DNA of 64,000 nt from an uncultured Chitinophagaceae bacterium (GTDB taxonomy: Bacteria > Bacteroidota > Bacteroidia > Chitinophagales > Chitinophagaceae), in the NCBI GenBank assembly GCA_903881425.1, contig CAIRTF010000114.1, positions 1 to 64,000 on the forward strand, read 5' to 3'. The notes below the pieces were generated by a model that was not told the origin of the DNA, ran no database searches, and was given only the letters and a program-made list of their open reading frames with translations. The position numbers and the translations under genes were made by a program. Shown here in pieces: positions 1 through 64,000 of this stretch. The first letter of the stretch is position 1. Every line of letters starts with the position of its first letter.

Positions 1-1
1 A

Positions 2-1216
2 TTGCATGCTGCAGATATTGCATCAGCGAATCAAAAAGTTAATCATCTTTCTCCAACTGATATAGCCGCAGACGAAGATTACTGGAGTTTTATTCAGCAA
101 GCATTCACTGTTAGTCCGAGTATCATCAATTTAAATAATGGCGGTGTTAGTCCTTCTCCACGAGTAGTGCAGGAAGCTGTTGAGCGATTTAATAAATTAT
201 CGAATGAAGGTCCCAGTTATTTTATGTGGCGCATATTGGATCAAGGCAGAGAACCACTCCGACAAAAATTAGCTGACTTAGCTGGATGTGATAAAGATGA
301 AATTGCAGTGAATAGAAATGCAACAGAAGCATTAAATACGGTAATCTATGGATTAGAATTGAGATCGGGCGATGAAGTGATTGGTACTAAACAAGATTAT
401 CCAAATATGATCAATGCATGGAAACAAAGAGCTACACGTGAAGGAATTGTGTACAAACAGATCAGTTTTAAATTTCCGATTGAAAATGATGAAGAAATTG
501 TGCATGCTTATGAACAAGCGATCACTGAAAAAACAAAGATCATTCATGTAACACATATTATTAATTGGGTTGGACAAATTATGCCGGTGAAAAAAATTGC
601 TGATATGGCACACAAGCATGGAATTGAAGTGATTTGTGATGGCGCACATAGTTTTGGTTTGTTAGATTTTAATATTCCCGATCTGAGTTGCGATTATTTT
701 GGAACATCCTTACATAAATTTTTAAGTGCACCGATTGGTAGCGGTATGCTATGGATCAAAAAAGAAAAGATAGAAAAAATATGGCCATTGGTTTGTAATG
801 ACAATCCCAAAAGTGATAACATCAGAAAGTTTGAAAGCCTTGGTACACGTAGCTTTCCTATTGAACAGGGAATTGGTGAAGCGGTAAATTTTCAAACAGC
901 TATTGGTAGTAAAAGAAAAGAAGAACGCATTCGTTATTTAAAAAATTATTGGGTAAATAAAGTAAAAGATGTACCTAAAGTAAAAATCAATACAAGTTTA
1001 AATGCAAAATATTCTTGCGCTATTTGCGGTGTAAGCGTAGATGGTATGACTCCGGGTGAATTAGATGGTGCATTGTTTAATAATTATAAAATACATACTG
1101 TTGGCATTGTTTGGGAAAATATTAGTTGTGTGCGTATAACACCGCATGTATATACCCGCTTGCAGGATTTAGATAAATTAGCAAAAGCCATCACCGAGAT
1201 TGCGGGGAGAAAGTAG
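2..1216 (+). CDS. Class V aminotransferase (isopenicillin N epimerase-like), 5' partial
   Basis: PLP-dependent fold-type I enzyme of the class V aminotransferase / isopenicillin N epimerase-like family. The C-terminal end is complete and the frame is open to the left window edge. Visible marks are the cofactor segment CDGAHSFG (Asp about residue 213, His about 216) and the Schiff-base lysine in GTSLHKFLSAP (about residue 239). The first codon in the window is a TTG, unlikely to be the real start. Family members usually have some 20-40 more residues, often a Tat signal, so the true start probably lies upstream. The substrate cannot be named; this family includes epimerases, cysteine desulfurases and aminotransferases. 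Confidence 0.85.
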   Translation: MHAADIASANQKVNHLSPTDIAADEDYWSFIQQAFTVSPSIINLNNGGVSPSPRVVQEAVERFNKLSNEGPSYFMWRILDQGREPLRQKLADLAGCDKDEIAVNRNATEALNTVIYGLELRSGDEVIGTKQDYPNMINAWKQRATREGIVYKQISFKFPIENDEEIVHAYEQAITEKTKIIHVTHIINWVGQIMPVKKIADMAHKHGIEVICDGAHSFGLLDFNIPDLSCDYFGTSLHKFLSAPIGSGMLWIKKEKIEKIWPLVCNDNPKSDNIRKFESLGTRSFPIEQGIGEAVNFQTAIGSKRKEERIRYLKNYWVNKVKDVPKVKINTSLNAKYSCAICGVSVDGMTPGELDGALFNNYKIHTVGIVWENISCVRITPHVYTRLQDLDKLAKAITEIAGRK

Positions 1217-1261
1217 GTTACTCTAATTATCAATTATCCCATCATTAATGATGGGGTTTAT

Positions 1262-1296
1262 AAAACAAAAACAGTCTTACAAAAATGCAAGACTGT
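1262..1296 (-). terminator. Rho-independent terminator after the THX gene
   Basis: Inverted repeat ACAGTCTT / AAGACTGT (1271-1278 and 1289-1296) with a 10-nt loop. On the minus strand it is followed by a T-rich tail (1262-1270). It lies 23 nt past the THX stop codon. Confidence 0.7.
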
Positions 1297-1318
1297 TTAA
1301 TAAAGTAAGGCTTCTTAA

Positions 1319-1435
1319 TTAAGAAGCTTTTTTTGCATCTTTCTTTTTTGGTGCAACAGCAGCATGTGGTCTGCTTTTACCAAAAGATCCTTTAAAACGT
1401 TTTCCTTTTGCTGTTTTTTTGTCACCTCTGCCCAT
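1319..1435 (-). CDS. 30S ribosomal protein THX (bTHX family)
   Basis: A 38-residue, very basic protein starting MGRGDKKTAKGKRFKGSFG, continuing with KSRPHAAVAPKKK and ending in KKAS. The N-terminal GRGDxKTxKGKxxxGSFGxxRP pattern is typical of Bacteroidota THX proteins, which in Thermus occupy a pocket in the head of the 30S subunit. The gene is too short for most ORF filters, but it has an ATG start, a terminator behind it and an HU gene upstream on the same strand. The HU terminator lies between the two genes, so THX probably has its own promoter in 1436-1470. Confidence 0.85.
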   Translation of the reverse strand: MGRGDKKTAKGKRFKGSFGKSRPHAAVAPKKKDAKKAS

Positions 1436-1470
1436 TGTTTTATTTTTTAGTTGATTGAGATATTTCACAA

Positions 1471-1500
1471 AAATAAAAAATCCCGCCGAAGTAGCGGGAC
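1471..1500 (-). terminator. Rho-independent terminator of the HU gene
   Basis: Stem TCCCGC / GCGGGA (1481-1486 and 1494-1499) with a 7-nt loop. On the minus strand a T-run follows (1471-1480). It starts about 20 nt after the HU stop codon. Confidence 0.8.
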
Positions 1501-1521
1501 TTTTAATTCGCTTTGTAAGAA

Positions 1522-1791
1522 TTAAAGTTTACCACTCAATTCTTTACCTGCTTTAAAGCGTGCAACTTTTTTAGCTTTAATTTTAATCGCAGCACCTGTT
1601 TGCGGGTTACGACCTGTACGAGCAGCACGTTTAGATACTGAGAAAGTTCCAAAACCAACCAAGGTAACTTTACCACCACCTTTTAAAGTTTTAGTAACTG
1701 CTTCTACAAAAGAATCCAAAGCAGCATTAGCTTGTGTTTTAGTAACGCCAGCATCTTCGGCAATCTTTGCAATCAATTCAGCTTTGTTCAT
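1522..1791 (-). CDS. HU family DNA-binding protein
   Basis: Histone-like protein of 89 residues, the usual HU length. It binds DNA as a dimer without strong sequence preference and compacts and bends the nucleoid. The signature [21 protein letters not shown] (split here as [15 protein letters not shown] then RNPQTG) includes the beta-arm with the RNPQTG tip and its DNA-intercalating proline. The start is ATG. A good Bacteroidota promoter lies 33-62 nt upstream and a terminator follows, so this is a single-gene unit. Confidence 0.95.
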
Positions 1792-1823
1792 AGTTATTTT
1801 TTTAATGAGTTATTTAACTGCAA

Positions 1824-1853
1824 CAAATGTATAGTCTTTTATCAATCAACAAA
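1824..1853 (-). promoter_or_regulatory. Bacteroidota-type promoter of the HU gene
   Basis: Read on the minus strand, a -33 TTTG (1850-1853) is followed by 18 nt and then TACATTTG (1824-1831), an exact match to the TAnnTTTG -7 element. The predicted transcription start gives a leader of about 30 nt. The rest of the 1792-2086 gap shows no further gene. Confidence 0.7.
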
Positions 1854-2086
1854 ATATTTTTTATCATTTTTTAGTATGACAAAAATCCGCTAAAATCCTT
1901 ATTTGGTGTGCGTTTGATAAGTTTTGACTTTTTTAAAAATTTTCCGCAAAAAAAATAAAACGGCTGAAATTCAGTGTGGGCAAGTGTTTCAGAAGATGTT
2001 CGATGAAAACCTTAGCCAATAAGGGTTTGCGAGAAATATAGTGAAGTTTTGTGATTGACAAAATTATCTTCATAAAGTTTCCACAC

Positions 2087-2392
2087 TTAATGCACAACAC
2101 GCATTAATGAACGAAAACCTGTAAAACGATTGCCCCAGGTGGTGTATGCATCTTGCCTTAATGCAGGTGCAAATGCATCGATATATTTTTTGTAATCATC
2201 TTCATTGGCAGCATAATATTGTGCGGCATAAGTAACGCCATCACTTTCATCTATTTCTAAAACTTGTACGAATTGAAATTTGGTGAAACAACCGGAACGC
2301 ATTACTTCAGGAATATGTTTTGTTTTCATCCATTCTACCCATGCTTCATGAATACTGTGTTCCACTTTAGTGGTAACATTATAAATGATCAT
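2087..2392 (-). CDS. DUF4286 family protein
   Basis: A 101-residue cytosolic protein starting MIIYNVTTKVEHSIHEAW, typical of DUF4286 proteins of Bacteroidota, which have a ferredoxin-like alpha/beta-barrel look. The function is unknown. I chose the ATG at 2392 because the longer frame would run into the upstream xth gene, and from here the gap to the xth stop is only 2 nt. It is therefore very likely co-transcribed with exonuclease III. Confidence 0.8.
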   Translation of the reverse strand: MIIYNVTTKVEHSIHEAWVEWMKTKHIPEVMRSGCFTKFQFVQVLEIDESDGVTYAAQYYAANEDDYKKYIDAFAPALRQDAYTTWGNRFTGFRSLMRVVH

Positions 2393-2394
2393 AC

Positions 2395-3165
2395 TTATTT
2401 TTTTAATTCCAAATAAATAGGACAATGATCGCTTTGTTTAACATCAGGATAAATGTCTGCTGCTAAAATGTGATTCTTTAAATTCTCTGTAACACAGATA
2501 TAGTCTATTCTCCAGCCTTTATTCTGTAAACGAACACTGGGGAAACGCTGGCTCCACCAACTGTATTTATGTGCAGTAGTTGGATGAATGAAACGAAATG
2601 TATCAATAAAACCATTCGATAAAAATTTCGTCATCCATTCTCTTTCCTGCGGTAAAAACCCCGAAGAATTTTTATTTCCTTTCGGATCATGAATATCAAT
2701 TTCTGTATGTGCAATATTATAATCTCCGGTAATAATTAATTTCGGTCTTGTTTTTTTTAGTTCATTTAAGTAATCTAAAAATTCATCTAACCATTTGTAT
2801 TTATAAGTTTGTCTTTCATCGCCACTGGTGCCGCTTGGAAAATATGCATTGATCAAAGTAAGTGAACCAAAATCTACTCTTATTACTCTTCCTTCAAAAT
2901 CACTTTGTTCCTTTTTATGACCATATTCAACAAGCGTTGGTTTTATTTTGGTAAACACTGCAACACCGCTATATCCTTTTTTTTGTGCAGAGAACCAAAA
3001 TGTTTCAAAACCTAATGCTTCCAATTGTTTATAATCCACATCATCTTTATTGGCTTTTGTTTCCTGAATACAAATGATATCGGCAGGATCGGTCTTTAAC
3101 CAATCAATCAAACCTTTCTTCATGGCAGCACGAATGCCATTGGTGTTATATGATATAATACGCAT
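2395..3165 (-). CDS. xth: Exodeoxyribonuclease III (ExoA/Xth family AP endonuclease)
   Basis: A 256-residue member of the exonuclease-endonuclease-phosphatase superfamily that cuts DNA at abasic sites in base-excision repair. Catalytic marks appear in order: SYNTNGIRA at the N-terminus (metal-binding Asn), CIQETKA (metal-binding Glu), GDYNIAHTEIDIHDP (catalytic Asp/Asn) and the terminal SDHCPIYLEL (Asp-His pair). The length fits the family. It sits 4 nt from the next upstream gene (3170) and 2 nt from the DUF4286 gene, so the three genes are probably one transcript. Confidence 0.93.
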   Translation of the reverse strand: MRIISYNTNGIRAAMKKGLIDWLKTDPADIICIQETKANKDDVDYKQLEALGFETFWFSAQKKGYSGVAVFTKIKPTLVEYGHKKEQSDFEGRVIRVDFGSLTLINAYFPSGTSGDERQTYKYKWLDEFLDYLNELKKTRPKLIITGDYNIAHTEIDIHDPKGNKNSSGFLPQEREWMTKFLSNGFIDTFRFIHPTTAHKYSWWSQRFPSVRLQNKGWRIDYICVTENLKNHILAADIYPDVKQSDHCPIYLELKK

Positions 3166-3169
3166 GAAA

Positions 3170-3997
3170 TTATTTTAATTGTTTACCGCCCTGAAATACA
3201 TAACCTAAATTTAAGATTAATTCATAAGTGCCGAATGATTGGCTTGCAGTGCCTTGATAAATTTTTAATCCGCTGTAGCTGGCATAATCTATTTTGTTAC
3301 AGAATTCTAAAAATATATGTTTACCAAAGGTTGCTCTCACTGCACCTTCTACACCCGTATTCCAACCACCAATTTGAAAATGCGGATCATTCTTTGCACC
3401 AAACAAACAATTTTCTACATGTGGAATTAATGGACCAATACCGGCTTTACCTAACAAATCAAGTTTAAATTTATTATTCTTTGGTTTGATGATAGGCCAT
3501 TTCTTTACAACATTGAATAATAAAAAATTCGCTCCGTTATTTAAGTAATAATAAAATTTCGAAGCAGGGTTTACTGTAATGTTATCGTTGAAATGCACAG
3601 TAGAATCAATGTTTCTATTGTTTAAAGTGCCCACAATATGTGCTTGTTGATCGGCAATAATATATTTGGTATGATCGAAGTTTATTTCAAAACCAATATT
3701 CTTCTTTTTATTGTACCATCCAATTCTGTAATTGTATTGTGGAATAGATAATGGAATTGAAAGTAATCCCTGATCCCAGCCAATATGATCATGTGCAGTA
3801 ACACTTGCAAACTTATAATCATTTCCCAATGATGGTTGTACCACGTGTACAGAACTTTGCGTGTACCATTCTGTATTGTATCCCCAGGAAAAATAAAATT
3901 CATTTTTGCGTTCCTTTTTTTGTGTATTCGATTGCGCAGCAATTTTATTGAATAAGACAAAACTGAAAAGAAAAACTGAAAAGACTCTTGTAGACAT
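3170..3997 (-). CDS. Secreted protein, probable outer-membrane beta-barrel, function unknown
   Basis: A 275-residue protein with a signal peptide (MSTRVFSVFLFSFVLFNKIAAQ, cleavage after AAQ about residue 22; first 20 residues hydrophobic). The body is rich in aromatic residues and alternating strand-like segments and ends in an amphipathic strand (LILNLGYVFQ), as in outer-membrane barrels. I do not recognise a named family. It is the first gene of the minus-strand unit that continues into xth and the DUF4286 gene. A 134-nt gap separates it from the divergent LOG-family gene. Confidence 0.65.
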   Translation of the reverse strand: MSTRVFSVFLFSFVLFNKIAAQSNTQKKERKNEFYFSWGYNTEWYTQSSVHVVQPSLGNDYKFASVTAHDHIGWDQGLLSIPLSIPQYNYRIGWYNKKKNIGFEINFDHTKYIIADQQAHIVGTLNNRNIDSTVHFNDNITVNPASKFYYYLNNGANFLLFNVVKKWPIIKPKNNKFKLDLLGKAGIGPLIPHVENCLFGAKNDPHFQIGGWNTGVEGAVRATFGKHIFLEFCNKIDYASYSGLKIYQGTASQSFGTYELILNLGYVFQGGKQLK

Positions 3998-4131
3998 CTA
4001 ATAAAAATTTTATGGAAATAATTGTCAAAATTAAGCAGCTAAAGTGAAATATCTTTTTTTAAATAGAATATGATTGTTTGCGGTTATGTAAAACGCACAG
4101 ATACATAAAAAATTTGTTGTTATTTTATGGT

Positions 4132-4863
4132 ATGAAAGAACAAAATTCACTCGTTATAGGAAAAGAACATTTTTATTTAGAAGGGCCAAAGTCGAGATGG
4201 AGCGAATTGGGTTTAGCCTGGAAAGTATTCAGAGAATTCATTAAAGGATTCAGGACATTACACTTTGTTGGACCTTGCATTACTGTTTTTGGCAGTGCAC
4301 GTTTTACCGAAGAACATCCTTATTATCTGGCGGCACGTGAATTCGGGAAACGTATAGCAGCATTGGGTTTTACTACTATGACAGGTGGCGGGCCGGGCAT
4401 TATGGAAGCAGCCAATCGCGGTGCTTTTGAAGCAAAAGGTGAATCGGTAGGATGTAATATTAAATTACCGTTTGAGCAAAAATTAAATCCTTATGTAAAT
4501 ACTTCTATCACTTTCGAACATTTTTTTGTGCGTAAAGTGATGTTGGTGAAATATTCTTATGCATTTATAATTATGCCAGGCGGTTTTGGAACAATGGATG
4601 AATTTTTTGAAACCATCACATTAATTCAAACAAAGACCATGAAACAATTTCCCATTGTTTTATACGGCAAAACGTATTATGCTGAATTGATGAAAACGAT
4701 TGAAGGAATGTCGAACGATGGAACTATTTCTCCTGAGGATATGAAATTAGTTTTATTAACGGATAATTTTGATGAAGCCATCAATCATATCGAAATGTAT
4801 GTTGCCAAGAATTACGAAAAACATCCGCGAAAGAAATTGTGGTGGTTGTTCGAAAAAGATTAG
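4132..4863 (+). CDS. LOG family / TIGR00730 Rossmann-fold protein
   Basis: A 243-residue protein of the LOG family, which includes cytokinin-nucleotide phosphoribohydrolases and pyrimidine/purine-nucleotide nucleosidases. Key motifs are GGGPGIMEAANRGA (nucleotide binding) and PGGFGTMDEFFE (the PGGxGTxxE catalytic motif). I chose the ATG at 4132 rather than an upstream TTG at 4078 because family similarity begins there. It converges with metH-C, with 10 nt between stop codons and no visible terminator. In bacteria without cytokinin signalling it is usually read as a nucleotide-salvage hydrolase; the substrate here is open. Confidence 0.85.
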   Translation: MKEQNSLVIGKEHFYLEGPKSRWSELGLAWKVFREFIKGFRTLHFVGPCITVFGSARFTEEHPYYLAAREFGKRIAALGFTTMTGGGPGIMEAANRGAFEAKGESVGCNIKLPFEQKLNPYVNTSITFEHFFVRKVMLVKYSYAFIIMPGGFGTMDEFFETITLIQTKTMKQFPIVLYGKTYYAELMKTIEGMSNDGTISPEDMKLVLLTDNFDEAINHIEMYVAKNYEKHPRKKLWWLFEKD

Positions 4864-4873
4864 TTGTATTCAG

Positions 4874-7567
4874 CTATTCCAAATTCTGCCCCAACCATCT
4901 TTCTAATTCTTCAATCGGCATTTTTTTTCTGTTAGCATAATCTGCTAATTGATCTTTCGTGATTTTTCCTACACCAAAATACTGACTTTGCGGATGACTA
5001 AAATACCAACCGCAAACAGAAGATGCAGGATACATGGCTAAACTTTCGGTTAGTGTAATGCCGGTGTTTTCTGTTGCATTGAGCAATTCAAACAATTTAT
5101 ATTTTTCAGTATGATCCGGGCAAGCAGGATAACCGGGTGCAGGACGAATGCCCTGATATTTTTCATGAATTAAATCTTCATTACTTAATTGTTCATCTTT
5201 TGCATATCCCCAAAATTCATTTCTTGTTCTTTTGTGCAAACACTCTGCAAATGCTTCTGCCAGACGATCTGCCAATGCCTGTAACATAATTTTATTATAA
5301 TCATCATGATTGGCTTCGAATGCTTTAATATGGTTTTCAATTCCATGAATGGTTACTGCAAATGCACCGATATAATCTGACGATGGACGAATGAAATCTG
5401 CTAAAGATAAATTCGGTTGATCTTTTGCTTTTTGAATTTGTTGACGAAGGAAATTCAATTTAATATTTCCCTTTTTTAATTCAACTTCATCATCCTTACT
5501 TGCTGCTTCCCAAAAACCAACAACACCTTTTGCATTCAACCATTTTTCTTTAATAATCTTGTCTAATAAAGCATTCGCATCATCGTATAATTTAGTGGCT
5601 TCTTTTCCAACAACACCATCATTTAATATCTCCGGAAAATTGCCATGCATTTCCCATGCAATAAAAAATGGCTTCCAATCAATGTATTGTCTTAATTCAT
5701 TTAAATCATAATCAGCAAAAACTTTTGTGCCTGTAAATGTTGGTGCGACAGGTGTATAATTATTCCAATCAATTTTTACTTTATTCTTTTTTGCTTCATC
5801 GTAAGACAAATAATTTTTTACAGTTCTTTTATTGTCGAAATTTTCTTTGAGTTGTTTGTATTCCGTGTCAATATTTTTTAAGAAATCAATTTTCATTTCT
5901 TTATTTAATAAAGAGCCAGCAACTGTTACACTTCGGGATGCATCTAAAACATGTACCACACCATTCTCATACTCCGGAGCAATTTTAACAGCAGTATGCG
6001 TTCGAGAAGTGGTAGCACCGCCAATTAACAAAGGTTGTTTCATATTGCGACGCTTCATCTCTTTGGCAATATGAACCATCTCATCTAAAGATGGGGTAAT
6101 CAATCCGCTTAATCCAATGATGTCAACATTTTCTTTTTGTGCTGCATCTAATATTTTATCCGTTGGAACCATAACACCTAAATCCGTAATATCGTAACCA
6201 TTACATCCTAATACCACACCAACAATATTTTTACCAATATCATGTACATCACCTTTTACGGTTGCCAATAAAATTTTTGCAGCTCCTGCAGCTTCTTTAT
6301 TTTCTGTTCCTGCTTTTAAATGTGCTTGTTTTCTCTCTTCTTTTTCTTGTTCAATATAAGGTGTTAAAACAGCTACACTTTTTTTCATTACTCTGGCGCT
6401 CTTTACTACTTGTGGTAAAAACATTTTACCACTTCCAAATAAATCTCCTACCACATTCATTCCATCCATTAGCGGACCTTCAATCACATCTAACGGTTTT
6501 GGATATTTAACTCTCGCTTCTTCTGTATCAATATCAATATAATCAGTAATGCCGTTAACCAATGAGTGCTTCAAACGCTCTTCCACACTGGTATTGCGCC
6601 ATGCTTCATCTTTTATTTCAACTTTTCCTTTTGCTTTAACTGTTTCTGCATGTACAATTAATTTTTCTGTTGCTTCATTGTTATCATTATTTCTATTCAA
6701 CAAAACATCTTCGCATAAATTTCTAAGCGTTGGTTCAATTTCATCATATACAACTAATTGTCCTGCATTCACAATACCCATATCCATTCCGGCTTTAATG
6801 GCATGAAATAAGAAAACGGAATGAATGGCTTCTCTCACGTGATCGTTACCGCGAAAAGAAAAAGAAACATTGGAAACACCACCACTCACTTTAGTCAATG
6901 GCATTAATCTTTTTATTTCTTTGGTTGCTTCAATAAAATCAACTGCATAATTATTGTGTTCTTCAATACCTGTTGCAACAGCAAAAATATTTGGATCGAA
7001 GATGATGTCTTGAGGGGCATAACCAACTTGCTCAGTTAATATTTTATATGCTCTATAACAAATTTCTATTTTTCTTTCTCTGGTATCAGCTTGTCCTTTT
7101 TCATCAAATGCCATTACGATAATTGATGCACCATAACTCTGACAAATAAATGCTTGCTGAATAAATTTTTCTTCTCCTTCTTTCATGGAGATGGAATTCA
7201 CAATACATTTTCCCTGCACACATTTTAATCCGGCTTCTATGATCTCAAATTTCGAAGAATCAATCATGATTGGAATCTTCGCAATATCAGGCTCAGCTTG
7301 TAATAAATTTAAAAATGTGGTCATGGCTTGAACACCCTCTAATAAAGCATCATCCATGTTCACATCTAATATTTGTGCGCCGCTTTCTACTTGTTGACGG
7401 GCAACAGATAATGCTTCTTCATATTTATTTTCTTTGATAAGACGAGCAAATTTTTTAGAACCGGTTACATTGGTTCTTTCACCAACATTTACAAAGTTAG
7501 TTTCCGGGCGAATGATCAAAGGTTCTAATCCTGATAAGCGTAAATATGGTTTGATGGATGTACTCAT
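4874..7567 (-). CDS. metH: Methionine synthase, C-terminal subunit (folate, B12 and activation domains)
   Basis: An 897-residue protein holding everything of cobalamin-dependent methionine synthase except the homocysteine domain. In order: pterin-binding domain starting [17 protein letters not shown], the cap domain, the B12-binding domain with [20 protein letters not shown] (the His of DxHxxG ligates cobalt), and the SAM-dependent reactivation domain with [12 protein letters not shown]. The ATG at 7567 is preferred over a TTG nine bases upstream. It starts 9 nt after the homocysteine-domain gene, so the two are translated from one message and must form a two-chain enzyme. Split MetH is frequent in Bacteroidota. 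Confidence 0.95.
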
Positions 7568-7576
7568 TTTATTCAA

Positions 7577-8599
7577 TTATGCTAGTGCAGTTTCAATAAT
7601 TGGTAATTTTCTCGGACTGATATTCTTTACATGTTCTGCAATATGTTTGATATGATCAGGAGTTGTTCCGCAACAACCACCTACAATATTTACAAAACCC
7701 TCATTTGCCCATTCTTCGATAAAATGTGCGGTTTGATGTGGTTGTTCATCATATTCTCCCATGGCATTAGGCAAACCTGCATTTGGATAAGCTGAAGTAT
7801 AGCAAGATGCAATCTCACTTAATTCTTCAATATGACTGCGCATTTCAGCAGCCCCCAATGCACAATTCAATCCAACACTTAATGGTTTGGCATGCATTAC
7901 AGAAGTATAAAATGCTTCTAATGTTTGTCCGCTCAATGTTCTGCCACTTGCATCCGTGATAGTGCCACTGATCATCACAGGTAACTCTTTTTGTTTGGTA
8001 TCTCTGAAATATTTTTTGATAGCGAAGATGGCAGCTTTGGCATTCAATGTATCGAAGATGGTTTCAATTAATAAAATATCTACTCCACCATCTACCAAAC
8101 CTTTGATCTGTTCGTAATATGCAGCAACCACTTCATCAAATGTTACGGCACGATAACCGGGATTATTTACATCAGGCGATAAACTCAATGTTTTATTTAA
8201 AGGACCAATGGCACCGGCAACAAATTTCTGTTGTGTGATGTGTGATGTTTGATTTGATTGAAATTGATCAATAGCAGCACGTGCGCATTTTGCCGATGCA
8301 ACATTTAATTCATAGGCCAGTGCTTGCATTTCATAATCTGCTTGAGCAATAACAGTACTGCTGAATGTATTGGTTTCGATGATATCGGCACCTGCTTCTA
8401 AATATTGTTTATGAATGCCAATAATAATTTCCGGTTGTGTGATGCTTAACAAATCATTATTGCCTTTTACATCGCAATGCCAATTTTTAAAACGCTCACC
8501 GCGATAATCTTTTTCTTCTAATTTATGTCGTTGAATCATGGTACCCATCGCACCATCTATCACCAAAATTCTTTTTTCTAATTCTTGTTGAATACTCAT
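7577..8599 (-). CDS. Methionine synthase, homocysteine-binding subunit
   Basis: A 340-residue homocysteine S-methyltransferase domain, first gene of the split metH pair. It carries [11 protein letters not shown] at the N-terminus, the first zinc cysteine in VGLNCALG and the Cys-Cys pair in [11 protein letters not shown]. It supplies activated homocysteine to the methyl-cobalamin of the downstream subunit. ATG 8599 is chosen over a TTG at 8665. A TAAGTTTG -7 element lies 22-29 nt upstream. A short imperfect repeat (8231-8260) is read through in frame in the segment [16 protein letters not shown]. Confidence 0.93.
8231..8260. repeat. Short TGTGATG-type tandem repeat inside metH-N
   Basis: TGTGATG appears twice (TGTGATGTGTGATG) followed by degenerate copies TTTGATT and TGATTG. 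It encodes the polar segment [10 protein letters not shown] of the homocysteine domain, where the family normally has a loop. It resembles the short repeats found inside the arginine genes further on. Confidence 0.5.
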
Positions 8600-8620
8600 T
8601 CCCTTAGATTTTAAATAGAT

Positions 8621-8628
8621 CAAACTTA
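8621..8628 (-). promoter_or_regulatory. -7 element of the metH operon promoter
   Basis: TAAGTTTG on the minus strand matches TAnnTTTG exactly and ends 22 nt before the ATG. No convincing -33 TTTG at the usual distance was found. No SAM or cobalamin riboswitch motif was recognised between this site and 8855. Confidence 0.45.
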
Positions 8629-8646
8629 TTGAGTATTGTTCTGAAA

Positions 8647-8696
8647 GTTGAAGTGAGTGACACAACGAAGTTTGGCTTTGTTATGTCGCCGACTGC
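8647..8696. repeat. REP-like palindrome upstream of metH
   Basis: The arms GACACAACGAAG (8659-8670) and CTTTGTTATGTC (8676-8687) pair over 12 positions with one mismatch and one G-T around a 5-nt loop. Each arm is followed outward by a related ACTC/CGAC-ACT stretch. One arm matches a second copy at 53545-53564, so this is probably a dispersed palindromic repeat. Confidence 0.5.
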
Positions 8697-8799
8697 AAAA
8701 TTATTGACTAAATTAAAACGTTGAGAGAGTTCGCTGATAAGTGATACTTCTTTACGTTTATTAGTTCAATTTTTTGGACAGGCCGAACAATAAACAAAT

Positions 8800-8829
8800 C
8801 CGCCTGCTGCATGCAAAAATAGCAGGCGG
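8800..8829 (-). terminator. Hairpin terminator after the YceI-like gene
   Basis: Perfect 9-bp stem CCGCCTGCT / AGCAGGCGG (8800-8808, 8821-8829) with a 12-nt loop. It lies 27 nt after the stop of the minus-strand gene at 8856. The T-tail is weak (ATTTGTTT). Confidence 0.6.
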
Positions 8830-8855
8830 AGATTGAATTTCCAAAGATTATATGT

Positions 8856-9659
8856 TTAATTGTATTTACTGGTAACAGTAATCTCTAAAGTATCGGAGAT
8901 CTCATCGGTATTAATGCCAAAGTCAGCTCTTTTAATTTTGAAAATACTTTTAACGCTCACTTTTTCTTTAGAGATAGTTAATGTTCCTGTTGCTGTAACT
9001 TTTTGTGTAATGCCGTGTATGGTTAAATTACCCGAAGCATTAACAGGATAATTACCATCTTTTGTAAAATCGACAGATTTGATATTGTTGATTTGTCCCT
9101 TGAATTCGCTTTTAGGAAAAGCATCGCTATTCATATAGTCGGCACTATTGAAATGATCCTGCATTAATTCATTCTCAAAATGAAATCCTTTGATTAGTGC
9201 GATGAATCTCAATTCACCTGATGTTGCATTTAATGCACTCACGGTATTGCTGTTGGTTGCTTCAATATCTTCTGCAGCAGTGCTGGAAAAGAAATGAACA
9301 CTAGCTTGATTGGTTGTATAAATTTTTACAATAGGTTTTGATTCAATGGATGCTTTCGCAGTGTCTTTTGTTTTTACCTGAGCAGTTGTTTTAGTGGTGG
9401 TGTCTGTTGGTTGTAATTCTTTTGCCAAATCATTTTCCGAGATAGCAGGTTGAGTAGTTGTTTCAGTTTTTCTGAAATGAGTAGGAATGTATTGAACGAA
9501 CAGATAAATATCTAATACAGTTAAAAACAATGCCAATAAAATAACAACTACAGATGTTTTAAATTTAGATCTTTTGAAAATGATAATGAATCCAATTAAC
9601 CAAATGATTGATGCGATCACAAACATCCATGGCAATTCTTTTATCAGCTTAAATAACAT
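8856..9659 (-). CDS. YceI domain protein tethered by two N-terminal membrane helices
   Basis: A 267-residue protein with hydrophobic helices at about residues 12-29 and 36-56, a Thr/Lys-rich linker (60-105), and a C-terminal YceI lipocalin-like domain of about 160 residues. The YceI part shows DHFNSADYMNSDAFPKSEF, LTIHGITQKVT and DFGINTDEISDTLEITV, all typical of the family. YceI proteins bind isoprenoid lipids. Most are secreted by a cleavable signal, so the two-helix anchor is a less common form. The gene stands alone with a hairpin terminator. Confidence 0.85.
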   Translation of the reverse strand: MLFKLIKELPWMFVIASIIWLIGFIIIFKRSKFKTSVVVILLALFLTVLDIYLFVQYIPTHFRKTETTTQPAISENDLAKELQPTDTTTKTTAQVKTKDTAKASIESKPIVKIYTTNQASVHFFSSTAAEDIEATNSNTVSALNATSGELRFIALIKGFHFENELMQDHFNSADYMNSDAFPKSEFKGQINNIKSVDFTKDGNYPVNASGNLTIHGITQKVTATGTLTISKEKVSVKSIFKIKRADFGINTDEISDTLEITVTSKYN

Positions 9660-9742
9660 AACATTCTTTTATCAAAAATAGTAACGAATTAAATGCAGAA
9701 AGGTTGAAACCTGTTTTGAAATTTTTGATAAGCGGAAATAAA

Positions 9743-10357
9743 TCATTTCACATATTGCTGAACAGGTAAACGATTGGCTAAACTTCTTGCCAATGTCATT
9801 TCATCTGCATATTCTAATTCGCCACCAAAGGCAATGCCACGTGCAATGGTAGTGATACGGCAGGAGAGATGCGACATTTTTTTCTGTATATAATAAATGG
9901 TAGTATCTCCCTGTATATTCGGGCTCAATGCAAAGATCAATTCTTCAACAACTTCTTTTTCTATTCGATGAATCAGTGATTCTATTTTTAATTGATCAGG
10001 CCCAATACCATCTAACGGAGAAATGATACCACCTAAAATATGATAGGTGCCATTGAATTGTTGTGTTGATTCGATGGCAATGACATCACGAATGTTTTCT
10101 ACCACACAGATCGCATGCTGATTGCGCATGCTGTTACTGCAAATACTACAAATGTCTCCATCGCTGATATTATGACAACGCTGACAAAATTTAATATCTC
10201 TTCTCATTTTGGAAATTGTTTCTCCAAAATGTTGCACTTCATTCACATCCTGTTTCAACAAATGCAACACCAAACGCAATGCGGTTTTTTTACCCACACC
10301 GGGCAGCTTCGAAAATTCGGCTACGGCATTTTCTAAAAGAGAAGAAGGTAATTGCAT
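9743..10357 (-). CDS. recR: Recombination mediator protein RecR
   Basis: A 204-residue RecR, the usual length. Domains in order: N-terminal HhH (LPGVGKKTALRL), C4 zinc finger (CQRCHNISDGDICSIC), Toprim (CVVENIRDVIAIE) and the C-terminal Walker-B-like region. With RecO and RecF it loads RecA on gapped DNA. It is 20 nt downstream of the Ig-like lipoprotein gene on the same strand and may be co-transcribed with it. Confidence 0.95.
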   Translation of the reverse strand: MQLPSSLLENAVAEFSKLPGVGKKTALRLVLHLLKQDVNEVQHFGETISKMRRDIKFCQRCHNISDGDICSICSNSMRNQHAICVVENIRDVIAIESTQQFNGTYHILGGIISPLDGIGPDQLKIESLIHRIEKEVVEELIFALSPNIQGDTTIYYIQKKMSHLSCRITTIARGIAFGGELEYADEMTLARSLANRLPVQQYVK

Positions 10358-10377
10358 GATGTAAAGATAATGAACCG

Positions 10378-11787
10378 CTACAAAGTAATCTCGGTTTCTG
10401 TGTCATTAAAATTGGCCCTAACATTTAATTTCTTTGAGAGCTTAATAACAATCTCCGGTTGTATTTTCTTTTTGAAATTTCCGCTATCCCAAATGCCATT
10501 CTTGTTTTTATCGAATAAAATTCTCAAGTCATATTCTCCGGGATAATATAAATCTCTATCAATATTTTTTTGTTTGATAGGAATTGACTCAATAATCTTA
10601 TCATTCTGAAGAATTAATAAAACCGGGCTTTTTGACGTGTCAAGATTATTGAAACGCAAATGAATGCCACCATATTCAGATTGACTTTTGGTGAAGAACC
10701 TGATTGTATCTGCTTTTGTTAGACTCAGGTTGGCTGTATCAATAACAGCATCTTTAGGTATGATCAATTTAAATTCTTTTTCTTCTTTCCATTTATTGAT
10801 GATGCTGATTCTATTCTTCGATGTATCAAAAAATAATTTATAAGTATTAACTCTCGCATAATTCGTATCTGTTAATACAATTTTTGAAGAATCGATTTTT
10901 TTTATTTTTCTGTTAAACGATAATTGTAATGAATCGTTTAACAGATCTTGTTTGCCATTATCCAGATTACCGGTAATGCGCAAACGGATATCTGTTTTGA
11001 GATTTCTTGCAGCTGAGGGTATTTGTGATGATGAAGTTTTGCCTTTGGCTTTTGCTTCTTCAAATGCATAAAAGGTAACACTGGGCGTTTTTTTCGATAC
11101 AGAGATATTGCTATCTAAAAATGCAAATAATTTGGTACTGTCGGTATATTGTTTATTAAAAAAATCGGAAACCACATAAGCAGCAAAAACGCCTTGTGGT
11201 AAATTCTTAAAAATAAATTCTCCTTTGCTATTGACCTTTGCAAAATAGCGCGGTCGATTTTTACTGATAGCAGAATCATTCAAATTCTTGTGTAGCACTA
11301 CAATTAAAGTACTGTCTATCTTTCCGGTTTCTGCTACTAAAACTTTTCCCGAAAAAATATTATCATCAATGGTGTTTCCGGTAGAGAATAGATAAGTAAA
11401 ATTTCGTGCAATATTCCCTTCATTAATATCTTTCAAACTATTGCCGAAATTGAAAGAGTAAGTGGTGTTGGGTTCTAAAGAATCTTTCAATTTAATAGTA
11501 ACGGTGTTTAATTTATAATCGAATAAAGGGAATGATTTAGGATTGGGAGATACGATCACATTTTGTTGCACATCTTTTACTTCAATATATTCATTAAAAG
11601 TCAGCACAATTTTATTGGTGTTTACATTCTTTGCCGAATCTCTTGGTAATGCAGTAAATAATCTTGGTGGAATAGTATCTTTCGCCCCTCCGCTTGGTGG
11701 AATAATATTGGCACAACCTGAACCGGCGACTATAATGATTATGCTGATTAAACTGATACCTACTATAATTGATAAACCTGCTCTCAT
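10378..11787 (-). CDS. Lipoprotein with SbsA-type Ig-like domain
   Basis: A 469-residue envelope protein. The N-terminus has a lipobox (hydrophobic helix then AGSGCANIIPPSGG), followed directly by the PPSGGxKDTxPP motif and a Big_5/SbsA Ig-like domain (about residues 35-130: LFTALPRDSAKNVNTNKIVLTF...). The PPSGGAKDT plus Ig-like start is common to a conserved Bacteroidota family of unknown function. The remainder is beta-rich and looks like carboxypeptidase-regulatory-like repeats. It probably sits on the outer membrane or faces the periplasm. Confidence 0.75.
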   Translation of the reverse strand: MRAGLSIIVGISLISIIIIVAGSGCANIIPPSGGAKDTIPPRLFTALPRDSAKNVNTNKIVLTFNEYIEVKDVQQNVIVSPNPKSFPLFDYKLNTVTIKLKDSLEPNTTYSFNFGNSLKDINEGNIARNFTYLFSTGNTIDDNIFSGKVLVAETGKIDSTLIVVLHKNLNDSAISKNRPRYFAKVNSKGEFIFKNLPQGVFAAYVVSDFFNKQYTDSTKLFAFLDSNISVSKKTPSVTFYAFEEAKAKGKTSSSQIPSAARNLKTDIRLRITGNLDNGKQDLLNDSLQLSFNRKIKKIDSSKIVLTDTNYARVNTYKLFFDTSKNRISIINKWKEEKEFKLIIPKDAVIDTANLSLTKADTIRFFTKSQSEYGGIHLRFNNLDTSKSPVLLILQNDKIIESIPIKQKNIDRDLYYPGEYDLRILFDKNKNGIWDSGNFKKKIQPEIVIKLSKKLNVRANFNDTETEITL

Positions 11788-11859
11788 TTAATAATTTTCA
11801 TTACAAACATAATGGCTATATCATTAACTAAATCCTAATAATCATTTAAATCAAATAAA

Positions 11860-14800
11860 TCATGCTTCTTCTTCATTCAATTCATGTAAAGCCGCTGCCA
11901 TATTATTGGTCTTAACAAAATTACACCAATGGCAATCAGGCTTTCCGCAGCCCGTATAAAAATCTTTATCCTGAATTTTTTGCCAAACGGTTACAATTTG
12001 TTCTGTAACTGTGGTAATATCTTCAGGTGTGATCACTAATTTTTCTTTACGGTAATTTTTCTTTTTATCGGGTTCTATGAAATCAAATTCAGTGCTGATC
12101 ACTTTCCAATCTTTTTGTTCATAATTATCTACCAAAATTTTATAGAACACTGCTTGTCGCCAATAATCACCGCCATTTGGTTCTTTCTCGTTTGGCGATT
12201 TTAATTTGTCTTTTGCTTTATCAATATCACCTGTTTTATAATCTACCACATTGGCATTTTTTCCATCAAATTCTATTTTATCTAACTTTCCTTTAATGGG
12301 CACATTCTTTATTACTACATTTTTAATGCTTCTTTCAACAGTAACTATTTTGTTAAATGAGTGAATGTTTGCATCATAATAATTATTCAATACATCTTGT
12401 CCGTATTCCATTCTTCTGTTAAACTGTTGTTGTGTAAAATTTTCTCTGTGTCGTTGCATGTACCATTCAAAATCACTGATAAATTCTTCTTTAGATGGAA
12501 ACTGATTATTATTGTCTTGCATTTTTTTAAATAATCTTTCCAATGCATGATGCACTGCCGAACCAAATTCGGTTGCTTCCGATTTGCCGGAGGGCACACG
12601 AATGAGATTGGAATAATAAAATTGCAAAGGACATTTCAAATAATTATTCAATGCAGTAACATTCATTACAAATTTTTCCAGAATACGATCAATAAAATCT
12701 GTTTCTGATTTTTCTATTTCCGGGGCAACATTTTCTGTTAGCTGTAAAAGTTTGAATTCAGTTAGAACAGGCTGATCTATAAAAACTTTATTCACTTGTA
12801 ATCCTTGCTGCTCTTGTATTTCAGCGATGAACATCGATGGCTCTATTTCTTTACCGTCATTCTTAAATCGACTGTAAGAAATTTGTAAATATTGTTCTGC
12901 TCTGGTAAGTGCTACATAAAATAAACGCCTTAGTTCTTCATCATCTTTATGATTTGTTATTGATGAGAACATAGTATCAGGAAATGAATAACCACCTCCC
13001 GGTTTTCTTTTCTTTTCCCAATTAGATGCATTACAACCCACAAAAAATACATATTCAAATTCCAAGCCTTTAGAACCATGTGCAGTTAATAAATTAATTC
13101 CTTTTTCGCTTCCGCTAATTTGCACAAGCGGTAATGCAATATCTTCTTTCTCCATCAACTCAATAATATCCATCAAATCTTGTAAACGCATGGAAGGATT
13201 ACGTCTGGTTTCTTCTTTTACAAAATCAAAAAAACCGGTTAATACCTGTAAAAGCCAATGTTTATCTGCACTTTGCATGATATGATTTAATACACCTGCT
13301 TCACGAATGATATTTTCTAATAAAGTTTGTAAAGTAACATTGGCAACATCCGCAATTAATTTTTCTAAAACTGTTCCTGCTTTTTGTAAACCTTTATTTG
13401 GAGGTTGACTGAACAAATCTTTTGAAGGTGCGGTGATAGTTTGATATACTAATTGACGAATAGAAATTTTAGTATCACTAAATTTTCTATTTGCTACTTC
13501 AACACTTAGTTTAGCAATTTCAATAGGTGGAATATTAAACCAATCGAAGTGCAATATTTCAAATAACATTTCATCACCACCAAAAGAAATATCATGTTCT
13601 GCTGCTAAATATTTGCAGACTAAAATAATTTTTTGTACTAATGGCATATCCAGCAAATTCAAGCTGCGCTTGCTATATACAGGAATATACTTTAACTTGA
13701 AATATTGGCTAAGCTCCTCACCATATTTGTTTTCTTTATAAATGATACCAATATTTCCGGGGTTAATTTGTTGCGACAATAATTTCTCTACCTGCAAAAC
13801 AACGTCAATCATTTCTTGATGCATTGTTTCATATTCTTTAAGAACAGGTTGATTTGTTAAATGATTAATTAGTTTATTGGAAGAAACTAAATGCTTACTT
13901 AATCCGGGGATATTATTCACCAATCGCTCATTGTTTTTGTCAATGATGGTTTTTGAAACATCTAATATCGCTTGTGTGGAACGATAGTTATTAGTAAGTA
14001 CAATAGTGAGCAGATCTTTTTGATAGCTGTCTGCAAAGTTTTGCATGTTCTCAATATTCGCTCCCTGAAAGCGATAAATACTCTGATCATCATCGCCCAC
14101 TACAAAAACATTCGGCACATCCCAATAATTAATTAGTAATTCTACTAATTTATTTTGTGTTCCGCTGGTGTCTTGAAATTCATCTACGAGTATATACAAA
14201 AATCTTTCCTGGTAAGTAGTCAATAGATTTTTATTTTCTTCGAATGCCTTAATCACCCAATTTATCATGTCATCAAAGTCGTACCTGTTGCGGCTTCGCA
14301 TCATTTGTTGAAAATGATTGAACTCATTTACTGCGGCACGCAACTTCTCCATTTTTTCTTTTTCTTCTTCAATCTTATCTGTTCTAACATCTCCTTTTTT
14401 AAATTCTTTCACTGTGCGTTTGGCAATATATTCATCGCGCAAAGGAAGACTTGTTAGGTATTCATCTATTTTTTGATTGATGAAAGCAGAACTCCAACCT
14501 TCGCGTTTCATCGTGCTGAATAAATGCTTTAAATTATTGATCTCGAAATAAACATCACCCCTGTATCTTTTTAAAGGATGATTTTTGGGAAAACCATCAA
14601 TCAATTGTTTAAACAGATCAATACTTTCTAATTCTGAAATAGGATCGAGTGCTGTTTTTTCAAACAAGGATAAATTCTCCTGAATTACATCGTTACAAAA
14701 TGCATGGAATGTATAGATATTTACTTTGTAGGCATCGCTGCCAATAAAGTTGAACAAACGTTTCCGCATGGCAACTACACCTGCGTCGGTATACGTAAGG

Positions 14801-14997
14801 CATAAAATATTTTCGGGCTGTGTATCAGTATCTAATAAAATTTTACCAATGCGTGCAGATAAGATTTGGGTTTTACCTGTACCCGGTCCGGCAATTACCA
14901 TCACGGGACCTTCAATGGTATCAACGGCTTTGCGCTGTTGCTCATTCAATTGTTGGTAAGCCAGTAAAAATTTTTCTGTCTGCTGTTTATTTGCCAT
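11860..14997 (-). CDS. UvrD/PcrA-type ATP-dependent helicase with C-terminal PD-(D/E)XK nuclease
   Basis: A 1045-residue superfamily 1A helicase fused to a RecB-like nuclease. Helicase motifs: AGPGTGKTQIL (Walker A), DEFQDTSGTQ (Walker B), GDDDQSIYRFQGA, TAHGSKGLEFEYV and RRLFYVALTRAEQ. The nuclease shows GSAVHHALE, KGKLDKIEF and VDYKTGD. A cysteine in LKCPLQFYYS before the nuclease and three at the C-terminus (GCGKPDCHWCNF) form the pattern of an iron-sulfur-stapled AddB/Cas4-like nuclease. It probably acts in double-strand-break processing or mismatch-type repair. ATG 14997 is used because the longer frame would overlap the divergent gene at 15065. Confidence 0.88.
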   Translation of the reverse strand: MANKQQTEKFLLAYQQLNEQQRKAVDTIEGPVMVIAGPGTGKTQILSARIGKILLDTDTQPENILCLTYTDAGVVAMRKRLFNFIGSDAYKVNIYTFHAFCNDVIQENLSLFEKTALDPISELESIDLFKQLIDGFPKNHPLKRYRGDVYFEINNLKHLFSTMKREGWSSAFINQKIDEYLTSLPLRDEYIAKRTVKEFKKGDVRTDKIEEEKEKMEKLRAAVNEFNHFQQMMRSRNRYDFDDMINWVIKAFEENKNLLTTYQERFLYILVDEFQDTSGTQNKLVELLINYWDVPNVFVVGDDDQSIYRFQGANIENMQNFADSYQKDLLTIVLTNNYRSTQAILDVSKTIIDKNNERLVNNIPGLSKHLVSSNKLINHLTNQPVLKEYETMHQEMIDVVLQVEKLLSQQINPGNIGIIYKENKYGEELSQYFKLKYIPVYSKRSLNLLDMPLVQKIILVCKYLAAEHDISFGGDEMLFEILHFDWFNIPPIEIAKLSVEVANRKFSDTKISIRQLVYQTITAPSKDLFSQPPNKGLQKAGTVLEKLIADVANVTLQTLLENIIREAGVLNHIMQSADKHWLLQVLTGFFDFVKEETRRNPSMRLQDLMDIIELMEKEDIALPLVQISGSEKGINLLTAHGSKGLEFEYVFFVGCNASNWEKKRKPGGGYSFPDTMFSSITNHKDDEELRRLFYVALTRAEQYLQISYSRFKNDGKEIEPSMFIAEIQEQQGLQVNKVFIDQPVLTEFKLLQLTENVAPEIEKSETDFIDRILEKFVMNVTALNNYLKCPLQFYYSNLIRVPSGKSEATEFGSAVHHALERLFKKMQDNNNQFPSKEEFISDFEWYMQRHRENFTQQQFNRRMEYGQDVLNNYYDANIHSFNKIVTVERSIKNVVIKNVPIKGKLDKIEFDGKNANVVDYKTGDIDKAKDKLKSPNEKEPNGGDYWRQAVFYKILVDNYEQKDWKVISTEFDFIEPDKKKNYRKEKLVITPEDITTVTEQIVTVWQKIQDKDFYTGCGKPDCHWCNFVKTNNMAAALHELNEEEA

Positions 14998-15064
14998 TGT
15001 ATCAAAGATAATCTCTTCGTTAAACTTTTTATTGCTTCTTTTGTTTAATAAATAAATTAAGTGA

Positions 15065-15562
15065 ATGAGCAAAGTATATTCCCTCAAGACAGTTCAAAGA
15101 ATTCCAGCTGACATAAAAGATGTTTGGGATTTTTTCAGTAATCCTAAAAATTTAAAAGATATAACGCCTGACCATTTAGGATTTAAAGTAATCAGTAAAC
15201 ATCATGGCGATACGATGTATGCGGGACAGATCATTGAATACACCGTGAAACCAATTTTGAATATCCCGTTATATTGGATGACTGAAATTACGCAAGTGGT
15301 AAACGAAAAATACTTTATTGATGAACAACGATACGGACCATACAGATTATGGCATCATCAACATCATTTTAAATTGATTGATGGGGGTGTAGAGATGACA
15401 GATATTGTGCATTACAAAATACCTTTTTGGTTTTTAGGTGATATTGCCAATACATTATTTGTAAAGAATCAACTCAAAAAAATATTTGTTCATCGTTATG
15501 TGGCTGTGATGGAAAGGTTTGGTAATTGGCCCAAAGAAGAATTTGCCATTGCGTTTAATTAG
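15065..15562 (+). CDS. SRPBCC (START-like) family protein
   Basis: A 165-residue protein of the SRPBCC/polyketide-cyclase-like superfamily: VYSLKTVQRIPADIKDVWDFF at the start (the usual strand plus xxVWxFF helix), IVHYKIPFWFLGDIAN near the end. These domains bind small hydrophobic ligands; the ligand here is unknown. The gene is divergent from the helicase (67 nt between starts) and its last 8 nt overlap the end of the convergent histidine kinase gene. Confidence 0.8.
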   Translation: MSKVYSLKTVQRIPADIKDVWDFFSNPKNLKDITPDHLGFKVISKHHGDTMYAGQIIEYTVKPILNIPLYWMTEITQVVNEKYFIDEQRYGPYRLWHHQHHFKLIDGGVEMTDIVHYKIPFWFLGDIANTLFVKNQLKKIFVHRYVAVMERFGNWPKEEFAIAFN

Positions 15563-17243
15563 CTAATGGCAATTGAAAAAAGAAAGTACTGCCTTCACCA
15601 ATATTGCTTTCTACCCAAATTTTTCCACCCTGTGCTTCAATAAATTCTTTGCAAATGGCTAAGCCCAAACCCGTTCCTTCTTCTTTGGAACCCGGAACAC
15701 GAAAGTATCTGGCGAATATTTTATTGGTATAATCTGCATCAATTCCTTTTCCAAAATCGCGAACAGAAAAAATAATACTATTGCTTTTTTGTTCTGCCGA
15801 AACAATGATGTACGAGTCATTGTAGGAATATCGGATGGCATTGGAAATTAAATTAGACAATACCCATTCTGTTTTTTGTTGATCTGCTTCAATTGCGGGT
15901 AAGCCTTGCTGCGATTGGGTTTGAATAGCAATATGATGTTGCTGTGCATGTGTTTTATTAGATTCGATGGCTAATTGAATAATTTCATTGGGTAAAATCT
16001 TTTGTTTATTCAATTGAATTTTTCCGGCTTCCACTTGTGTAAGCTTTAATAATTCTCCCGTAATGCGCAATAATCTGTCACTATCTTCTTTTATATTTTG
16101 AATTAGGTGTTTTTGTTCGGTATTGGCATTGCCAATGCGTTCATCTTCCAATAATGATGCACTCATTAAAATAGAAGAGATGGGTGTTTTTAATTCGTGA
16201 GAAACAGTAGCAATAAAATTTGTTTTGGCAATGTCTAATTCATGAAAAGGGGTGATATTATTTAGGATAATTACTTCTCCAATAATTTCGTTCTCATTTT
16301 TTACAGAATAATTCTCTTTGAAAAAATAACTTTCTTTTCCATTAGCGAAAATTTTTAATTCGTCATTGTTTTTTTCTATTAGCAAAGTACGCATCAGATC
16401 GTTCTTCAATGCAATGTCAGGCGCATAATGTCCGATCACTTCTTTCTCTTTGATGCCCAACAAATTTTCAGATACTGCATTTAGGAATAAAATATTTCTA
16501 TTTTCATCTAAACCAATGATTCCATCTTTCATTTGATTGATGATGGTTTCAATTCTCCTTTTTTCAAATAATAACTTATTCAAATTGCTGTTTTCATAAT
16601 CCTCCAGTTTTGCTGCCATGAGGTTGAAAGCATTGGCAAGATCACCAAATTCATCTTCTTGTTTTAAATGTATACGTTTACTGTAATCCTTACTGGAAAT
16701 GGATTCTATGCCTTCTGCAAGGACATTGATAGGATGTGAAATAACTTCAGGGAAATTGACTACTATTACTAATGCCACTAAAGTTAATACTGTAAATATG
16801 ATACTCAACCAAAACAGCACATCTTCGGTAGTAGTTTTTGCTATGGCATTTTTTTTAAGGATAGCCTGATAATTCAATTCGTTAATAAATTGAATGGATT
16901 GCCTGATCTCTTTATAATTTGAAAGATCTGATGGATTACTTAATAACTCAAGAAAATTTTTCCTGACTAAATCTGTAGCTTCTTTTTCGCCACGTTCGGT
17001 TATATTTTTTTCCTGCTTTGTTAAATTTTTTTCGAATAAATCTATTGCATTTTTATTTTGTGGAATCTCTTCTAATGCTTTTAGCATGTTATTATCATAC
17101 TCTAAACTTTCATAATTGTTTTTCAATATCATTTCTTCATCGCTGCTTAAGCGATTGATATAAAAAATACTCAATACTCCGAAAGTGAGTATCACAATGA
17201 ACAAGAATGTTAAGCCGATACTAAGTTTTACTTTTAAACGCAT
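15555..17243 (-). CDS. Membrane sensor histidine kinase (HAMP-PAS-HisKA-HATPase)
   Basis: A 562-residue kinase. N-terminal helix at about residues 6-28, periplasmic sensor of about 115 residues, second helix at about 147-168, HAMP (to about 220), PAS (about 230-340), HisKA with FIATVSHELKTPISS, and HATPase with NLISNAIRYS, VRDFGKGI and GTGLGLAICKEF. It is the last gene of a minus-strand run that begins with the sigma-54 regulator and Kup. In other Bacteroidota a kinase next to a porin of the same type belongs to kdp potassium loci. This kinase has no KdpD-type cytosolic sensor domain. Partnering with the regulator at 21613 is inferred from location only. Confidence 0.9.
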   Translation of the reverse strand: MRLKVKLSIGLTFLFIVILTFGVLSIFYINRLSSDEEMILKNNYESLEYDNNMLKALEEIPQNKNAIDLFEKNLTKQEKNITERGEKEATDLVRKNFLELLSNPSDLSNYKEIRQSIQFINELNYQAILKKNAIAKTTTEDVLFWLSIIFTVLTLVALVIVVNFPEVISHPINVLAEGIESISSKDYSKRIHLKQEDEFGDLANAFNLMAAKLEDYENSNLNKLLFEKRRIETIINQMKDGIIGLDENRNILFLNAVSENLLGIKEKEVIGHYAPDIALKNDLMRTLLIEKNNDELKIFANGKESYFFKENYSVKNENEIIGEVIILNNITPFHELDIAKTNFIATVSHELKTPISSILMSASLLEDERIGNANTEQKHLIQNIKEDSDRLLRITGELLKLTQVEAGKIQLNKQKILPNEIIQLAIESNKTHAQQHHIAIQTQSQQGLPAIEADQQKTEWVLSNLISNAIRYSYNDSYIIVSAEQKSNSIIFSVRDFGKGIDADYTNKIFARYFRVPGSKEEGTGLGLAICKEFIEAQGGKIWVESNIGEGSTFFFQLPLAN

Positions 17244-17282
17244 AATAGAGGTATTGCATAGTACCTATTTGATACTACTAAT

Positions 17283-17840
17283 TTACTTTAATGATTTTTC
17301 ATACAAATAAATAACTTTCAGGCTTTTGAATCCAGAATCGTAATAAGCCAGGGTTTCTTCATTTTTTATCGATTCCAGCAAAAGATGAAATGTCTCATTA
17401 TCCGGAAATGCTTTTTTTAGATTTTCCTTTGATAGAAACTGTAATTCACTGTGAACTGTTTTGCTAAAAAAATATTCTACCTGCTGGATAGCTCCTTTCC
17501 TGTTTTGTAATGTTGAGAATTTTACATGTTTATATACCAACCAGGGTTGTGAAGTAATAATTTCATATAACTCATTTTTAAAAAATCTATAATTAATGTT
17601 TCTTTTATCGTGGTATCCGAATATTTGATTTTTATTCAATGAAATTGTTTTACCGCTATCAATAATTTTTATTTTGGCTGAAGCGAATAATTCATTCAAC
17701 CGAATTTTTATGCTATTGGTATAGCTTATTTTATGATTAATAAAATCTTCTGTAGTCAGATATACTCCTGGTTTTGTTTGGGCGCTTGAAAAGGCTGTAT
17801 TAATAAATATCAATGCAATAAATATTTTATGCTGTTTCAT
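17283..17840 (-). CDS. Secreted protein of unknown function in the kup cluster
   Basis: A 185-residue protein with a signal peptide ending in FSSAQ (about residue 20). No family recognised. The mature part is Lys/Phe/Tyr-rich without cysteines and contains no obvious motif. It lies 17 nt downstream of the porin ORF and 39 nt upstream of the histidine kinase, so it shares their transcript. A periplasmic role linked to the kinase sensor or the porin is possible but not shown. Confidence 0.65.
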   Translation of the reverse strand: MKQHKIFIALIFINTAFSSAQTKPGVYLTTEDFINHKISYTNSIKIRLNELFASAKIKIIDSGKTISLNKNQIFGYHDKRNINYRFFKNELYEIITSQPWLVYKHVKFSTLQNRKGAIQQVEYFFSKTVHSELQFLSKENLKKAFPDNETFHLLLESIKNEETLAYYDSGFKSLKVIYLYEKSLK

Positions 17841-17857
17841 AATTCAGTATTGAAATA

Positions 17858-19297
17858 TCAGAAACGAACTAATAATGCGAGAATCACTCTTGCTTCCGAG
17901 TTAGCCAAATCGGGTTGCCATCCACCCCAACTGCTTAGTGGCGGAGCAATGGATGCGCCGCTGGAAGTATAAGTATATCCACCGGTATTTGTATAGCCGG
18001 TTGGTGAAGTAACACCACCATGACCGGCAAAATATCCATTCAATGCTGTTGTACCGGGTGCTGCACCAATATTTATTACATTTCGATAAACATATTCAAA
18101 ACGTAAAGTCATGTTTTGATTGATTAAATAATCAAACGTAGTAGAAAAGTCTATTGCATTAAAAGTAGAACCTGGTCCGGTTTGTTGCTGAAACAAAGTA
18201 TCAGCATAACCTGTTGGTGCCAGTACTAAATACTGACCGGGATTGTGCATATAACCGCCACCAATATTCCAGGCAAGTTTTTCTCCAAACCAAAAACGAT
18301 TATAGATCATTCCGCTGATAAAATTTTGTGCAGTAGTACCTTTTCTTTTTCCGAAAGCACTAACACCATCTCCGTTTTCAAAACCAAAATCGCCTGTTAT
18401 ACTGAATGCAGCTTTGGTTATGAATTTACTTTTGGGTCGATTAATGTAACGTAACTGAAAACTATTATCGCTGTGAAAACGATAACGGTTTGGTGCACCC
18501 TGGTCGTCTTTTCCATAATAGCCATTAAATACATAATCAATAGTTTCTTTGGGCCTATAATAAATTGAATATCCGCAACCAGGAGAATAATTGAACATGC
18601 CATAGCTCTGCCATCCGTTAATCAACCAAAACTCTATTTTTAATTTATCGCTTGGGAAAGTTTGCAATCTTAAACCATTAAAGAACCAGGGGGTATTGTC
18701 TGATGTGTACGAAGGTTGATAACTCCAGTTTTCAAAATTATTATAGGAACATAAACCGATATACGACATAAATATACCCGCATCTAAATTAATACCGTGC
18801 CACTTGTCCCAATGATAACCTGCATAAGCTTCACTTATATATCGGTAAATAGTTTGCAGATCATACTGTCCTTTGTAAGAACTTCCATCATTTCGAGGAA
18901 CAACAGTAGATCGTGTACCAAACTGCATCAATATTCTTCCCCGAATATTATTGTAATGAATATCTCCGCCAAAACCTAAAAATGAAAGTTGTAATTCATT
19001 ATTTCTTGCCAATGCAGTAGAACCAACAACCGTATTATCAATAGGGTTGTTAAAAGAATGCGTGGTATTCAGGTCAAGAGTAATGTCACCGGTAAAATAT
19101 TTTGTTTCAATCATTGGTGTACTTGTTTTGCGGCTCGTTCCGTTTAACCAAGAAAAATCTCCGAAAGCAAAAGGCTCGCTGGCTTGGGATTTAGGTAAAA
19201 TGACTGTTGTATCTTTTTTATTTAACGAAGAATCTTTTTGAGCACTTGTTTTGAATACAAAGAATATTGATAAAATAGATATGAGTATTTTTTTCAT
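17858..19297 (-). CDS. Outer-membrane beta-barrel porin (OmpL/bbp2-like)
   Basis: A 479-residue protein from ATG 19297 with signal peptide MKKILISILSIFFVFKTSAQ. The rest is a long barrel with many aromatic-flanked strands (FWFNGLRLQTFPSDKLKIEF, NFISGMIYNRFWFGEKLAW) and a C-terminal strand ending in VRF, the usual barrel-insertion signal. It fits the putative beta-barrel porin-2 family often encoded next to kdp genes in Bacteroidota. Its position directly after kup suggests it provides an outer-membrane path for the transported ion. The longer frame with an upstream start would overlap a candidate small gene and lacks a proper signal at its N-terminus. Confidence 0.8.
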   Translation of the reverse strand: MKKILISILSIFFVFKTSAQKDSSLNKKDTTVILPKSQASEPFAFGDFSWLNGTSRKTSTPMIETKYFTGDITLDLNTTHSFNNPIDNTVVGSTALARNNELQLSFLGFGGDIHYNNIRGRILMQFGTRSTVVPRNDGSSYKGQYDLQTIYRYISEAYAGYHWDKWHGINLDAGIFMSYIGLCSYNNFENWSYQPSYTSDNTPWFFNGLRLQTFPSDKLKIEFWLINGWQSYGMFNYSPGCGYSIYYRPKETIDYVFNGYYGKDDQGAPNRYRFHSDNSFQLRYINRPKSKFITKAAFSITGDFGFENGDGVSAFGKRKGTTAQNFISGMIYNRFWFGEKLAWNIGGGYMHNPGQYLVLAPTGYADTLFQQQTGPGSTFNAIDFSTTFDYLINQNMTLRFEYVYRNVINIGAAPGTTALNGYFAGHGGVTSPTGYTNTGGYTYTSSGASIAPPLSSWGGWQPDLANSEARVILALLVRF

Positions 19298-19308
19298 TTT
19301 AGTGAATT

Positions 19309-19425
19309 TTATTTGGAGAAAAACAAACTGGCTTTTATGTAAACTGTAATAATAATAGTTAGGATTATTATCCAAATGATAATAATGCCAATCAGATCTT
19401 TGATATATTGTTTTTTATTTCCCAC
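19309..19425 (-). CDS. Candidate single-helix membrane peptide between kup and the porin
   Basis: A 38-residue frame starting GTG at 19425 and ending TAA at 19309: a charged head (GNKKQYIKDL), one very hydrophobic helix (IGIIIIWIIILTIIITVYI) and a short basic tail. The frame stays open upstream to 19458, where ATA-Lys-Asp overlaps the kup stop codon, but there is no ATG. The gap of 147 nt between kup and the porin is otherwise empty. Small one-helix subunits such as KdpF accompany potassium pumps, so a Kup-associated peptide is a reasonable guess. The start codon and its reality are uncertain. Confidence 0.4.
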   Translation of the reverse strand: MGNKKQYIKDLIGIIIIWIIILTIIITVYIKASLFFSK

Positions 19426-19444
19426 GTAGTTGGGAATTTCTTGT

Positions 19445-21418
19445 TTAGTATCTTTTATGATCCACTCTTTTCAACGGAATATTTGTTACCGGCGCCACCA
19501 CTAAAGGGATTTTTTCAATAGCAGTATCTGCTTCTTCTAAACCAAATGCTTTTTTATCTGATTGTGCCATTGCATGAATGGTGAAATAAGCATTCAGTAT
19601 AAACCCTTCGCCCACCGAAAATTCATTTTCTACAGAAAGGAATCTTTGCAATACCACATATCTGATATCTGCTGTGGTGTTGTGTTTGTTCAACGGCAAT
19701 GATTCGTAATAAGTGGGTAAGTGATGATTTTGTTCTTCTGCCAATTCCTGTAATATTTTTTTGAAGAATAAACTGATGCGAGGTTCTACGCGAAAACCCA
19801 ATCGCAAATCTATTCTCATGATTTTATCATGCTCAATTTCCAAAACATTATATTCCAATGTATAGGGTTCATCTGTTCGATCAATATGAATAAACCAATA
19901 TACATCTGCCCGTTTTGGTTTCTTAGAAAGAATAGAGTCCATAATTCTCTCTTCAATACTTTTAGGATTATTTGCTTTTGTGAGATAAACCAAATGCGTT
20001 GCATATTTTGGCTCTTCTGTTCTTTCACTTAATGATCTTAGAAGCGGTACATATTGTACGATGTTTTCAAAATGTAAAAACCGATTGGTAATTTTTCTTG
20101 CCCTGTACCAGATATACATGATGAAGACCAGTGTTATTTCGAAGATCAGGAACATCCATCTTTGTAAAATCTTTGCAGCATTGGCTAAAAAGAAAGAAAA
20201 CTCAACAGTAATAAAAACAAGCAGTATCAATAACACAATCGGTTGTGCCCACTTTTTTACAAACTTCATAAAATAAAACATCAAGGTGGTGGTCATCAAC
20301 ATAGTAATGGTGATGGAGAAGCCATACGCTGCCGACATTGAATCGGAATCTTTGAAATATAACATCATAGCAATACAGCCCACCCATAATATCCAGTTAA
20401 TACTGGGAATATAAATTTGTCCGCGTATATCTGTTGGATATTTAATAGTAATACGCGGCCAGAAATTTAAACTTACTGCTTCACTGATTAATGTGAAGGA
20501 TCCGCTGATTAAAGCCTGACTGGCAATTATGGTTGCAAAAGTGGCAATAATAATTCCGGGTAGTAAAAACCAATGCGGCATTAATTCAAAAAAAGGATTG
20601 GCATCTCCCAATAAATTTTTGCCACTGTGCAATAACCATGCTGCCTGACCAAAATAATTAGCAACTAAAGCAATTTTTACAAAGATCCAACTTACCTGAA
20701 TATTCTTTTTACCGCAATGACCCAAATCGCTGTATAATGCCTCTGCACCAGTGGTACAGAGAAATACGGCGCCTAATAATATAAACCCATGAGGATAATG
20801 CACCAATAAATTATAGGCGTAATATGGATTGAATGCCGCTAATATTTGCGGATAATCAGTAATGTGTATGATACCTAAGAACATGATCATGGTAAACCAG
20901 ATTAACATCATGGGCCCAAAAGAACTGCCTACTACTTTAGTTCCGAATTGCTGAAATATAAAAAGCAATGAAAGGATACCTATTACAATGCTTATTGTTA
21001 ATGAATGACCGGGAATAATAATTTTTTCTAAACCTTGAACATCTTTCAAACCTTCAATGGCGGATGCAACAGAAATGGGTGGCGTAATAATTCCATCAGC
21101 TAATAGTGTTGCGGCTCCTAATATAGCAGGAAAAAATAACCAATGTCTGTAACGCCATACCAATGCATATAAAGAGAAGATACCACCTTCACCTTTGTTA
21201 TCCGCTTGCAGTGTTAATAAAATATATTTAAAAGTAGTTTGTAGAGTTAATGTCCAAAAAACACAGGAGATTCCGCCATACACTAATTCTTCAGTAATAG
21301 GTCTATCCCCTATGATCGATTTAAAAACATATAATGGCGAAGTGCCAATATCGCCGAAAATAATTCCCAGTGTTACCAGTAACCCGGCCGCTGAAACTTT
21401 TTTTAGATTAGGACTCAT
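19445..21418 (-). CDS. kup: KUP/HAK/KT family potassium transporter
   Basis: A 657-residue inner-membrane transporter. N-terminal LVTLGIIFGDIGTSPLYVFKSI is the family signature, and about twelve hydrophobic helices follow to about residue 440, then a 215-residue cytosolic tail. It imports potassium by proton symport. It starts with ATG and is separated from the upstream response-regulator gene by a terminator, so it has its own promoter. A candidate sigma-54 promoter lies 45 nt upstream. It heads a unit with the small peptide, the porin, a secreted protein and a histidine kinase. Confidence 0.93.
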   Translation of the reverse strand: MSPNLKKVSAAGLLVTLGIIFGDIGTSPLYVFKSIIGDRPITEELVYGGISCVFWTLTLQTTFKYILLTLQADNKGEGGIFSLYALVWRYRHWLFFPAILGAATLLADGIITPPISVASAIEGLKDVQGLEKIIIPGHSLTISIVIGILSLLFIFQQFGTKVVGSSFGPMMLIWFTMIMFLGIIHITDYPQILAAFNPYYAYNLLVHYPHGFILLGAVFLCTTGAEALYSDLGHCGKKNIQVSWIFVKIALVANYFGQAAWLLHSGKNLLGDANPFFELMPHWFLLPGIIIATFATIIASQALISGSFTLISEAVSLNFWPRITIKYPTDIRGQIYIPSINWILWVGCIAMMLYFKDSDSMSAAYGFSITITMLMTTTLMFYFMKFVKKWAQPIVLLILLVFITVEFSFFLANAAKILQRWMFLIFEITLVFIMYIWYRARKITNRFLHFENIVQYVPLLRSLSERTEEPKYATHLVYLTKANNPKSIEERIMDSILSKKPKRADVYWFIHIDRTDEPYTLEYNVLEIEHDKIMRIDLRLGFRVEPRISLFFKKILQELAEEQNHHLPTYYESLPLNKHNTTADIRYVVLQRFLSVENEFSVGEGFILNAYFTIHAMAQSDKKAFGLEEADTAIEKIPLVVAPVTNIPLKRVDHKRY

Positions 21419-21462
21419 AGCAATAAATATTTAAACAGTAGTGATGATGTTCATTTATTTGT

Positions 21463-21479
21463 TGCTAATTGAATACCAA
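21463..21479 (-). promoter_or_regulatory. Candidate sigma-54 (-24/-12) promoter of kup
   Basis: On the minus strand TTGGTATTCAATTAGCA has GG and GC separated by exactly 10 nt, as required for -24/-12 elements (consensus TTGGCAC-N5-TTGCA). It lies 45 nt before the kup ATG. The neighbouring gene encodes a sigma-54 activator. The match outside the invariant bases is only moderate. Confidence 0.45.
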
Positions 21480-21507
21480 TATTGTGGAGATTTGAATTAT
21501 GACATTG

Positions 21508-21530
21508 AAATGCTTACAGACAAAGCATTT
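21508..21530. promoter_or_regulatory. Palindrome upstream of kup, candidate activator site
   Basis: Perfect 8-bp arms AAATGCTT / AAGCATTT separated by 7 nt. It lies about 30 nt upstream of the candidate -24 element. A further half-site TATGCTTT occurs at 21551-21558. This could be the binding site of the sigma-54 activator encoded next door. Confidence 0.45.
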
Positions 21531-21568
21531 TAAACCGAACATATATTTTCTATGCTTTAAATAAAACA

Positions 21569-21597
21569 AAAAACCCTTTCAAAATGGAAGGGTTTTT
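21569..21597. terminator. Terminator after the sigma-54 response-regulator gene
   Basis: Stem AAAAACCCTT / AAGGGTTTTT with a 9-nt loop, A-rich before and T-rich after on both strands. It closes the regulator gene on the minus strand, 16 nt after its stop. Confidence 0.8.
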
Positions 21598-21612
21598 GTC
21601 AAAATGGAAGAG

Positions 21613-22959
21613 TTAAGGAATTTTATATTCTTCAATCTTTCTGTATAAAGTGGTTAATCCAATGTTCAGCAACTTAGCAGCTTCTGTTTTGTTGCCATTT
21701 GTGTAATTTAATACTTTTTGAATATGTAACTTCTCAATACTTGCCAGAGAAAATGCAGATATCAAATTGTTGCTATTAACAGGTGTTGATGATTGTATTT
21801 CTAAAGGCAAATTATCTACGGATAAAATATTAGTATCTGCTAAAATAACGGCACGTTCAATTACATTTTTTAATTCACGAATATTACCGGGCCAATTATA
21901 TTGTTGTAATGCACTAATACATTCATTACTGATAGTGATATTCGTTTTTTTTATTTTGATTGCAAATAGATTGGAAAAATGATTTGCTAATAATTCAATA
22001 TCACTTGTTCTCTCTTTTAACGATGGCAAATGAATTTGAAATGCAGCCAAACGATAAAACAGATCTGCTCTGAAATGATTTTTCTGAATTTCTTCTTCAA
22101 TGTTTTTATTAGTAGCAGCAATGATGCGGACATTTACTTTAATGGTTTTACTATCGCCTACTCTTAATAATTCCTGTGTTTCTAAAACGCGTAATAATTT
22201 TGCCTGCAACTCTATAGGCATTTCTCCAATCTCATCTAAAAAAATAGTACCGTTATTCGCTTCTTCAAACAATCCTTTTTTATCTTTTGAATTAGCGCCT
22301 GTAAATGCACCGGCTTTATAACCAAACAATTCGCTTTCCAAAAGTTCTTTGCTAAATGCGCTGCAATTCAATGCAACAAACGGTTTGCTGTTTCTATTGC
22401 TGTTTTGATGAATGGCTTGCGCAAAAACTTCTTTTCCGGTTCCGGTTTCTCCCAGCAATAAAACACTCGTATCGGTCAGTGAAACTTTTTTAGCTAATTC
22501 AATAACATGTAAAATGTTTTTTGATCTGCCAATGATATTATCAAAAGAATATTTATTACTTATTTTTTTCTCTAATTCAGTAATGCGTTTTGATAAATTT
22601 ACTTTATCAATAGCTCGATATAATAAAGGAATAATTTTATTATTGTCATCTCCTTTGGTAATATAATCGAATGCACCATTCTTTATTGCCTGAACTCCGT
22701 CAGCGATATTTCCGTAAGCGGTTAATGAAATAATTTCTGTTTGAATTGATTTTCTTTTGATCTCTTTAATTAATTCTACGCCATTGCCATCCGGTAATTT
22801 TACATCGCATAAAACAACGTCAATTGTATGGCTATCAAATTTTTTTAAAGCGGTTTTGCAATTCGCTGCTTCTGTTACTTCAAATCCCTCTAAACTAATA
22901 ATGCGAGATAATAGACTGCGCAATTTTTCTTCATCATCAACAATTAAAATTGTGTTCAC
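21613..22959 (-). CDS. Sigma-54-dependent response regulator (NtrC type)
   Basis: A 448-residue activator: receiver domain (1-120, phosphorylatable Asp about 52 in VVLCDVKLPDGNG), AAA+ domain with Walker A GETGTGKE, sigma-54 contact loop GAFTGA and SFGNI-type NWPGNIRELKN, then a Fis-type HTH (GNKTEAAKLLNIGLTTLYRKI). It starts with GTG. It lies upstream of kup on the same strand but is cut off from it by a terminator. With the kinase at 15555 it would form a two-component system controlling sigma-54 promoters such as the one in front of kup; this pairing is an inference. Confidence 0.93.
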   Translation of the reverse strand: MNTILIVDDEEKLRSLLSRIISLEGFEVTEAANCKTALKKFDSHTIDVVLCDVKLPDGNGVELIKEIKRKSIQTEIISLTAYGNIADGVQAIKNGAFDYITKGDDNNKIIPLLYRAIDKVNLSKRITELEKKISNKYSFDNIIGRSKNILHVIELAKKVSLTDTSVLLLGETGTGKEVFAQAIHQNSNRNSKPFVALNCSAFSKELLESELFGYKAGAFTGANSKDKKGLFEEANNGTIFLDEIGEMPIELQAKLLRVLETQELLRVGDSKTIKVNVRIIAATNKNIEEEIQKNHFRADLFYRLAAFQIHLPSLKERTSDIELLANHFSNLFAIKIKKTNITISNECISALQQYNWPGNIRELKNVIERAVILADTNILSVDNLPLEIQSSTPVNSNNLISAFSLASIEKLHIQKVLNYTNGNKTEAAKLLNIGLTTLYRKIEEYKIP

Positions 22960-23016
22960 TTTGTATACATTGAATGAATAAAAGTAGATAAAAATATAAT
23001 GAAGAGGATAGGATGC

Positions 23017-24489
23017 CTATTTCAATTCAACAGCCTGACTGATATTATTATTAATGTCTATTGCACAAACAAACAATCGGTCTGTTACATCTGCCACAGA
23101 TTTGCTTCTGTTATAATTTATTTTTTTATCTGCAGTCATTACATCAATTAATGTGGCATAATCCAAATTCAGCTCCACTTTTTCGGGAACCACAAAAATG
23201 GCAAAGGCTTTTATTTTTTTATCGCCTTTATAAGTAATGGTAAATGTTTGATCTTTATTTTTCTCAACTAAAGGTTTCATTGGTGCAACACTATCTATCC
23301 AAGGCATTGCAGGAATTAAAGCAGGCAGCGCATAATAATTCATTTGTAGACTATCGCTCCAGCCATTCAAATTTCGCTCTACATTTTTACTGCTAAAGAA
23401 AATACTTCCTTGTGTGGTTGTATATTTGCGTAAGTCTTTTATTTGATTGGGCAATTCATTTTTATCCTTCCACGCTGCATTGCTTCCTGCTCTGTAAACA
23501 CCATGACCAATATATAAATGCCTGCCGTAACTATGTTTGTTCCACCAATCGAGCAAAATATTATAATCGCAAAGTTTATGTCCTTTCTCCCAATATAATT
23601 GCGGTGCTACATAATCAATCCAACCTTTTTGCAACCACAATAAAATATCGGCATACAAATCGTCGTAATTGGTTTGCCCGGCTTTGGTTTCGCTTCCGTT
23701 AATGTCTTTGTCCTTATTGCGCCAAACACCAAACGGACTAATACCAAATTTTACTCTTGGATTATTCATGCGAATGATTTCAGCAATTTGTTTGATGATG
23801 CTATCGCAATTACTTCTGCGCCATGTTTCTTTATCCAAGCCTTTTCCATATTCGCGAAATGTTTTTTCATCTGGAAATTCTTTTCCGGTAATGCGATAAG
23901 GATAAAAATAATCATCCATATGAATGCCATCCACATCATATTTCGTTACAATATCTTTTACAATGCGAGTAACATAATTTCTTACTTCTTGCAATGCAGG
24001 GTTAAAATATTTTTTATCACCATAAACCAAAAACCATTCGGGATGAATTTTTGTAACATGCGAAGGAGCAATGGTAGAATTTTTTAAATTGAATACTGCA
24101 CGATACGGATTTAACCATGCATGAAATTCCATTCCGTGTTTATGAGTTTCTTCAATCATGAACTGAAGTGGATCGTAATAAGGATAAGGTGGTGTTCCTT
24201 GTTTGCCTGTTAAAAATTCACTCCATGGTTCATATTGTGAAGGATAAAATGCATCTGCAGCAGGACGAATCTGCACAATCACTGCATTCATTCCGTTTTG
24301 TTTATGAATATCAAGAATATGAATGAACTCAGCTTTTTGTTCATTGACACTTAGATCTTTTTTGCTGGGCCAATCAATATTATCCACTGTAGCAATCCAT
24401 ACTGCACGAAATTCAAATTTTGGTGATAGTTGTGCAAAAGTGAAGAGGGAAAAGTGAAAAGTAAATAATGCAAAAATTATTTTTTTCAT
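23017..24489 (-). CDS. GHL10-type glycoside hydrolase (YngK/DUF187 family), secreted
   Basis: A 490-residue protein from ATG 24489 with signal peptide ending in FTFAQ. The TIM-barrel carries family marks: FRAVWIATVDNIDWPSKK, IVQIRPAADAFYPSQYEPWS, HAWLNPYRA, VDGIHMDDYFYPY and KFGISPFGVWRNK. Relatives act on peptidoglycan-derived or other cell-wall glycans as lytic glycosidases. The signal-peptide region is encoded by a repeat rich in CTTTTCACTTTTC (24436-24462). It stands 58 nt upstream of the response-regulator gene on the same strand. Confidence 0.88.
   Translation of the reverse strand: MKKIIFALFTFHFSLFTFAQLSPKFEFRAVWIATVDNIDWPSKKDLSVNEQKAEFIHILDIHKQNGMNAVIVQIRPAADAFYPSQYEPWSEFLTGKQGTPPYPYYDPLQFMIEETHKHGMEFHAWLNPYRAVFNLKNSTIAPSHVTKIHPEWFLVYGDKKYFNPALQEVRNYVTRIVKDIVTKYDVDGIHMDDYFYPYRITGKEFPDEKTFREYGKGLDKETWRRSNCDSIIKQIAEIIRMNNPRVKFGISPFGVWRNKDKDINGSETKAGQTNYDDLYADILLWLQKGWIDYVAPQLYWEKGHKLCDYNILLDWWNKHSYGRHLYIGHGVYRAGSNAAWKDKNELPNQIKDLRKYTTTQGSIFFSSKNVERNLNGWSDSLQMNYYALPALIPAMPWIDSVAPMKPLVEKNKDQTFTITYKGDKKIKAFAIFVVPEKVELNLDYATLIDVMTADKKINYNRSKSVADVTDRLFVCAIDINNNISQAVELK
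24436..24462. repeat. AAAAGTGAA-type tandem repeat forming a signal-peptide core
   Basis: Imperfect tandem copies of AAAAGTGAA-(GAGGG) on the plus strand. Read on the coding strand they give FTFHFSLFTF, the hydrophobic core of the GHL10 signal peptide. The same motif type occurs between genes at 40681-40750. Confidence 0.5.
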
Positions 24490-24588
24490 GTATCGGAGAT
24501 AATTCAATGAAATAAGATTAGTTGATGGCTCCATAACGTAATTAGTTAACAAATCGTACATCTTCTAGCGTAAATCATAGAATAATGA

Positions 24589-25620
24589 TTAATCTTCCCA
24601 AACCTTTAAGCCTTCGCTGCAATTGGCGCAGATATCAATGTTTTTGCGGCTTTGCATCAATTCTCTTCTAAACTGTTTATAATTATCGTTATTCCAAACT
24701 TCTTTGAAAGATTGTGTTTGTAAATTTCCTAATTGGTGGGTGGCATCTTTATCAAAACAGCAAGGCACCACCAAGCCATCAAAAGTAATCACATTACCTT
24801 GCCACAATTTCCAGCAATGATTGCCTAATCCGCTTTTGCTTTTCATAATGCCGTTAGCATCTTTCTGGTAACGACTGTATTTATCAATGCTTGGAATCAA
24901 TTGATGCGGATCATTTTCAAAATCATATACCTGTGCTGTTTTAAAACGAACCTGATCAACACCAATCTCTTTTGCTAATTTTTTGACAGCTTCAATTTGA
25001 TGTTCGTTTGGTTTCACCACCAGGAATTGAAAAAATATAAATGGTGTTTTGCTCTTCAATTCTTTTTTCCATTTCACAATATTTTTTGCTCCTTCCAAAA
25101 CTTTATTCAGGTTACCGCCCACACGATATTGTTCATAAACATCTTGTGTGGTGCCATCAATCGAAATAATTAATCTATCCAAACCGCTCTCTACAGTTTT
25201 CTTTGCTTTCTCGTCCGTTAAATAATGTGCATTGGTAGAAGTGGCAGTATAAATGCCTTTATCATGTGCATATTTTACCATCTCTAAAAAATCAGGATTA
25301 AGATATGGCTCTCCCTGAAAATAAAAGATGAGGTACAATAGTTCTTTATAAATATCATCAATCGTTTTATTGAAAAAACTTTTTTCCAACATACCGGTTG
25401 GTCTGGTGAAAGAGCGTAAACCGCTGGGACATTCGGGGCAACGCAAGTTGCATGAAGTAGTTGGTTCAAAAGAGATAGACATTGGATAGCCCCATTGAAT
25501 AGGGTTGCCGGTTAATTTACTCCACTGATAACTGCTTAAAACTTTCAATGCATTCCATGCACGCCGTGGTGTTATTTTAGAAATAAAATTGAAACTGTCT
25601 TTTAAATTAAAATAGGGCAT
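24589..25620 (-). CDS. Radical SAM protein with SPASM-like C-terminal domain
   Basis: A 343-residue enzyme. The SAM-binding [4Fe-4S] motif is CNLRCPEC (C-x3-C-x2-C) at about residues 57-64 with a preceding SFEPTTS. A second cysteine group at the C-terminus (HCWKLWQGN, VVPCCFDKD, DICANCSEG) fits a SPASM/Twitch extension that holds auxiliary clusters. The substrate is not evident: no precursor peptide was seen beside it, and the N-terminal 45 residues suggest a member of the widespread stand-alone group near glycan-modification genes. It starts ATG and has its own 235-nt upstream gap. Confidence 0.88.
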   Translation of the reverse strand: MPYFNLKDSFNFISKITPRRAWNALKVLSSYQWSKLTGNPIQWGYPMSISFEPTTSCNLRCPECPSGLRSFTRPTGMLEKSFFNKTIDDIYKELLYLIFYFQGEPYLNPDFLEMVKYAHDKGIYTATSTNAHYLTDEKAKKTVESGLDRLIISIDGTTQDVYEQYRVGGNLNKVLEGAKNIVKWKKELKSKTPFIFFQFLVVKPNEHQIEAVKKLAKEIGVDQVRFKTAQVYDFENDPHQLIPSIDKYSRYQKDANGIMKSKSGLGNHCWKLWQGNVITFDGLVVPCCFDKDATHQLGNLQTQSFKEVWNNDNYKQFRRELMQSRKNIDICANCSEGLKVWED

Positions 25621-25740
25621 AACTAAATGTAAAAATAAGACTAGGGCAATATTTAAATTTTATTACAGTAATATCTTTCCTGAATCGAAACAATAATTTG
25701 CTTGAATAAAATCATTTATATATGCTATAAGTTAAAATTA

Positions 25741-25758
25741 GTTGATATAAGTATCAAC
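25741..25758. promoter_or_regulatory. Palindrome GTTGATA-N4-TATCAAC
   Basis: Perfect 7-bp arms with a 4-nt spacer. It lies between the divergent radical SAM gene and the 25856 gene. On the plus strand a run of eight T follows after 6 nt, so a weak terminator is also possible. Its spacing differs from the FNR-like sites nearby. Confidence 0.4.
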
Positions 25759-25803
25759 CAGGATGTTTTTTTTACAATCTTTTGACAGGAATCAATGTGA
25801 GAT

Positions 25804-25817
25804 ATGACAAATATCAG
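25804..25817. promoter_or_regulatory. FNR/CRP-like site upstream of the 25856 gene
   Basis: ATGACAAATATCAG contains TGAC-N4-ATCA, the TGA-N6-TCA spacing of CRP/FNR operators. Its centre (25810.5) lies 29.5 nt before the -7 element TATTTTTG (25840-25847). That places it near -41.5 relative to the predicted start, the class II activator position. Confidence 0.55.
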
Positions 25818-25839
25818 TGGAAACTCTATTACAGGCGGA

Positions 25840-25847
25840 TATTTTTG
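25840..25847 (+). promoter_or_regulatory. -7 promoter element of the 25856 gene
   Basis: TATTTTTG matches TAnnTTTG. No -33 TTTG is present at the usual distance; the FNR-like site occupies that place, as expected of a class II activated promoter. Transcription would begin only a few bases before ATG 25856. Confidence 0.5.
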
Positions 25848-25855
25848 TTTGTAGT

Positions 25856-26236
25856 ATGAATATTGTTTTGGAAGATACTATGCATTTGTCTGATGTTTAT
25901 GAGGCATTCAATCATTTATTTCCTTTTCTAAGAATTGAATTTTTTGAAAAGAGAAATAGTGGAGCAGTGCTGCGTCGTTTTGTAAACGAAGCTCAAAAAA
26001 CTTTGAAGGAATTTAAATACCCTTATGCAAATGGGCGAAAACTTGTTATTTCACCCAATACAACCGTGCAGGAATTAGATAAAATGTTTACTGAAACCTA
26101 TGCTTTACAGTTACAAGTATTTCGAAAATCAGGAAATATTTGGTTAGAAACAACAGTTACTGATAACTGGACATTGGAAGAACAAAATGAACAGGGCGAA
26201 GCCATCACCGCTCAGATGAATAGAAACAAATTGTAA
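25856..26236 (+). CDS. Conserved protein of unknown function at the edge of the respiration island
   Basis: A 126-residue soluble protein from ATG 25856 (an ATG at 25880 is the alternative and would leave a normal leader). Visible features are FNHLFPFLRIEFFEK near the start and a C-terminal stretch LQLQVFRKSGNIWLETTVTDNWTLE; no cysteines in the mature part and no membrane helix. I do not recognise a named family. An FNR-like site and promoter precede it, and it converges with the receiver-CRP gene (8 nt between stops), which suggests control by that regulator. Confidence 0.7.
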   Translation: MNIVLEDTMHLSDVYEAFNHLFPFLRIEFFEKRNSGAVLRRFVNEAQKTLKEFKYPYANGRKLVISPNTTVQELDKMFTETYALQLQVFRKSGNIWLETTVTDNWTLEEQNEQGEAITAQMNRNKL

Positions 26237-26244
26237 TCTTCTTA

Positions 26245-27309
26245 TTAATTTTTCAACTGACTTAATTTCGCATAATTCAAGATGGTAATTCTGCTTGCCT
26301 GAATTTCAATCAATTTCTCATCTTTTAGATCACTTAAAGTTCTGATGGTACTTTCTGTTGCTGTGCCTGCAAGGTTAGCCAGATCTTCTCTTGAAATACT
26401 GATGGTAAAATTATGTTGGTCACCTTCGTTTTTATAACGATCGTATAAAGTGATCAATGCATCTGCTACTTTTTTTCTTACAGAGTTATATGCCAGTTTC
26501 AATAATTGTTCTTCTTTTTCATGCAAATTGTCGGAAAGCATTTTAATAAACTTCTTAGATATTTCAGAGCTTTTATATAACAATGAATAGAAGTCTGCTT
26601 TTGGTATCAAACAAATTTCTGAATCTTCCAACGTGGTAGCAAAGTCGGAATATTTGGTGTCTTCCAATAAAGCCAGGTAACCAAAAAAATCTCCTTCTTT
26701 ATATAATCCTGTGATGAACTCTTTTCCGTAATCACTTACTTTATATGTTTTTACTTTTCCTTTATTTAAGAAATAAATGCCTTTAGGAAAACTTCCTTCG
26801 CGGTAGATATCTTCTTTTTTTCTGAACAACCTTAATTCCTGTTCTTGTGAAATTGCTTTTAATACATCAAAGCCCTTTGCCTGATTCATAAATTCATTCA
26901 GCCCTTCAATATTTTTGGTGTATTCTCTTTTTAAGAGATCTGCTTTTCTGCATCTGCTTTCCACAGCATTCAGTAATTCAATATCATCAAATGGTTTAGT
27001 AATATAATCATCTGCACCCATTTCCATTCCTTTTCGATAATCGCTTCTTTCTGCTTTTGCAGTTAAAAAAATAAAAGGAATATTAGCCGTTTCTGTATTT
27101 TTTGAGAGCATGTGTAAAGTGCCATAACCATCTAATAATGGCATCATAATATCGCAAATGATAAGATCCGGTAATTCTTTGTGGGCCAGCTCTACACCTT
27201 CTTTTCCGTTCTTTGCAGCAATTACTTCATAACCGGCTAATACTAATATCTCTGCCGTATTCTCACGCATTTCTAAGCTGTCTTCAATCAATAAAATTTT
27301 TTTACTCAT
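26245..27309 (-). CDS. Fused response regulator: receiver + cNMP-binding + CRP-type HTH
   Basis: A 354-residue regulator. Receiver domain 1-125 with phosphorylatable Asp53 (LIICDIMMPLLDGYG), FLTAKAE and the Lys of ITKPFD. Then a cyclic-nucleotide-binding-like fold (about 150-270: DIYREGSFPKGIYFLNKGKVKTYK, KEGDFFGYLALLED) and a CRP HTH (about 285-345: ISREDLANLAGTATESTIRTL). There is no cysteine cluster of the FNR oxygen sensor, so signal input should come through the receiver. It overlaps the kinase gene by 4 nt (ATGA), indicating translational coupling. The HTH motif suggests TGA-N6-TCA targets, three of which lie in this island. Confidence 0.92.
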   Translation of the reverse strand: MSKKILLIEDSLEMRENTAEILVLAGYEVIAAKNGKEGVELAHKELPDLIICDIMMPLLDGYGTLHMLSKNTETANIPFIFLTAKAERSDYRKGMEMGADDYITKPFDDIELLNAVESRCRKADLLKREYTKNIEGLNEFMNQAKGFDVLKAISQEQELRLFRKKEDIYREGSFPKGIYFLNKGKVKTYKVSDYGKEFITGLYKEGDFFGYLALLEDTKYSDFATTLEDSEICLIPKADFYSLLYKSSEISKKFIKMLSDNLHEKEEQLLKLAYNSVRKKVADALITLYDRYKNEGDQHNFTISISREDLANLAGTATESTIRTLSDLKDEKLIEIQASRITILNYAKLSQLKN

Positions 27310-28535
27310 TGGTTAATATTATTGGGTAGTTGAATAATAAAGGTAGTGCCTTCGCCAACTTTGCTTTCAAAGTTAATATCGCCGTTCAATATTTCAATAT
27401 ACTTGGCAACGATATTTAAGCCTAATCCAGTTCCTTGGATGTTGGTAGCATTATGCCCTCTGAAAAATCTTTCAAATAAATGTTCTTTATCTTCTTCGCT
27501 GATGCCGATCCCATGGTCTCTTACTGTTAATCTTAATTGAATACCTGAAACATGTGTAGTTACATCAATGGTTTTGTTTTCCGGAGAAAATTTAATGGCA
27601 TTAGAAATAAGATTGAAGAAAAGGTTTCTTAATATTTTTTTATCCAGATATACTTCTCTAAGTCCATCATGATTATAAATGATGCGCTGACCATTTTTGG
27701 CAACTGCTTGAAGTTCTGTAACAACTTGAGTTACAAATTCAATGATATCAAATCTTTCTAATGCAGCAGTAATTTTTCCTTCTTCCAATTTACTGATTGA
27801 TAACATATCGTTCAAAATATCCGTCATATGCGAAACAGAAGATTTCACTCTTTCAATATGACGCATTTCATTTTCTTTATCATTTTGTTCGCGATATTTT
27901 GTTACCAATACTATAGAAGAAAGAATGGTTGCTAACGGCGTTCTGAATTCGTGAGATGCCATCGATACAAATCTTGATTTCATCTCATTCAATTCTTTCT
28001 CCTTTTCTAATGCAATACTTAATTCTTCTCTCGATTTTTCTAATTGGTGTAAGGCTTCTTCCAGAATCATTGTTCTGTCTTTCACTCTTTTCTCTAAGTC
28101 TTTAGTTAATATTTCCAGTTCTTCTTTTTGTTTTTTAATATAATCTTCATTCTTCTTTCTGGTGGTGATATCAATGATAAAAGCAATCACAAATTTTTCT
28201 GTAGATGTTTCTAAAGGACTTAAACTTACTTCCACAGAAAATTCTTCGCTGTTTTTTCTCTTTCCATAAAGATCCATTCCAATACCCATGGTTCTGGGAT
28301 GCGGATTCTTATTGAATTTTTCGCGATGCGCAGAATGATTGTGTGCAAATCTTTGCGGGATTAACAATTCAATTGGATTGCCTTGCAGTTCACCATTTTC
28401 ATAACCAAATAATTTTTCGCAGGCAGGATTGGCAAGAATAATTTTTCCTGATTGATTGACCAGCAAGATTCCTTCGGTTGCATATTCAAACAATGCTTTG
28501 AATTTTTCTTCACCGTAAAAAATTTCGCTTGTCAT
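27306..28535 (-). CDS. Soluble PAS histidine kinase, FixL-like candidate haem sensor
   Basis: A 409-residue cytosolic kinase from ATG 28535 (upstream TTG rejected). PAS domain about 10-125, coiled coil about 125-190, HisKA with FVSMASHEFRTPLATI, HATPase with NLISNAIKFSPE, VRDHGIGI and GTGLGLNIV. In the PAS domain, counting back from the GIG motif (GIGMDLYGKRK) as in Bradyrhizobium FixL places His67 exactly at the FixL haem ligand His200. The distal Arg220 of FixL is replaced by Met87. Haem binding is therefore possible but unproven; many PAS domains of this subtype share the His. It is co-translated with the receiver-CRP gene. Confidence 0.9.
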   Translation of the reverse strand: MTSEIFYGEEKFKALFEYATEGILLVNQSGKIILANPACEKLFGYENGELQGNPIELLIPQRFAHNHSAHREKFNKNPHPRTMGIGMDLYGKRKNSEEFSVEVSLSPLETSTEKFVIAFIIDITTRKKNEDYIKKQKEELEILTKDLEKRVKDRTMILEEALHQLEKSREELSIALEKEKELNEMKSRFVSMASHEFRTPLATILSSIVLVTKYREQNDKENEMRHIERVKSSVSHMTDILNDMLSISKLEEGKITAALERFDIIEFVTQVVTELQAVAKNGQRIIYNHDGLREVYLDKKILRNLFFNLISNAIKFSPENKTIDVTTHVSGIQLRLTVRDHGIGISEEDKEHLFERFFRGHNATNIQGTGLGLNIVAKYIEILNGDINFESKVGEGTTFIIQLPNNINQ

Positions 28536-28608
28536 ATATGTCAATTATTTAAAATGACGGTGCAAGTTAAAAGTTTGATGCACGCAATACTTGCAATTTA
28601 ATCAAAAC

Positions 28609-28622
28609 ATGATGAAAATCAT
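28609..28622. promoter_or_regulatory. FNR/CRP-like site between the kinase and ccoI
   Basis: ATGATGAAAATCAT contains TGAT-N4-ATCA and is a near-perfect palindrome. Its centre (28615.5) lies 50.5 nt before TACCTTGC (28666-28673), a weak -7 element of ccoI, i.e. near -62, the class I position. GGCAA-N4-TTGCC (28661-28674) overlaps that element. The site is also 75 nt upstream of the divergent kinase start and could serve both directions. Confidence 0.6.
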
Positions 28623-28691
28623 ATTTAAGGTTGAGCATCATCAGTTTCAAAAACCTTGAGGGCAATACCTTGCCTCTGCTTAAATTAATTT

Positions 28692-31091
28692 ATGTCTTTA
28701 TTATCTACAAATACATATGTTCAATGTTATCATTGCGGTGAGGATTGTGATGTGCATCCCATTCTTGCACATGATAAACAATTTTGTTGTGAAGGTTGCA
28801 GAATGGTATTTGAAATATTGAATCAAAACGGGATGTGTGATTATTATGCCATCAGTAAAAATCCGGGCATTAATCAGCGCATTCGTGTTCGGGAAAACAA
28901 GTTTGCTTTTTTAGACGATGGTGCGATACAACAATCATTGATTGTTTTTAAAAATGATGATGAAACGCATATCAGTTTTTATTTACCGCAAATCCATTGC
29001 AGCAGTTGTTTATGGTTGTTGGAAAATTTACACCGATTAGATGATGCTATAATCAGATGCAAAATAAATTTCACCAGAAAGGAAGCAGATATTGTTTTTG
29101 ATCAGCGATTCACCTCCATTCGAAAAATAGCTGAACTGCTTACCAGTATTGGCTATGAGCCTTATATCAGTTTAAAGGATATTCAACATGCCAAACCAAC
29201 TATTGATAAATCAAAAATTTACAAATTAGGTGTGGCAGGTTTTTGTTTTGCTAATATTATGTTACTGAGCTTCCCTGAATATTTAGGGATTGATTCGAAA
29301 GAACAAAATTTATTAGTCATATTCCGTTACCTGAATGTATTGTTGAGCTTACCTGTATTTTTTTATTCCGGTTCAGAGTTTTATATCAGCGCATGGAAAA
29401 GTTTGAAGCATGGTTTTTTAAATATTGATGCACCAATTGTTTTATCAGTTATTGTTACTTTTTGCAGAAGTTTATATGAAGTATTTACTAATCAGGGTGT
29501 GGGATATTTTGATAGTATGAGTGGTATTGTATTTTTTATGTTAGTGGGAAGAGTGTTGCAGGATAAGACTTACGAGCAATTGAGTTTTGAAAGAGACTAT
29601 ACTTCTTATTTTCCCATTGCTGTCACTAAACTAAAAGACAAAGAAGAACAAACTGTTCCTTTACCTGATATTCAATTGAATGATACTTTGTTGATTCATA
29701 GCCAGGAATTAATTCCGGCAGATGGCATATTAACGAGAGGCAAAGCATTGATCGATTATAGTTTTGTTACCGGAGAAAGTATTCCCGTTGAAAAAGAAAT
29801 GGGAGAAATTATTTATGCAGGAGGTAAACAAATTGGAGGCAATATAGAATTGTTGGTGATCAAAGAAGTTGCACAAAGTTATCTTACCAAATTATGGAAC
29901 AGAGAAGAATTGCAGAAAAATAAAAAAGATGAAGAACGTTCTTTTGTGCATTTATTGAGTCGCTATTTTACTTGGATTTTTTTTGCCATTGCTATTTCAG
30001 CAGCTGTGTATTGGTCATTTCACGATCATGCTAAAATGTGGACCGCTGCAACAGCAGTACTGATTGTGGCTTGTCCTTGTGCACTGTTGTTAAGCAATAC
30101 CTTTACTAATGGAAATATTTTACGAAGATTAGGTCGCAATCATTTTTATTTGCGAAATGCACAAACCATAGAAGATATTGCCAACATTGATTACATCGTA
30201 TTCGATAAAACAGGAACATTAACTACCGGAGAATATCATCACATTGTTTATGAAGGCCAGCCATTGAACAAAGAGATGAAAATTAAAATAGCTTCTCTGG
30301 CAGTTCAATCAACACATCCGATGAGTAAAGCCATTGCTTCATGGTTGAATGAATCCAATCGTTATGAATTGATGGTATTTGAAGAATTTACCGGCAAAGG
30401 AATTGAAGGAATTGTGGAGAATGAATTGATTGTATTGGGATCTAAAACATTTGTAACAGATAATGCATTGGAGAAAGACATTGAATCAACCGTTTATTTG
30501 AAAGTGGGCAATACTATCTTAGGAAGATTTAGTTTTCAAAATAATTATCGGGAAAAAATTCCAACATTAATAAAAAAATTACGCAATCATTACGGTTTAT
30601 CCGTTTTAAGTGGTGATAATGATGGTGAGAAAAAATATTTAAAAGATTTATTGGGTCATTATGCAAATATTTCTTTTCACCAAAAACCGGAAGATAAGTT
30701 AGAAGCCATTCAACAATTACAAAGAACCGGAAGAAAAGTAATGATGATTGGTGATGGGTTAAATGATGCAGGCGCATTAAAACAAGCTAATGTTGGTATT
30801 GCGGTTACCGAGAACAGCAATACATTTACTCCTGCAAGTGACGGCATATTACAAGCTAATCAATTACATCGATTATATACATTCATTCGTTTATGTAAGG
30901 CCAATAAAAGAATTATAATGTTTGCCTTCATTATTTCTATTTTATATAATATCGTTGGCCTCTCTTTCGCAGTAAAAGGGTTACTATCACCAATGAAAGC
31001 CGCAATCTTAATGCCTTCCAGCACTATCAGTATTTTATTGATCACATTTGGTTTAAGTAATTTAATTGCAAAAAAAATGAGCTTGAAATAA
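28692..31091 (+). CDS. ccoI: Copper-translocating P-type ATPase for cbb3 oxidase assembly (CcoI/FixI)
   Basis: A 799-residue P1B ATPase. The N-terminal 90 residues hold a cysteine-rich metal-binding module (CYHCGEDC, CCEGC) typical of the CcoI-type N-domain, then a ferredoxin-like HMA domain with HCSSCLWLLENL. Core motifs: CPC in VACPCALLLS, phosphorylation DKTGTLT, TGES, HP (THPMSKAI) and MIGDGLNDAGAL. It delivers copper to the binuclear centre of cbb3 oxidase. It has its own FNR-like site and is followed by a hairpin and then the ccoS promoter, so it is probably a separate unit. Confidence 0.95.
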   Translation: MSLLSTNTYVQCYHCGEDCDVHPILAHDKQFCCEGCRMVFEILNQNGMCDYYAISKNPGINQRIRVRENKFAFLDDGAIQQSLIVFKNDDETHISFYLPQIHCSSCLWLLENLHRLDDAIIRCKINFTRKEADIVFDQRFTSIRKIAELLTSIGYEPYISLKDIQHAKPTIDKSKIYKLGVAGFCFANIMLLSFPEYLGIDSKEQNLLVIFRYLNVLLSLPVFFYSGSEFYISAWKSLKHGFLNIDAPIVLSVIVTFCRSLYEVFTNQGVGYFDSMSGIVFFMLVGRVLQDKTYEQLSFERDYTSYFPIAVTKLKDKEEQTVPLPDIQLNDTLLIHSQELIPADGILTRGKALIDYSFVTGESIPVEKEMGEIIYAGGKQIGGNIELLVIKEVAQSYLTKLWNREELQKNKKDEERSFVHLLSRYFTWIFFAIAISAAVYWSFHDHAKMWTAATAVLIVACPCALLLSNTFTNGNILRRLGRNHFYLRNAQTIEDIANIDYIVFDKTGTLTTGEYHHIVYEGQPLNKEMKIKIASLAVQSTHPMSKAIASWLNESNRYELMVFEEFTGKGIEGIVENELIVLGSKTFVTDNALEKDIESTVYLKVGNTILGRFSFQNNYREKIPTLIKKLRNHYGLSVLSGDNDGEKKYLKDLLGHYANISFHQKPEDKLEAIQQLQRTGRKVMMIGDGLNDAGALKQANVGIAVTENSNTFTPASDGILQANQLHRLYTFIRLCKANKRIIMFAFIISILYNIVGLSFAVKGLLSPMKAAILMPSSTISILLITFGLSNLIAKKMSLK

Positions 31092-31113
31092 TTTATCTAT
31101 AATAATCCTTATC

Positions 31114-31143
31114 AATAATGGCTGCTGAATAGTGGCCATTATT
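31114..31143 (+). terminator. Hairpin after ccoI
   Basis: Perfect 9-bp stem AATAATGGC / GCCATTATT with a 12-nt loop, 22 nt after the ccoI stop. The tail is AT-rich but lacks a long T-run, so termination is probably partial. Confidence 0.45.
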
Positions 31144-31154
31144 ATTTATAAAAT

Positions 31155-31168
31155 ATGATAAATGTCAT
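31155..31168. promoter_or_regulatory. FNR/CRP-like site upstream of ccoS-ccoNO
   Basis: ATGATAAATGTCAT is a palindrome with TGAT-N4-GTCA. Its centre (31161.5) lies 51.5 nt before the -7 element at 31213, so near -62 relative to the predicted start. Confidence 0.6.
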
Positions 31169-31189
31169 TTTTTGGGGTGAGCAATGTCA

Positions 31190-31220
31190 TTGTCGAGAGC
31201 AACAATCACAAATATTTTTG
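31190..31220 (+). promoter_or_regulatory. Promoter of the ccoS-NOQP operon
   Basis: -33 TTG (31190-31192), 20-nt spacer, then TATTTTTG (31213-31220), an exact TAnnTTTG match. Transcription should start near 31225. Confidence 0.6.
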
Positions 31221-31240
31221 TTGATAATCAATCTAATCTC

Positions 31241-31387
31241 GTGAGTGTAATTATCCTTTTATTAATCGCAAGTATATCGGTTGCCTCACTTTTTCTTGCA
31301 GCATTTATTTGGAGTGTAAAAACGGGTCAGTATGATGATGAAGCATCTCCTCCTGTAAGAATTTTATTTGATGACTTCAAAAAATAA
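31241..31387 (+). CDS. ccoS: cbb3-type oxidase assembly protein CcoS
   Basis: A 48-residue single-helix membrane protein: SVIILLLIASISVASLFLAA then FIWSVKTGQYDDEASPPVRILFDD. The helix followed by W-x3-GQYDD-x4-P-x-R-x-LFDD is the CcoS hallmark. I chose GTG 31241 because family members begin at this point and the predicted transcription start (about 31225) lies downstream of the in-frame ATG at 31184. CcoS is needed for cofactor insertion into cbb3 oxidase. It leads the structural operon. Confidence 0.88.
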   Translation: MSVIILLLIASISVASLFLAAFIWSVKTGQYDDEASPPVRILFDDFKK

Positions 31388-31431
31388 TATCTGTTTATTA
31401 ACCATAACTATTCATTCATTAATTCAAAACA

Positions 31432-33564
31432 ATGCAAGTAGAAAAATTTTATTACGATAACAAGATTGTAAAAATGTTTGCCTACGCTACTATGCTTTGG
31501 GGCGTGGTTGGTATGTTGGCAGGTTTATTAATTGCGGTGCAGATATATCTACCTGCAGCCAATTTTAATTTGCCGATTACTACATTTGGTCGTGTTCGCC
31601 CTGTGCATACCAATGCAGTCATTTTTGCATTTGTAGGCAACGGAATTTTTATGGGAGTGTATTATTCTTTGCAACGTTTGTGCAAAGCAAGAATGTTCAG
31701 TGATACATTGAGTAAAATTCATTTCTGGGTTTGGCAATTAATTATTGTTGCAGCAGCGGTTACATTATTAGCCGGTTACACAAGTGGTAAAGAATACGCA
31801 GAATTAGAATGGCCTATTGATATTGTGATCACTTTAGTATGGGTTGTATTTGGTATCAATATGTTTGGTACTATTTTAAAAAGAAGAGAAAGTCATTTGT
31901 ATGTAGCTATCTGGTTCTATATCGCTACATGGGTTACTGTTGCCATGTTGCATATCGTTAACTCTTTCGAAATTCCTTTTTCTTTCATGAAGAGTTATAG
32001 TTTTTATGCAGGTGTGCAGGATGCATTGGTGCAATGGTGGTATGGACATAATGCTGTTGCTTTCTTTTTAACAACGCCTTATTTAGGATTGATGTATTAC
32101 TTCTTACCAAAGGCTGCGAATCGTCCCGTGTATAGTTATCGTTTATCTATCATTCACTTCTGGGCTTTGATATTTATTTATATCTGGGCAGGACCTCACC
32201 ATTTATTATATACTGCATTACCTGATTGGGCACAAAGTTTGGGAACTGTTTTCAGCATTATGTTGATTGCACCAAGTTGGGGCGGTATGTTAAATGGATT
32301 ATTTACACTTCGTGGTGCATGGGATAAAGTAAGAGAAGAGCCTGTATTAAAATTTTTAGTAGTTGCTGTTACTTGTTATGGTATGGCAACTTTTGAAGGA
32401 CCGATGCTGAGTTTAAAAAGTGTAAATGCGATTTCGCATTTTACTGATTGGACCATCGCTCACGTTCATATTGGTGCATTGGGATGGAATGGCTTTATGA
32501 CATTTGGTGTTTTATATTGGTTAATACCAAGAATCTTCAATACTACTTTATATTCTAAAAAATTAGCGACCACACATTTTTGGATTGGCACATTAGGTAT
32601 TGTGTTATATGCATTACCAATGTATTGGGCAGGATTTACACAAGCAGAAATGTGGAAACAATTTACAGAAGAAGGTCAGATTAAATATCAATTCTTAGAA
32701 ACTGTTACACATATTATTCCAATGTATGTAACCCGAAGTTTAGGTGGTGCATTATACATTTCAGGAGTATTTGTAATGATCTATAATATCTGGAAAACAG
32801 TTGCGCAAGGTAAATTAATAGAGAACGAAGAAGCCGAAGCAGCACCACTACCAAAAGTTGCAGAAACACATGGCAAACAATATTGGCACAGATGGATTGA
32901 GAGAAGACCCATTCAAATGTTGGTGTTGAGTTTGGTGTTAGTGGCCATTGGTGGTTTATTAGAATTGGTTCCAACATTTTTAATAAAGAGTAATATTCCA
33001 ACCATCGCATCAGTAAAACCATATACACCGCTTGAATTACAAGGAAGAGATATTTATATACGTGAAGGATGTTACTTATGTCATTCTCAAATGATTCGTC
33101 CTTTCCGTGATGAAGTAGCTCGTTATGGTGAATACAGCAAAGCAGGTGAGTTTGTTTATGATCATCCATTTCAATGGGGAAGTAAAAGAACAGGGCCTGA
33201 TCTGGCACGCATTGGTGGAAAATATCCTGATAGTTGGCATTACAATCATATGTCTGACCCCCGCAGCATGAGCCCTGGTTCTATTATGCCATCATATTCA
33301 TGGCTATTGGATAATAAGTTAGATACTGCTATCACCCCTGCAAAAATAAGGGCTATGCAAACATTGGGTGTTCCTTATCCTGAAGGCTATGATAAAAAAG
33401 CAAATGAAGATTTAGTGGCGCAGGAAAATTTAATTAAAGCGAATTTGAAAAAGGATAAAATAGAAACACCAGCCAATGCAGAGATTGTAGCATTGATTGC
33501 TTATTTGCAAAGAATGGGAACAGATATTAAAGGAGAAAAAAAGCAAGTTGCTTCTTTGCCTTAA
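31432..33564 (+). CDS. ccoNO: cbb3 cytochrome oxidase, fused subunits I and II (CcoNO)
   Basis: A 710-residue fusion. Residues 1 to about 470 are the haem-copper oxidase subunit I (CcoN) with about twelve helices and the conserved histidines (RPVHTNAVIF, WYGHNAVAFFLT, GPHHLLY, AHVHIGALGWNG). After a linker and another helix (about 500-520), residues from about 535 are CcoO with one haem c site (EGCYLCHSQMIRPF) and the axial methionine region SPGSIMPSYSWLL. It reduces oxygen at high affinity in micro-oxic conditions. The N-O fusion is usual in Bacteroidota, unlike the separate genes of Proteobacteria. Confidence 0.96.
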   Translation: MQVEKFYYDNKIVKMFAYATMLWGVVGMLAGLLIAVQIYLPAANFNLPITTFGRVRPVHTNAVIFAFVGNGIFMGVYYSLQRLCKARMFSDTLSKIHFWVWQLIIVAAAVTLLAGYTSGKEYAELEWPIDIVITLVWVVFGINMFGTILKRRESHLYVAIWFYIATWVTVAMLHIVNSFEIPFSFMKSYSFYAGVQDALVQWWYGHNAVAFFLTTPYLGLMYYFLPKAANRPVYSYRLSIIHFWALIFIYIWAGPHHLLYTALPDWAQSLGTVFSIMLIAPSWGGMLNGLFTLRGAWDKVREEPVLKFLVVAVTCYGMATFEGPMLSLKSVNAISHFTDWTIAHVHIGALGWNGFMTFGVLYWLIPRIFNTTLYSKKLATTHFWIGTLGIVLYALPMYWAGFTQAEMWKQFTEEGQIKYQFLETVTHIIPMYVTRSLGGALYISGVFVMIYNIWKTVAQGKLIENEEAEAAPLPKVAETHGKQYWHRWIERRPIQMLVLSLVLVAIGGLLELVPTFLIKSNIPTIASVKPYTPLELQGRDIYIREGCYLCHSQMIRPFRDEVARYGEYSKAGEFVYDHPFQWGSKRTGPDLARIGGKYPDSWHYNHMSDPRSMSPGSIMPSYSWLLDNKLDTAITPAKIRAMQTLGVPYPEGYDKKANEDLVAQENLIKANLKKDKIETPANAEIVALIAYLQRMGTDIKGEKKQVASLP

Positions 33565-33608
33565 AAATAGTAACGAGCCAATAAGAATTAACCATCAAAA
33601 AACTAAAA

Positions 33609-33770
33609 ATGAAATTCATTCACTATTTAGAAAAAGTAACAGGTGTTGATATTTATGCGCTCAGTTCGTTCGCTATCTTCTCTACCATTTTTATGATTAT
33701 GTTGTTATGGGCATGGAAAGCAGATAAAAAAATGATTGATGAAATCAGAAACATTCCTTTAGAAAACTAA
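33609..33770 (+). CDS. ccoQ: cbb3 oxidase small subunit (CcoQ-like)
   Basis: A 53-residue single-helix protein (MKFIHYLEKVTGVDIYALSS, helix FAIFSTIFMIMLLWAW, then KADKKMIDEIRNIPLEN). Its size, one helix and place between ccoNO and ccoP match CcoQ, which stabilises the oxidase complex. It lies 44 nt after ccoNO and 24 nt before ccoP. Confidence 0.82.
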   Translation: MKFIHYLEKVTGVDIYALSSFAIFSTIFMIMLLWAWKADKKMIDEIRNIPLEN

Positions 33771-33794
33771 GAACAAACTCTTAAAATAATCAGC

Positions 33795-34994
33795 ATGAAA
33801 AATTTGTTTGACAGATACGCTTGGTTAAAAAAAATAAGTATAGTTGTTGCTATATTTATTACTCCTTTTGCAGCATTTGCAGCTGGTCCGCCAAAACCCT
33901 CTGAACTTTCTAACCCATTGGCGCAGGTAATGCTGGTAGTGATCATCGGTTTATTATTAGCCATTGCATTATTGGCCAATGTAGTGTTGGGTGCAGCAGA
34001 TCTTTATTTGCAAAGATTTAAAGAAGAAAAGAAAAGATCAATCGATGCAGTTTCAAAAATTATAACAATAATAATATTGTGTTTGGTAAGCACTTCACTG
34101 TTTGCACAAACACCCGGTGCAACAGAGGCTGCTACTTCAACAGATTCTTCTGTTTCAGGATTATCTGCGGTGTCATTTTATTCTTTATTAAGTGTATTGC
34201 TGTTAGAATTGATTATCATTCTAGCGTTATTATATAATTTAAAATCATTGCTGAGAAAAGAAGCAATTGCTATGAAAGGTGCTTCAGAAGAATATGCAGT
34301 GCCAACAGAAAACGCCTTTGCAAAATGGTGGGATAAATTCAACAGCTTCAAACCAATCCAGGAAGAAGCATCCATCGATCTCGGCCATAATTATGATGGT
34401 ATTCGCGAATTAGATAATCGGTTACCGCCATGGTGGTTGTATGGATTTTATCTATGTATCATTTTTGCCGGAATTTATTTATATCGATATCATGTTGCAC
34501 ATTCTGCTCCTTTAAGTGCAGAAGAATTGAGAATTGATTTGGCCAAAGCGGAAGTAGACAAACAAGAATATTTAAAAAGATCTGCTAATAATGTTGATGA
34601 GAATACAGTGAAATTATTAACCAGCGAGAATGATTTAGCAGAAGCTAAAAAAATATTTACTACTGTTTGTGCTGCATGTCATAAACCTGATGGCGGTGGA
34701 TTGGTTGGCCCTAATTTAACCGATGATTATTGGTTGCATGGCGGTAGCATTAAAGATATTTTTAAAACAATCAAATACGGTTATCCTGCAATGGGAATGA
34801 AAAGTTGGAAAGATGATTATTCTCCATTACAAATAGAACAATTGGCGAGTTATGTAAAAAGTTTACACGGAACAAAACCTGCAAATCCAAAAGACCCGCA
34901 AGGAACTTTATATATAGAAACAAAAACTACAAGTGATTCAACCAAATCCAAAATAGATTCTGTAAAAGTCAGTACCGAAAAAAAGAAAATATAG
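33795..34994 (+). CDS. ccoP: cbb3 oxidase diheme-position subunit CcoP, one-haem form
   Basis: A 399-residue protein: signal-like helix at 12-30, helices at about 42-65, 80-100 and 124-146, a further helix at about 215-232, and a C-terminal cytochrome c domain with VCAACHKPDGGG (haem site about residue 292) and the axial Met in AMGMKSW. Only one CXXCH is present, against two in proteobacterial CcoP. The N-terminal extension with four helices is typical of Bacteroidota CcoP. It passes electrons to CcoNO. A strong terminator follows its stop codon. Confidence 0.92.
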   Translation: MKNLFDRYAWLKKISIVVAIFITPFAAFAAGPPKPSELSNPLAQVMLVVIIGLLLAIALLANVVLGAADLYLQRFKEEKKRSIDAVSKIITIIILCLVSTSLFAQTPGATEAATSTDSSVSGLSAVSFYSLLSVLLLELIIILALLYNLKSLLRKEAIAMKGASEEYAVPTENAFAKWWDKFNSFKPIQEEASIDLGHNYDGIRELDNRLPPWWLYGFYLCIIFAGIYLYRYHVAHSAPLSAEELRIDLAKAEVDKQEYLKRSANNVDENTVKLLTSENDLAEAKKIFTTVCAACHKPDGGGLVGPNLTDDYWLHGGSIKDIFKTIKYGYPAMGMKSWKDDYSPLQIEQLASYVKSLHGTKPANPKDPQGTLYIETKTTSDSTKSKIDSVKVSTEKKKI

Positions 34995-35010
34995 CTATAT
35001 GAAAAAGTAA

Positions 35011-35040
35011 AGTCTGCAGCACAAATACTGCAGACTTTTT
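35011..35040 (+). terminator. Rho-independent terminator between ccoP and ccoG
   Basis: Perfect 9-bp stem AGTCTGCAG / CTGCAGACT with an 8-nt loop followed by five T. It ends 6 nt before the ccoG ATG, so downstream genes need read-through or their own start. Confidence 0.85.
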
Positions 35041-35045
35041 AAACT

Positions 35046-36461
35046 ATGAGCCACATACAACACATCAACGAAATTGAAACAGAAAGTTTTCGCGATCATT
35101 TGGCAACAGTTGATGAATCGGGAAAAAGAAAATGGATCTATGCATATAAACCTAAAGGACGCTTCTATAATATCCGAACCGGTTTAAGTTATCTGTATTT
35201 CATACTTTTTTTTGGATTGCCTTTTGTTTATGTTAATGGCAGACCATTATTCATGTTCAATGTACCGGCTGCTAAATTTATTTTATTCGGTAAGGTTTTC
35301 TGGCCGCAAGATTTTTTTATTTTCGGATTAACGATGATCACTTTTGTGTTCTTCATCATTTTATTTACTGCAGCTTTCGGAAGATTATTCTGCGGTTGGG
35401 CTTGTCCGCAAACCAATTTCATGGAAATGATGTTCCGTAAAATTGAATTTTTTATTATTGGTGATGCGCCAGCACAAAAGCAATTAAAACTTACACCTTG
35501 GTCTTCTAAAAAAATATTCAAAGTAACACTCAAGCATATTTCTTTTTATTTGTTATCCTTCATCATTGCTAATTTTTTTCTTGCTTATATCATCAATATA
35601 AAAGAGTTAAAAAAAATAATTACCGAACCTGTTAGTGAACATACGGTTGGATTTACTGCGATACTTGTTTTTAGCGGAGTATTTTATGCCGTGTATGCTT
35701 TTTTCAGAGAACAGGCATGTACGGTTGTTTGTCCTTATGGAAGATTGCAAAGTGTTTTGTTGGATAAAAATTCTATGATTGTAGCCTACGATTATAAACG
35801 CGGTGAGCCAAGAGGTAATTTTAAAAAACATGCAGATGAGCATTTGGGTGATTGTATTGATTGTTATCAATGTGTGCGTGTTTGTCCAACCGGTATCGAT
35901 ATTCGTAATGGTGTACAAATGGAATGTGTTGGTTGTACGGCATGTATAGATGCTTGTAATGGTATTATGGATAAGGTTGGCAAACCAAGAGGATTAATCA
36001 AATATGCATCCGAAAATTCTATTGCCAATGGAGAACGTTTGCATTACACAACAAGAATGAAATTATATACCGGCTTGTGTTTGCTGGTGCTTTCGATATT
36101 GAGTGTGATATTGATGACGAGAAAAGATGTGGACGCAACTATTATGCGTACGCCGGGAATATTATATCAGGAAAGGGGAGTAGATAGCATTTCTAACTTA
36201 TATAATATTAAAGTGGTTAATAAAACAATGAAAGATATTCCATTGTATATCGCTTTGGAAGATAACAACGGAATAATTGAAGTGATTGGTAAGCCATATA
36301 TTGAAGTAGTAAAGGAAGGGCAAGGTTCAGGATCTTTTTTTGTAGTGCTTCCTAAAAAGTTAATAAAAGAAAGAAGTACAAAAGTAAGATTGGCCTTATA
36401 TGAAGGCGATAAGAAGATAACTGTTATTAAAACAAATTTTCTCGGACCTGTTTCCGAATAA
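35046..36461 (+). CDS. ccoG: cbb3 oxidase accessory protein CcoG (RdxA/FixG)
   Basis: A 471-residue membrane iron-sulfur protein: several helices (about 45-65, 90-112, 165-185, 200-220, 345-362), cysteine motifs CGWACPQTNFMEM and CTVVCPYGR between helices, then two [4Fe-4S] ferredoxin sites (CIDCYQCVRVCPTG and CVGCTACIDACNG), and a C-terminal Ig-like FixG_C domain facing the periplasm. CcoG reduces Cu(II) to Cu(I) for CcoI and oxidase maturation. It lies directly behind the ccoP terminator. Confidence 0.95.
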   Translation: MSHIQHINEIETESFRDHLATVDESGKRKWIYAYKPKGRFYNIRTGLSYLYFILFFGLPFVYVNGRPLFMFNVPAAKFILFGKVFWPQDFFIFGLTMITFVFFIILFTAAFGRLFCGWACPQTNFMEMMFRKIEFFIIGDAPAQKQLKLTPWSSKKIFKVTLKHISFYLLSFIIANFFLAYIINIKELKKIITEPVSEHTVGFTAILVFSGVFYAVYAFFREQACTVVCPYGRLQSVLLDKNSMIVAYDYKRGEPRGNFKKHADEHLGDCIDCYQCVRVCPTGIDIRNGVQMECVGCTACIDACNGIMDKVGKPRGLIKYASENSIANGERLHYTTRMKLYTGLCLLVLSILSVILMTRKDVDATIMRTPGILYQERGVDSISNLYNIKVVNKTMKDIPLYIALEDNNGIIEVIGKPYIEVVKEGQGSGSFFVVLPKKLIKERSTKVRLALYEGDKKITVIKTNFLGPVSE

Positions 36462-36489
36462 TTTCATCATCAATGTAAAATGTATTTGT

Positions 36490-36924
36490 ATGAATTGGGG
36501 AAATAAATTAATTCTAGTATTTGTTATTTTTGCATTAATGATCGGTCTGTTGGTGTATAAATCTGTAAATACCAAATACGATCTGGTAAGTAAGGACTAT
36601 TATAAGGATGAATTACGTTATCAGGATAAGATCGATCAAATAAAAAATGCGAATGCTATTTCTGCGGTATCTATTTTGCAAGACAATTCTAATTTAATTA
36701 TCCAACTTCCAAAAGAGCAATCTGGTACTGCAACGCAGGGAGAGATTTGGTTGTATTGTAAAACTGATGCAGATAATGATATGAAATTCAATTTGCAAAC
36801 AGATTCAAGCGGACAACAATTGATTGATAAGAAGAAATTACATAAAGGTGCGTATCAATTGAAATTATCTTGGGAGACTACTAAAGAAAAATTTTATAAC
36901 GAACACGATATTCTTATTAAATAA
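36490..36924 (+). CDS. ccoH: cbb3 oxidase assembly protein CcoH (FixH)
   Basis: A 144-residue protein with one N-terminal helix (about 5-23) followed by the FixH pattern NTKYDLVSKDYYKDELRYQDKID and a periplasmic domain. It assists assembly of the oxidase and copper insertion. It is 28 nt after ccoG, and its TAA overlaps the ATG of the next gene (TAATG), so the two are translationally coupled. Confidence 0.88.
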   Translation: MNWGNKLILVFVIFALMIGLLVYKSVNTKYDLVSKDYYKDELRYQDKIDQIKNANAISAVSILQDNSNLIIQLPKEQSGTATQGEIWLYCKTDADNDMKFNLQTDSSGQQLIDKKKLHKGAYQLKLSWETTKEKFYNEHDILIK

Positions 36925-37631
36925 TGGGTTGGGAATTATTTATATCCGGACTTACACTTGGTCTTATCAGCAGTTTTCATTGTGTTGGTATGTGCGGTGC
37001 ATTTGCATTTGCTTTGCCAACACATCATTTATCTGCCCCAAAGAAAATGCTGGGAATATTATTGTACAATTTTGGAAGACTATTTACTTATTCTTTATTG
37101 GGATTGATATTTGGATTAGCCGGCAGACAAATTTATTTAGGCGGATTGCAACAAAAATTTTCTATCCTTGCCGGAGTGTTGATTTTAATATTTGTATTGC
37201 AAACTTTTTTTCACAAACGAATATATAGAATTCGATTTATTGATCGCTTCAATACTCGTGTACAAGCATTTATCTCAAAGTATATCCAACAAAAGAAAAT
37301 TTACACTTTATTTCTTTTAGGTTTGGCAAATGGTTTATTGCCATGTGGTATGGTTTATTTTGCCATTGCAGGTGCATTAGTAGCAGGTAGTATTGGTGGA
37401 AGTGTTGAATTTATGGCATCATTTGGTTTAGGAACCATGCCATTAATGGTATTGGTATCCTATTGTGGCTTTATGGTCAATCTTTCTATTAGAAATACTA
37501 TGCGAAAATCTGTACCATTTGTGATGGGCTTTATGGGTTTGTTATTAATACTTCGCGGAATGAATCTTGGCATTCCATACCTCAGCCCTTTTTTCGAAAA
37601 CACTGCTTCCAGAGTAGTTAGCTGTCACTAA
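36924..37631 (+). CDS. SafE/TauE-like membrane protein of the cco cluster (DsbD_2 type)
   Basis: A 235-residue protein with six or seven helices. HCVGMCGAFAFALP near the N-terminus and NGLLPCGMVYFAIAGA in the middle are the paired cysteine/histidine motifs of the DsbD-like/heavy-metal family found after ccoGH in many Bacteroidota and Proteobacteria. It is thought to handle copper or reductant for oxidase maturation; the exact role is not settled. It is coupled to ccoH. Confidence 0.85.
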   Translation: MGWELFISGLTLGLISSFHCVGMCGAFAFALPTHHLSAPKKMLGILLYNFGRLFTYSLLGLIFGLAGRQIYLGGLQQKFSILAGVLILIFVLQTFFHKRIYRIRFIDRFNTRVQAFISKYIQQKKIYTLFLLGLANGLLPCGMVYFAIAGALVAGSIGGSVEFMASFGLGTMPLMVLVSYCGFMVNLSIRNTMRKSVPFVMGFMGLLLILRGMNLGIPYLSPFFENTASRVVSCH

Positions 37632-37883
37632 TTTACCAAGCCTTAACATTTTATTGTTAAACCCTTGACATTTATTTCAGTCTTTAACTGTGAGCTTTGT
37701 ATTGTGAAAATGAAAATGCAGGCAGCGCAGAAAGTTCTTGCAGTATCTTATCAATGTATTAACAGTTGATAAAATCTTTTGGCAAGAGATTTGCCAAAGT
37801 AAAGTAGAAACAATTAATAATCGATTTTCTCATAAGCAGTTAGTTTTGGTTGCGGCCCTGATTTCAATCGGGGCCAATTTTTT
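37632..37883 (+). other. Structured region after the cco cluster, candidate 3' UTR or small RNA
   Basis: No coding frame was found. Three hairpins follow each other on the plus strand: TTATCAA / TTGATAA (37748-37772), TTTGGCAA / TTGCCAAA with a 5-nt loop (37778-37798), and a terminator stem (37854-37875) with a T-run. A smaller palindrome TTAACA-N6-TGTTAA sits just after the last cco gene. The transcript may be the cco 3' UTR or a separate RNA; a promoter-like GAGCTTTG at 37691-37698 is weak. Confidence 0.35.
37854..37883 (+). terminator. Terminator of the cco cluster (or of an RNA within 37632-37883)
   Basis: GGCCCTGATT / AATCGGGGCC pair over 10 positions with one G-T, followed by TTTTTT. 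The end overlaps the stop codon of the convergent VanZ-like gene. Confidence 0.75.
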
Positions 37884-38289
37884 ATAACTGGTCAACTGCT
37901 TTCTGAATTTTTCTTTCTTCCCGTATAAAATATTTTTTAGCCACCCACCAACCCAGCAAACATCCAATTCCATCTGCAATCATATCATCCACATCGCAGG
38001 AGCGAAAAGGAATGAAATATTTCTGAACAAATTCCATGGCAATGCCATACATCAATCCAAGTATTGCGATGATGATGATCCATTTATTTCTTAAGATTGA
38101 TTTTTTTAAGGGGAAAGAAAATAAAAAACATAGCAATCCGAACATGAAAATATGAACGGCTTTGTCTCCCTGATACTGATCAAACCAGGATATTTGCGGT
38201 AATGCTGTTCCGGGAATAGTGAGTAACCAGAAACTGATGGCAAACCAAATGATGGCAGGAATAAATAATTTGAAAGAAATTTTTTTCAA
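37882..38289 (-). CDS. VanZ-like membrane protein
   Basis: A 135-residue protein with four predicted helices (about 6-25, 43-60, 70-88, 105-123). The VanZ-like pattern includes DKAVHIFMFGLLCFLF and GIAMEFVQKYFIPFRSCDVDDMIAD-type residues (Glu-x3-Gln and Asp-x-x-Asp). VanZ in enterococci gives low-level teicoplanin resistance; the role of Bacteroidota homologues is unknown. The only start available is TTG at 38289. The gene stands alone. Confidence 0.8.
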   Translation of the reverse strand: MKKISFKLFIPAIIWFAISFWLLTIPGTALPQISWFDQYQGDKAVHIFMFGLLCFLFSFPLKKSILRNKWIIIIAILGLMYGIAMEFVQKYFIPFRSCDVDDMIADGIGCLLGWWVAKKYFIREERKIQKAVDQL

Positions 38290-38451
38290 TGACGATGTTT
38301 GTGCAAAAGTAAGGAGACTGCACGAAGCAGCCTCCCTCCATCTGAAAAAACCCCGCTATTGATTAGCCTTGTCAATCAGTTTGCATTAACAAATACGATG
38401 AATGGATGCTTTCAGATTGAATGCAAACAAATAAAATAATAAAATGAAAGA

Positions 38452-39258
38452 TTAGCTTGTTGAAACTGCACCAGCAACGAACATTTGTTCCATAGTAGGA
38501 CTTGCACTGCCGCCTTTCTTTTCTAAAGTAATGGCGAACATCTGTGCGTTAGGAATATTCTTTAATCTGCATAAACCATTGCAATCATTCAATAAACCTG
38601 CATCAACAGGCTTTCCGTCAACAATAGCCCACAATTGATATTGTTTATCTTCAGTTGTTTGTGGTAATTTATTGGCTAAGAGATAAACATCTTTTGTTTT
38701 CTTATCCCAAAACACAGTGGCTAAATTTTCTTCTTTGCCTTTAACACCAGGCATAGAAACTTTTATCATCATCGGATCACTCATCAACTGCATGCTGTTA
38801 TAGATATCTAATGTTTTTGTTTTATAAATATTAATGCTTGCTTCTAAACTATTTTTATCATTCAATAAAGAAGCATACTTATTATTTACTTCATTAAACT
38901 TATTAAAATAATAAACATTCAACACAGAACTACCGATGAGTAAAATAACAGAAGCTACAGCAATATATCTTAACCAATTGGTTGAAGCGGATGGCATGTC
39001 TATAACTGTAGCTGTTGTTTTTTTTGCTGCAAATTCCTCTTGTAAAGCGGAGAATATTTTTTCTTTTACAAAAGCTGGCGGTGCTATGGCATTGGCTAAT
39101 GCTGATTTTTCGAGAGAGGCTTCAAATGCAGATACAGCTTGCTTTATTTCGGGATACTGAGCGCTGAGTTGCAGCAGTTCTGCGGCTTCCTGTGCATCAG
39201 CCATACCCAGAACATAGCTTTCAATCACACCACTTTCTATGTAAGCTTTTATATCCAC
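38452..39258 (-). CDS. Anti-sigma factor (RskA-like)
   Basis: A 268-residue protein that starts GTG. N-terminal anti-sigma helix bundle (IESGVIESYVLGMADAQEAAELLQL), one membrane helix at about 93-113, a coiled segment (about 115-150), and a C-terminal RskA domain (VFWDKKTKDVYLLANKLPQ, QYQLWAIVDGKPVDAGLL). It holds the sigma factor at the membrane until a signal releases it. It lies 18 nt after the sigma gene and ends the unit. Confidence 0.88.
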   Translation of the reverse strand: MDIKAYIESGVIESYVLGMADAQEAAELLQLSAQYPEIKQAVSAFEASLEKSALANAIAPPAFVKEKIFSALQEEFAAKKTTATVIDMPSASTNWLRYIAVASVILLIGSSVLNVYYFNKFNEVNNKYASLLNDKNSLEASINIYKTKTLDIYNSMQLMSDPMMIKVSMPGVKGKEENLATVFWDKKTKDVYLLANKLPQTTEDKQYQLWAIVDGKPVDAGLLNDCNGLCRLKNIPNAQMFAITLEKKGGSASPTMEQMFVAGAVSTS

Positions 39259-39276
39259 TGTTTGTTATTTAATATA

Positions 39277-39876
39277 TTATCTTAATTGAATCAAAGCTGT
39301 TCTTAATCTTGTTTTTACTGTTCCTAAAGGCAAATTAAGCATCTTGGAAATTTCATCTTGTGTGAATCCCTGAAAATAAGATAGCTCGATCAACACTTTA
39401 TGTTCTTCTTTCAATTGATGAACCAATTTTCTTAATCCTATCTTATCGGTCATTAATTGCGTGCTTCCAGCTGATTCATATACGTTCTCTGTCAGTTCCC
39501 GGTTTTGTTTATTGTTTTGAAAATTTTTGCTTCTAATTGTATCGATTGATGCATTACGGGCAATATTCAACATCCAGGTATATAATCTCCCTTTTGTATC
39601 ATCATAACTATTTATCTGCCTCCAGATTTTTACAAATACATCCTGCAACACATCGCTTGCTAATTCAGTATCTAAGATGATATTCAAAATTACAGCATGT
39701 AAGGCACCTGAATAATTATCGTACAAATAACTGAAAGCAGATTGTTGACGTTGCTTTAATAACAACACCAGCTCTGTTTCGCTGTATTTAGTTACTGCTT
39801 CCAAAAGCGGTTTTATTTGGTTAATCAGAATGGTCTTAATGATATACGAAAGCAGAACAATTTTGGATTTAGCCAA
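39277..39876 (-). CDS. ECF-type RNA polymerase sigma factor
   Basis: A sigma-70 family protein with region 2 ([50 protein letters not shown]) and region 4 ([36 protein letters not shown]). There is no ATG in the first hundred codons. TTG 39876 (199 residues, overlapping the gcvH stop by 8 nt) or TTG 39804 (175 residues) are the options; similarity begins near [10 protein letters not shown], which favours the shorter form. It is paired with the RskA-like anti-sigma factor 18 nt downstream. Confidence 0.87.
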
Positions 39877-40246
39877 CTAAACTTTCATAAGCCGCTGCAT
39901 CCAATAATGCATCCACATCTGCAGGAGTGCTGACTTCTAACTTAATCATCCAACCTTTTCCATAAGGATCATTATTCACTAATTCGGGCTCTTTTTCTAA
40001 TTCGGCATTTACTTCTAAAACTTTTCCGGCAACAGGTAAAAATAAATCACTAACTGTTTTAACTGCTTCTACAGTACCGAAGATAGCATTAGCGTCTAAT
40101 TGGTCACCAACGGTATTAATATCTACATAAACGATATCGCCTAATTCGCTTTGAGCAAAAGCGGTAATTCCTACTGTTGCAATATTGCCTTCCAGGCTGA
40201 TCCATTCATGATCTTTTGTGTAAAGGAGGTTGGATGGGAAACTCAT
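39869..40246 (-). CDS. gcvH: Glycine cleavage system H protein
   Basis: A 125-residue lipoyl carrier from ATG 40246: [29 protein letters not shown] and the lipoylation site [12 protein letters not shown] (Lys of AVKTVSD). It shuttles the aminomethyl group between GcvP and GcvT in glycine degradation. The longer upstream frame is rejected because it would overlap the previous gene and adds no conserved sequence. gcvP and gcvT are not in the window. Confidence 0.95.
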
Positions 40247-40319
40247 GTTTTTTTTATTTTTTGTGATACAAATATTGAGCAATTTTTTGAATGCAGCGAA
40301 GATATTCAATAAACCAATT

Positions 40320-40664
40320 TTAAAATCCATATTGCTCAAAATAGAGGAGAACATGGTCTTTTAAAAAATTTTCCTGTTCGGGTAAATTCGATGCGGGTAA
40401 TTCTTTGATTTGTTTAAAATGTGGCCATCCTTCTTCATCTTTTCCTTCCAATACATAAAAACCACTGGCACTTAAAACGGTACAAACAGCCACATGCATC
40501 AGATCTTGCTTTTGTTCTTTAGAAATTTTATCGGTAATAAATCCTTTTTCCTGCATACCGATTAAGAATAAAATGGCTTCCATATCCGGCTTTTTGCCAA
40601 AACGTTCGGCCAGTTTGGCTTCTAAATTCCACCAGCGTTGTTGCAGATCATCCTGTATAAACAT
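40320..40664 (-). CDS. Conserved Bacteroidota protein of unknown function
   Basis: A 114-residue soluble protein: [29 protein letters not shown], then [37 protein letters not shown]. The pattern is familiar from an uncharacterised family that is widespread in Bacteroidota, but no function is known to me. It lies 73 nt upstream of gcvH and could share its transcript. Confidence 0.75.
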
Positions 40665-40680
40665 GGCGCAAAGATAGAGT

Positions 40681-40741
40681 GTGAATGGTCAATAGTGAAT
40701 GTTGCACGATCAATTTATTCTTTTCACTATTGCCAATTCAC
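40681..40741. repeat. Inverted repeat between the 40320 gene and serS
   Basis: Left arm GTGAATGGTCAATAGTGAA (40681-40699) and right arm TTCACTATTGCCAATTCAC (40723-40741) are complementary at 17 of 19 positions. The right arm contains the -33 element of the serS promoter. It resembles other short Bacteroidota repeats in this window. Confidence 0.6.
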
Positions 40742-40761
40742 CTTTCACTCAATTATCTTTG
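40730..40761 (+). promoter_or_regulatory. serS promoter
   Basis: -33 TTG (40730-40732), 21-nt spacer, TATCTTTG (40754-40761) matching TAnnTTTG. The ATG is 16 nt downstream. Confidence 0.6.
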
Positions 40762-40777
40762 CCGCAAATAGAATTGT

Positions 40778-42046
40778 ATGTTACAAGTGAATGTATTGCG
40801 CAATAATCCGCAATGGGTAAAAGAAAGATTGGCCGTTAAGCATTTTAAACAATTGGAATTGGTGGATGAAATTATTGTTTTGGATGATGAAAGAAAAAGA
40901 ATTCAATCGGATTATGATAATACACAATCTAAAATAAATACTGCTTCAAAGGAGATTGGAAAATTAATGGCGCAGAGAAAAAAAGATGAAGCAGAAGAAT
41001 TAAAAAATCAAGTTGCAGGGTTCAAGATACAAGTGAATGATTATAATGCTTTATTAATTGGAAACTTAAAAGTATTAACAGATAAAATTGTTTTGCTGCC
41101 CAATCTTCCATCAACTTTAGTTCCCATTGGTAAAACACCGGAAGAGAATGTTGTTACTAAACAAAGTGAAATAAATATTGCGCTTCCGTCAAATGCAAAA
41201 CCACATTGGGATTTAATTAAACAACATGATATTGTAGATTTTGAATTGGGCGCAAAAATTACCGGCAGCGGCTTTCCTGTTTATAAAGGTAAAGGCGCCA
41301 GATTACAACGTGCTTTGATCGAGTATTTTCTGCAATTCAATACCGCTGCAGGTTATACCGAATTTATTCCGCCTTTTATGGTGAATGAAGCAAGTGCTTT
41401 TGCAACCGGACAATTGCCCGATAAAGAAGGACAAATGTATCATGCAACTGAAGATAATTTTTATTTGATACCAACTGCAGAGGTTCCTGTTACCAATATT
41501 TATCGCGATACCATTTTAAAAGAAACAGAATTGCCGATAAAGATGACGGCTTATTCTCCTTGCTTCAGAAGAGAAGCAGGAAGTTTTGGAAAAGATGTTC
41601 GCGGATTAAATCGTGTGCATCAATTTGAAAAGATAGAGATCATTCAAATCGTTCATCCGGATAAAAGTTATGGAGTGTTGGATGAAATGGTTGCGCATGT
41701 AGAGAAATTAGTACAATCATTAGAATTGCCATATCGCATTTTACGTTTATGCGGCGGTGATATGAGTTTTGCTTCTGCACTCACTTACGATTTTGAAGTG
41801 TATAGTGCTGCACAAGAACGTTGGTTGGAAGTGAGCAGTGTAAGCAACTTTGAAAACTTTCAAACCAATAGAATGAAATGCAGATTTAAAGATGTCAATG
41901 GTAAAATGCAATTGGCGCATTCTTTAAACGGAAGTTCATTGGCATTGCCAAGAATCTTTGCAGCATTGATTGAGAATAATCAAACAGAAAATGGAATCAA
42001 TATTCCCAAAGTGTTGCAGCCTTATTTTGGTGCTGATTCAATTTAA
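40778..42046 (+). CDS. serS: Seryl-tRNA synthetase
   Basis: A 422-residue class II synthetase of usual length. The N-terminal coiled-coil arm (about 30-105) grips the long variable arm of tRNA-Ser. The catalytic core has TAEVPVTNIYRD, motif 2 FRREAGSFGKDVRGLNRVHQF and motif 3 NGSSLALPRIFAALIENNQ. It charges tRNA-Ser and tRNA-Sec with serine. Single-gene unit with its own promoter and terminator. Confidence 0.97.
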   Translation: MLQVNVLRNNPQWVKERLAVKHFKQLELVDEIIVLDDERKRIQSDYDNTQSKINTASKEIGKLMAQRKKDEAEELKNQVAGFKIQVNDYNALLIGNLKVLTDKIVLLPNLPSTLVPIGKTPEENVVTKQSEINIALPSNAKPHWDLIKQHDIVDFELGAKITGSGFPVYKGKGARLQRALIEYFLQFNTAAGYTEFIPPFMVNEASAFATGQLPDKEGQMYHATEDNFYLIPTAEVPVTNIYRDTILKETELPIKMTAYSPCFRREAGSFGKDVRGLNRVHQFEKIEIIQIVHPDKSYGVLDEMVAHVEKLVQSLELPYRILRLCGGDMSFASALTYDFEVYSAAQERWLEVSSVSNFENFQTNRMKCRFKDVNGKMQLAHSLNGSSLALPRIFAALIENNQTENGINIPKVLQPYFGADSI

Positions 42047-42067
42047 TGTTATCAAACAATTTTTTAA

Positions 42068-42098
42068 ACTGTCAAGCGTTAGTTTGGCAGTCTTTTTA
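42068..42098 (+). terminator. Terminator of serS
   Basis: ACTGTCAA / TTGGCAGT stem (one G-T) with an 8-nt loop, followed by CTTTTTATT; 22 nt after the stop. Confidence 0.75.
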
Positions 42099-42128
42099 TT
42101 GTATATATTTTAAACAGGCCCCACTGTT

Positions 42129-43076
42129 ATGAAAAAATGGTTGAAAAGGATTGGCTACACTTTATTAGTCATCTTTATTTTCTTGAATGTAATGATGGCT
42201 TTTCAAGCGTATAACTTCACACATTTTTATGCCGGTGTTCCCAAACCGAAAAGGCCGGAAGAAATAAGCACCAAAGAAAAATTATCTTCCATATTTTTTG
42301 GAGTAAAATATCCTAAAGCCATTGTGGTGGATTCTTTGCATATTCCTCATCAAACCATTAATATTAAAACAGAAGACGGAATTAATTTAGAAGCTTGGTA
42401 CGGAATCAAAAATGATTCATTGCATAAGGGAACCGTTATTTTGTTTCATGGTCATGGTAGTAGCAAATCTGCTATCATTAAAGAAGCAGAAGCATTTTAT
42501 AGTTTCGGTTATAATATATTGATGGTTGATTTTAGAAATCATGGTAACAGCGAAGGCAATACGACTACCATCGGATATATTGAAAGCAAAGATGTAAAGG
42601 CAGCGTATGATTATGTGCAATCAAAAGGAGAAAAAAATACTGTATTGTATGGAATATCGATGGGTGCTGCAACAGTAATGAAATCAATCAATGATTATAA
42701 CTTAAAGCCAAACAAAGTAATTATAGAAATGCCATTTGGTTCTTTGTATGATGCAGTGAAAGGAAGAATGAGAACTTTTCATTTACCCGAACAACCTTTT
42801 TCTGCATTACTGACTTTTTGGGGTGGAACAGAACAACGTTTTTGGGCATTTAATTTTGAACCATGGGATTATGCAACAAAAATAAATTGCCCGGTTTTAT
42901 TGCAATGGGGAATCAATGATCCGCGAGTAACAGAAGCAGAAATCAATCATATATTTAAAAACTTAGCATCGCACCAAAAGCTAATGATTAAATATGCACA
43001 AAGTGCACATGAAAGTTTGTGTAAAAAAGAAAATACGAAATGGGTGAAAACGGTGGGAGATTTCTTGAATCAATAA
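42129..43076 (+). CDS. Membrane-anchored alpha/beta hydrolase
   Basis: A 315-residue protein with an N-terminal helix (about 8-27) and a hydrolase domain from about residue 80. Marks: VILFHGHGSSKS (oxyanion loop), nucleophile elbow YGISMGAATVMK (G-x-S-x-G), acid WGINDPRV, and His in QSAHESL. It belongs to the broad peptidase S9/BAAT-like or DUF-type lysophospholipase-like hydrolases; the substrate is unknown. It converges with the transpeptidase gene, the two stop codons being adjacent. Confidence 0.85.
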   Translation: MKKWLKRIGYTLLVIFIFLNVMMAFQAYNFTHFYAGVPKPKRPEEISTKEKLSSIFFGVKYPKAIVVDSLHIPHQTINIKTEDGINLEAWYGIKNDSLHKGTVILFHGHGSSKSAIIKEAEAFYSFGYNILMVDFRNHGNSEGNTTTIGYIESKDVKAAYDYVQSKGEKNTVLYGISMGAATVMKSINDYNLKPNKVIIEMPFGSLYDAVKGRMRTFHLPEQPFSALLTFWGGTEQRFWAFNFEPWDYATKINCPVLLQWGINDPRVTEAEINHIFKNLASHQKLMIKYAQSAHESLCKKENTKWVKTVGDFLNQ

Positions 43077-43601
43077 TTACCTCTTAATAATAACTTTTGT
43101 TCCAACAGGAACTTTTTCAAATAACTCTTCAATGTATTCATTCTTGGTGCTAACGCAACCCATTGTCCAGTTTTGATATTGGTCAACTGCAAAATCTTCA
43201 TGCGGCCATGTACCATGAATGCCAATATCACCGCCTATTTTAGCGCTCTGCGGAATTATTCCTTCTGCTTTTCTTTCAATAAATTTTTGATAATCTTCCT
43301 GCGTAGGATAATCTAATGCTAAAAAATGGTCCCATTTAGGATGTGGTCTTTTAGTAGTAATATGAAAAGTTCCTTCGGGTGTTTTTCTGTCGCCGGCCAT
43401 CATCTTATCACCCAAGTCTTTACTGCCAAAAACAACAGGGTAGGTAATTAGCCATGTGCCGTTGGCATCGTATAAGGTCATTTCATATCTGCTCTTTGTA
43501 ATAACAATGTAGTAATCATCAGCTCCTGCAACAGGAGATTTAAACGAAGTAGTAACCGATAAAAATAAAAACAGCAAAAAAGAGGACAACAAGAATTTCA
43601 T
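43077..43601 (-). CDS. L,D-transpeptidase family protein (YkuD/YafK type)
   Basis: A 174-residue secreted protein: signal peptide to about residue 20 (FLFLSVTTSFKSP), then a YkuD domain with GDKMMAGDRKTPEGTFHIT, IGIHGTWPHE (His) and MGCVSTKNEYIEEL, where the Cys of GCVS is the catalytic residue. Such enzymes make 3-3 peptidoglycan cross-links or attach proteins to peptidoglycan. Its length fits the short YafK-like group. Single gene with its own short upstream region. Confidence 0.9.
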   Translation of the reverse strand: MKFLLSSFLLFLFLSVTTSFKSPVAGADDYYIVITKSRYEMTLYDANGTWLITYPVVFGSKDLGDKMMAGDRKTPEGTFHITTKRPHPKWDHFLALDYPTQEDYQKFIERKAEGIIPQSAKIGGDIGIHGTWPHEDFAVDQYQNWTMGCVSTKNEYIEELFEKVPVGTKVIIKR

Positions 43602-43684
43602 AACCCATTTTTATTTACAACGTTAAACTACATCAAAAGCGTATATCAGAAATGTTGTTTTGCAAAAAATTTGCTTAAATAAAA

Positions 43685-43715
43685 TATAAAAGCCCCTTCA
43701 TTCAAAGAGGCTTTT
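43685..43715 (-). terminator. Terminator of the sigma/anti-sigma/outer-membrane operon
   Basis: ATAAAAGCCCCTT / AAAGAGGCTTTTAT, 13 pairs with one mismatch and a 5-nt loop, with an AT-rich T-tail on the minus strand. It lies about 43 nt after the stop at 43758. Confidence 0.75.
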
Positions 43716-43757
43716 ATGCAGCACGAGAAAAAACTTGGATAAATGTAAATAAAATAA

Positions 43758-44729
43758 TTACCAGTTACTAAATCTTACACCAATGGCATAAGGGTATTGT
43801 TGTAATCCGGTGCTTTCATTATGAAAAGCATTTAAACTGTACGAGCCATATAATCGAACTGGTCCCAAACCCAATTCTCCAATCAATGCTACACGCCAGG
43901 GTTGTAAATTAAATGTGCCGTAATAATGCTGTTTGCCACGTTCTGCACTGATCTGTTTATCATGCTCACCTACTAAATACCCTGCACTAACTCCGGCACT
44001 GAAACTTAATCCGTTTCTTTTATGTGGTGTGGCATTTACATTAATCATAAATGGCACAGTTAAATAACCGGCATAAATTTTATTTTTCGAAAAATTGATA
44101 GTGTCGTTAAAAATAAAAGCATTGGGAGAACTGCGATAACTTAAATTTTTATCATAACGATAATTATACATCTCCAAACCTAATCCATATTTTAAATTCA
44201 ATACATGTTGAGTGATATTTAATTTTTGAGTGAATATCCAAATATTTACATTGGATGATTTGCCTGTATTCAATGCCATGCTGTTTTTAGTAACAGGCCC
44301 TGCAGTTGCATTCAATGTTTTTAAATAGCCGGAAGATTGAGCGGCAGTATAATTAGTATTATCTCTGAAATTAGCGAAGCCTAAATCCATGATCCACCAG
44401 TTGGTGCTGATATTGGACTGCTTTCTTTTTCTTTTTTTGAGAATATCATCCTGATTATTAAAATGTACATTAACACCAATATGCGGCTTTTCCTGAACAC
44501 TGTCGTTAGTAATTTTTATTCCTTGCGATTCGCCATCACCAAAATGAATTCTTAAGTTACGATAGGTTTTATGCTGATTACTATCCGCAACTTCTTTCTC
44601 TTTATTTTTTTTAATGATAATAAAATTACCTGCTTTAATGGTATCTGTTTTACTGTCATCGTTTTTTTCTTGTGCCATTGCTGTTATTGCAGCGATACTT
44701 AATAATGCTGCCATCGTCATTCGTTTCAT
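43758..44729 (-). CDS. Outer-membrane beta-barrel protein (PorT/OmpA-barrel-like)
   Basis: A 323-residue protein with a signal peptide (MKRMTMAALLSIAAITAMAQ). After a charged linker (about 20-100), the second part is strand-rich and ends in YAIGVRFSNW, an aromatic-terminated last strand. It is the third gene behind an ECF sigma factor and a membrane anti-sigma-like protein, 16 nt after the latter. The organisation suggests an envelope-stress or surface-remodelling output. No more specific family was recognised. Confidence 0.75.
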   Translation of the reverse strand: MKRMTMAALLSIAAITAMAQEKNDDSKTDTIKAGNFIIIKKNKEKEVADSNQHKTYRNLRIHFGDGESQGIKITNDSVQEKPHIGVNVHFNNQDDILKKRKRKQSNISTNWWIMDLGFANFRDNTNYTAAQSSGYLKTLNATAGPVTKNSMALNTGKSSNVNIWIFTQKLNITQHVLNLKYGLGLEMYNYRYDKNLSYRSSPNAFIFNDTINFSKNKIYAGYLTVPFMINVNATPHKRNGLSFSAGVSAGYLVGEHDKQISAERGKQHYYGTFNLQPWRVALIGELGLGPVRLYGSYSLNAFHNESTGLQQYPYAIGVRFSNW

Positions 44730-44745
44730 AAAATGTATTTTAAAT

Positions 44746-45804
44746 TTATTTCGAAGATCCGTTTACCGGAAAACCGGCAATAATGGTTTTTGCATCTTCA
44801 TCTTTTGGTTTATTCAATAATCGACCGGCTTTTTTAATCAAACCGCGTAATTTATTTTTATTGATCTCCATATTGCCAATATATATTGCACTTTTATCTT
44901 CTTCCTCCGTATCCAATTCCTTATACACTGTTTCTTTATATACTGCAGGTTGAATAATATTTCTTGAAGTATTATTTTCATTCAAATTGTTTGCCGCTAT
45001 AATATCAATACTTTTTGAAGAGGGTTCAATGGTACTAACAATAACATCATTCTTAGGCAAATCATTTGTGTAACGAGCAGTATTGCTTTGCGTTGTTGGA
45101 ATAGTATTATTTAATTCTTGTACTGATGTGTTATTTTTTGTTTCTTGAATTGGCGCAATAATATTGTTTTGATGTTGAAGGTTGTTTTGATTATTAATTG
45201 CTGTAATATCTTTTGACGAATTATTATTTATCGATGCTTCAGTTTTTGGCAAAGCAATATTGTTTTTGGCCGATGTATTATTTTTAGCGACTTCTAATTT
45301 CTTTTCAGAAGGAACAATACTCCATAATAAAATACCCAGACCTATGAAAGCCGCTGCTATGGCTATTCTGCGCCAATACAGAAAAACAACCGGCTTTTCT
45401 TCTTTTTTGTACAAAGAATCTTTATCAGGAAAAGCAATAATTTCTTTTGGTAATTGTGTTTGTTTTAATAACGTAAATGAATCTTGTAGTTCCGGATGTT
45501 GTAAAACAAATCTTTCTACTTCATTTCTTTCCGTTTGATTCAACTCATTATCTACATACAATAAAAAGTATTCATCATAATTAGAAAGATTGATGCCAAT
45601 ATTTTCGCTTTTTAATAATATTTCTTTTTCATCAAAAATAATTTCATCAAAAGGTAATTTGGTTTGCAGTAACATTTCCAATTCTGCGGCCAGATCCGGA
45701 TTTTCTTGTACGAACAAGTCAACAGTAATTTTTTGCTCTGCAGACAATTCTCCGTCTACATAAAGTAAAAAAATATTTTCGTAATTATTTCTGTTGATAT
45801 TCAT
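44746..45804 (-). CDS. Putative anti-sigma protein with duplicated N-terminal module
   Basis: A 352-residue protein. Two related 60-residue modules open it: YENIFLLYVDGELSAEQ and YDEYFLLYVDNELNQTE, each followed by FVxxxPxLxxxxxLLxQTxLP. One helix at about 140-160 (WRRIAIAAAFIGLGILLW) follows, then an Asn/Thr-rich low-complexity region (about 165-290) and a tail. The gene starts 1 nt after the ECF sigma stop, so an anti-sigma role is likely. No CHCC zinc finger is visible. The tail would lie in the periplasm. Confidence 0.75.
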   Translation of the reverse strand: MNINRNNYENIFLLYVDGELSAEQKITVDLFVQENPDLAAELEMLLQTKLPFDEIIFDEKEILLKSENIGINLSNYDEYFLLYVDNELNQTERNEVERFVLQHPELQDSFTLLKQTQLPKEIIAFPDKDSLYKKEEKPVVFLYWRRIAIAAAFIGLGILLWSIVPSEKKLEVAKNNTSAKNNIALPKTEASINNNSSKDITAINNQNNLQHQNNIIAPIQETKNNTSVQELNNTIPTTQSNTARYTNDLPKNDVIVSTIEPSSKSIDIIAANNLNENNTSRNIIQPAVYKETVYKELDTEEEDKSAIYIGNMEINKNKLRGLIKKAGRLLNKPKDEDAKTIIAGFPVNGSSK

Positions 45805-45805
45805 T

Positions 45806-46291
45806 TTATAAAACGTTTTCAGGACTTACCAAATAATTTCTCAATGCCAATCTTGCTCTGTGTAAATACACTTTCACCTGACTTTCATTTAAACCCATTA
45901 TTGCTCCAATCTCTTCGTAATTATATCCTTCGTAATCTTTCAGCATCACCAAACTTCTCTGTGTTTCATTTAATCTGTTCAAGGCTTCCATTAAAACCTC
46001 TTTGGTATTCTTGTTTTTTTGATGATCTGTTCTAATCGATTCACTGAATTCTTCTTTTAAATGAATTCTTTTATTTTTTCTGATATGATCGATCATTTGA
46101 TTGTAGGCAACTGTAAACAAATACGATTTTGATTTGTCGTTTTCTACCATTGCTTTATTGCGCCATAATTTTTCAAATGCGGTTTGTACAATATCCTTCG
46201 CATCTTCTTCATGCCTTATATTTTTAAGGATAAAGCGATACACATTATCGGCATGAAAATTCACACAGTCGTTGTATTCTTTTTCGGTCAT
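45806..46291 (-). CDS. ECF-type RNA polymerase sigma factor
   Basis: A 161-residue sigma factor: region 2 (YRFILKNIRHEEDAKDIVQTAFEKLWRN, KSYLFTVAYNQMIDHIRK) and region 4 (LVMLKDYEGYNYEEIGAIMGL, SQVKVYLHRARLALRNYL). It starts with ATG. It heads a three-gene unit with the duplicated anti-sigma-like protein and an outer-membrane barrel. Confidence 0.92.
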   Translation of the reverse strand: MTEKEYNDCVNFHADNVYRFILKNIRHEEDAKDIVQTAFEKLWRNKAMVENDKSKSYLFTVAYNQMIDHIRKNKRIHLKEEFSESIRTDHQKNKNTKEVLMEALNRLNETQRSLVMLKDYEGYNYEEIGAIMGLNESQVKVYLHRARLALRNYLVSPENVL

Positions 46292-46368
46292 AAACAGCCA
46301 GGATATTTTTTATAGTCTCTTTATTTAGGTATGATACGATTGAAGAGTGGTTTTGTTACACTGCAAAG

Positions 46369-46392
46369 AAAAAAAATCCCGCTTAAAGCGGG
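46369..46392 (-). terminator. Terminator of the 46402 small gene
   Basis: CCCGCTT / AAGCGGG with a tight loop (46378-46392) and an eight-T tail on the minus strand. Confidence 0.8.
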
Positions 46393-46401
46393 TAACAAAT
46401 A

Positions 46402-46596
46402 TTATATAGCGGCCAACAATCGGTTAAGTGGATTAAAAACTGAGTTTTCCGGTAAGAATTCTGACTGTTTTTCATTGTTTTTTTTGTCATAAGATGTTTT
46501 ACAAGAATCAAGTACACTTTTTTTGTCTAAAAACGCAAAAGAAAAAGTAACCAATATAAATAGACTCAATGTAATAAGCAGTGATCTAAGTTTCAT
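46402..46596 (-). CDS. Small secreted peptide of unknown function
   Basis: A 64-residue protein with a signal peptide (MKLRSLLITLSLFILVTFSFA) and a short polar tail with one cysteine (DSCKTSYDKKNNEKQSE) ending PLNRLLAAI. A strong terminator lies 10 nt after its stop codon, which supports a genuine gene. It is not like any family I know. It lies upstream of the sigma operon and 152 nt downstream of the FKBP gene. Confidence 0.6.
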   Translation of the reverse strand: MKLRSLLITLSLFILVTFSFAFLDKKSVLDSCKTSYDKKNNEKQSEFLPENSVFNPLNRLLAAI

Positions 46597-46693
46597 TTTA
46601 ATAAAATTTTACTATTAGACGAGCTTATTTGCAAAATGTTACAGAAAATGAAAAAATGAAGTTAGACACTGATATTTCGCAATCAATGATAGA

Positions 46694-46730
46694 AACAAAA
46701 AAGCTGTCACATTTTAAATGCGGCAGCTTT
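46694..46730 (-). terminator. Terminator of the FKBP gene
   Basis: AAAGCTGTCACATTT / AAATGCGGCAGCTTT, about 13 of 15 pairs incl. G-T, then TTTTTTG on the minus strand. It begins 19 nt after the FKBP stop. Confidence 0.8.
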
Positions 46731-46748
46731 CTGCTGATGAAAAATATT

Positions 46749-47471
46749 TTATTTTTCGATTGCTAGTAATTCCACTTCAAAGATTAGGGTTGAGCCGGGA
46801 CCGATTTTTGGTCCGGCAGGATTATCTCCATATGCCAAAGCAGATGGTAAGAATAATTTCCATTTGCTGCCAACAGTCATTAATTGTACAGCTTCTTGCC
46901 AGCCTTTGATAACGCCATCTAACGGAAAAGTTACAGGTTCACCTCTGTCAACAGAACTGTCAAATACAGTACCGTCTATCAATGTTCCATGATAATGACA
47001 TTTTACTTTATCTGTTAATTTTGGTTTAGTGGTGTCTGTTCCGGTTTTTAAAATTTCGTATTGTAATCCATCTGCCAATGTTACTACACCCTTACGTTTT
47101 CCATTGGTCTCTAAAAATTTTTTACCAATCTCCTTATTGGCTGCTAATTTTTCGTTGCTCATTACTTGTATAAAATTTGTTACGCAAGTATTAGATGCTT
47201 CTTCACTAATGGCAATCTTTTTATTTTGTAATACATCGCTCAAACCCTTTTGTAACAGGGTTAAGTTTAACGATGATAGATTTTGTGCCTTCATGTTTTT
47301 AGCAATATTTACGCCCAATGCATAACTGGCACTGTCTTTTAAAGTTTTTAAAGGATTGATAACAGCAGCTGTTGCAGTTGTTACCGGTTTTTTTGCAGGT
47401 GTTGTTTTTGTTTGTGCAAAAACATTTCCAAATAATAAAATAAAACAAATAAGCGATGAGATTTTTTTCAT
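46749..47471 (-). CDS. FKBP-type peptidyl-prolyl cis-trans isomerase
   Basis: A 240-residue exported isomerase: signal peptide to about residue 19 (FGNVFAQ), an N-terminal dimerisation domain (about 38-130: SASYALGVNIAKNMKAQNLSS-type) and a C-terminal FKBP domain with DKVKCHYHGTLIDGTVFDSS, RGEPVTFPL, VIKGWQEAVQLMTVGSKW and the final PGSTLIFEVELL. It is a Mip/FklB-like periplasmic folding factor. The fusion order and length are normal for this group. Transcription runs from the M28 peptidase gene 29 nt upstream. Confidence 0.92.
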   Translation of the reverse strand: MKKISSLICFILLFGNVFAQTKTTPAKKPVTTATAAVINPLKTLKDSASYALGVNIAKNMKAQNLSSLNLTLLQKGLSDVLQNKKIAISEEASNTCVTNFIQVMSNEKLAANKEIGKKFLETNGKRKGVVTLADGLQYEILKTGTDTTKPKLTDKVKCHYHGTLIDGTVFDSSVDRGEPVTFPLDGVIKGWQEAVQLMTVGSKWKLFLPSALAYGDNPAGPKIGPGSTLIFEVELLAIEK

Positions 47472-47500
47472 TTGATGTTTAATTAAATAGGTGTATAAAA

Positions 47501-48979
47501 TTATCTTTCTAATTTAAAACCGGGATCTATTTTAGGACGTTGAGCAATATTCGCAACTTGCCATCCTGTTAAGTACATCCAATCGGTCATACGTTTTAAT
47601 TTTGCATAATTGATATGACCGGGTTTATCCATGGGTGTATGATATTCGCTGTGTAAAACAGTAGTATAAAAAACAGCAGGAATACCTAAACGTGCATAAG
47701 GCAAATGATCGCTACGAAAATAAAAACCTTCTACATGCGTTGTTTTATCCCATAAAGTATCCAGTAAAAATTTGGGCCCTTGTTTATTTGCTGCCATTGC
47801 AATGTTTACCAGATCCGTTGAATTACAATGTGGTGATTGTGAACCTAATAGTGATGCACTGTCCGGATCATTTCTTCCGATCATGTCCCCATTTAAAACA
47901 GCAACAATCGATTGTTTTGAAACTGTAGGATGCGATGAATACCATTTTGAACCAAGCAATCCTCTTTCTTCTGCACCATGCCATACAAATAATGCAGAAC
48001 GTTTGCCGGGTTGTTGATGAAATGCTCTTGCAATGGCAAGTAATGCAACACTGGTACTTGCATTGTCATCAGCACCATTATAAATAGAATCGGTTCCATA
48101 CAGTTGACGGATACCGTCATGATCCTGATGTCCGCTGAATAAAACATATTCGTTTTTTAATGTAGGATCAGTTCCTTCAATAACACCAATAATATTTACA
48201 GAGGGGTATTCAAAATGTTCCACATTAACTAATGCATTCAATTGCAAGCCCTGTTGTTGAACAAAACTGAGTTCACTGTCATGCAACCAAATTACCGGGG
48301 CTTTTGCAGTTACTTTTTCGGTAACACCGCCTTCAATATCATATAATCCCCTTGTTAATTGTGGTAAAATATGCCGCCAACTTTTTTCTGCAAGATCGTC
48401 GGCAATAAATATAATAGCGATGGCTCCTTTTGCAGTTAAGTCAGCATAATATTTTCTCAGCACTGATACCGGATATCTTCTTTCTGCCAATGACACATTC
48501 AAATTAATTCCATCAGGTGAAGCCAAAATTGCAACTGCTTTTCCTTTAATATCTGCTTTATCTATTTCAGCTTTTGTTCCTTTTCCCAAAAAGATAATTG
48601 GCGCAGAAACGTTGGCCGGAGCCGTTTGTGCAATTAATACATCTTTCCATAGTTCAAAAGAGCGGTCTCCAATTTTGATGCTGCTGTTAGACGCAACTCT
48701 GTTTCTCCACATAGAAAAAAATTGAAAATAAGTTCCATCATCACCTGCAGGTTTTAATCCAACTGTTCTCAATTTATTTTCTAACCACATGGATACTTTT
48801 AATTCATCTAAAGTACCCGCTTCTCTACCTTTAAAATGATCGTCTGCCATTTCATAAAGGTCTTTTTTCAAATCTGCTTCTTTGATGGCAGATAATGCAT
48901 TGCTTTTATTCTGCGATAAAGCAGCAGTGATGCTAATAGAAGATGCAAAAAAAACTAAAAAACTTTTATACAATTTCAT
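47501..48979 (-). CDS. M28 family metallopeptidase with PA domain
   Basis: A 492-residue secreted aminopeptidase-like enzyme. Signal peptide to about residue 22 (ITAALSQ). A PA-like insert lies about 130-240. Zinc ligands are visible: SGHQDHDGI (His), NGADDNASTSVALL (Asp), GAEERGLLGS (Glu pair), NGDMIGRNDP (Asp) and HSEYHTPMD (His). It probably trims peptides in the periplasm. It sits directly upstream of the FKBP gene and may share its message. Confidence 0.9.
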   Translation of the reverse strand: MKLYKSFLVFFASSISITAALSQNKSNALSAIKEADLKKDLYEMADDHFKGREAGTLDELKVSMWLENKLRTVGLKPAGDDGTYFQFFSMWRNRVASNSSIKIGDRSFELWKDVLIAQTAPANVSAPIIFLGKGTKAEIDKADIKGKAVAILASPDGINLNVSLAERRYPVSVLRKYYADLTAKGAIAIIFIADDLAEKSWRHILPQLTRGLYDIEGGVTEKVTAKAPVIWLHDSELSFVQQQGLQLNALVNVEHFEYPSVNIIGVIEGTDPTLKNEYVLFSGHQDHDGIRQLYGTDSIYNGADDNASTSVALLAIARAFHQQPGKRSALFVWHGAEERGLLGSKWYSSHPTVSKQSIVAVLNGDMIGRNDPDSASLLGSQSPHCNSTDLVNIAMAANKQGPKFLLDTLWDKTTHVEGFYFRSDHLPYARLGIPAVFYTTVLHSEYHTPMDKPGHINYAKLKRMTDWMYLTGWQVANIAQRPKIDPGFKLER

Positions 48980-49065
48980 GGTAAAGGTTTTGGCTATGAA
49001 TGGCTAAAATACAAAACTCCGCCTTGTGGCAAATTTTAATGGCTAAATCCATTGGTATAAATATT

Positions 49066-50397
49066 TTATGCTAATAGTTTTTCGATTGAGTTGTGCACTT
49101 GCTCAAAATCGAATGCAACAAGCGTTTGCTGCATCATACTTTCAATTTTATCATTGCATAAATTACCTATGCTTCCTTCGTGTGTATGATGCAATTCGGT
49201 AGAATAAGTGAATTTACCGGCTTCAATATCTAATCCTATTTTTTTATAAGCATCACGGAAAGGCATACCTTGTAAAACCAACTTGTTCACTTCTTCCACA
49301 CTAAATGCATATTTGTATTTCTCATCTTTCAGAATATTTTCTTTGATGGAAATATTACTCAGCATCAAAGCTGCCATTTGCAAGCAATCTTTCAATGTTG
49401 TAAAAGCGGGGAATAAATGTTCTTTTAATAATTGCAAATCACGATGATACCCGGATGGCAAATTAGTTGTCATCATGGTTATTTCATTCGGCAATGCTTT
49501 AATGGAATTGCATTTAGAGCGAATCAATTCAAATACATCAGGATTCTTTTTATGTGGCATGATGCTGCTGCCGGTAGTTAATTCTGTTGGAAAAGAAACA
49601 AAATCAAAATTCTGATTCAAGTACAAACACATGTCCATACTCATTCTTGCTAATGTGTCTGCCACATTAGCTAATGCTTGTGCGGTAATGCGTTCGGCTT
49701 TTCCTCGCCCCATTTGTGCATACACCACATTATAATTTAAATCGCTGAAACCCAATAACTGCGTAGTTTGTGTGCGATTGATGGGAAATGATGAACCATA
49801 ACCGGCGGCACTTCCCAAAGGATTTTTATTGACCACTTTATAAGCCGATTGCAAAATAATCACATCATCCACCAAACTTTCTGCATAGGCGCCAAACCAT
49901 AAACCGAATGAAGATGGCATCGCTAATTGTAAATGTGTGTAGCCGGGTAATAAATAATTTTTATACTTTTCGCTTTGCTGAATCAATAATTGGAAGAAAG
50001 GTTGAATATCATTTACTAAACTCTCAATTTCGTCTCTTAAAAATAATTTCACATCAACCAATACCTGATCATTCCTGCTTCTGGCGCTATGAATTTTTTT
50101 GCCTGTATCACCAAGCTTTTCAGTCAATAAAAATTCAACTTGTGAATGAACGTCCTCAACATCATTTCGAATTTCGAATTTCGAATTTCGAATCTGACTG
50201 TAAATATTTTTTAATTCTCCAACCAATTGCTCTGCTTCATCATTCGTCAATAATCCAACGTCGGCAAGCATTGTAGCGTGTGCAATATTTCCTAATACAT
50301 CAAATGGTGCTAATAGCAAATCAAATTCACGGTCATTACCCACAGTAAAATTTTCTACTGCTTTGTTTACATCAATATCTTTTTGCCAGAGTTTCAT
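49066..50397 (-). CDS. argH: Argininosuccinate lyase
   Basis: A 443-residue enzyme of the fumarase/aspartase superfamily; it splits argininosuccinate into arginine and fumarate, the last step of the route. Signature GSSIMPHKKNPDVFE, the catalytic His in GYTHLQLAMP and the SRNDQV motif (RSRNDQVLVDVK). Last gene of the arginine operon, 13 nt after a small membrane protein gene. A TTCGAAA-type repeat (50164-50194) is read in frame and gives RNSKFEIRND in a surface loop near residue 75. Confidence 0.95.
   Translation of the reverse strand: MKLWQKDIDVNKAVENFTVGNDREFDLLLAPFDVLGNIAHATMLADVGLLTNDEAEQLVGELKNIYSQIRNSKFEIRNDVEDVHSQVEFLLTEKLGDTGKKIHSARSRNDQVLVDVKLFLRDEIESLVNDIQPFFQLLIQQSEKYKNYLLPGYTHLQLAMPSSFGLWFGAYAESLVDDVIILQSAYKVVNKNPLGSAAGYGSSFPINRTQTTQLLGFSDLNYNVVYAQMGRGKAERITAQALANVADTLARMSMDMCLYLNQNFDFVSFPTELTTGSSIMPHKKNPDVFELIRSKCNSIKALPNEITMMTTNLPSGYHRDLQLLKEHLFPAFTTLKDCLQMAALMLSNISIKENILKDEKYKYAFSVEEVNKLVLQGMPFRDAYKKIGLDIEAGKFTYSTELHHTHEGSIGNLCNDKIESMMQQTLVAFDFEQVHNSIEKLLA
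50164..50194. repeat. TTTCGAA tandem repeat inside argH
   Basis: Four tandem 7-bp units TTCGAAT/TTCGAAA, fully self-complementary (each contains TTCGAA). Translated in frame as RNSKFEIRN. A degenerate copy lies in argF' at 52986-53020. Confidence 0.65.
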
Positions 50398-50410
50398 GAT
50401 ATATTATTTG

Positions 50411-50644
50411 TTAATCTTCTTTATTAAAAAGATTAAATAGGTCGTTTGTAATAATAAGCTTATTACCAGATTGCATTTTTACTTTTTTAAACCTTGGCGA
50501 AAGTAAAGAAGCAATCATGGCAGGTAATATAAATATCCAATTTGATTTTTCTTTGAAGAAAACCGCTGCTGTTGCAAAAACAATAAAAAATACAATCATG
50601 TAAATCAAAAAAGAAAACAAGAATGCTTTTAATTTCAATGACAT
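50411..50644 (-). CDS. Small membrane protein in the arginine operon
   Basis: A 77-residue protein from ATG 50644 with two helices (about 8-30 and 37-48) and a basic C-terminal tail (SPRFKKVKMQSGNK). Not recognised. It lies 1 nt after the M20 deacylase and 13 nt before argH, so it is embedded in the operon. The frame is open and ends in a normal stop, but no function can be assigned. Confidence 0.6.
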   Translation of the reverse strand: MSLKLKAFLFSFLIYMIVFFIVFATAAVFFKEKSNWIFILPAMIASLLSPRFKKVKMQSGNKLIITNDLFNLFNKED

Positions 50645-50645
50645 G

Positions 50646-51716
50646 TTATACAATTTGATTCAATAATTGAATATACAAATCTATTCCGTTCTTAATTTCA
50701 TCAATATAAATAAATTCATCTGCCGTATGACTTCTGGCACTATCACCCGGTCCCATTTTTAAAGCAGGGAAACTCATCAAAGCTTTATCACTGGTAGTAG
50801 GAGAGCCATAATATTTTCTTCCTAATTCAATACCTGATTGAATAATGGGATGATTGATTGAAATAGAAGTTGAACGCAATCTGCAGCTTCTTGGTATAAC
50901 ATCACTCACTACATTTTTTTTGATGATATCCAATACTTCTTCAAATGTATACAATTCATTTACCCTTACATCAACTGTGAATTTACATTCACTTGGTACT
51001 ACATTGTGTTGTGAACCCGCATTGATAATTGTAACACTCATTTTCATTGGACCTAACAAATCACTCACTTTATCAAATTGATAATTCTTAAACCATACAA
51101 TATCTTTCACTGCCTTATAAATGGCATTATCACCTTCTTCCCGTGCTGCATGTCCCGGAATGCCATGTGTAATACAATCCAGCACCAGCAAGCCTTTCTC
51201 AGCTAGAGCCATATCCATCATCGTTGGCTCACCTACAATACCGAAATCAATTTTAGGTAAACGAGGTAATAAAATCTCCACACCATTCGGTCCGCTAATT
51301 TCTTCTTCTGCAGTTGCAGCGATGATGAAATTATATTTTAAATTTTGTTGTGGATAGAAATACAAAAATACATTGATCAATGCAACCAAACTTCCGCCTG
51401 CATCATTACTTCCTAAGCCAAATAATTTTCCATCTTTTTCAATCGGTTCAAATGGATTAAGCGTATAGGATTTATTGGGTTTAACAGTATCGTGATGAGA
51501 ATTTAAGAGAATGGTTGGTTTGCTTTCATCAAAATATTTATTCTTAGCCCAAATGTTATTTAAATATTGATGTGTAACAACGCCTTTTGATTCAAGAAAA
51601 TGCTGAATGATCTCTGCAGTTTCATCTTCCTCTTTACTTAATGAAGGAGTAGCAATCAATTGTTTTAATAAATTGATGGCATCTTCATGTAACATATGTA
51701 CTGTTTGTTCATTCAT
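50646..51716 (-). CDS. M20 family deacylase of arginine synthesis (ArgE-like, acylcitrulline deacylase)
   Basis: A 356-residue zinc peptidase-like enzyme. Metal and catalytic motifs: NSHHDTVKPN (His-Asp), GLGSNDAGGSLV (Asp), AATAEEEISGPNG (Glu pair) and GEPTMMDMA. Given the order of genes and an N-acylornithine carbamoyltransferase in the operon, its substrate should be the N-acylated citrulline, giving free citrulline for ArgG. Its start overlaps the argB stop by 4 nt (ATGA), so the two are coupled. Confidence 0.88.
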   Translation of the reverse strand: MNEQTVHMLHEDAINLLKQLIATPSLSKEEDETAEIIQHFLESKGVVTHQYLNNIWAKNKYFDESKPTILLNSHHDTVKPNKSYTLNPFEPIEKDGKLFGLGSNDAGGSLVALINVFLYFYPQQNLKYNFIIAATAEEEISGPNGVEILLPRLPKIDFGIVGEPTMMDMALAEKGLLVLDCITHGIPGHAAREEGDNAIYKAVKDIVWFKNYQFDKVSDLLGPMKMSVTIINAGSQHNVVPSECKFTVDVRVNELYTFEEVLDIIKKNVVSDVIPRSCRLRSTSISINHPIIQSGIELGRKYYGSPTTSDKALMSFPALKMGPGDSARSHTADEFIYIDEIKNGIDLYIQLLNQIV

Positions 51717-52513
51717 TGAATGATACTTGTTCCGGAAGTACCGGAAATGAGTTGATGTATTTCTTCTGCCTTACCAATGATCACTTTTGATACACCACTT
51801 TGTAAAGCAGCGAAAGCATTATCCAATTTAGGGATCATGCCTTCGAATATTTTCTTTTCTTCTTTTAATTGTTGATAGGATCTTGGATCGATGGTATTGA
51901 TCACACTGGATTCATCATTCACATCTAACAAAACACCGGCTTTCTCGAATGAATAAATTAATTCAACATTATATAAATGACTCAATGCTTTCGCCGTTTC
52001 CTGCGCAATCGTATCTGCATTGGTATTTAGCAATTGTCCATTTTTATCTACAGTAATGGGTGCCAACACAACAGCCATATTTTGATCTAACAAACTTTTT
52101 AATAAAGCAGTGTTCACCGTATCCACATCACCCACAAAACCATAATCAATACCCTCAACCCCTAAAAGAGAGTTAGCACCACGTTTATGAGAAATAATAC
52201 AATTGCCATCAGCACCACTTAACCCAATAGCATTGCATTGATGCGATTGTAATTTTGCCACAATGTTTTTATTGATTGATCCTGCATATACCATCGTTAC
52301 AATCTTTAATGTTTCAGCATCGGTAATTCTTCTGCCATCAATCATTTGTTGTTCAATACCTAATGCATTGGCAAGTTTAGTGGCTAATTTACCACCTCCA
52401 TGCACTAAGATTTTTTTACCGTTGATAGATGCAAATGATTGTAGGAATGAAGAAAGTATTGTTTCATCATCAATGATATTTCCGCCAATTTTTATGACAT
52501 ATAACTTCTCCAT
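51713..52513 (-). CDS. argB: N-acetyl(succinyl)glutamate kinase
   Basis: A 266-residue amino-acid kinase: KIGGNIID at the start, HGGGKLATKLANALGI, GLSGADGNCI and NTNADTIAQETA. It phosphorylates the N-acylated glutamate. If the pathway is succinylated, as the ArgF' residue 90 suggests, it would act on N-succinylglutamate. It lies 6 nt after argF'. A 27-bp insert (52151-52177) of the GGGG-type repeat adds ANSLLGVEG to the sequence, in an exposed loop. Confidence 0.93.
   Translation of the reverse strand: MEKLYVIKIGGNIIDDETILSSFLQSFASINGKKILVHGGGKLATKLANALGIEQQMIDGRRITDAETLKIVTMVYAGSINKNIVAKLQSHQCNAIGLSGADGNCIISHKRGANSLLGVEGIDYGFVGDVDTVNTALLKSLLDQNMAVVLAPITVDKNGQLLNTNADTIAQETAKALSHLYNVELIYSFEKAGVLLDVNDESSVINTIDPRSYQQLKEEKKIFEGMIPKLDNAFAALQSGVSKVIIGKAEEIHQLISGTSGTSIIQ
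52151..52177. repeat. GGGG-type palindromic repeat copy in argB
   Basis: Plus strand ACCCTCAACCCCTAAAAGAG then AGTTAGC: a degenerate copy of the family with core CCCCTTTAGGGG. In frame as RGANSLLGVEG on the minus strand. Confidence 0.7.
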
Positions 52514-52519
52514 AATCTT

Positions 52520-53497
52520 CTACTCTGTTCTTCCCTCTAAGGAGGTTAGGAGGGTTGCTAATACTGCTTGTGCTGCCCACACACGGTTTCCGGCTTGTTT
52601 AGTAACCAAACTGTTTGGTCCGTCTAATACTTCATCACTTAATTCTACATTTCTTCTTACAGGTAAACAATGCATCACTTTAGCATTATTGGTCAATTTT
52701 AATTTTTCGTTCGTCAACATCCATTCAGGATCATTCTCATACACTTTACCATAATCAGTAAAAGTGCTCCAGTTCTTTACATATACAAAATCTGCATCTT
52801 TTAATGCTTCATCCTGATTATGTGTAATGGTGGCACCTTTGGTAAATGCCTCACTCAATTCATAATCTTGCGGATGAGCAATAACAAATTCTGCTTCGCC
52901 CCATGTATTGATCCATTGCGCAAAACTATTGGCCACACATTGAGGAAGTGGTTTGATATGCGGTGCCCAGGTCAGTACAATTTTTAATTTCGAATTTCGA
53001 TTTTCAGATTTCGAATTTTCTTGTATCGTAATAATATCTGTTAATGATTGCAGTGGATGCAATGTGGCACTTTCTAAACTTACAACCGGCACACCGGCAT
53101 ATTTAATAAATTGCTTAATAAACATTTCACTGTAATCATCCTCTTTATTTTTTAAAGATGGAAATGTTCTGATACAAAGTATATCAAAATATTGTCCGAG
53201 TATTGGTGCTGCATCTTTAATATGTTCAACCGTATTGCCGCTCATAATAGCACCTTCTTCAAATTCCAATGCCCAACCTTCTTTATCAACATTAAAAACC
53301 ACTGCTTCCATTCCTAAATTCTTAGCAGCGATCTGTGTACTTAAACGTGTACGCAGACTGGGATTCAAGAATAACAACCCAATTCGTTTGTCAGCACCTA
53401 AATGACGGTCTGCAAACGGATCGGCTTTATATGCCAATGCTTTTTTTACCAAAGCATTGATATTGTTTACATCATGAACAGAAATAAATTGTTTCAC
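52520..53497 (-). CDS. argF': N-succinylornithine carbamoyltransferase (ArgF')
   Basis: A 325-residue transcarbamylase (GTG start): carbamoyl-phosphate site FLNPSLRTRLS and HCLPVRRNVELSDEV. The residue that decides substrate, Glu92 in Xanthomonas N-acetylornithine enzyme and Pro90 in the Bacteroides fragilis N-succinylornithine enzyme, is Val90 here (SGNTVEHIKD). Published swaps of Glu92 to Ser, Pro or Val gave N-succinylornithine activity, so the succinyl form is expected. Two repeats are read in frame: near residue 165 (ENSKSENRNSKLKI) and at the C-terminus (ATLLTSLEGRTE). Confidence 0.9.
   Translation of the reverse strand: MKQFISVHDVNNINALVKKALAYKADPFADRHLGADKRIGLLFLNPSLRTRLSTQIAAKNLGMEAVVFNVDKEGWALEFEEGAIMSGNTVEHIKDAAPILGQYFDILCIRTFPSLKNKEDDYSEMFIKQFIKYAGVPVVSLESATLHPLQSLTDIITIQENSKSENRNSKLKIVLTWAPHIKPLPQCVANSFAQWINTWGEAEFVIAHPQDYELSEAFTKGATITHNQDEALKDADFVYVKNWSTFTDYGKVYENDPEWMLTNEKLKLTNNAKVMHCLPVRRNVELSDEVLDGPNSLVTKQAGNRVWAAQAVLATLLTSLEGRTE
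52531..52558. repeat. GGGG-type repeat copy at the 3' end of argF'
   Basis: TTCCCTCTAAGGAGGTTAGG then AGGGTTGC, a degenerate copy in the opposite orientation to the argB and argC copies. It codes for the last residues (ATLLTSLEGR) of the protein. Confidence 0.6.
52986..53020. repeat. TTCGAAA-type repeat inside argF'
   Basis: AATTTCGAATTTCGATTTTC then AGATTTCGAATTTTC, degenerate tandem TTTCGAA copies. In frame as ENSKSENRNSKLKI. Related to the argH repeat. Confidence 0.6.
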
Positions 53498-53544
53498 TGT
53501 TTATATATTTAGGTACTTGGCTTTTGCACTACTATTAAACTTTT

Positions 53545-53564
53545 GTTGCGTCGCACACTTCAAC
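53545..53564. repeat. REP-like half-palindrome between argF' and argD
   Basis: GTTGCGTCGCACACTTCAAC. It agrees at 16 of 20 positions with one arm of the 8647-8696 palindrome. It lies in the 76-nt gap of the operon. Confidence 0.4.
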
Positions 53565-53573
53565 AGTTTGATA

Positions 53574-54752
53574 TTAATCAGCAACTTTTTCCAACTCCCC
53601 TTTAGGGGTTGTAGGTTGCATCTCTTCAATACATTCATTCAATGCTTCTAAAAATTCATCGGCTTGTTTTCTCGATAATGCTAATGATGGCAATAAGCGA
53701 ATAACATTTGGTTTTGATTCGCCGGTAAAAACATTAAAATCACTCAATAATTTTTTCTTTAAATCTTTTATTTCATCCGGTACATCAAAACCAATCATCA
53801 ATCCTTTACCACGAACATTTTTGATTGCATCAATATTTTTTAATTTATTGATGATGTACATGCCACGTTGCTTTGCCATATCAATTAAATTCTCTTGTTC
53901 AATCACTTCCAAAACAGCCAATGCTGCAGCGCAAGCCAAATGATTACCACCGAATGTTGTACCCAACATACCATGTTTGGGTTTAATGTTCGGTGCAATT
54001 AAAATACCACCGATGGGAAAACCATTGCCCATCCCTTTTGCCATGGTATAAATATCTGCATCCACACCAGCATAATCATGAGAGAAAAATTTGCCGCTTC
54101 TTCCATAACCGCATTGAACACTATCGGCAATATATACTGCACTGTGTTGAGTAGTTAATGATCTGATCAATTGTAAAAAAGAATCACTGGCAACATTAAT
54201 ACCGCCAACACCTTGAATGCCTTCAACAATAACGGCTGCAATTTCTTTTCCATGTTCATCGAAACATTGTTGCAATGCTTTTTCATCATTGAATGGAAGA
54301 AAAATAATATTATCAGTTTCATTTACGGGTGCAACAATATTTTTATTATCGGTTGCTGCAACTGCTAATGAAGTTCTTCCATGAAATGATTTAGAAAAAG
54401 CAATGATCTTTTTTCTATTGGTATGGAAGGAAGCCAACTTCAATGCATTCTCATTAGCTTCCGCACCACTGTTGCACAAAAACAATTGATACTCTTCTTT
54501 GCCACTGATCTTTCCTAATTTTTCTGCTAATTCCTGTTGAATGGGAATGATGATAGAATTGGAATAGAAAGCGATCTTTTCTAATTGCTCTTCAATTCTT
54601 TTCACCCAATGCGGATGGGTATGTCCGATACTGATTACTGCATGTCCGCCATACATGTCTAAATACTGAACGCCATTTTCATCCCATACATAAGACCCTT
54701 GTGCTTTGGTAATGGTGATGTTGTTAAGCGGATAGACGTCGAATAATTTCAT
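53574..54752 (-). CDS. argD: Acylornithine aminotransferase
   Basis: A 392-residue class III PLP aminotransferase converting N-acyl-glutamate semialdehyde to N-acylornithine. Motifs: SNSIIIPIQQELAEKL, NSGAEANENALKLA, VIVEGIQGVGG (the VEPIQGEGG-type motif), SVQCGYGRSGKFF and the Schiff-base Lys in MAKGMGNGFPIGG. The last 14 residues include PTTPKGEL coded by a repeat (53593-53616) after the natural family end. It sits 34 nt after argC. Confidence 0.93.
   Translation of the reverse strand: MKLFDVYPLNNITITKAQGSYVWDENGVQYLDMYGGHAVISIGHTHPHWVKRIEEQLEKIAFYSNSIIIPIQQELAEKLGKISGKEEYQLFLCNSGAEANENALKLASFHTNRKKIIAFSKSFHGRTSLAVAATDNKNIVAPVNETDNIIFLPFNDEKALQQCFDEHGKEIAAVIVEGIQGVGGINVASDSFLQLIRSLTTQHSAVYIADSVQCGYGRSGKFFSHDYAGVDADIYTMAKGMGNGFPIGGILIAPNIKPKHGMLGTTFGGNHLACAAALAVLEVIEQENLIDMAKQRGMYIINKLKNIDAIKNVRGKGLMIGFDVPDEIKDLKKKLLSDFNVFTGESKPNVIRLLPSLALSRKQADEFLEALNECIEEMQPTTPKGELEKVAD
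53593..53616. repeat. GGGG-type repeat copy at the 3' end of argD
   Basis: AACTCCCCTTTAGGGGTTGT then AGGT. Perfect core CCCCTTTAGGGG. Codes for PTTPKGEL of ArgD. Opposite orientation to the argC copies. Confidence 0.75.
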
Positions 54753-54786
54753 AGTTGTTTGCTTAATGCAGATAATTTCTGCGTAT

Positions 54787-55833
54787 TTAAAAATAATTTG
54801 CTTTTAAATTGAGACCTGAATCCTCCCGTAAATTAAACATCAAATTCATGTTTTGCAAAGCCTGTCCTGATGCACCCTTCAATAAATTGTCAATCGCAGA
54901 ATGAATGACTATTTTATTTCCTTGCTTCTCAATATGTATTAAACATTTATTCGTATTCACCACTTGTTTCAAATCAATCATACTATCACTTACAAAAGTG
55001 AATGCGGCATTTTTATAAAAATCTGTATACAATTGTTTTATTTCTTCCAATGGAAAAGCACAATCAACAATAGAACTGATATAAATACCTCTGGTAAAAT
55101 CGCCACGCCATGGTACAAAGTGCACACCCCCAACCCCTAAAGGGGAGTTAGCAAAATCGTTTTGTAATTGATACAATGATTGATGTATCTCTGCTATATG
55201 TTGATGTTGCAAAGTTTTATACGCCGAGATATTATTGGCTCTCCAACTAAAATGTGATGTGTTGCTTAAACTTTGTCCGGCACCCGTACTGCCTGTGATG
55301 CCCGTGGTGTATACATCTCCGAGCACGCCTGCTTTTGCTAATGGCAATAATCCTAATTGAATGGCTGTTGCAAAACAACCCGGATTGGCTATGTTGTTTG
55401 CAGATTGAATTTGTTGTTTGTTCAATTCTGGAAGACCGTAAATAAAATGACGACTATGGACTGTGGACTGTGGACTCAATCTAAAGTCCTGCGATAAGTC
55501 AATAATTTTTATTGTATCAGCGATGCTATTTGCTTCTAAAAACTTTTTTGCATCTCCATGTCCTATGCATAAAAACAAAACATCAATATCATTACTCAGT
55601 GTATCAACAAATTTTAAATCTGTTTCACCTATCAAATCTTTATGTACTTCATAAATATATTTATTTGCATTGCTGGAGCTGTTGATGAAAGCAATAGTAA
55701 CAGCAGGATGATTAATCAATAAACGAATCAATTCTCCTCCGGTATATCCTGCGCCTCCAATAATGCCTGCTTTTATACCCCCATCCCCTGAAGGGGAGTT
55801 GTGATGATTGATTTTATTTTCTGTAGTACTCAT
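54787..55833 (-). CDS. argC: N-acetyl(succinyl)-gamma-glutamyl-phosphate reductase
   Basis: A 348-residue NADPH-dependent reductase: Rossmann GIIGGAGYTGGELIRLL, active-site Cys in NPGCFATAIQLGL, and the GHGDAKKFL motif; the usual length is about 325-345. Two or three short repeats are read in frame: NHHNSPSGDGGIK at residues 9-21 just before the Rossmann start, ANSPLGVGG at about 227-235 and SPQSTVHSRHF at about 120-130. They sit at the N-terminus or in loops. Start ATG 55833; it is 11 nt after the cupin gene. Confidence 0.93.
   Translation of the reverse strand: MSTTENKINHHNSPSGDGGIKAGIIGGAGYTGGELIRLLINHPAVTIAFINSSSNANKYIYEVHKDLIGETDLKFVDTLSNDIDVLFLCIGHGDAKKFLEANSIADTIKIIDLSQDFRLSPQSTVHSRHFIYGLPELNKQQIQSANNIANPGCFATAIQLGLLPLAKAGVLGDVYTTGITGSTGAGQSLSNTSHFSWRANNISAYKTLQHQHIAEIHQSLYQLQNDFANSPLGVGGVHFVPWRGDFTRGIYISSIVDCAFPLEEIKQLYTDFYKNAAFTFVSDSMIDLKQVVNTNKCLIHIEKQGNKIVIHSAIDNLLKGASGQALQNMNLMFNLREDSGLNLKANYF
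55126..55152. repeat. GGGG-type repeat copy in argC (middle)
   Basis: ACCCCCAACCCCTAAAGGGG then AGTTAGC on the plus strand. Intact core. Encodes ANSPLGVGG on the coding strand. Confidence 0.8.
55452..55476. repeat. TGGACTG tandem repeat in argC
   Basis: Three 7-bp units TGGACTG/TGGACT (GACTATGGACTGTGGACTGT then GGACT). In frame as SPQSTVHS. This repeat type is common in Bacteroidota genomes as I recall. Confidence 0.6.
55777..55803. repeat. GGGG-type repeat copy at the 5' end of argC
   Basis: ACCCCCATCCCCTGAAGGGG then AGTTGTG on the plus strand. Encodes HNSPSGDGG before the Rossmann fold of ArgC. Confidence 0.8.
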
Positions 55834-55844
55834 AAAATATTTTT

Positions 55845-56213
55845 TTATTCCCCTTTAGGGGTTAGGGGTATATTAATTCTGTCGTTAATTGTTGAAGGCT
55901 GCGAACAAAGAATAAATTCTATATCTTTTAATGTGTTATTGATGATGCGATGTTTCCATCCTGCCTTTATCTGAATTCCTTCCTGTTGTTTTATTTCAAT
56001 TGATTCACCTTCTATTTCAAATGTGGCAATTCCTTTTAACACTAAAAAGAATTGTTGTGCAAATTGATGGTAATGTAACACTTCCGAACTGCCCGCCGGC
56101 ATTCGTTCTTGCTTAACTGATAAACTATCTTCTTCAACTAAATTCCAACTATCACATGCATTACCCCATTGATAATGTTTTAATGATTGTTGTTTGGAAA
56201 CTTTATTCAGCAT
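55845..56213 (-). CDS. Cupin-domain protein
   Basis: A 122-residue single-domain cupin: PAGSSEVLHYHQFAQQFFLVLKG and EGIQIKAGWKHRIINN fit cupin motifs 1 and 2 (His-x-His, later His) and would bind a metal. Function in arginine synthesis is unknown; the gene is inserted between argG and argC. Its start overlaps the argG stop by 11 nt. The last seven residues (PLTPKGE) and the stop codon come from a repeat. Confidence 0.8.
   Translation of the reverse strand: MLNKVSKQQSLKHYQWGNACDSWNLVEEDSLSVKQERMPAGSSEVLHYHQFAQQFFLVLKGIATFEIEGESIEIKQQEGIQIKAGWKHRIINNTLKDIEFILCSQPSTINDRINIPLTPKGE
55848..55870. repeat. GGGG-type repeat copy at the 3' end of the cupin gene
   Basis: TTCCCCTTTAGGGGTTAGGG then GTA. 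Intact core. It supplies the C-terminal PLTPKGE and the TAA stop of the cupin. Confidence 0.75.
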
Positions 56214-57399
56214 CTTCTTTTACTTTATGGAAGATGGAAGTTTGATTACCGAATATTCTGCTGAATCCTCTTACATCTTCACCTGTAAAACCGGTATTCA
56301 TCTCACCATATTTTCCAAATTTGCTGCTCATTAAATCGTATTTGCTTTCTATACCGATGATTTGAAAATGATAAGGCTTTAATAAAACAAACACATCACC
56401 GGTAACTGTTTCCTGCGAATGTTGTAAGTAGGCTTCAATATCTCTCATCACCGGATCTAATATTTGTCCTTCATGCAACCAATTACCATAAAATGATGCC
56501 AATTGATCTTTCCAGTTTAATTGCCATTTGGTCAACACATGTTTTTCCAATGCATGATGTGATTTTAAAATAACCATCGGTGCTGCCGCTTCAAAACCAA
56601 CACGACCTTTAATACCAATGATCGTATCACCCACATGAATATCTCTGCCAATTCCAAAAGGACCTGCAATGGTTTGTAAATATTGAATGGCTTCTGTTGG
56701 ATGATCGAATGCTTTATCATTAATCGCTTTCAATTCACCTTTTACAAAACTTAATTTAACTTCTTCAGCTGCTGTTTTTGTTACTTGTGTGGGCCATGCT
56801 TCTTCCGGTAAAATACCTTTGCTCTTCAATGTTTCTTTACCGCCAACACTGGTTCCCCATAAACCTTTATTGACCGAATAAACGGCCTTATCAAAATTCA
56901 TCGCAACACCTTTCTTCTTTAAATAATCAATCTCTTCTTCTCTGCTTAATTTTAAATCGCGAATAGGCGTAATGATCTCAACACCGGGAATCATGATATG
57001 AAAAATCATATCAAAACGTACCTGATCATTTCCTGCACCGGTACTTCCATGCGCTACTGCATCGGCATTTAATTTTTTTGCGTGTGATGCAATATGCAAT
57101 GCTTGCGATAATCTTTCAGCACTAACACTTAACGGATAAGTATTATTCTTTAATACATTTCCGAAAATTAAAAACTTAATAATACTGTTGTAATAATCTT
57201 TAACTGCATTAACTGTAGTGTGTGTTTTTACACCCAATGCATAAGCATGTGCTTCTATCTTTTTTAATTCTTCTTCACTGAATCCGCCGGTGTTTACAAT
57301 AATACTGTGCACTTCATATGCTTTATCTTCAAAATGTTTTACACAGAAAGTGGTATCTAATCCGCCGCTGAATCCCAGCACTACTTTTTTTGTTGACAT
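56203..57399 (-). CDS. argG: Argininosuccinate synthase
   Basis: A 398-residue ATP-pyrophosphatase enzyme joining citrulline and aspartate. Motifs: GFSGGLDTTFCVKHF (PP-loop SGGLDT), AHGSTGAGNDQVRFD and EEIDYLKKKGV. The length is family-normal. It lies 34 nt after the GNAT gene, so it is the second gene of the operon, and its stop overlaps the cupin start. Confidence 0.96.
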   Translation of the reverse strand: MSTKKVVLGFSGGLDTTFCVKHFEDKAYEVHSIIVNTGGFSEEELKKIEAHAYALGVKTHTTVNAVKDYYNSIIKFLIFGNVLKNNTYPLSVSAERLSQALHIASHAKKLNADAVAHGSTGAGNDQVRFDMIFHIMIPGVEIITPIRDLKLSREEEIDYLKKKGVAMNFDKAVYSVNKGLWGTSVGGKETLKSKGILPEEAWPTQVTKTAAEEVKLSFVKGELKAINDKAFDHPTEAIQYLQTIAGPFGIGRDIHVGDTIIGIKGRVGFEAAAPMVILKSHHALEKHVLTKWQLNWKDQLASFYGNWLHEGQILDPVMRDIEAYLQHSQETVTGDVFVLLKPYHFQIIGIESKYDLMSSKFGKYGEMNTGFTGEDVRGFSRIFGNQTSIFHKVKEDAE

Positions 57400-57433
57400 G
57401 ACTGATAATATTTTCTATTGAATAAAATGCCTT

Positions 57434-58138
57434 TTAAAAACGGAACAACAAATGAAAGATTATTTTTAATGTGGATGCGCCATTGTTTTCTTTTTCAAAA
57501 AATGGTTTTAATAATTTCCATTGTTTAAAACGCAATAATCTTTCCAATCCTTTTTTATTTTCTTCAAAATATTCTTTTGTTTCTTTTGGTTCATAATGAT
57601 CTTTCGGATCAAACAACATCGCTGTGCACATACAAATTTTTCTATCCTTGCTCATCAATATATCATAATTCACGCAGCTTTTACAACCTGCCCAAAATTC
57701 TTCATCATCTGTTAACTCAGAATACGTAACCGGCTCATAACCCAATTCACTGTTTATCTTCATAACTGCCAAGCCCGTAGTTAAACCAAATATTTTTGCA
57801 TCAGGATATCTTTCTCTGGAGAGATTAAATATTTTTTGTTTGATCAATTTAGCCACACCACTTTTTCTAAATTCAGGCGCAACAATCAATCCGCTGTTGG
57901 CAACAAATTTTCCATGACTCCATTCTTCAATATAACAAAATCCCACCCATTGCCCTGTTGATGTTACGGCAATCACTGCTTTATCTTCCAGCATTTTAGC
58001 TGCCACATATTCCGGTGATCGTTTGGCAATACCTGTGCCACGGGCTTTTGCAGAAGATTCCATTTCATCTGTGATACGTTTGGCATAATGTGTATCTAAA
58101 TGATCTGCTATACGAACGATGATTTGTTGATTATCCAC
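57434..58138 (-). CDS. GNAT acetyltransferase, candidate glutamate N-acyltransferase of the arginine operon
   Basis: A 234-residue protein starting GTG. The GNAT core lies at about 25-140 (AVTSTGQWVGFCYIEEWSHG, LIVAPEFRKSGVAKLIKQKI, FGLTTGLAVMKINSELGYEPV), with a C-terminal region holding three cysteines (AGCKSCVNYD, ICMCTAML). It opens the arginine operon, which lacks argA and argJ. The first step, acylation of glutamate, is thus the likely job; a GNAT of this type has been linked to N-acylglutamate synthesis in Bacteroides as I remember it. Acetyl versus succinyl donor is open. Confidence 0.8.
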   Translation of the reverse strand: MDNQQIIVRIADHLDTHYAKRITDEMESSAKARGTGIAKRSPEYVAAKMLEDKAVIAVTSTGQWVGFCYIEEWSHGKFVANSGLIVAPEFRKSGVAKLIKQKIFNLSRERYPDAKIFGLTTGLAVMKINSELGYEPVTYSELTDDEEFWAGCKSCVNYDILMSKDRKICMCTAMLFDPKDHYEPKETKEYFEENKKGLERLLRFKQWKLLKPFFEKENNGASTLKIIFHLLFRF

Positions 58139-58470
58139 TTTTATTTGCGATGTTGTAAATGAAAAATTTTAAATTTTATCAGGACTGTGTTGATACACTT
58201 CGCCCATGTTGTTACCATTAAATTGTAACAATAAGTATTAAATGCGTGGTCGTCGCAATAAAAAAAGAAAGTTAGCGGTACCCAAAAAGGTAGCATCACC
58301 CTTTAAACTAGGATGATTTGCTGAAAAATTGATATGGGTTTTATTCTGTTTCAATGTCTGTTCAAAATAAATGGTGAACAAGATTTTTTGAGGATGTAAA
58401 AGTATAACAGTTTACAATAAATGCGCCATTTTTTTTCTTAAATCTGCAATAAGCTTAGCTTACACAAACT
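58139..58470 (-). promoter_or_regulatory. Leader region of the arginine operon
   Basis: A gap of about 330 nt between the 58522 gene's terminator and the GNAT start, without a normal gene. On the minus strand it contains a small frame ending in Leu-Leu-Arg-Arg-Pro-Arg-Ile-stop (58238-58285) and, 7 nt later, a perfect hairpin TTGTTAC / GTAACAA (58209-58231). A second small hairpin GTGT-N4-ACAC lies at 58189-58200. No clear TAnnTTTG was found. Attenuation by Arg codons is possible. Confidence 0.45.
58238..58285 (-). CDS. Candidate Arg-rich leader peptide of the arginine operon
   Basis: Fifteen codons from TTG 58285: MGTANFLFLLRRPRI-stop (first codon read as Met). The run CGA CGA CCA CGC puts three Arg codons just before the stop, and a hairpin follows. 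A position right before an arginine operon fits transcription attenuation. The absence of an ATG and the lack of a U-run behind the hairpin are against it. Confidence 0.35.
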   Translation of the reverse strand: MGTANFLFLLRRPRI

Positions 58471-58503
58471 AAAAAGCCGTTTCTGAAATTGAAACGGCTT
58501 TTT
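58471..58503. terminator. Terminator after the Gly-rich outer-membrane protein gene
   Basis: AAAAAGCCGTTTC / GAAACGGCTTTTT, 13 perfect pairs with a 7-nt loop; T-run on both strands. It lies 19 nt after the stop at 58522. Confidence 0.85.
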
Positions 58504-58521
58504 ATATACTGAGAATTTTAT

Positions 58522-61401
58522 CTATTCATCTCCACCTCTGCGACCACCGCCGCCAAATCCGCCGCCACCCATTCCGCCACCATCACGCATTCCACCAGGA
58601 GGCATCATTCCTCTAAACATGCCCGGCATTCTGCCTTGCTGATTGCTATTGAAATTGCGAAGATTGTAGGTAAAGGTTAACATGGCATATCTGGTTAACA
58701 CATTTGTTTTTGTATTGGTAATAACATTCACCGAAGTTGAATTTGTTACAGACACATTTTGATTCAATAAATCATAAACGGTTAAACGCAACTCGCCGGC
58801 TTTATTTTTAAATAATTGTTTAGCAACAGATGGATTGATTAAAGGAACACTGGTATTATAACCTGCCGGACGATTGCCGAAATAAGATAGATAACTAAAC
58901 TCTGATGCTAATATCCATCCGCTTTTAGAATACAAAGTAAATTCTGCATCTATCTGGTTTGTATAATAATTGGTGTTGGTTCCTTTACTGATGGTATTTG
59001 AAGTAGTGCTGTATCCGAAAGTATTAAACAAATTCATGTCGAAACCTTCTTTCAAATTAGTGGTCCATTTCACAGTTTCTCCAAATGTTGTACTCCTGGT
59101 ATAGTTATTAATGTAATGAGCTATTGAAGTATCTGATGATACTAAATTCTGACTTTGATTATAACCAACATTGGTAGTGAAATTTAAATTTGATTTCGGT
59201 TTCTTTAAAGGGAAACCATAATTAAAGTAACCTGAAATATTATACGTTCCGTCTAAATTAACATAGCGGGTAGTGGTACCGCCTTTTGTATTTACCACAG
59301 TGGCAGATTGAATATCGTTAACAGTGGTACTTGCATTAATCGTTGCAAAAAATATATGTTGCGTTAATGGATCAAATGAAGTATACAATGCACGTAAACT
59401 ATGCGTGAACTGTTGTTTTAAGTTAGCGTTACCAATAGTGAAATTTACATTATCCGAAGTAGTAGTAATCGGTTGTAATTGACCGGCACTTGGTTGCCCT
59501 GTTCTTCCGGTATAAAATAATCTTAAGCTTTTAGTTCTGGTATAATTATACGTAAAGTTGGCAGTAGGTGTAAAGTTTACATAGTTTCTGGCAACTATAA
59601 CATTCTTTGTTGTATTGTTACTGGTATAATCTGTGAATTGTAAACCGGTACCCACATTAAAATTGTATTTACTTTTTTGAATGCGATAACTTATTGTGGC
59701 TGTACTGGATGAAGATGTGTACTTATATGAATTACTGAATAAACTGTCTAACTGATTATACAAATGAGATGAGTTGTTGAAATCATAAGTATTGCTGATG
59801 GTATTGCTGTTACTGTAAGAATAGTTATAACGCAATTCTATGATTTGATTTTTACCGATCGGTTCTGTATAAGAAACTGTTGGACTAAAACTGAATGAAT
59901 GTGTTGAATCAATATAATGTTGGTTCAATGTATCCTTTGTTGTTAAAGGATTATATATAGAAGGATAGATGGTATTGATAGAATAATTATTGCCATAACC
60001 ATTATTCGCAGCAGCAGAAAAATTCATGTCAAGCGAAATGGTTCTGAATTTCTTTGCAAACTTATGTCGAAATTGAAAGTTAGCACCATTGATACTAAAA
60101 CCTGTGTTCACACTATTGCCATTGGTAATAGAACTGTTAATCAATCCGCCTTTTGTTCCGGTTGTTGTTTTTGTTGAATTAGAACTCGGCTCACTTGTTT
60201 GGAAGGTAATATTAGGACGAGATACAATAGAATTATTACTATCAATTCTGTCTTCAAAATTAAAAGTGATTCTATGATTGGGTGTTCTTGAAATAGAATT
60301 AGAAGTTGAGTTAGTGAATTGAGAAGAGTCGGTTAATATTTTCTGACTATTGCTTTGTGTAGATACAGCAGTATGCAGATTGTTATAAAAATAACTGCCG
60401 CTTGCATCAATGTCCTTACTCCAGGCATCGCGATAATTGATACCACCTGCCCAAGTAGTAGTAATACCACTGCTGGTGCCACCACCGACGCCGACGACGC
60501 CGACAAATCCTCCACCGCCACCACCACGGCCACCACCGCCTCCACCCAAGATATCCTGTTGAGTGAAGTTTTGTTTATTGATATCGTTACCCTGACCTAA
60601 CAATGAAATTTGTTGATTGCCATTGAAGCGATGAATATTAAAACTTTCATCGTAATTGCCATCTGTACCATCACCCACTACTGCTTTACCAAAATAACCT
60701 TTGCGTTTATCTTTTTTAGTAGTGATATTGATTGTTTTAACTCTGTTACCATCATCAAAGCCGGTAAATTTTGATTGATCACTTAGATCATCAAATACCT
60801 GAATCTTATCAATAATATCCGGAGGTAAATTTTTGGTAGCCATTTTTGGATCATCTCCAAAAAAGCGTTTACCATCTACCAATACTCTTTGTACGGTTTC
60901 ACCTTGTGCTTTTATATTACCACTTTTATCTACATCAACTCCGGGTAATTTTTTTAACAGATCTTCTGCAACCGCATTGGGTTTTGTTTTAAAACTGCTG
61001 GCATTAAACTCAGTGGTGTCTTTATGCATTACAATGGGTGATTGGGTAACGGTTACCATACCCAAATCAGCTTCCTGTGTTTTTAAATAAATAGAACCCA
61101 AATTTAATATTGGGTTAGTTGCAGAAGTATTGATCTTCTTAAACTGGTTGCTATATCCCTGAAAACTTATTTTTAATAAAAAACTGCCAAAGGCAATATT
61201 TTTAAGTTCAAAACTGCCATCTTCTTTACTTAACACAAAAGCTTCCACAGTAGAATCTTTCGGATCTAATATCGAAACAGACCCATCTTTTAAAGATTGC
61301 TTGCCGATACTGTCTATCAATTTTCCTTTTACCGTTGCTGTTTGCGAAAATGCCCATGAGGCCAAAAAAACACATGCTAATACAATAATAATCTTCTTCA
61401 T
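58522..61401 (-). CDS. TonB-dependent-receptor-like outer-membrane protein with Gly-rich segments
   Basis: A 959-residue protein. Signal peptide MKKIIIVLACVFLASWAFSQ; carboxypeptidase-regulatory-like domain (about 22-105); plug-like domain (about 110-235: VAEDLLKKLPGVDVDKSGNI, QRVLVDGKRFFGDDPKMATK, NLPPDIIDKIQVFDDLSDQS); then a beta-barrel to the end (outer-membrane protein beta-barrel family). A Gly-rich loop at 286-308 and a Gly/Met/Arg-rich tail (last 30 residues) are unusual. No TonB box was identified, and it has no SusD partner nearby. A transport or surface role is likely. Confidence 0.85.
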   Translation of the reverse strand: MKKIIIVLACVFLASWAFSQTATVKGKLIDSIGKQSLKDGSVSILDPKDSTVEAFVLSKEDGSFELKNIAFGSFLLKISFQGYSNQFKKINTSATNPILNLGSIYLKTQEADLGMVTVTQSPIVMHKDTTEFNASSFKTKPNAVAEDLLKKLPGVDVDKSGNIKAQGETVQRVLVDGKRFFGDDPKMATKNLPPDIIDKIQVFDDLSDQSKFTGFDDGNRVKTINITTKKDKRKGYFGKAVVGDGTDGNYDESFNIHRFNGNQQISLLGQGNDINKQNFTQQDILGGGGGGRGGGGGGFVGVVGVGGGTSSGITTTWAGGINYRDAWSKDIDASGSYFYNNLHTAVSTQSNSQKILTDSSQFTNSTSNSISRTPNHRITFNFEDRIDSNNSIVSRPNITFQTSEPSSNSTKTTTGTKGGLINSSITNGNSVNTGFSINGANFQFRHKFAKKFRTISLDMNFSAAANNGYGNNYSINTIYPSIYNPLTTKDTLNQHYIDSTHSFSFSPTVSYTEPIGKNQIIELRYNYSYSNSNTISNTYDFNNSSHLYNQLDSLFSNSYKYTSSSSTATISYRIQKSKYNFNVGTGLQFTDYTSNNTTKNVIVARNYVNFTPTANFTYNYTRTKSLRLFYTGRTGQPSAGQLQPITTTSDNVNFTIGNANLKQQFTHSLRALYTSFDPLTQHIFFATINASTTVNDIQSATVVNTKGGTTTRYVNLDGTYNISGYFNYGFPLKKPKSNLNFTTNVGYNQSQNLVSSDTSIAHYINNYTRSTTFGETVKWTTNLKEGFDMNLFNTFGYSTTSNTISKGTNTNYYTNQIDAEFTLYSKSGWILASEFSYLSYFGNRPAGYNTSVPLINPSVAKQLFKNKAGELRLTVYDLLNQNVSVTNSTSVNVITNTKTNVLTRYAMLTFTYNLRNFNSNQQGRMPGMFRGMMPPGGMRDGGGMGGGGFGGGGRRGGDE

Positions 61402-61560
61402 AATAGTTACTTAAGTTAAACCGAGCGTAAAAATACCTGATTCGTTATCAAATAGGTGTTCAGTTGATATAAACGGCAAGCTAACCTGATTGTTGGCTTA
61501 GGTATAAAAAAAATCGGTGAGAAATGATGCCCGGTAGGTATTTCGGTGAAAGTATTGAAT

Positions 61561-61827
61561 TTAAGCTGCGGATAATGCATTGTCCGATAGCAATATTTCT
61601 ATTGTTATTTTAAAATAACAGATTGCTTTAGCAACTACTAATTCGGGTACATGAAATTTATTATTCTCGTAATGTGAAAGCATTTGTCGGGAAATGCCCA
61701 GCGCTTTGGCACAATCTTCTTGTTTAATATCATTTGATAAGCGCAACCTGCGAACGTTAGGGCCAATATTGTTATTGTAAAATGGTTTACCCAATGTACC
61801 TCTTAAGTAGGGTTTTCTTTTTTTCAT
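61561..61827 (-). CDS. Small XRE/HTH transcriptional regulator
   Basis: An 88-residue protein: basic N-terminal extension (MKKRKPYLRGTLGKPFYNN), then an HTH_3 domain (IGPNVRRLRLSNDIKQEDCA, KALGISRQMLSHYENNKFHV) and a short helix tail. It faces a 135-nt region with two TACCGT/ACGGKA palindromes, likely its own operators. It seems to mark the start of the accessory segment. It is too small to hold a sensor domain. Confidence 0.8.
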   Translation of the reverse strand: MKKRKPYLRGTLGKPFYNNNIGPNVRRLRLSNDIKQEDCAKALGISRQMLSHYENNKFHVPELVVAKAICYFKITIEILLSDNALSAA

Positions 61828-61916
61828 GAGTTGGAGAGTTTATATAATTAGTACAATCGGGTAATGAAAGATATAAAAAAAAATACGTTTTTAATATATT
61901 TTACCTTTTTTTAAAA

Positions 61917-61958
61917 TACCGTTAAAACACGGGAAAAAAGTACCGTGAAATAACGGTA
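61917..61958. promoter_or_regulatory. Two palindromic operators facing the HTH gene
   Basis: TACCGT-N6-ACGGGA (61917-61934) and TACCGT-N6-ACGGTA (61941-61958), centres 24 nt apart. Same arms, same spacer. They lie 90-130 nt upstream of the HTH start and just before the 61963 frame. Confidence 0.6.
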
Positions 61959-61962
61959 TAAA

Positions 61963-62220
61963 ATGGATTGTAAGAATGCTATGTTTGAAACAAAATCTTC
62001 TGTAATGCAACAGCAGCAATTGTTACAACGTGTAAAAGAAAATTTCTATTGCAGTACAATTTTTGAAGAACATACAAGAGAGAAAAATTTCTTTTACAAA
62101 ATGTACAAGATTCTTTTACAATTTGTACAAGAAAAAAATTGTACAGCAAACAATGTGTGTAGAACTTGGTATCTCCAAAGCGCAAGGAACGGGTATTCCG
62201 AAAAACGTATAACAGAGTAG
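61963..62220 (+). CDS. Doubtful small ORF (possibly leader of the cysteine-rich lipoprotein gene)
   Basis: An open frame of 85 codons from ATG 61963, Gln-, Lys- and Cys-containing, with no recognised family. Its second half is made of a tandem 22-bp repeat with palindromes (62089-62132). It could be coding, or the 61828-62243 stretch may be the regulatory leader of the lipoprotein gene that starts 23 nt later. I regard the second as somewhat more likely. Nothing else was seen in this stretch besides the two operators and the repeat. Confidence 0.3.
   Translation: MDCKNAMFETKSSVMQQQQLLQRVKENFYCSTIFEEHTREKNFFYKMYKILLQFVQEKNCTANNVCRTWYLQSARNGYSEKRITE
62089..62132 (+). repeat. Tandem 22-bp repeat with TACAA-TTGTA palindromes
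   Basis: TTCTTTTACAAAATGTACAA plus GA and TTCTTTTACAATTTGTACAA plus GA: 20 of 22 identical. The core TACAAWWTGTA is palindromic and a third partial core, AATTGTACAG, follows at 62138-62147. The spacing of 22 bp is two helical turns. Confidence 0.65.
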
Positions 62221-62243
62221 GAATTTAATTTAAAATTTATTTT

Positions 62244-62939
62244 ATGAGAAAAATAATAATTGTCCCTTTTGTTCTGATTTTATCATCTTTTTGTATCATG
62301 CTTAGTTGTTCCAAAAATGGTACGAACATAGAACTTAAAGACCCCTCGTTATTAAGTGAAGACAAGTCATTTATAGAACTTACAACGGAAACGTATAATT
62401 ATCTTTTATTTATTTCAAACACAATCAAGAAAAATTCTCTGTCATTATCAAAACTGCAAACCGGACTTTCAGATTTGCAGAATAAAAATCTTTCATATAA
62501 TGAACAAATGAATTCAATTGATATTATTTTTGAGGCATCTGTAGCAACAAGGTTAGAAGAACATATGAAGATGTATAATTCTAAATGGAATGAAATTAAA
62601 TCTAAATATACTACAATAACAGAAGATGTTTTACAGAAAGAGTGTGCTGAAGTATTAGCAAAAAAATCGTCACTCACTATTGGAAGGATTACTCAAACTA
62701 ATACATACACAACACAAAGTATTAATCTAATGTATGAGGATTATAGTTGTGGTTGGCGATATTATCTTTGTGCTGGAGCAGCTACTGCAGGTGCAATTTT
62801 ATGTCAAGGTGGCTGTGATACAACTGCACTGGCTTTTACAGCAGGTTTTGGCATACCAGCTTGTGTTGTTCTTTGTGGAACTCTTCAAGTAGCTGCAATT
62901 GCAACATGTGCGGATAATTATTGCCCTAATAATAACTAA
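62244..62939 (+). CDS. Lipoprotein with eight-cysteine C-terminal domain, halocin C8-like candidate bacteriocin precursor
   Basis: A 231-residue protein with a lipoprotein signal (MLSCSKN, lipid-attached Cys22). Residues 25-165 are helical and polar without conserved motif. The last 65 residues (from YSCGWRYYLC) contain eight cysteines at 169, 176, 187, 191, 207, 211, 222 and 227 amid Ala/Gly-rich helices (FTAGFGIPACVVLCG, LQVAAIATCADNYC). Spacing and composition recall the halocin C8-like peptide domain, where an N-terminal immunity part precedes the Cys-rich toxin. The match is by eye and needs a profile search. A two-helix gene follows 10 nt later. Confidence 0.6.
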   Translation: MRKIIIVPFVLILSSFCIMLSCSKNGTNIELKDPSLLSEDKSFIELTTETYNYLLFISNTIKKNSLSLSKLQTGLSDLQNKNLSYNEQMNSIDIIFEASVATRLEEHMKMYNSKWNEIKSKYTTITEDVLQKECAEVLAKKSSLTIGRITQTNTYTTQSINLMYEDYSCGWRYYLCAGAATAGAILCQGGCDTTALAFTAGFGIPACVVLCGTLQVAAIATCADNYCPNNN

Positions 62940-62949
62940 ATTAAGAGCT

Positions 62950-63138
62950 ATGAATAAGCAAAATGCTCGTTATGGATTATGGTTCTACTTGGTAACCATG
63001 ATACTTTCATTTATTTTTCCTAAACAAATTTTTGGAAATATATTTATAATAATAACTTATCTCATTGTCAGTTTAATTCTGATTTATTTCATTTATTTTT
63101 ATAAAAGGAAAAAGCAAATGACAGATAAAAATCTTTAA
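62950..63138 (+). CDS. Small two-helix membrane protein, candidate immunity partner
   Basis: A 62-residue protein from ATG 62950 with helices at about 10-24 and 30-50 (NIFIIITYLIVSLILIYFIYF) and a basic tail (YKRKKQMTDKNL). Not recognised. It starts 10 nt after the cysteine-rich lipoprotein gene, so the two are translated together. Small two-helix proteins next to bacteriocin genes often give immunity; this is an inference. Confidence 0.6.
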   Translation: MNKQNARYGLWFYLVTMILSFIFPKQIFGNIFIIITYLIVSLILIYFIYFYKRKKQMTDKNL

Positions 63139-63177
63139 ATAATATAACAGAAACAATGAATTAGTAAAACAAAAATA

Positions 63178-63208
63178 CGGATGTCTTAATTAACAATCAA
63201 GACATCCG
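63178..63208. repeat. Perfect inverted repeat after the two-helix gene
   Basis: CGGATGTCTT / AAGACATCCG with an 11-nt loop. No T-run on the plus strand; T-rich on the minus strand side. It can act as a partial terminator or as an operator for 63226. Confidence 0.55.
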
Positions 63209-63225
63209 CTTCTGCTAAATTAAAC

Positions 63226-63723
63226 ATGAAACTTTTTTACATTTTACTGCTAATTGTTATTTCTTCATTTATTCCACTAAATAAGCAATATAATTTTAGA
63301 AAATTACCCATTTTTTATTTGCTTAAAACAAATGATAGTACAGCATCTGTAAAAAATATCATTAATAACTTTTTTAAAGCAAATAAAATCGACGTTTTAA
63401 CAAACTCTGATTGTCAAGTGTATCAAAAAAGATTATTTCAATCTTTTTCTCTGGAGGAAATGAATAGAATGCATATTACTTCTAAAGAGGAGATGCTTAG
63501 TTATATGGAAAATCAACCATCTATGTACATGTTTCTAAATTTAACGGTATGGCTTGGTAAAAATGATTCTACAAATCAGACACTTGATTCTTTAAACTTT
63601 AACTCCTATACTTACCCTGCTATTACAAAATCGGTTAGAGAAGGGAAAATCTTAAAAGACATTTTTAAAAATATGACAACTAAAGATGCTGTTGAAAGAT
63701 TATTATCTTCTTTTAGTTATTGA
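63226..63723 (+). CDS. Secreted protein of unknown function
   Basis: A 165-residue protein with a signal peptide (MKLFYILLLIVISSFIPLNK). The mature part is Asn/Lys/Ser-rich with one cysteine (NSDCQVYQKRLF) and includes SFSLEEMNRMHITSKEEMLS. No family recognised. It lies behind the inverted repeat, in the accessory end of the window, and does not overlap other genes. Confidence 0.6.
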   Translation: MKLFYILLLIVISSFIPLNKQYNFRKLPIFYLLKTNDSTASVKNIINNFFKANKIDVLTNSDCQVYQKRLFQSFSLEEMNRMHITSKEEMLSYMENQPSMYMFLNLTVWLGKNDSTNQTLDSLNFNSYTYPAITKSVREGKILKDIFKNMTTKDAVERLLSSFSY

Positions 63724-63798
63724 TAAATATATGTTATGGTATAAATTTTGTTAAATGTAATAAGCTATATTTTATTTAAAACTGCTAAACTTATTCTC

Positions 63799-64000
63799 AT
63801 GAAACCCTGTACACGCCTTCTATTGGTGTTTACTTGCATTGTAAGCATAGATATTTGTAATGCACAAACTATTTCGCTCGATTCGCTTAAAATAAAATAC
63901 GAGAACAAAACCATTCATTATAGTAACGGGCATTATGTAAAAGGGTATCAAACTCTGACTGGCACTGACTTTAAAAATGAGTTTAGCATTTCACCCGAAG
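63799..64000 (+). CDS. Start of a secreted protein, 3' partial
   Basis: Frame from ATG 63799 running off the window: signal peptide MKPCTRLLLVFTCIVSIDIC then NAQ (cleavage after NAQ), and TISLDSLKIKYENKTIHYSN. The rest is missing, so family and length are unknown. An ISLDSLKIKYE-type opening suggests a secreted or outer-membrane component. Confidence 0.6.
   Translation, partial: MKPCTRLLLVFTCIVSIDICNAQTISLDSLKIKYENKTIHYSNGHYVKGYQTLTGTDFKNEFSISPE

Follow-up and report, generated by a model that had tools for sequence, protein, structure and literature searches.

A haem-PAS-type kinase and a receiver-CRP fusion as probable readers of conserved FNR-type operators in the micro-oxic island of a Chitinophagaceae bacterium

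In the FixL–FixJ–FixK2 pathway of rhizobia, His200 of FixL serves as the proximal haem ligand and Arg220 as the distal residue that contacts oxygen. The one-component protein FG214 of Fimbriimonas ginsengisoli (PDB code 10jx) carries a haem PAS domain with His156 as proximal ligand together with Met172, and in PAS domains of this type redox and ligand state act as the switch (PMC13060918). Within Bacteroidota, oxygen sensing and the switching on of cbb3 oxidase are poorly known outside obligate anaerobes. In Flavobacterium psychrophilum, a member of this phylum, oxygen limitation induces cbb3 and haem synthesis genes, the −7 box of promoters has been mapped at −12 to −5, and a TAnnTTGY variant of this box has been named SM5 (PMC9723704). 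A full-text search of the literature turned up no paper that describes a receiver-CRP as regulator of oxygen sensing or cbb3 in Bacteroidota.

We analysed the genome of an uncultured Chitinophagaceae bacterium (GCA_903881425.1; 2.75 Mb, 217 contigs, completeness 99.4%) with a focus on the first 64,000 nucleotides of contig CAIRTF010000114.1 (positions 1 to 64,000, forward strand), hereafter the window. On balance we regard it as probable that a haem-PAS kinase acts through a receiver-CRP fusion on an inherited FNR-type micro-oxic regulon with conserved operators. The genes concerned are as follows.

25856–26236, plus strand: the 25856 gene, predicted protein of 126 amino acids, kept next to receiver-CRP or ccoI throughout Bacteroidota
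26245–27309, minus strand: receiver-CRP fusion, 354 amino acids (REC, cNMP-fold and Crp-type HTH)
27306–28535, minus strand: PAS-HisKA-HATPase sensor kinase (HK), 409 amino acids
28692–31091, plus strand: ccoI, P-type copper ATPase
31241–31387, plus strand: ccoS, GTG start
31432–33564, plus strand: fused ccoN-ccoO

The first-pass annotation had placed one TGAY-N4-RTCA palindrome before each of the 25856 gene, ccoI and ccoS-NOQP. Re-reading of the sequence confirmed the three palindromes and the two TATTTTTG boxes at their positions and revealed a second site 22 bp away at each promoter, so that the three promoters carry six sites.

25783–25794, plus strand: distal site TGACAGGAATCA of the 25856 gene, centre −63.5, a perfect motif overlooked earlier
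25805–25816, plus strand: proximal (class II) site TGACAAATATCA of the 25856 gene, centre −41.5
25840–25847, plus strand: −7 box TATTTTTG of the 25856 gene
28610–28621, plus strand: distal site TGATGAAAATCA of ccoI, centre −62.5
28632–28643, plus strand: proximal site TGAGCATCATCA of ccoI, centre about −40.5, overlooked earlier
28666–28673, plus strand: −7 box TACCTTGC of ccoI, TAnnTTGY type; its counterpart in G074 is TAACTTGC
31156–31167, plus strand: distal site TGATAAATGTCA of ccoS-NOQP, centre −63.5
31178–31189, plus strand: proximal (class II) site TGAGCAATGTCA of ccoS-NOQP, centre −41.5, overlooked earlier
31213–31220, plus strand: −7 box TATTTTTG of ccoS-NOQP

At every one of these promoters the sites form a tandem TGA-N6-TCA pair with a spacing of exactly 22 bp (starts, read from the sequence: 25783/25805, 28610/28632 and 31156/31178). 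With the box set at −12 to −5, the pair centres fall at −41.5/−63.5 before ccoS-NOQP and the 25856 gene; those of ccoI are one base nearer, at −40.5/−62.5, and its box (TACCTTGC) is of the TAnnTTGY rather than the TAnnTTTG type. The class II dyad at −41.5 thus lies 23 bases from the TAnnTTTG box, the transcription start being placed from the position of that box. The earlier assignment of a class II position and of a further upstream site stands, with the upstream centre moved from about −62 to −63.5 (−62.5 for ccoI). Together these positions support the prediction that the three units are preceded by sites for a CRP/FNR-type activator, one in the class II position (−41.5) and one farther upstream (−63.5). 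Another palindrome, GTTGATATAAGTATCAAC (TGAT-N6-ATCA; window 25741–25758), precedes the −41.5 site of the 25856 gene by 60 bp; it is kept in G074, a comparison genome of the same genus, and its spacing is wider than that of the regulon motif. On the minus strand at 28563–28570, TAACTTGC constitutes a possible promoter box for HK, of the TAnnTTGY type like that of ccoI.

The palindrome by itself is common: the window contains 9 copies against 6.3 expected, a number reached in 14 of 100 shuffles, and the whole genome contains 286. We scanned the genome for TGAY-N4-RTCA followed by TAnnTTTG with a gap (the bases between site and −7 box) of 20 to 50, giving 31 possible values. Twelve of the 22 pairs recovered fell on a gap of 23 (seven pairs) or 45 (five pairs) (binomial p = 1.8e-9), and with one mismatch allowed a gap of 23 yielded 31 matches against 2 for the reversed pattern. 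Across the 119 genomes of our family survey, a gap of 23 occurred 451 times, compared with 30 for the off-phase control (a gap of 29) and 23 for the second control, the reversed pattern. The signal is thus the distance to the −7 box, which is beyond chance.

The upstream region of ccoS-N was compared among 78 fetched islands, 74 of which contain a perfect site. Site/box pairs had a gap of 23 or 45/46 in 52 of 53 cases, and the reversed-pattern control gave 0. The double operator was conserved in 62 of the 78 islands. That search fixed no more than the distal site and, at the correct overall distance, a TAnnTTTN box; the 12 bases left free between them resolved to TGAG-N4-RTCA, the proximal half. 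The double operator was detected in 41 of 51 genomes with receiver-CRP only, in 13 of 15 with both receiver-CRP and FNR, and in 8 of 11 with FNR only, with an identical consensus in all these classes. At the 25856 gene and at ccoI, G074 preserves the tandem sites together with the −7 boxes amid flanking sequence that has diverged; its ccoS promoter retains the distal site and box, with a weaker proximal site. Orthologues of the 25856 gene also have phased sites upstream, often in tandem, so that the search in relatives proposed in the first-pass annotation found the sites conserved. The predicted 25856 protein had no match in Pfam or NCBIfam, and its confident AlphaFold model (pLDDT of 92) gave no convincing match in the PDB, the best (E = 0.12) being weakly ubiquitin-like.

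The sites had been interpreted as a local regulon with its own regulator. Locality does not hold, because phased sites are spread genome-wide before genes for haem synthesis, cytochrome c maturation and anaerobic metabolism. In the window genome and seven related genomes they precede hemA, hemN, ccmE, pdxH, ppdK, PFOR, RIC and osmC. First genes behind them in the window genome are hemA, pdxH, ppdK, osmC and a ccmE-like gene; another target is a small DUF2892-like gene, behind which lies a rhodanese gene. A phased site stands before hemA in six of the eight genomes, every time with a gap of 24; pdxH (four genomes), ppdK (three), hemN (two) and PFOR (two) also recur, and further targets in the relatives include 2-oxoacid:ferredoxin oxidoreductase, RIC/YtfE, cytochromes c and the 25856 gene. 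Nine target families were checked with NCBIfam, most scores being below full-length cut-offs because only NH2-terminal parts were submitted, and the remaining targets were named by reading their sequences. The ccmE-like protein had no NCBIfam match, and its name rests on its sequence and neighbour. None of 33 promoters checked for the HK/receiver-CRP operon contained a phased site, and autoregulation by this route was rejected.

No FNR orthologue was found in the window genome or in G074. Relatives encode true FNR orthologues, most of which have a CxxC-x8-C motif and a central cysteine; in those of loci L130, L134, L185 and L196 the third NH2-terminal cysteine is absent and cysteines at 38–40 and 59–61 are present instead, so that the Fe-S ligands may differ. 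In G025, G038 and G073, FNR and a hemerythrin-like gene lie between a radical-SAM gene and ccoI (the order in G073 being radical SAM, lysozyme, FNR, hemerythrin, ccoI), and the closest receiver-CRPs are encoded elsewhere. G062 lacks FNR alone and still has the hemerythrin-like gene. In the window, the FNR–hemerythrin stretch is replaced by the 25856 gene, receiver-CRP and HK. The genus of the window genome has lost FNR, and this module fills its place. The hemerythrin-like gene that relatives have between FNR and ccoI was noted in loci L126 (3088–3654, counted from the end of ccoN), L127, L132 and L135; it is absent from the window.

In the family survey, ccoN was present in 79 genomes and absent from 40. 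Among the former, 15 encode both regulators, 11 FNR only, 52 receiver-CRP only and one neither; one or the other regulator thus accompanies ccoN in 78 of 79 genomes (Fisher p = 8e-6, kinship being ignored). The cco operator is also present in FNR-using relatives and was therefore not made for receiver-CRP, so that the "own regulator" of the first-pass annotation has to be given up in that sense. Receiver-CRP in turn is present in 20 of the 40 genomes without ccoN and is thus not dedicated to cbb3.

As a candidate for the protein that reads these sites, receiver-CRP fared best, on indirect evidence. Residues D10, D53 and K105 of its receiver domain, corresponding to the acidic pair, phosphoacceptor Asp and Lys of two-component response regulators, are invariant in an alignment of 14 such proteins. 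Its Crp-type HTH has the recognition helix TATESTIR, in which E319 and R323, the Glu and Arg of a TGA-reading helix, are likewise invariant. The helix of receiver-CRP (GTATESTIRTLSDLK) and that of the relatives' FNR (GTATESTIRLLSEFK) have GTATES(T/L)IR-x-LS (TATES-x-IR) in common, and receiver-CRP is the only protein of its genome with this helix, the other CRP-family HTHs having TREAVSR, TRVVLSR or TPISLSR. The best CRP-type NCBIfam model for the CRP half was Fnr, below its cut-off. The only cysteines of receiver-CRP are at positions 52, 120 and 233, and the set of NH2-terminal and central Fe-S ligand cysteines is not present. Its output region is a cNMP-fold with HTH_Crp_2, not a LuxR-type HTH as in FixJ; like FixK2 it lacks Fe-S ligands, yet it is fused to a receiver rather than free-standing. 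In an unrooted tree of CRP domains, FNR formed one clade apart from the receiver-CRPs, the outgroup branches of CRPs from the window genome being too long. Genomes with receiver-CRP only contained 286 matches with a gap of 23 against 20 off-phase, a 14-fold difference. The FNR-like helix, the loss of FNR and this excess of phased sites bear out the first-pass proposal of receiver-CRP as regulator to the extent that it is the best candidate, and most likely the protein that reads the sites of the cco island. In 18 genomes with neither FNR nor receiver-CRP, the corresponding numbers were 18 and 2, suggesting that further members of the CRP family are able to use the site or that some regulators escaped detection.

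In nearly all loci of the family and of the phylum, the kinase gene immediately precedes that of receiver-CRP, and the pairing extends to Runella, Dyadobacter, Emticicia, Reichenbachiella and Chitinophaga. By sequence, the best solved relatives of the kinase's PAS domain were FG214, FixL and DosP, all of them haem PAS domains, and the top 21 fold matches of its structure model (pLDDT of 92) were all haem-PAS structures. In an alignment of 107 kinases, His67 corresponds to the proximal haem ligand His200 of FixL and to His156 of FG214 and is kept in 106; Met83, which corresponds to Met172 of FG214, is kept in 94. The position of the distal Arg220 of FixL is occupied by Met87 in the window kinase, with R in 36 and M in 42 of the 107. 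The PAS matches and the alignment of His67 suggest that the domain likely binds haem and senses oxygen. The Met in place of FixL Arg220 speaks against this reading, and His67 might be conserved in this PAS subgroup for a reason other than haem. In Pontibacter, Rufibacter and Adhaeribacter (L285, L291, L293–L295, L301, L307 and L315), the kinase beside receiver-CRP has no match to this PAS domain and a second, PAS-containing kinase is encoded upstream, accompanied in L285 and L291 by a lone receiver; this arrangement looks like a phosphorelay variant. Loci L279 and L326, titled Alphaproteobacteria and Azovibrio restrictus, contain clearly Bacteroidota receiver-CRP/HK operons and are probably mis-binned contigs.

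In the mechanism that we propose, the operators belong to a micro-oxic regulon that is probably controlled by FNR in related genera and that the genus of the window genome would read through a two-component system. When oxygen is low, the PAS kinase (27306–28535), probably a FixL-type haem sensor, would phosphorylate receiver-CRP (26245–27309), which would then dimerize and bind TGAY-N4-RTCA by its CRP/FNR HTH, which has a recognition helix matching the one in Bacteroidota FNR. Two dimers would bind abreast at ccoS-NOQP, ccoI and the 25856 gene, 22 bp apart at about −41.5 and −63.5, with that at −41.5 making a class II contact with RNA polymerase; elsewhere receiver-CRP would drive promoters with single −41.5 sites, such as those of hemA, ccmE, pdxH, osmC and others. 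The steps that we infer are binding of the sites by receiver-CRP, activation of transcription, control of the protein by phosphorylation, and oxygen, perceived through haem, as the signal.

Another protein of the CRP/FNR family might bind the operators, with receiver-CRP regulating something else. We consider this improbable, even though the small excess of phased sites in genomes without FNR and receiver-CRP is in keeping with it. The example at hand is a 201-amino-acid CRP (C53:2899–3501), which has a CRP-like E-x-x-x-R helix (TREAVSR) and adjoins the phased site of a neighbouring operon. That helix is, however, unlike the helix of FNR, and orthologues are absent from G074, G025, G073, G038 and G062 (best hits of 34–39%), all of which retain phased sites, as well as from the site-rich genomes G063, G046, G098 and G090 (37–42%), which have receiver-CRP only. 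We rejected this CRP as the binder on the grounds that its orthologue is missing in most site-bearing genomes. Least probable of all is an Fe-S FNR hidden in an assembly gap that reads the sites, with receiver-CRP as a second, modulating input. An assembly in 217 contigs leaves room for such a gene, and 15 genomes with ccoN do encode both proteins, but the completeness of 99.4%, the lack of FNR here and in G074 with its place filled by the 25856/receiver-CRP/HK module, and the independent in-place loss in G062 all speak against it.

It is also conceivable, albeit unlikely, that receiver-CRP binds as proposed but that the kinase senses redox, NO, CO or haem, or that the protein is an antiactivator. 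The replacement of FixL Arg220 by Met, the response of FG214-type PAS domains to redox and ligand state (PMC13060918), and the presence of RIC/YtfE-like nitrosative-stress genes among the phased targets would fit a different signal. The targets cbb3, hemA, hemN, ccmE and PFOR nonetheless make up the set of an oxygen-limitation regulon, cbb3 and haem synthesis genes of F. psychrophilum are induced by oxygen limitation (PMC9723704), and sites at −41.5 fit activation.

More broadly, the haem-PAS kinase/receiver-CRP pair may be an alternative low-oxygen master switch of Bacteroidota that has repeatedly replaced FNR at shared operators, a proposal to which we give about even chances. Such repeated replacement would mean that whole regulons change their sensor, from Fe-S cluster to phosphorelay, while cis-sites and spacing stay fixed. 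If true, it would provide a clean natural case of a regulon that keeps its operators while its sensor is swapped. The idea is directly testable, given that kinase, regulator, operator and targets are specified in culturable Chitinophaga, Runella, Dyadobacter, Emticicia and Reichenbachiella.

Among solved structures, the nearest relative of both Bacteroidota FNR and the CRP half of receiver-CRP is CrpPg (PG0396) of Porphyromonas gingivalis (PDB code 2gau; PMC12040651), which differs in being free-standing, without a receiver domain and without a link to cbb3 oxidase. FG214, to which the PAS domain is nearest by sequence among solved proteins, shares the His-x2-H-x12-M arrangement, but it is an HTH-PAS transcription factor with no kinase, and its distal His175 corresponds to Gly86 in the window kinase (PMC13060918). 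With FNR/Anr the system has in common the recognition-helix residues, the type of operator, the class II position and the kind of regulon (cbb3, hem genes and PFOR), whereas receiver-CRP has a phosphoacceptor receiver domain in place of the NH2-terminal cysteine cluster. The resemblance to FixL–FixJ–FixK2, for which fixNOQP is equivalent to ccoNOQP, comprises a PAS-haem-type kinase, a receiver, a CRP/FNR-type module, an FNR-like box and cbb3 targets; the LuxR-type output of FixJ is not found here, and Arg220 of FixL is not conserved. Given that the receiver and the CRP-type DNA-binding domain reside in one protein, one transcriptional step of the rhizobial system is missing, and by analogy the locus can be read as a shortened Fix-type pathway leading to cbb3 oxidase and the other parts of the micro-oxic programme, with a FixL-like kinase, a receiver–FNR-type fusion and operators held in common with FNR.
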